DNA of 14,900 nucleotides from a bacterium (lineage in GTDB: Bacteria > JALSQH01): contig JALSQH010000089.1 of NCBI GenBank assembly GCA_026985515.1, positions 1 to 14,900 on the forward strand, written 5' to 3'. Of the stretch, positions 1 to 14,900 are shown one piece after another. The position numbers were made by a program, and so were the translations under genes. The stretch's first letter is position 1, and each line of letters opens with the position of its first letter. Under the pieces are notes generated by a model. That model was not told the origin of the DNA. It searched no databases and saw only the letters and a list, made by a program, of their open reading frames with translations.

Positions 1-295
1 GTATGCCAGAAAAGTCAAAATGAAGTATGGCAAAACTGTTCCTCAGAGGAGTGGGATTCCTCCCTATGTAGGTATCCCCAAATAACTCCTCAAAATGCTC
101 CTTCATCCTGATGTCGTAGTAATGCTCCAAAATGGAGAGAAAGAGAGATTTACCAAATCTGCGGGGACGGAGAAAGAAGAGATAACGACTGCCAAGTTTC
201 TCCAGTTCTGGAATAAAATGGATCTTATCCACAAAATAGTAATTATCCCTCTTCAGCGAATCATAATTGGCAATACCATAGGGGATCTTCTTCAT
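1..295 (-). CDS. AAA-ATPase-like / DUF1703 family protein, 5' part only
   Basis: This is a partial gene: the first 98 codons are present without a stop, and the rest lies beyond the left edge. The N-terminus reads MKKIPYGIANYDSL, followed by YYFVDKIHFIPELEKLG and then FLRPRRFGKSLFLSIL. That order (short lead-in, a YxVDKT-like segment, then a RPRRFGKS phosphate-binding loop) is the signature of the AAA-ATPase-like family (PF09820), whose full-length members usually end in a DUF1703 PD-(D/E)XK nuclease-like domain. The P-loop is the family's own degenerate form and looks intact. The function of these proteins is unsettled; they are often multicopy and accessory. I chose ATG at 295 because it gives the family-typical start. 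No Shine-Dalgarno lies before it; a TGCTATAAT box just upstream suggests a leaderless mRNA. The C-terminal domain is inferred, not seen. Confidence 0.85.
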   Translation of the reverse strand, partial: MKKIPYGIANYDSLKRDNYYFVDKIHFIPELEKLGSRYLFFLRPRRFGKSLFLSILEHYYDIRMKEHFEELFGDTYIGRNPTPLRNSFAILHFDFSGI

Positions 296-485
296 GGGTA
301 TATTATAGCAGAGGGAGGGGAAAAGGGAAAGAATGCGCTTTAGCTCCAAAATAATCTTACCGAAAGCCGAGATCCTCAATAAAAATCTGGTCAATCCAGT
401 ATCTGCTTTTTATCTCTACAAATCAGCACATCTTCCGTTATCCAGAAGGTGACTCCAGATAAAGGAATTTTATTTACCCAATATC
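296..485. other. Intergenic stretch with no clear gene
   Basis: This is the ~190 bases between the glycerate kinase stop and the AAA-ATPase-like start; both neighbours are on the minus strand. It holds the candidate promoter at 302-330, half of an inverted repeat near 479-510, and a 32-codon minus-strand reading frame (391-489). I see no tRNA, no terminator with a U-tract and no recognisable family. Confidence 0.6.
302..330 (-). promoter_or_regulatory. Candidate extended -10 promoter for the AAA-ATPase-like gene
   Basis: On the minus strand a perfect TATAAT (307-302) is preceded by TGC, giving the extended -10 form TGnTATAAT. A weak -35-like TTTCCC (330-325) lies 17 bases upstream. Transcription would be expected to start around 295-296, at the ATG itself, so the message would be leaderless. 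The lack of a Shine-Dalgarno fits. This is inferred from sequence only. Confidence 0.5.
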
Positions 486-489
486 TCAT
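391..489 (-). CDS. Possible 32-residue ORF or gene remnant, unrecognised
   Basis: The ATG overlaps the glycerate kinase stop as ATGA, the usual geometry of translational coupling. It reads MRYWVNKIPLSGVTFWITED and ends ...KKQILD. Just before that stop another frame opens and continues, ending SRYWIDQIFIEDLGFR and a TAA at 359-357. The two pieces might be one short gene broken by a frameshift; note RYWVNKI in the first and RYWIDQI in the second. I do not recognise either piece. The frame could equally be chance: it is short, has no Shine-Dalgarno, and covers only part of the spacer. Confidence 0.2.
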   Translation of the reverse strand: MRYWVNKIPLSGVTFWITEDVLICRDKKQILD

Positions 490-510
490 AATTGAGATTT
501 TGAGATATTG
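479..510. repeat. 10-bp perfect inverted repeat at the end of the glycerate kinase gene
   Basis: CAATATCTCA (479-488) is the exact reverse complement of TGAGATATTG (501-510), with a 12-base loop. The repeat straddles the glycerate kinase stop codon. It is AT-rich and neither side is followed by a T-run, so it does not look like an intrinsic terminator. It could be a weak RNA hairpin, a protein-binding palindrome, or chance. Confidence 0.5.
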
Positions 511-1622
511 AGAAAAATTGAAACCACCCTTTGGGTTGCCATTCTCAGAAGAGGCCCTGAATTTTTTAGAACAAATTCAAAATTAACAAAATCTGTTACA
601 ATGGGGAAAAGAATATCAAATTTTTCAAAAAGATCAGACTCCGAATAACTCAACACCCCGGATATGGCAGCAACCTTTTTCCCCGCATCTTTTGAAATTT
701 CAAGAACCCTTCCAGGTATCTTGCCGTAGAAACTCTGTTCATCAATTCTGCCCTCACCGGTTATAACCAGTTTTATCTCTTCATCCCTCAGCTTATCCAC
801 AAGACCCGAGATTTTTATTATCTCTTCGCTTCCCCTTCTCACCTCTGCTCCCAGAAAAGCACTCAGGAAAGCAGGAACACCCCCCGCTGCACCACCACAG
901 CAGACATTCTCCGGATTAACTCCGGTGATTCTCTGAGTAAGCTTTGCAAAATAGCTCAGGTTTCTCTCAAGTAACTCCACATCTTCCTTTCCCGCCCCCT
1001 TCTGGGGTGCATAAACATGTGCGGCACCACTCTCACCAAGGAGGGGATTCTCAACATCGGACAGGATGACCAGATTCCTTCCCCTTCTTTTAAGCTCAGC
1101 GGGTATTTTAACGGCACCTATCCTGTGAAGATTCCCGCCAGCGGGGATGAACTCCTTCCCGCCAACATCTATGAACTTCACCCCCAGAGCCGCGAGTATC
1201 CCTGCTCCACCATCCACTGTGGCGCTTCCACCCACGGCAAGAAAAACTTTCTTCCCGGTGGAGAGAGCATATCTCAATAATTCCCCCGTTCCATATGTGG
1301 TGGTTATCAGCGGGTTAAGTTCTTCACTTTTTAAGAGTTTCATACCCGAGGCAGAAGAGAGTTCAACCCACACGGAGTCACCACCTTCCAGCAATTCAGC
1401 CTCCCTTTCCCTCCCCAGAGGATCATGAACCCTCACCTTCAGGAATCTCCCGCCAATATAGAAGTGGACAACTTCCAGAGTCCCATCTCCTCCATCTGCA
1501 AGGGGAAGGGAGATTACACCACACCACTCACACGCATCTTTCACCCCCTTCTCCATCCATTTCACCGCTTCAGCGGAAGAAAGGGTGCCCTTAAATGAAT
1601 TTGGAGCAAGTATGATTTTCAT
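486..1622 (-). CDS. Glycerate kinase (GarK/GlxK family)
   Basis: Phosphorylates D-glycerate with ATP, feeding it into lower glycolysis as 2-phosphoglycerate in the characterised family members; cytosolic. At 378 residues it matches the usual 370-385 of the Gly_kinase family (PF02595). Visible family segments are the N-terminal KIILAPNSFKGTLSSAEA (residues 2-19), LADGGDGTLE (41-50), GTGELLRYAL (111-120), GGSATVDGGAG (131-141), DVENPLLGESGAAHVYAPQKGA region (189-210) and TGEGRIDEQSFYGKIPG (288-304). The gene looks intact. The ATG lies 1 base after the TGA of the secernin-like gene, and I see no Shine-Dalgarno, so translation probably depends on the upstream gene. Pairing with a peptidase-like gene gives no obvious pathway. 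Family is secure; whether the product is 2- or 3-phosphoglycerate cannot be read from the sequence. Confidence 0.93.
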   Translation of the reverse strand: MKIILAPNSFKGTLSSAEAVKWMEKGVKDACEWCGVISLPLADGGDGTLEVVHFYIGGRFLKVRVHDPLGREREAELLEGGDSVWVELSSASGMKLLKSEELNPLITTTYGTGELLRYALSTGKKVFLAVGGSATVDGGAGILAALGVKFIDVGGKEFIPAGGNLHRIGAVKIPAELKRRGRNLVILSDVENPLLGESGAAHVYAPQKGAGKEDVELLERNLSYFAKLTQRITGVNPENVCCGGAAGGVPAFLSAFLGAEVRRGSEEIIKISGLVDKLRDEEIKLVITGEGRIDEQSFYGKIPGRVLEISKDAGKKVAAISGVLSYSESDLFEKFDILFPIVTDFVNFEFVLKNSGPLLRMATQRVVSIFLNISKSQL

Positions 1623-1623
1623 A

Positions 1624-2925
1624 TCAAAAGATAAAGGGGAGTTCGTTTCGTTTATTCAACCTTCCCCTGAAGAATTTAAACAAGATGTGACCCCTCTCAA
1701 TTTTTTCTTCCTTTAACCTCTCTATCCACCTTTTTCTAAAATCTCTTATTCTCTCAATATAATCCTCCCGAAGTGTCTCGGTGTAATTTTTCAAAAGTTC
1801 CCCAACAAACTCTTTTTCTATCCTGTCTCTTTCAGCTCTGTACTCATTGAAAAGATACCATCTGTTTATCAGCATCCTTACCAGAACCTCATGTTCCCAC
1901 CACCAGGAGCCCTGGGTAAACACCCCATGTGGAGGAGAATCTTCAGGGATAAATTCATCAGAGGAAAATTTCACAGGTATGAAAAAGGATGTACATGGAA
2001 GGGAGGTGCCTGTGAAAAAAATGTCAAATTCTCCCTTACCCCGATATCTCACCACCATTGAATTTGCAGTCTGGCTTATCCTCACAAGAGGATCCACAGC
2101 ATGCATACACAGATCAGAATTACCACCCTTTGCAGGGTGAAAATCCTCCGATGAATGAGCTCTGTGAAGATCAAAAATTTTCCAGAGATCCACCTTTCCC
2201 ATCTCTTTCAATTTTCTCCCGAAAAGTTTTTTCCTCTCCTTTCCTCCAGCAAATGTGGTATAGAGCCAATCACTGTATGTTTTGAAAAGATCAATTTTGC
2301 CCCTATACGAAACGACCTTCCTTACATTTTTTCCTATTCCTTCAGAGACCTCATCATAGTCCGTTGAAAGGGAAATAATGTTGGATATTGATGTACTTCC
2401 ATCGACCTCTCTGAAAGCCCATTCCCTGCCGTAAGTTTCAAGAACTATCGCACCCTTGCCATCGACAATTAAAAAAGAATTGTCGTAGCGCAATTTCTTA
2501 TTTCTATGCCCACAGGGACCTTCCTGTCCATACTCAGCAAGCAAAGATGTAATAACCTCAACAGCTTCCTCCCTGTTTTTTGCTCTCTCAAGGGCGAGGC
2601 GAAGAAGGTCCATCCCGATGAGACCATAACTATCTTCCCTCTTCACCTTTGTGAAAATCGCCTCATTGCCGATGGCAAGACCAAACTCATTCACACCCAT
2701 TTCTGCTCCCCAGATCCAGTAGGGACGGGAGATGATGATCCCGTAGGTGTGTCTGACCTGGGGGATTTCAATGTATGTGGCCCTTAACCCTGCTCCGTCG
2801 GGATGGTCCTGCAGGGGGTGGATCTCCACCACCTGAGCCTCATCGGGCTCCCTGTCAGAATTCTTTCCAAAGTAAAAACTGCCATCTTCTGTATCTGCAG
2901 GGAAGATCACATATGTGTCACACAT
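1624..2925 (-). CDS. Secernin / peptidase C69-like Ntn-hydrolase
   Basis: Members of this family are N-terminal-nucleophile hydrolases: the Cys exposed by removal of Met attacks the substrate. Some are dipeptidases; for bacterial secernin-like proteins the substrate is mostly unknown. With ATG at 2925 the protein is 433 residues and begins MCDTYVIFPA, so Cys2 is the expected nucleophile. Further family marks are FGKNSDREPDEAQ (residues 19-31), YIEIPQVRHTYGIIISRPYW (51-70) and WGAEMGVNEFGLAIGNEA (72-89). A longer reading from GTG at 2964 would bury the Cys behind 13 extra residues with no signal-peptide character, so I reject it; ATG at 2928 is the other near choice. No Shine-Dalgarno is seen, and a -35/-10 pair just upstream suggests a leaderless mRNA. 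The C-terminal ~75 residues are charged and probably helical. No signal peptide; probably cytosolic. Confidence 0.85.
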   Translation of the reverse strand: MCDTYVIFPADTEDGSFYFGKNSDREPDEAQVVEIHPLQDHPDGAGLRATYIEIPQVRHTYGIIISRPYWIWGAEMGVNEFGLAIGNEAIFTKVKREDSYGLIGMDLLRLALERAKNREEAVEVITSLLAEYGQEGPCGHRNKKLRYDNSFLIVDGKGAIVLETYGREWAFREVDGSTSISNIISLSTDYDEVSEGIGKNVRKVVSYRGKIDLFKTYSDWLYTTFAGGKERKKLFGRKLKEMGKVDLWKIFDLHRAHSSEDFHPAKGGNSDLCMHAVDPLVRISQTANSMVVRYRGKGEFDIFFTGTSLPCTSFFIPVKFSSDEFIPEDSPPHGVFTQGSWWWEHEVLVRMLINRWYLFNEYRAERDRIEKEFVGELLKNYTETLREDYIERIRDFRKRWIERLKEEKIERGHILFKFFRGRLNKRNELPFIF

Positions 2926-2932
2926 CATATAA

Positions 2933-2961
2933 AGGATAGCATCACATACTCTCTTATTCAA
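2933..2961 (-). promoter_or_regulatory. Candidate promoter for the secernin-glycerate kinase pair
   Basis: On the minus strand TTGAAT (2961-2956) is followed after 17 bases by TATCCT (2938-2933), preceded by TGC, so the -10 is of the extended type. Transcription would begin about 2925-2927, at the ATG that starts the protein with Met-Cys. This fits the absent Shine-Dalgarno. Each hexamer matches only 4 of 6 consensus positions. Confidence 0.4.
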
Positions 2962-2975
2962 CACTTTATCCAGAA

Positions 2976-3004
2976 TTGCCCAACAAACTCATATGTGGTA
3001 AACT
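2976..3004 (+). promoter_or_regulatory. Candidate promoter for the RCC1-repeat lipoprotein gene
   Basis: TTGCCC (2976-2981) and TAAACT (2999-3004) are separated by 17 bases, and TGG precedes the -10, giving an extended -10. Transcription would start near 3011, leaving a short leader that carries the GGAGG site at 3020-3024. It sits about 15 bases from the divergent minus-strand promoter, so the two could share regulation. Confidence 0.4.
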
Positions 3005-3031
3005 CTAACTATCAAAGATGGAGGGGGATCA

Positions 3032-6000
3032 ATGAAAAAGGTCTTGCTGTTTTCCTTCATTTTTTTTATTTTTCTCGGATGCAGTGAAAATAACAGGAAG
3101 ACATCAATGGTAATCATTCATTTCCCTGGCATCGAAAGAAACAGAATATACAGTGGCTTCAATCCACTCCTTGAAGATAAAGAGGGTAATGAAATAACGG
3201 GAATTGGACTGGCAATAAGAACAAACGGAAAAACTGTAAAAAAAATATCCACCAGGTACCAGAGCAGTGTAACAGTTGAACTTGAATCAAGGAAAAGATA
3301 TATTTTTGAAGCATTCGCATGGGCTGATAAAGATGACAGGGAATCCCCATACATAATCTATTCGGGCAAAACCACCAGATATATTGATCAACCACGCGAA
3401 GAAATTGAAATAATTCTCAATTCACGAATTCATCTGGTTAAAGTTAACTTTAATTTCGGATCAGAAAAATTTCCCAGAATATCTTTCGTTTCAGATTTTC
3501 TTGCCACTGAAACACCATTTATTCAGATGTTAAATTTGCAACGCTTAAAAATCAATTCGCTTTATCTTCCACAGAATTTTCCCGTAAAAGTCCTGGCAAT
3601 CACACCTGAGGGGGATAGATCTGTACAGAAAAATCTGATCCCCTCCAGCAATCTCAATGTGGATCTCTCTCGCTGGACTTCTGAAAGGATCCAGAATTCA
3701 TATTTAGCTTCACTACACGGATCAGCAGTCAAATATGGGAAACCTCTCCTGGATGGAATCATTTTTCTTGTAAACCAGAATTACTTATACCAGCCCCAGC
3801 CACTCCATATAACTGAGCTTCCATCCATAGATATTCTGGCGGGAATCTCAGAATCAATAGGTGAGATAAAAAATGGAAAGTATGAACTCACAAACATTTT
3901 GCCCGGAAAATATTATGCAATCTTCATAGCCAATAAGGATGGTTCCACCAGGGTAGAAGATATTTTTGAGGGGCTAACCAGTGATCCCCTCTCCCTCGGT
4001 ACAATCTACAATGTAAAAGCTCAATATGTAAATCTGAGACCGGGTGATCTGGTAAAGCTGGAGACAGTTGACCTCACCCCACCACTCACATATTTAACCC
4101 GATATCCCACATATCCAAAACCACTGACCTACACGGGTACAGTATCAGGTACTTCGGCTCTTTTTGAATTTTTCTCTTCCGCAGAGTATGCAATTTTTGA
4201 ATGCAGTCTTGACGGAGGAGAATGGCATCTGTGCACATCCCCCTACAGCGTAAAAGTTGATGAAGGTATCCACACATTCAGTGTCAGGAGTATTGATCAG
4301 TATGGCAATCTGGGACCGGTGGTAACATATTCCTGGATTGTAAAAATAACAAAATGGAGAACAATCTCTACTGGACCCTCTCACGCATGTGGTGTAAAAG
4401 ATGATGGCACACTCTGGTGCTGGGGTTACAACTCGGAAGGAGAAGTGGGGGAACCGGGCAGAAGTTTCATAAGTTATCCTGAACAGATTTCTCCAACCAT
4501 TGAATGGGTTACAGTCTCGGCAGGTTACAATCATACCTGTGGAATTGATATAAATGGTGATCTCTACTGCTGGGGAGACAATTCATATGGAGAACTGGGA
4601 AACGGCACATTTGAAAATTCTCCCTATCCTGTGAAAGTTCTCTCATCTGAAAAATGGAGTGATGTTAAAGCAGGTTATCTCTTTACCTGTGGACTCACGA
4701 CTGACAACATAATGGAGTGCTGGGGAGATAACACCTCGGGTAAACTTGGTGACGGTGGTATTGAGGGATACAGAAACTATCCTTCACCCGTGACAGGCCC
4801 TTTTTACTGGGAGAAATTTGCTGTGGGTGATAACCACACCTGTGCCATAAACATGAATGATCATACAGTATGGTGCTGGGGCAAAAATAATAACTACCAG
4901 CTTGGGATAACAACAGTCTCATATTCCTCTTCGCCAACACGAGCCTCTACCAGAAGATGGCTGGATATTTCGGCGAGCAGTGACCATACCTGTGCAGTTT
5001 CGGAAGATGGATCTCTCTGGTGCTGGGGATATGAAAATTATTTCCCGGGAGATGTTGAGTTCTACTATGGTATGACGCAGGGATCCACCGGTAACCCCCC
5101 TCATAAAGTTACTGACTCAACCGACTGGACCAGTGTGAGCTGTGGGGTACACCAGAACTGCGCTTTGAAGAATGATGGATCGCTTTGGTGCTGGGGTAGA
5201 AATGTGAGAGGTGTGTTGATGGATCTTCAGGGTAACATCATCCTCACCCCGGTGCAAACAGGTACATCCAGCTGGCAAAAAATAAGCATCGGAGATGATT
5301 ATATATGTGCCATTAAAGATGATGGAACATTGTGGTGCTGGGGTAAAAACAATGAGGGCGAAGTGGGAACAGGTGAATCAGGCATAACACTCTATCCAGA
5401 GTATATTTCCTCAAAAACGATAGACAACTTCGCTTTACTTTCAGCAGGATCCAGCTTTGTAATTGCCACATCATATGATTCAAGTGAACTGTATGGATGG
5501 GGTAAAAACATTGATCATGAGATATTCTCATATCCGGAATTGTTAACCGAGTCTCCCTTCTTCATGGGGAAAATAACAGAGGTTTCATATATCTCCTCAG
5601 GATTCAACCATGTGTGTGTCATAGCAGGGAGCAGTGACTCTCTCCTCTGCTGGGGTGATAACAGTGCAGGAGAAATTGGCAACGGTATAACCTCAGACTC
5701 TGTAACATCCCCCACAACCGTCACCTCTGGTGTCTTTCAGGTCTCAGCAGGGGCTGGTTACACCTGTGCCATATTCAGCGACTCAGCATTGAAATGCTGG
5801 GGTACCAATAATCGTGGACAGTTAGGTACAGGTAATACACAGGAACTTCACTCTCCAACCCTTATCGGCACCAACTGGCAGTACATTTCCACCTCAAAAT
5901 TTCCATGGCATCAGTCCACATGTGGTATCAAAACAGACGGCTCACTATGGTGCTGGGGTGATAACAACTGGGGTCAGGGTGGAAGTGGATTCTATTCAGA

Positions 6001-6496
6001 AAAAATAACCATCCCTGTCCAGTCAGGTACGGGGAATAACTGGAGTAAAGTCTCTGTGGGCGGAAGACATGTATGCGCAATTGACAACTCCTACAATCTC
6101 TACTGCTGGGGTGACAATGGATATGGGCAACTGGGACTTGGAAAGGGAAGCGAAGCCGAATACAACACACCGCAGTTTGTTGGCACAGACTTTATTGATG
6201 TCTCAGCTGGTTCCAACCATACCTGTGGTGTGAAACTTGATGGCTCAGTCTGGTGCTGGGGTGACAATTCAGCGGGGCAGGTAGGTGCAGGGGATATAAA
6301 CTTAACATATTCATCTCCAGTGATGGTTATTGATTCCGGGGGAATTATGGTTGAAACCGGGGAGGGATTCACCTGCGCAGTGCGACAAACAGAATATGAC
6401 CACTACTCACTTATGTGCTGGGGTAATAATTACTACGGTGAGACAGGAAACGGGAAAGGATGGTCCTACCATCCCGTTAAAGTTACGACAAAATAG
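3032..6496 (+). CDS. Secreted lipoprotein with 14 RCC1-type propeller repeats
   Basis: A 1154-residue protein beginning MKKVLLFSFIFFIFLGCSEN: a signal peptide with a lipobox-like FLGC, so Cys17 is probably lipidated. Residues ~20-430 are beta-rich. They include a carboxypeptidase-regulatory-like stretch near 275-305 (NGKYELTNILPGKYYAIF) and an Ig-like module at ~380-435 (FECSLDGGEWHLC ... GIHTFSVRSIDQYGN). From ~440 to the end run 14 RCC1-type repeats, each with H-x-C-(A/G)-(V/I) and later (L/V)-x-CWG-x-N. The CWG Cys lie at 463, 513, 563, 615, 664, 720, 769, 873, 922, 974, 1025, 1075 and 1129; the eighth repeat has GWG at 822. Fourteen repeats fit two seven-bladed propellers. The start has a strong GGAGG site 7 bases upstream. 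Cell-envelope location is inferred; the ligand is unknown. It is flanked by its own promoter and by that of lon, so it is probably monocistronic. Confidence 0.9.
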   Translation: MKKVLLFSFIFFIFLGCSENNRKTSMVIIHFPGIERNRIYSGFNPLLEDKEGNEITGIGLAIRTNGKTVKKISTRYQSSVTVELESRKRYIFEAFAWADKDDRESPYIIYSGKTTRYIDQPREEIEIILNSRIHLVKVNFNFGSEKFPRISFVSDFLATETPFIQMLNLQRLKINSLYLPQNFPVKVLAITPEGDRSVQKNLIPSSNLNVDLSRWTSERIQNSYLASLHGSAVKYGKPLLDGIIFLVNQNYLYQPQPLHITELPSIDILAGISESIGEIKNGKYELTNILPGKYYAIFIANKDGSTRVEDIFEGLTSDPLSLGTIYNVKAQYVNLRPGDLVKLETVDLTPPLTYLTRYPTYPKPLTYTGTVSGTSALFEFFSSAEYAIFECSLDGGEWHLCTSPYSVKVDEGIHTFSVRSIDQYGNLGPVVTYSWIVKITKWRTISTGPSHACGVKDDGTLWCWGYNSEGEVGEPGRSFISYPEQISPTIEWVTVSAGYNHTCGIDINGDLYCWGDNSYGELGNGTFENSPYPVKVLSSEKWSDVKAGYLFTCGLTTDNIMECWGDNTSGKLGDGGIEGYRNYPSPVTGPFYWEKFAVGDNHTCAINMNDHTVWCWGKNNNYQLGITTVSYSSSPTRASTRRWLDISASSDHTCAVSEDGSLWCWGYENYFPGDVEFYYGMTQGSTGNPPHKVTDSTDWTSVSCGVHQNCALKNDGSLWCWGRNVRGVLMDLQGNIILTPVQTGTSSWQKISIGDDYICAIKDDGTLWCWGKNNEGEVGTGESGITLYPEYISSKTIDNFALLSAGSSFVIATSYDSSELYGWGKNIDHEIFSYPELLTESPFFMGKITEVSYISSGFNHVCVIAGSSDSLLCWGDNSAGEIGNGITSDSVTSPTTVTSGVFQVSAGAGYTCAIFSDSALKCWGTNNRGQLGTGNTQELHSPTLIGTNWQYISTSKFPWHQSTCGIKTDGSLWCWGDNNWGQGGSGFYSEKITIPVQSGTGNNWSKVSVGGRHVCAIDNSYNLYCWGDNGYGQLGLGKGSEAEYNTPQFVGTDFIDVSAGSNHTCGVKLDGSVWCWGDNSAGQVGAGDINLTYSSPVMVIDSGGIMVETGEGFTCAVRQTEYDHYSLMCWGNNYYGETGNGKGWSYHPVKVTTK
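4345..6490 (+). repeat. Fourteen in-gene tandem repeats (~150 bases each) encoding RCC1 blades
   Basis: The period is 49-56 codons, and the best-conserved DNA core is the tggtgctggggt-like segment that encodes WCWG. The repeats have diverged at the DNA level, so this is old protein-repeat duplication and not a recent array. Spacing between successive cores is 50, 50, 52, 49, 56, 49, 53, 51, 49, 52, 51, 50 and 54 residues. Confidence 0.85.
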
Positions 6497-6527
6497 TACC
6501 TTATTGTATCCATCCAGTTCCCGCCTT

Positions 6528-6556
6528 TTGTGTTATGGCATCAGTTTTGTTATAAT
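6528..6556 (+). promoter_or_regulatory. Promoter of the lon-yebC-ruvCAB run
   Basis: A perfect TATAAT (6551-6556) preceded by TGT makes TGnTATAAT, an extended -10. TTGTGT (6528-6533) lies 17 bases upstream as the -35. Transcription should start near 6563, giving a leader of about 17 bases with GAGGT (6569-6573) six bases before the lon ATG. No CIRCE palindrome or other heat-shock operator is visible. Confidence 0.65.
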
Positions 6557-6579
6557 AAATAGAAGAAAGAGGTAGTTGT

Positions 6580-8961
6580 ATGTTCAGACACTTCAGACAT
6601 GATGAAAGGAAAGTTTTACCGCTTGTAATTCTGAGCAGCGAAATACTGTTCCCACACCGCCACATGGATCTAATCATTCCCGACAGAAAAAATAGACTCG
6701 CGCTATCCAGAGCCACTGAAAGAGATGAGAATGTGGCTATATTTTTCAGAACAGGATTTGAAGAAGATCCTCCTGAAATGATGGGGGTTGAAGCAGAAGT
6801 TATCTCTCTGAGGGAACTGGCAAATGGAAGCTACAGGGTAAATCTTCTTGGAAAGCGAAGAATAATTTTGAGGGATATTTTAAGAGAAGAGGAGTCTCTC
6901 TCGGCAGTTGTTGAACCGATGAAAGAAGATCTGAACATAACCCTTGAAGAAAAAGCAATGTTTCTCAATATGATAGAATCACTCAAGGAATACTCACACC
7001 TGAAAGATCGTGATGTGCCTGTGACTCTGAACAGAAAAGAATGGGCTCCCCCGGCAATGAGTGAAATTATAGATGCCATTCCGGAATTTATGGAACTGGC
7101 TCCAGAGAAAAGTTACCCCCTCCTGAAAGAAAGTAACCTGGGGGAAAGAATCAAAATCGCCTTTGAACTTGTTGAAAAAGAACTGGTAATCCTGAAATTG
7201 CAGAAAAAGATCAAGGAGGATGTAAAAAAGCAGATCGAGAAAAACCAGAAGGAGTACTACCTAAACGAGCAGTTAAAAGCCATCCAGAAAGAACTGGGGC
7301 ACTTCGAGTCCTTCAAAGAAGAGATAACACAGCTGGAACAGAAAATATCTGAAAAGGATCTACCACCCAGAGTAAAAGAAGTCGCACTCAGAGAACTGAA
7401 AAAACTCAATTCAATGCAGCCCACCTCTGCAGAGGCAACTGTTGTGAGGAACTACCTTGACTGGATACTCTCCCTTCCATGGAAGGAGAAAACCAGAGAC
7501 AGATTGAGTCTTTCAAGGGCGAAAAAGATACTTGACAGGGACCATTATGGGCTGGAAAAGGTTAAGGAGAGAATCATTGAATACCTCGCAGTAAAAAAAC
7601 TGAATCGTAAGTTCAGGGGAAACATACTCTGCTTTGTTGGACCTCCAGGTGTCGGGAAAACATCACTTGCAAAATCCATTGCAAAATCTCTTGGGAGAAA
7701 ATTTGTGAGAATATCTCTTGGTGGAGTGAAGGATGAAGCGGAAATACGGGGACACAGAAGAACCTATGTGGGAGCTCTGCCCGGAAAAATAATTCAGGGA
7801 ATGAGAAAGGCAGGGACCATAAATCCAGTCTTTCTCATGGACGAAATCGATAAACTCTCATCTGACTATCGTGGAGATCCCGCATCAGCCCTTCTTGAAG
7901 TTCTGGACCCCGAGCAGAACAACGCATTTCTCGATCACTACCTTGATATTGAGTATGACCTCTCCAATGTTTTCTTTATCACTACAGCCAATTATCTTCC
8001 TGCCATCCCTCCGCCCCTCAGGGACAGAATGGAGATAATCCCCATTGAAGGTTACACAGAACATGAAAAAGTGGAAATTGCTCTGAGACACTTGATCCCC
8101 AAGCAGAAAAAGGAACATGGACTGGGAAAGGTCAAAATAGAATTCAGCCGCGAAGCCATCCTCAAAATAATCAATGAATACACCAGAGAAGCTGGGGTAA
8201 GAAATCTGGAGAGAGAAATTGCAAAGATTATGAGAAAGATTGCCATGGAAGTTGCCACATCAAGGAAGAAAAAAGATGAGATCCATATCGTTATTGATGT
8301 GGACAGCATAGAAACCTATCTTGGCATACCCAGGTTCAAGAGCATTGGAACAGAAAAGATACTCATTCCCGGCATCGTCAACGGACTTGCCTGGACCGAA
8401 TATGGAGGAGAGCTTCTCATAATTGAAACCACCATCATACCCGGCAGCGGTAAGTTGACCCTCACGGGGAAACTGGGAGATGTGATGAAGGAATCCTCTC
8501 AGGCTGCCCTCACCTACATCAGATCCATATCGGAGGAGCTTGGTATTGAAGAGGATTTTTATAAAAAGTATGACATTCATGTTCATGTTCCAGAAGGGGC
8601 AGTACCAAAGGATGGTCCCTCTGCAGGTATTGCCATTGCAATCTCCATTGCCTCTGCTCTCACCGGCAGGGTGGTTGATTCACAAATAGCAATGACAGGG
8701 GAAATAACTCTCAGGGGAAGGGTGCTGCCAGTAGGAGGAATAAGAGAAAAACTGCTCGCAGCCCATAGAGAACACATAAAGAAGGTAATTATACCCGCTG
8801 AAAACATCCCTCACCTGGAGGAAATTCCCGATTTTGTCAAAGAAGAGTTAACCATCATACCTGTGGAACACATGGATGAAGTGGTAAAAATCACTCTTGG
8901 AAAAGAGATTGTCAGGTCACTAATCGTTGAATCTGAGGAAGAAAACAACCTTTTTCTATAA
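6580..8961 (+). CDS. lon: ATP-dependent Lon protease
   Basis: Lon is a homohexameric cytosolic protease that unfolds and degrades damaged and regulatory proteins. The 793-residue product matches the usual ~780-810. The N-terminal substrate-binding domain begins with LPLVILSSEILFPH (residues ~13-26); a long charged coiled region follows at ~195-290. The AAA+ module has Walker A GPPGVGKTS (354-362, Lys360) and Walker B FLMDEID (418-424). The C-terminal protease domain has PKDGPSAG with catalytic Ser681 and GGIREKLLAA with catalytic Lys724; the Ser-Lys spacing of 43 equals that of E. coli Lon (679/722). All key residues are present. ATG at 6580 has GAGGT upstream and its own promoter. It is the first gene of the run that continues through yebC and ruvCAB. 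Confidence 0.98.
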   Translation: MFRHFRHDERKVLPLVILSSEILFPHRHMDLIIPDRKNRLALSRATERDENVAIFFRTGFEEDPPEMMGVEAEVISLRELANGSYRVNLLGKRRIILRDILREEESLSAVVEPMKEDLNITLEEKAMFLNMIESLKEYSHLKDRDVPVTLNRKEWAPPAMSEIIDAIPEFMELAPEKSYPLLKESNLGERIKIAFELVEKELVILKLQKKIKEDVKKQIEKNQKEYYLNEQLKAIQKELGHFESFKEEITQLEQKISEKDLPPRVKEVALRELKKLNSMQPTSAEATVVRNYLDWILSLPWKEKTRDRLSLSRAKKILDRDHYGLEKVKERIIEYLAVKKLNRKFRGNILCFVGPPGVGKTSLAKSIAKSLGRKFVRISLGGVKDEAEIRGHRRTYVGALPGKIIQGMRKAGTINPVFLMDEIDKLSSDYRGDPASALLEVLDPEQNNAFLDHYLDIEYDLSNVFFITTANYLPAIPPPLRDRMEIIPIEGYTEHEKVEIALRHLIPKQKKEHGLGKVKIEFSREAILKIINEYTREAGVRNLEREIAKIMRKIAMEVATSRKKKDEIHIVIDVDSIETYLGIPRFKSIGTEKILIPGIVNGLAWTEYGGELLIIETTIIPGSGKLTLTGKLGDVMKESSQAALTYIRSISEELGIEEDFYKKYDIHVHVPEGAVPKDGPSAGIAIAISIASALTGRVVDSQIAMTGEITLRGRVLPVGGIREKLLAAHREHIKKVIIPAENIPHLEEIPDFVKEELTIIPVEHMDEVVKITLGKEIVRSLIVESEEENNLFL

Positions 8962-8982
8962 AACAAAACAACGGAGGTCATC

Positions 8983-9741
8983 ATGTCTGGACACAATAAA
9001 TGGAGTTCTATTAAACACAAAAAAGCAAAAGAGGACGCAAAAAGGGGAAAACTTTTCAGCAAACTGATAAGGGAGATTCAGGTTGCAGCGAGGATGGGTG
9101 GAGGAAATCCTGACACCAATCCCCGCCTCAGAGCAGTCATTGAAAAGGCTAAAGCTGCCAACATGCCTCAGGAGAATATCATAAGGGCAATTAAAAAGGG
9201 AACCGGAGAGCTGGAAGGTGGAGCAAAATATGAGGAGGTCATTTACGAAGGTTATGGACCCAACGGAGTGGCAGTAATGGTAAAAGCTCTGACCGATAAC
9301 AAGAGAAGGACTGCTGCTGATGTCAGACATATCTTCTCAAAATATGGTGGCAGCCTGGGTGAAACAGGCTGTGTTTCCTGGTTATTCAATGAGAGAGGAT
9401 ACTTCCTCTTCAACAAAGATGAAGTTGACCCTGATCAGGTAATGGAGATAGCCCTTGATGCGGGAGCAGAGGACATAAATGAACCTGAAGACGACAATAT
9501 TATCGAAGTAATCACAGATGTAAAAGACTTTGAAAAAGTTAAAAAAGCCTTTGATGAAGCTGGAATCAAGTACACCAGTGCCCAGATATCAATGATTCCT
9601 CAAACACAGGTGAAATTGAGTGGAAAGGCGGCTGAACAGATGTTGAAACTCATGGAGGCTCTGGAGGAACTGGATGATGTTGATGAAGTTTATGCAAACT
9701 TTGATATTTCCGTTGAAGAGATGGAAAAGTTAGCATCATAG
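8983..9741 (+). CDS. yebC: YebC/PmpR/TACO1 family protein
   Basis: A 252-residue member of the YebC family (DUF28), near the usual 240-250. The start [20 protein letters not shown] is diagnostic, followed by [35 protein letters not shown] and [10 protein letters not shown]. Older work describes members as transcription regulators; mitochondrial TACO1 and more recent bacterial work support a role in helping ribosomes through difficult (proline-rich) stretches. Which role holds here cannot be read off. The gene has a strong GGAGGT site (8973-8978) four bases before the ATG and lies 21 bases after lon. yebC directly before ruvC is a widespread arrangement. The acidic C-terminal part is normal for the family. 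Confidence 0.96.
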
Positions 9742-9746
9742 TGTAA

Positions 9747-10217
9747 ATGAGGATTTTAGGCATAGATCCTGGAACAAAAATTGTGGGACTGGGGATTATA
9801 GAGGTAAAAGATGGAAAGATCAGTTATGTTCACCATTCTTCCCTTGACCTGAGAAGGGAAAAGGACAGCAGAAAGAAGTTAGTCCAGGTATTCAGGAAAG
9901 TTTCAGAAATCGTTACTCAATACAGGATAGATGAAATTTCCCTTGAAAAGGCATACAGTGGAAAAGACTATCATGCATCTGAACTGTTAAACCAGGTTCG
10001 TGGAATTATTCTGCTGATAGGGGGATTGAAAAACATACCAGTTTTTGAATATCCTCCCGCAAAGGTTAAAAGAATTGTAACCGGTAATGGACGGGCTGAA
10101 AAATTTGAAGTTGCCAGAATTGTTGAATACACTCTCTCCCAAAAGCTTGATGGAACCCACGATTCCACCGATGCTCTTGCTCTTGCTCTCTGCAGATACT
10201 ATGTCTCAAAGGAATAA
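9747..10217 (+). CDS. ruvC: Holliday-junction resolvase RuvC
   Basis: RuvC is a dimeric endonuclease that nicks Holliday junctions symmetrically after RuvAB branch migration. The 156-residue protein is a little shorter than E. coli RuvC (173). Motif I is MRILGIDPGTKIVGLGII with Asp7. The second acidic residue is Glu67 in ISLEKAYSGKDYHAS, and the C-terminal pair is Asp139 and Asp142 in HDSTDALALALC, so all four metal-binding acids are present. VKRIVTGNGRAEK (107-119) is also typical. The ATG lies 5 bases after the yebC stop with no clear Shine-Dalgarno, so re-initiation after yebC is likely. The short length comes from a trimmed C-terminus, not a break. Confidence 0.95.
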   Translation: MRILGIDPGTKIVGLGIIEVKDGKISYVHHSSLDLRREKDSRKKLVQVFRKVSEIVTQYRIDEISLEKAYSGKDYHASELLNQVRGIILLIGGLKNIPVFEYPPAKVKRIVTGNGRAEKFEVARIVEYTLSQKLDGTHDSTDALALALCRYYVSKE

Positions 10218-10220
10218 AAT

Positions 10221-10817
10221 ATGATTGGTTTTTTAAGAGGAAGAATCCTTGAAATACAAAGAGACAGGATCCTGATTGATGTGGGTGGAATTGGATTTGA
10301 AGTTAAGGTCCCCCTCAGATTGATTGAAGAGCCACAATTCTCAGAAGGTGACACAATTGAACTTTACATCCACACTCACTTTTACTCACAGGAATTTAAA
10401 TTTGAGCTTTTTGGGTTTGAAACACCTGAAGAAAAGGATCTTTTCAGAATCCTGGTATCAGTTCCCACAGTGGGTACGAAACTGGCTCTTTCCATTCTCT
10501 CCACCTTTTCATTTCCGGAACTGGCCACTATAATTTTAAGTGGGGATGCCGATGCTCTTACCCGTGCCAGAGGTGTTGGAAGAAAGGTGGCGGAGATGTT
10601 AATAGTTGAACTCAAAGACAAGATAAAGGACCTTGGTGTTGAAGACATTAAAAACCTCTCCATCCTCAACGATGTTACAGCTGCTCTGAGATCCCTTGAT
10701 TATTCAGAAAGTGAGTCGAGAAAACTTGCCAAAAAAGCTGTAGAGATAAAGGGTGAAAATGCCACCCTGGAGGAATTGATAGCCCTCGCAATTTCTCTTG
10801 GAAGGGGAGAAAGATGA
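10221..10817 (+). CDS. ruvA: Holliday-junction branch-migration protein RuvA
   Basis: RuvA binds the four-way junction as a tetramer and loads RuvB. The 198 residues match the family (~200). The N-terminal OB-fold domain starts MIGFLRGRILEIQRDRILID with VGGIGFEV next. Two helix-hairpin-helix motifs follow: VPTVGTKLALSIL (~80-92), where the usual GIGPK is TVGTK, and ARGVGRKVAEMLIVELKDKI. A short C-terminal domain (~150-198) is the RuvB-contacting part; its ATAALRSLDYSESE-like stretch fits. AAAGGA (10208-10213), inside the ruvC end, serves the ATG. It overlaps ruvB by 4 bases (ATGA), which implies coupled translation. Confidence 0.96.
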   Translation: MIGFLRGRILEIQRDRILIDVGGIGFEVKVPLRLIEEPQFSEGDTIELYIHTHFYSQEFKFELFGFETPEEKDLFRILVSVPTVGTKLALSILSTFSFPELATIILSGDADALTRARGVGRKVAEMLIVELKDKIKDLGVEDIKNLSILNDVTAALRSLDYSESESRKLAKKAVEIKGENATLEELIALAISLGRGER

Positions 10818-11803
10818 GTGATTACAATAAATTGAGGCCCACAACTTTTGATGAGTATGTCGGTCAGACGGAAATTAAAAAAAACTTGAAAATTGCCATA
10901 CAGGCCGCCATGGAACGGGGAGAGACCCTCGAACATATTCTGCTCTATGGACCTCCCGGACTTGGCAAAACCACCCTTGCCATGGTTATAGCCAGCGAAC
11001 TTGGGGTTGATATTATCACGACAACTGCTCCTGCCATTGCACAGAAAAAGGATCTTGCTGCAATTTTAACCTCCATTGAGAAGGAGGGAACTGTACTCTT
11101 TATTGATGAAATCCACAGACTCTCCAGAGTTGTGGAAGAAATGCTCTACTCTGCCATGGAGGATTTCGTACTCCATATTATGATAGGCGAGGGAGCAGGA
11201 GCGAGACCCATAAGAATCCCGATACCACCCTTCACCCTCATTGGTGCCACCACCCGTGCAGGTAAAATCAGTTCTCCCATGAGAGACAGATTTGGCATGT
11301 CTTTCAGACTTGATTACTATGGTGTGGAAGAATTAATGGAGATTCTTTTCAGATCAGCCACCATCATGAATGTGGAACTCACAGAGGGAGGAGCGAGGGC
11401 AATTGCTGAAAGATCCAAGGGAACTCCCAGAATTGCAAACAGACTTCTCAAAAGGGTCAGGGATTTTGCCCAGTTGAGAAATAACAACATTATCAATGAA
11501 GAAATAGCCCTTGAAGCCTTTAAAGAACTGGGCATTGATGAACTTGGACTTACCAGAGAAGACAGGGAGTATCTGACAGCCCTTGTTCATAAATTCAATG
11601 GAGGACCTGTGGGAATTGATTCAATTTCCACCGCCCTCAATGAGGAAAAGGACACCGTTGAAGATGTAATTGAACCATATCTCATGAGAATTGGTCTTAT
11701 TCAGAGAACTCAGAAGGGGAGAAAGGCAACAGCAGTGACTTACCGCTACATGGGACTACCGGTGAAAGGTCAGGGAGAACTTTTTGATGGAAAAGATAGT
11801 TGA
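10814..11803 (+). CDS. ruvB: Holliday-junction branch-migration ATPase RuvB
   Basis: RuvB is the hexameric AAA+ motor that drives branch migration with RuvA. The 329 residues match the family. It begins LRPTTFDEYVGQTEIKKNL. Walker A is GPPGLGKTT (46-54, Lys52), Walker B is LFIDEIHRL (Asp98/Glu99), and the sensor region GATTRAG is at 144-150, followed by RDRFGMSFRLDYY. The C-terminal winged-helix has GGPVGIDSISTALNE and ends in EPYLMRIGLIQRTQKGRKAT. The gene is complete. It starts inside the ruvA stop (ATGA), and the next gene starts 17 bases before the ruvB stop, so ruvA, ruvB and the kinase gene are tightly linked. Confidence 0.98.
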   Translation: MSDYNKLRPTTFDEYVGQTEIKKNLKIAIQAAMERGETLEHILLYGPPGLGKTTLAMVIASELGVDIITTTAPAIAQKKDLAAILTSIEKEGTVLFIDEIHRLSRVVEEMLYSAMEDFVLHIMIGEGAGARPIRIPIPPFTLIGATTRAGKISSPMRDRFGMSFRLDYYGVEELMEILFRSATIMNVELTEGGARAIAERSKGTPRIANRLLKRVRDFAQLRNNNIINEEIALEAFKELGIDELGLTREDREYLTALVHKFNGGPVGIDSISTALNEEKDTVEDVIEPYLMRIGLIQRTQKGRKATAVTYRYMGLPVKGQGELFDGKDS

Positions 11804-14255
11804 GATTTTGACCAGTTTCTACGAAAAGTTGCTTGATATTACCGGTCAGATTCTCCCATGGATAGAAAGCAGAGAATACAGAAGTTATGTGGTGGCAGGA
11901 GCTGGCATAGCCTTAATTTTTCTCCTCTACAGGTTGTTCCTCTCAGGGAGCAGGAAGAAAAATTTCACTCTTCCCCCACCCGGGAAACAACTTTCAAAAA
12001 GGGAGAAAGAAAAATACAGGAAAATAGCAGAAGGACTCGTGAAGGAGGGAGATATAACAAAAGCAGCGGACATTTACAGAATAATTGGAGAGATTCCGAG
12101 AGCTGTGGAACTCTATCATAAGAGCGGAAAAACAATCATGGCAGCTCAACTGGCATCTGAGCATAACCTCAATGAATCTGCTGCCCTTCTCTATGAAAAG
12201 GCTGGAAGATTCATGGAAGCTGCAGAAGAATGGGAGAAAGCGGGAAACTACCAGAAAGCGGTGGAAGCCTATCTCAAAGAAAAGAGTTTTGTAAAGGCAG
12301 CTGAGCTTCTCAGCAGAATCAACCAGCATGAGAAAGCTGCCGAGGTGTATGAAAGAGGAGAATATCTGGAGAAAGCCATAGAAGAATACATAAAGGCAAA
12401 GAATTACAAAAAGGCCTCTCAACTGCTATACAAAGTTTACAGAGACGAAAAGAAGTCCCTTGAGTCTCAGCAATCAATGAATCCCAACAGGATAAAAGAC
12501 CTCAAAAAACTTGCACTGAAGACAGCCACATATCTGGAGCTCGCCGGAGAGTATGAAAGGGCAATGGAAATGTATGAAGAGGGGGGGAATTACGCCAAAG
12601 CGGCGGAAATTGCAGGAATTCTTGATATGTGGGAAAAGGCAGCAGAGTATTACCACATGGCTGGCTTACCCCTCAAGGCAGCAGAAATTTACGAAAAATT
12701 GGGGGATAAAAAGAGAGCTGCCCAGATCAGGGCAGAGGTTTATGAAAAAGAAGGTGACGAACTTTCTGCGGCGGAGAGTTATCTCCAGAGTGGAGATTAT
12801 CTTTCAGCTGCAGAAATATTCAAAAGACATGGAAAATACTCCAGGGCTGGAGAACTCTACCTGAAAGCTGGGGATTATGCCCTTGCCGCCGATATGTTTG
12901 CCACAGATGGGAAATTTGAAAAAGCAGCGATGAGTTACGAAAAGGCAGGGGATTACCTTGCCGCGGCAGATATGTACAGAAAGGCAAACAACATTAAAAA
13001 AGTTATAGAAATGTTGATAAAGGGCGGGCAAATAGTTGAAGCTGTCTCTCTTTCTTCAAAAAGCGACACCCTGGAAAATGCCGTTAAACTTCTTGAGCAA
13101 CTTAAAGGGAACTCCGAAGAGCTGACAGAAGCTGTAACTGCCGTTTTGAAAGTTTATCTTGAGAGAAATCAATGGGAAGAGGCAAAAAAAATATATGAAA
13201 AGTACAATCAAATAGAGGTCAGAAGGAACAATCTTGACATAATGTACACCCTGGCAGCAAGATATGAAAAAGAAGGTGATTACGAAAAGGCATTCGATAT
13301 ATACAGAAAATTCATTGATAAAAAACTCTTCTACAAAGATGTGAAACAGAAATATGAACTCCTCAGAGCGAAGCTGGAAACGAAGAAAATAACCGGGGAA
13401 AAAAATCAGGAATCATCCTCTGAGTCTCCCGGAGTTCAGAAGGGAAGAAAAAGATACCAGATTCTACGCGAACTTGGAAGGGGAGGGATGGGAGTGGTTT
13501 ATCAGGCTCACGATACAGTACTTGACAGGATAGTGGCACTGAAGGTTCTCCCCCTTTCTCTGAGATTGAATCCCATTGCCATTGCGAATTTCAAAAGTGA
13601 GGCGAAGAAGGCTGCCGCCTTAAATCATCCGAACATCGTGACAATATATGATTATGGGGAAGATGATGGAGAATACTACCTCGTCATGGAATACATAGAT
13701 GGAATCACACTGAGGGATTACATAAAAAGGAAGGGAAGATTAAATCTGAAGGAGGTCCTCTTCATAGGGGTAAGTGTGGCAAAGGGCCTCGCCTATGCTC
13801 ACAGATCAAACCTTATCCACAGAGATATAAAGCCGTCCAACATTATGATAAGTATCAAAGATAAGGAATGGAGAGTTAAGATTGCGGACTTCGGACTCGC
13901 AAGAGCATGGCAGGATACAGCTCAGCACCAGACGATGGTGGTTGGTACTCCATACTACATGTCTCCAGAGCAATTTCTTGGTGAGAAGGTTGATGAAAGG
14001 AGTGATATTTACTCCTTTGGAGCAACTCTCTATGAAATGGTTACTGGAGAAGTACCATTTAAAAAAGGGGAGATAGGATTTCATCATGTCCATACCCCTC
14101 CCACCCCACCAAGTGAAATAGTACCAGATGTTGACAAGGGACTGGAAAGAATAATCCTCAAGTGCATGGAAAAAGATCCAAACGATAGATTTCAGAATAT
14201 GGAAGAGGTCATAGCAGCTTTTAAGGAAATCAGAGGAAGGATGTCAAAATCATGA
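11787..14255 (+). CDS. Membrane-anchored helical-repeat protein with C-terminal Ser/Thr kinase
   Basis: Three parts are seen in 822 residues. One membrane segment lies at ~34-52 (VVAGAGIALIFLLYRLFL), followed by basic SRKK, so the rest is predicted cytoplasmic. Residues ~70-530 form an alpha-solenoid of about 20-residue units of the pattern Y-x-KAGxY-x-KAAE, with a break at ~214-250 and a more TPR-like end (~480-530). A polar linker (~533-556) leads to a Hanks-type kinase (~558-815): GRGGMGVVY (564-572), ALK with Lys586, HRDIKPSN (678-685), DFG (701-703) and MSPEQ; all catalytic residues are present. Classic bacterial kinases carry the kinase N-terminal and the sensor outside the membrane; here both repeats and kinase lie inside. 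ATG at 11787 has GGGAG upstream; a TTG just before it is less likely. Overlap with ruvB by 17 bases implies coupling. Substrates and ligand are unknown. Confidence 0.9.
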   Translation: MEKIVEILTSFYEKLLDITGQILPWIESREYRSYVVAGAGIALIFLLYRLFLSGSRKKNFTLPPPGKQLSKREKEKYRKIAEGLVKEGDITKAADIYRIIGEIPRAVELYHKSGKTIMAAQLASEHNLNESAALLYEKAGRFMEAAEEWEKAGNYQKAVEAYLKEKSFVKAAELLSRINQHEKAAEVYERGEYLEKAIEEYIKAKNYKKASQLLYKVYRDEKKSLESQQSMNPNRIKDLKKLALKTATYLELAGEYERAMEMYEEGGNYAKAAEIAGILDMWEKAAEYYHMAGLPLKAAEIYEKLGDKKRAAQIRAEVYEKEGDELSAAESYLQSGDYLSAAEIFKRHGKYSRAGELYLKAGDYALAADMFATDGKFEKAAMSYEKAGDYLAAADMYRKANNIKKVIEMLIKGGQIVEAVSLSSKSDTLENAVKLLEQLKGNSEELTEAVTAVLKVYLERNQWEEAKKIYEKYNQIEVRRNNLDIMYTLAARYEKEGDYEKAFDIYRKFIDKKLFYKDVKQKYELLRAKLETKKITGEKNQESSSESPGVQKGRKRYQILRELGRGGMGVVYQAHDTVLDRIVALKVLPLSLRLNPIAIANFKSEAKKAAALNHPNIVTIYDYGEDDGEYYLVMEYIDGITLRDYIKRKGRLNLKEVLFIGVSVAKGLAYAHRSNLIHRDIKPSNIMISIKDKEWRVKIADFGLARAWQDTAQHQTMVVGTPYYMSPEQFLGEKVDERSDIYSFGATLYEMVTGEVPFKKGEIGFHHVHTPPTPPSEIVPDVDKGLERIILKCMEKDPNDRFQNMEEVIAAFKEIRGRMSKS
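11994..13390 (+). repeat. In-gene array of ~20-residue helical repeats
   Basis: About twenty units of roughly 20 residues, with the recurring pattern aromatic-x-x-(A/S)G-(D/N/K)-(Y/F)-x-x-A-A. Examples are YEKAGRFMEAAEEW, WEKAGNYQKAVEAY, YEEGGNYAKAAEI, YLKAGDYALAADMF and YEKAGDYLAAADMY. The unit is shorter than the 34-residue TPR and resembles half-repeats of a continuous solenoid. The same pattern recurs in the gene at 14481. Confidence 0.8.
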
Positions 14256-14479
14256 TGGGGGGAATTGGTAAGTTCCTGATAATAACTGGAATTATTCTGA
14301 TTCTTTTCGGTCTCATCATCCTTCTGGGAGATAAACTCCCTGCTCTTGGGAAACTTCCGGGTGATATCCACATTTCGAAGGGAAACTTCCACTTTTACTT
14401 CCCCCTCATGACCTCTATTATTCTGAGCATTGTTCTCAGCATTGTTATCACAATAATTGCAAAATTACTGAGCAAGTAA
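14252..14479 (+). CDS. DUF2905 family small membrane protein
   Basis: A 75-residue protein with two predicted membrane segments, ~6-26 (GKFLIITGIILILFGLIIL) and ~51-72 (PLMTSIILSIVLSIVITIIA). The loop between them reads LPALGKLPGDIHI, then NFHFYFPLMTS, the conserved core of DUF2905 (PF11146). The function of the family is unknown; from memory it is often encoded near ruvB, which fits here. The ATG overlaps the kinase stop as ATGA, with GAGGAAGG (14233-14240) upstream; a second ATG at 14255 would remove only one residue. It lies between two helical-repeat proteins, so a membrane partner role is possible but is inference. Confidence 0.85.
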   Translation: MMGGIGKFLIITGIILILFGLIILLGDKLPALGKLPGDIHISKGNFHFYFPLMTSIILSIVLSIVITIIAKLLSK

Positions 14480-14480
14480 A

Positions 14481-14900
14481 ATGATCTTCAGAAAAAAGAA
14501 AAAATACGAATTTCTTCCTCTTGAAGCAACTACAAAAGAGGGGAAAAAGAAGCTGAAGAAAGCTGAAAAACTTGAGAGTACAGGCCATTTTAAAGAAGCC
14601 GCTGACCTCTACAGAGAAATCTCAATGTTCTCCGAGGCAAAGGAGCTGTATAAAAGAGCGGGAGCATACAGAGAACTGGGAGATCTTTTGCTTGAAGAGG
14701 GAGACAGAATCGCCGCTGCATCCTTTTACGAAAAAGCAGGGGACAAGGCCCTTGCCGCAAAACTCTACGAAGAAAGCGGCAAATATCTTCTGGCAGCCAA
14801 ACTCTATATGGAGACAGGTGATACTGTTCATGCTGCAGAACTTTTCTACAGAGGTGGAGAATTTCAAAAGGCGGGGGATCTCTTTTTCCGCAATGGATTA
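14481..14900 (+). CDS. Helical-repeat protein related to the upstream kinase, 3' end missing
   Basis: The frame is open for 140 codons from ATG 14481 to the right edge with no stop. It begins MIFRKKKKYEFLPLEATTK, a basic start with no membrane segment in what is visible. From about residue 26 it carries the same ~20-residue helical repeat as the kinase gene: FKEAADLYREISMFSEAKEL, YKRAGAYRELGDLL, FYEKAGDKALAAKLY, YEESGKYLLAAKLY, METGDTVHAAELFYRGGEFQKAGDLF. It starts 1 base after the DUF2905 stop with only a weak binding site, so translation is probably coupled. Whether it ends in a kinase domain, as its neighbour does, lies outside the window. Confidence 0.85.
   Translation, partial: MIFRKKKKYEFLPLEATTKEGKKKLKKAEKLESTGHFKEAADLYREISMFSEAKELYKRAGAYRELGDLLLEEGDRIAAASFYEKAGDKALAAKLYEESGKYLLAAKLYMETGDTVHAAELFYRGGEFQKAGDLFFRNGL

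Follow-up and report, generated by a model that had tools for sequence, protein, structure and literature searches.

Array-kinase 1, the 822-aa product of an intact open reading frame at positions 11787-14255 (+ strand, ATG at 11787) of the window, is a Hanks kinase with an unusual and conserved genomic partner, the Holliday-junction gene ruvB. The window is the whole contig C89 (14,900 bases) of a 2.36-Mb genome. The pairing of ruvB with a kinase that carries a helical array recurs in four distantly related lineages of phylum rank, namely the bacterium's own family, two other rare phyla (one represented by G015, the other by G041), and Myxococcota. Three observations are firm: the anatomy of the protein, its operon-like gene organization and the repeated occurrence of the linkage. 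On this basis, array-kinase 1 is tentatively interpreted as a membrane-tethered scaffold kinase that is co-produced with the RuvABC machinery and that most likely adjusts Holliday-junction processing to a membrane or cell-cycle signal. Control of this processing by phosphorylation is hardly explored in bacteria, and full-text literature searches returned no report of a kinase linked to ruvB or ruvABC. A kinase found next to ruvABC across four phylum-level lineages, and whose ATG falls within ruvB in two or more of these, offers a concrete candidate for such control that can be tested.

Gene layout of the ruvB-kinase locus

Array-kinase 1 belongs to a tight run of genes on the + strand. The run is headed by lon (6580-8961; TIGR00763, E 1.5e-281), followed by yebC, a member of the YebC/PmpR/TACO1 family (8983-9741; PF01709 and PF20772), ruvC, encoding the Holliday junction resolvase (9747-10217; PF02075, E 1.6e-30), ruvA (10221-10817; TIGR00084, E 2.8e-47) and ruvB (10814-11803; TIGR00635/PRK00080, E down to 1e-140). 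Downstream of array-kinase 1 are a gene for a small DUF2905 protein (14255-14479; PF11146, E 4.1e-23), which begins on the final base of the kinase gene, and the 5′ part of a second array-kinase gene, array-kinase 2 (14481-14900), whose product has no membrane helix. Both of these genes had been missed in the preliminary description of this DNA. The intergenic distances from lon through yebC, ruvC, ruvA, ruvB, array-kinase 1 and DUF2905 to array-kinase 2 are 21, 5, 3, -4, -17, -1 and 1 bases.

The ATG of array-kinase 1 lies inside ruvB, and the last 17 bases of ruvB are common to both genes, exactly the overlap counted in the preliminary description. An AGGGAG sequence at 11772-11777 (+), within ruvB and 9 nt upstream of the ATG, is the likely ribosome-binding site of the kinase gene. 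The results showed that promoter- and terminator-like sites are as numerous in the window as in shuffled sequences and that none is located at the ruvB/kinase junction; an Rfam search for an RNA element at this junction gave no match anywhere in the window. The earlier proposal that the kinase is made together with RuvB is well supported by the gene overlap, by the lack of a separating promoter- or terminator-like site above chance, and by the presence of the linkage in four lineages of phylum rank. The proposed connection to Lon is weaker: lon heads the tight run in the window, but the link was seen in this genome only. A gene located 83 bases 5′ of lon (3032-6496, +) encodes a protein of 1154 aa that begins like a lipoprotein (FIFLGC) and contains about 12 RCC1 repeats. 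An open reading frame at 2-394 (-) is cut by the contig end and by eye looks like the beginning of an AAA-ATPase-like protein, with an LRPRRFGKS motif.

The end of the window (14753-14900) overlaps the start of contig C217 (L002, 1-148) over 148 bases that differ at one position only (T/C at 14879), and the assembly break inside array-kinase 2 is more suggestive of strain variation than of a true end. C217 carries the rest of array-kinase 2 (L002, 1-2014), including a complete kinase domain, to give about 760 aa in all. Convergent with it, at 2004-3335 (-) of L002, is a gene for a protein with GAF and adenylate/guanylate cyclase domains, in which an N-terminal FHA domain is apparent by eye.

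Architecture of array-kinase 1

Hydropathy analysis showed a conserved, strongly hydrophobic membrane helix at residues 35-53 (11889-11945). Because the sequence SRKK comes directly after these hydrophobic residues, the array and the kinase domain are predicted to be cytoplasmic. The helical array spans about residues 71-535 in the structure prediction, in agreement with the solenoid of about 460 residues proposed earlier, and is followed by a PknB-type Ser/Thr kinase domain at residues 555-815 (13449-14231; PF00069 match over residues 557-804, E 8.8e-58). The order given in the preliminary description, membrane anchor, solenoid and intact C-terminal Hanks kinase, is thereby borne out. Its statement that this order reverses the common bacterial layout holds less well: the reversed order is the normal one within the large array-kinase family.

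The best PDB matches of the kinase domain are PknB structures (E ~1e-58), and its predicted model matches PknB/PknA. The domain has a complete kinase fold with the VAxK lysine, the alphaC Glu, HRD, DFG and the APE-type Glu that define Hanks-type kinases; the catalytic residues K586, E605, D680, N685, D701 and E728 are all present and are invariant in five homologues. Phosphotransfer to Ser/Thr is the presumed activity of array-kinase 1. Reversible signalling is possible, because the genome has one match to a PP2C-type phosphatase, which is encoded away from the locus. The kinase domain resembles that of the PknB/Stk1 PASTA-type Hanks kinases, and the NCBIfam PASTA-kinase model covers the kinase part only. 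In PASTA kinases, however, the kinase is N-terminal and the PASTA domains are extracellular, whereas here the kinase is C-terminal, the solenoid is predicted to be cytoplasmic and no PASTA match was obtained. Assignment to Stk1/PASTA kinases (NF033483) was rejected, since the score is 348.5 bits against a curated cut-off of 450, the kinase is C-terminal and PASTA domains are absent.

The array is built of repeats of 13 residues, not of about 20 as first described. Identity autocorrelation over residues 60-440 gave z = 12.7, 10.9 and 8.9 at lags 13, 26 and 39, with no signal near lag 20, and the same periodicity was found by autocorrelation in the arrays of relatives. In the AlphaFold model (mean pLDDT 85 for the whole protein and 91 for the array alone) each unit consists of a 10-residue helix and a 3-residue turn, with about 24 units in total, and the predicted helices start at residues 90, 103, 116, 129 and so on, in register with the sequence repeat. 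The model and the autocorrelation place ten consecutive units at residues 89-218 (12051-12440), five at residues 254-318 (12546-12740) and nine at residues 323-439 (12753-13103). Longer TPR-like helices, predicted at residues 444-535 (13116-13391), form the joint between array and kinase. A 20-residue repeat is ruled out by the autocorrelation and the predicted structure, and a canonical 34-residue TPR was also rejected, as the period in residues 60-440 is 13/26 and only residues 444-535 are TPR-like. The array consensus is approximately GDYxKAAELYxKA.

The sole PDB sequence matches to the array are subunits of the intraflagellar-transport complex IFT-A (best E 2e-11), and IFT-A chains also top the Foldseek list. 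Since SNAP, LGN and other TPR solenoids have Z-scores similar to those of IFT-A, this likeness reflects the type of solenoid rather than a specific relationship. Short-helix repeats are common to the array and to IFT-A, SNAP and TPR-type alpha-solenoids; the rmsd over the full length is large and only the solenoid type is in common. In contrast to IFT-A/COPI-like coats, which have N-terminal WD40 propellers, the array is fused to a kinase and occurs in bacteria. Identification as an IFT-A/COPI-like eukaryotic coat protein was rejected, as no WD40 match was obtained and the solenoid alone is similar.

Recurrence of the ruvB linkage

A survey of genomes for ruvB followed by this architecture had been proposed as a check, with linkage in this genome alone as the refuting outcome. 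The results showed ruvB directly or closely upstream of the array-kinase gene, on the same strand, in other genomes of four phylum-level lineages, and linkage by chance or in one genome only is ruled out by this recurrence. The gene order common to the linked lineages is yebC-ruvC-ruvA-ruvB with an array-kinase gene after it. In G001, from another genus of the family, ruvA, ruvB and an array gene lie on one short contig, and the array is 59% identical. In G015 the order is yebC-ruvC-ruvA-ruvB-kinase, with the kinase gene overlapping ruvB, and a second array-kinase gene follows a DUF2905 gene on another contig (L048, 3739-6332), as in the window. The DUF2905-array-kinase order in G015 suggests that ruvB-kinase-DUF2905-kinase may be an old arrangement. 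Three genomes represent the phylum of G041: the array-kinase gene is about 2.5 kb past ruvC-ruvA-ruvB in G041 and G060, and the kinase contig of G059 is not long enough to show the linkage either way. Between ruvB and the array-kinase gene of G041 (L047, 4223-6522) are genes for a 581-aa pentapeptide-repeat protein and QueH.

In Myxococcota, a strong array match was found in 59 of 282 genomes, and ruvB is upstream on the same strand in 35 of the 44 array-kinase loci with flanks (L199-L242). Among the nine loci without upstream ruvB, one starts at a contig edge and seven form a separate clade. An intervening gene between ruvB and the kinase gene occurs in some Myxococcota, as in G041 and G060, and is on the opposite strand in several Myxococcota. 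The gene lpxC lies directly 3′ of the ruv-linked array-kinase gene in L202 (11409-12437) and in about 29 other loci.

The downstream neighbours of the kinase gene vary: they encode DUF2905 in the window, subunits of 2-hydroxyglutaryl-CoA dehydratase in G015, an acetyltransferase of the GNAT type in G041 and LpxC in most Myxococcota loci. Because the downstream genes differ between the linked lineages and the upstream ruv genes do not, ruv is the constant partner. The junction is also shared. In the window, G001 and G015, which belong to two phyla, it reads CTT TTT GAT G; the C-terminus of RuvB consists of -LFD and a few further residues, and the ATG of the kinase gene is taken from GAT G. This common overlap is supporting rather than decisive, as it could be favoured merely because RuvB often ends in -LFD. 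We estimate the chance of three independent placements after ruvB at about 1e-7 (taking ~25 array-kinases in the broad sample, a 3-kb same-strand window and genomes of ~3.5 Mb), a figure that excludes coincidence but not inheritance, as the lineages may share one ancestral placement.

The array-kinase family is broad and mostly without ruv linkage. Among 386 diverse genomes, 33 have a match at E < 1e-30, a few of these being array-only proteins; at E < 1e-60 an array-kinase was found in 21 of 198 genomes of a Nitrospirota sample and in 40 of 199 of an Acidobacteriota sample (phyla assigned on the basis of the named loci L062 and L063). In these two samples ruvB was within 1.5 kb of the array-kinase gene in none of 51 loci, and no ruvB was found near an array-kinase gene among the loci examined outside the linked lineages. 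A tree built from the C-terminal 430 residues does not bring the ruv-linked kinases together; the best tree that unites them is 28 log units worse (p-AU 0.038). A single clade of these kinases is unsupported in this analysis, in which long branches play a part. Proteins of about 530 aa that consist of the array only, carry the repeat found in array-kinase 1 and have no adjacent kinase-domain match were seen in three genomes (L254, L257 and L259; G602, G469 and G035, respectively). The findings point to a large and scarcely described bacterial kinase family whose 13-residue-repeat solenoid is akin to those of eukaryotic transport coats.

Possible functions and known systems

In the scaffold-kinase interpretation, the kinase would be translated with RuvB from the yebC-ruvC-ruvA-ruvB operon and tethered at the membrane by its N-terminal helix, the 13-residue-repeat alpha-solenoid would bind and recruit partner proteins, and the C-terminal PknB-type domain would phosphorylate what the solenoid recruits. 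The input may be a membrane or cell-cycle signal. The kinase probably acts on or near the RuvABC machinery; candidate substrates are RuvA, RuvB, RuvC or YebC, or the Ruv machinery may be recruited. Intact kinase motifs, the solenoid, the gene spacing, the recurring ruv order and the common junction codons speak for this interpretation. Against it stand the intervening genes in G041, G060 and some Myxococcota, the many relatives not beside ruvB, a tree that does not unite the ruv-linked kinases and, in Myxococcota, a kinase-lpxC block about as conserved as ruvB-kinase. The pairing suggests, without proving, that in the bacteria that have it the late steps of DNA recombination may be under the control of protein phosphorylation, and a role in repair is a directly testable hypothesis. 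A more specific version, in which a dedicated RuvABC kinase, co-translated with RuvB in several phyla, switches branch migration or resolution by phosphorylation, appears rather unlikely. Its logic would be like that of eukaryotes, where cell-cycle kinases control junction resolvases.

The main rival of the Ruv-kinase interpretation is stable housekeeping gene order. The protein could be a membrane kinase for general signalling that relies on the steady transcription of the ruv operon for its expression, in a block that is rarely broken, and its substrates could be unrelated to Ruv. This is a serious if doubtful possibility, to which the location of most relatives elsewhere, the inclusion of lpxC in the Myxococcota block and the unrelated pentapeptide-repeat and QueH genes in G041 all lend weight; however, such an explanation has to accommodate a pairing kept in four phylum-level lineages despite differing downstream genes and the same start-codon overlap with RuvB in two phyla. 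Improbable, but in keeping with the conserved membrane helix, is a kinase whose partners are envelope or membrane proteins from neighbouring genes (DUF2905 in the window, LpxC in Myxococcota) and which would link signalling to envelope growth or division and not to repair. DUF2905 adjoins an array-kinase gene both here and in G015, and lpxC is downstream in most of the Myxococcota loci examined, but either gene is present in some lineages only, whereas ruvB is present in all linked ones. A role in phage defence, like that of the kinases PD-T4-6 and Mad6, is very hard to credit: PADLOC models give matches as strong as E 1e-95, but among the matches listed all fall on the generic kinase domain (about residues 534-822), the surrounding genes have housekeeping functions and no further defence gene was seen, so that neither a match beyond the kinase domain nor a defence context places the protein with PD-T4-6 or Mad6.

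For the idea of a kinase that acts on the Ruv machinery, two other systems provide precedents that speak for the scaffold-kinase interpretation. The Bacillus subtilis kinase YabT is, like array-kinase 1, a membrane-bound Hanks kinase that lacks a sensor outside the cell, and it acts on recombination by phosphorylating RecA (PMC3708118). It differs in being anchored by a C-terminal membrane helix (PMC6333020), whereas the helix of array-kinase 1 is at residues 35-53, and in being activated by DNA. A YabT-like DNA-damage kinase was rejected, as no membrane helix follows the C-terminal kinase domain of array-kinase 1. To our knowledge, YabT is without a solenoid, and the Holliday junction resolvase Hjc of Sulfolobus is unrelated to RuvC. 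Three Sulfolobus kinases, two of them described as having TPR, phosphorylate Hjc in vitro; mimicking phosphorylation at S34 (the site of the Rio kinase) abolished cleavage, and a T138 phosphomimic had no clear effect (PMC6555300, PMC5682000). The TPR-bearing kinases SiRe_2056 and SiRe_2030, one of which has an N-terminal membrane helix, are likened to the array-kinase by description only and are archaeal, unlike the bacterial array-kinase (PMC5682000, PMC6555300).
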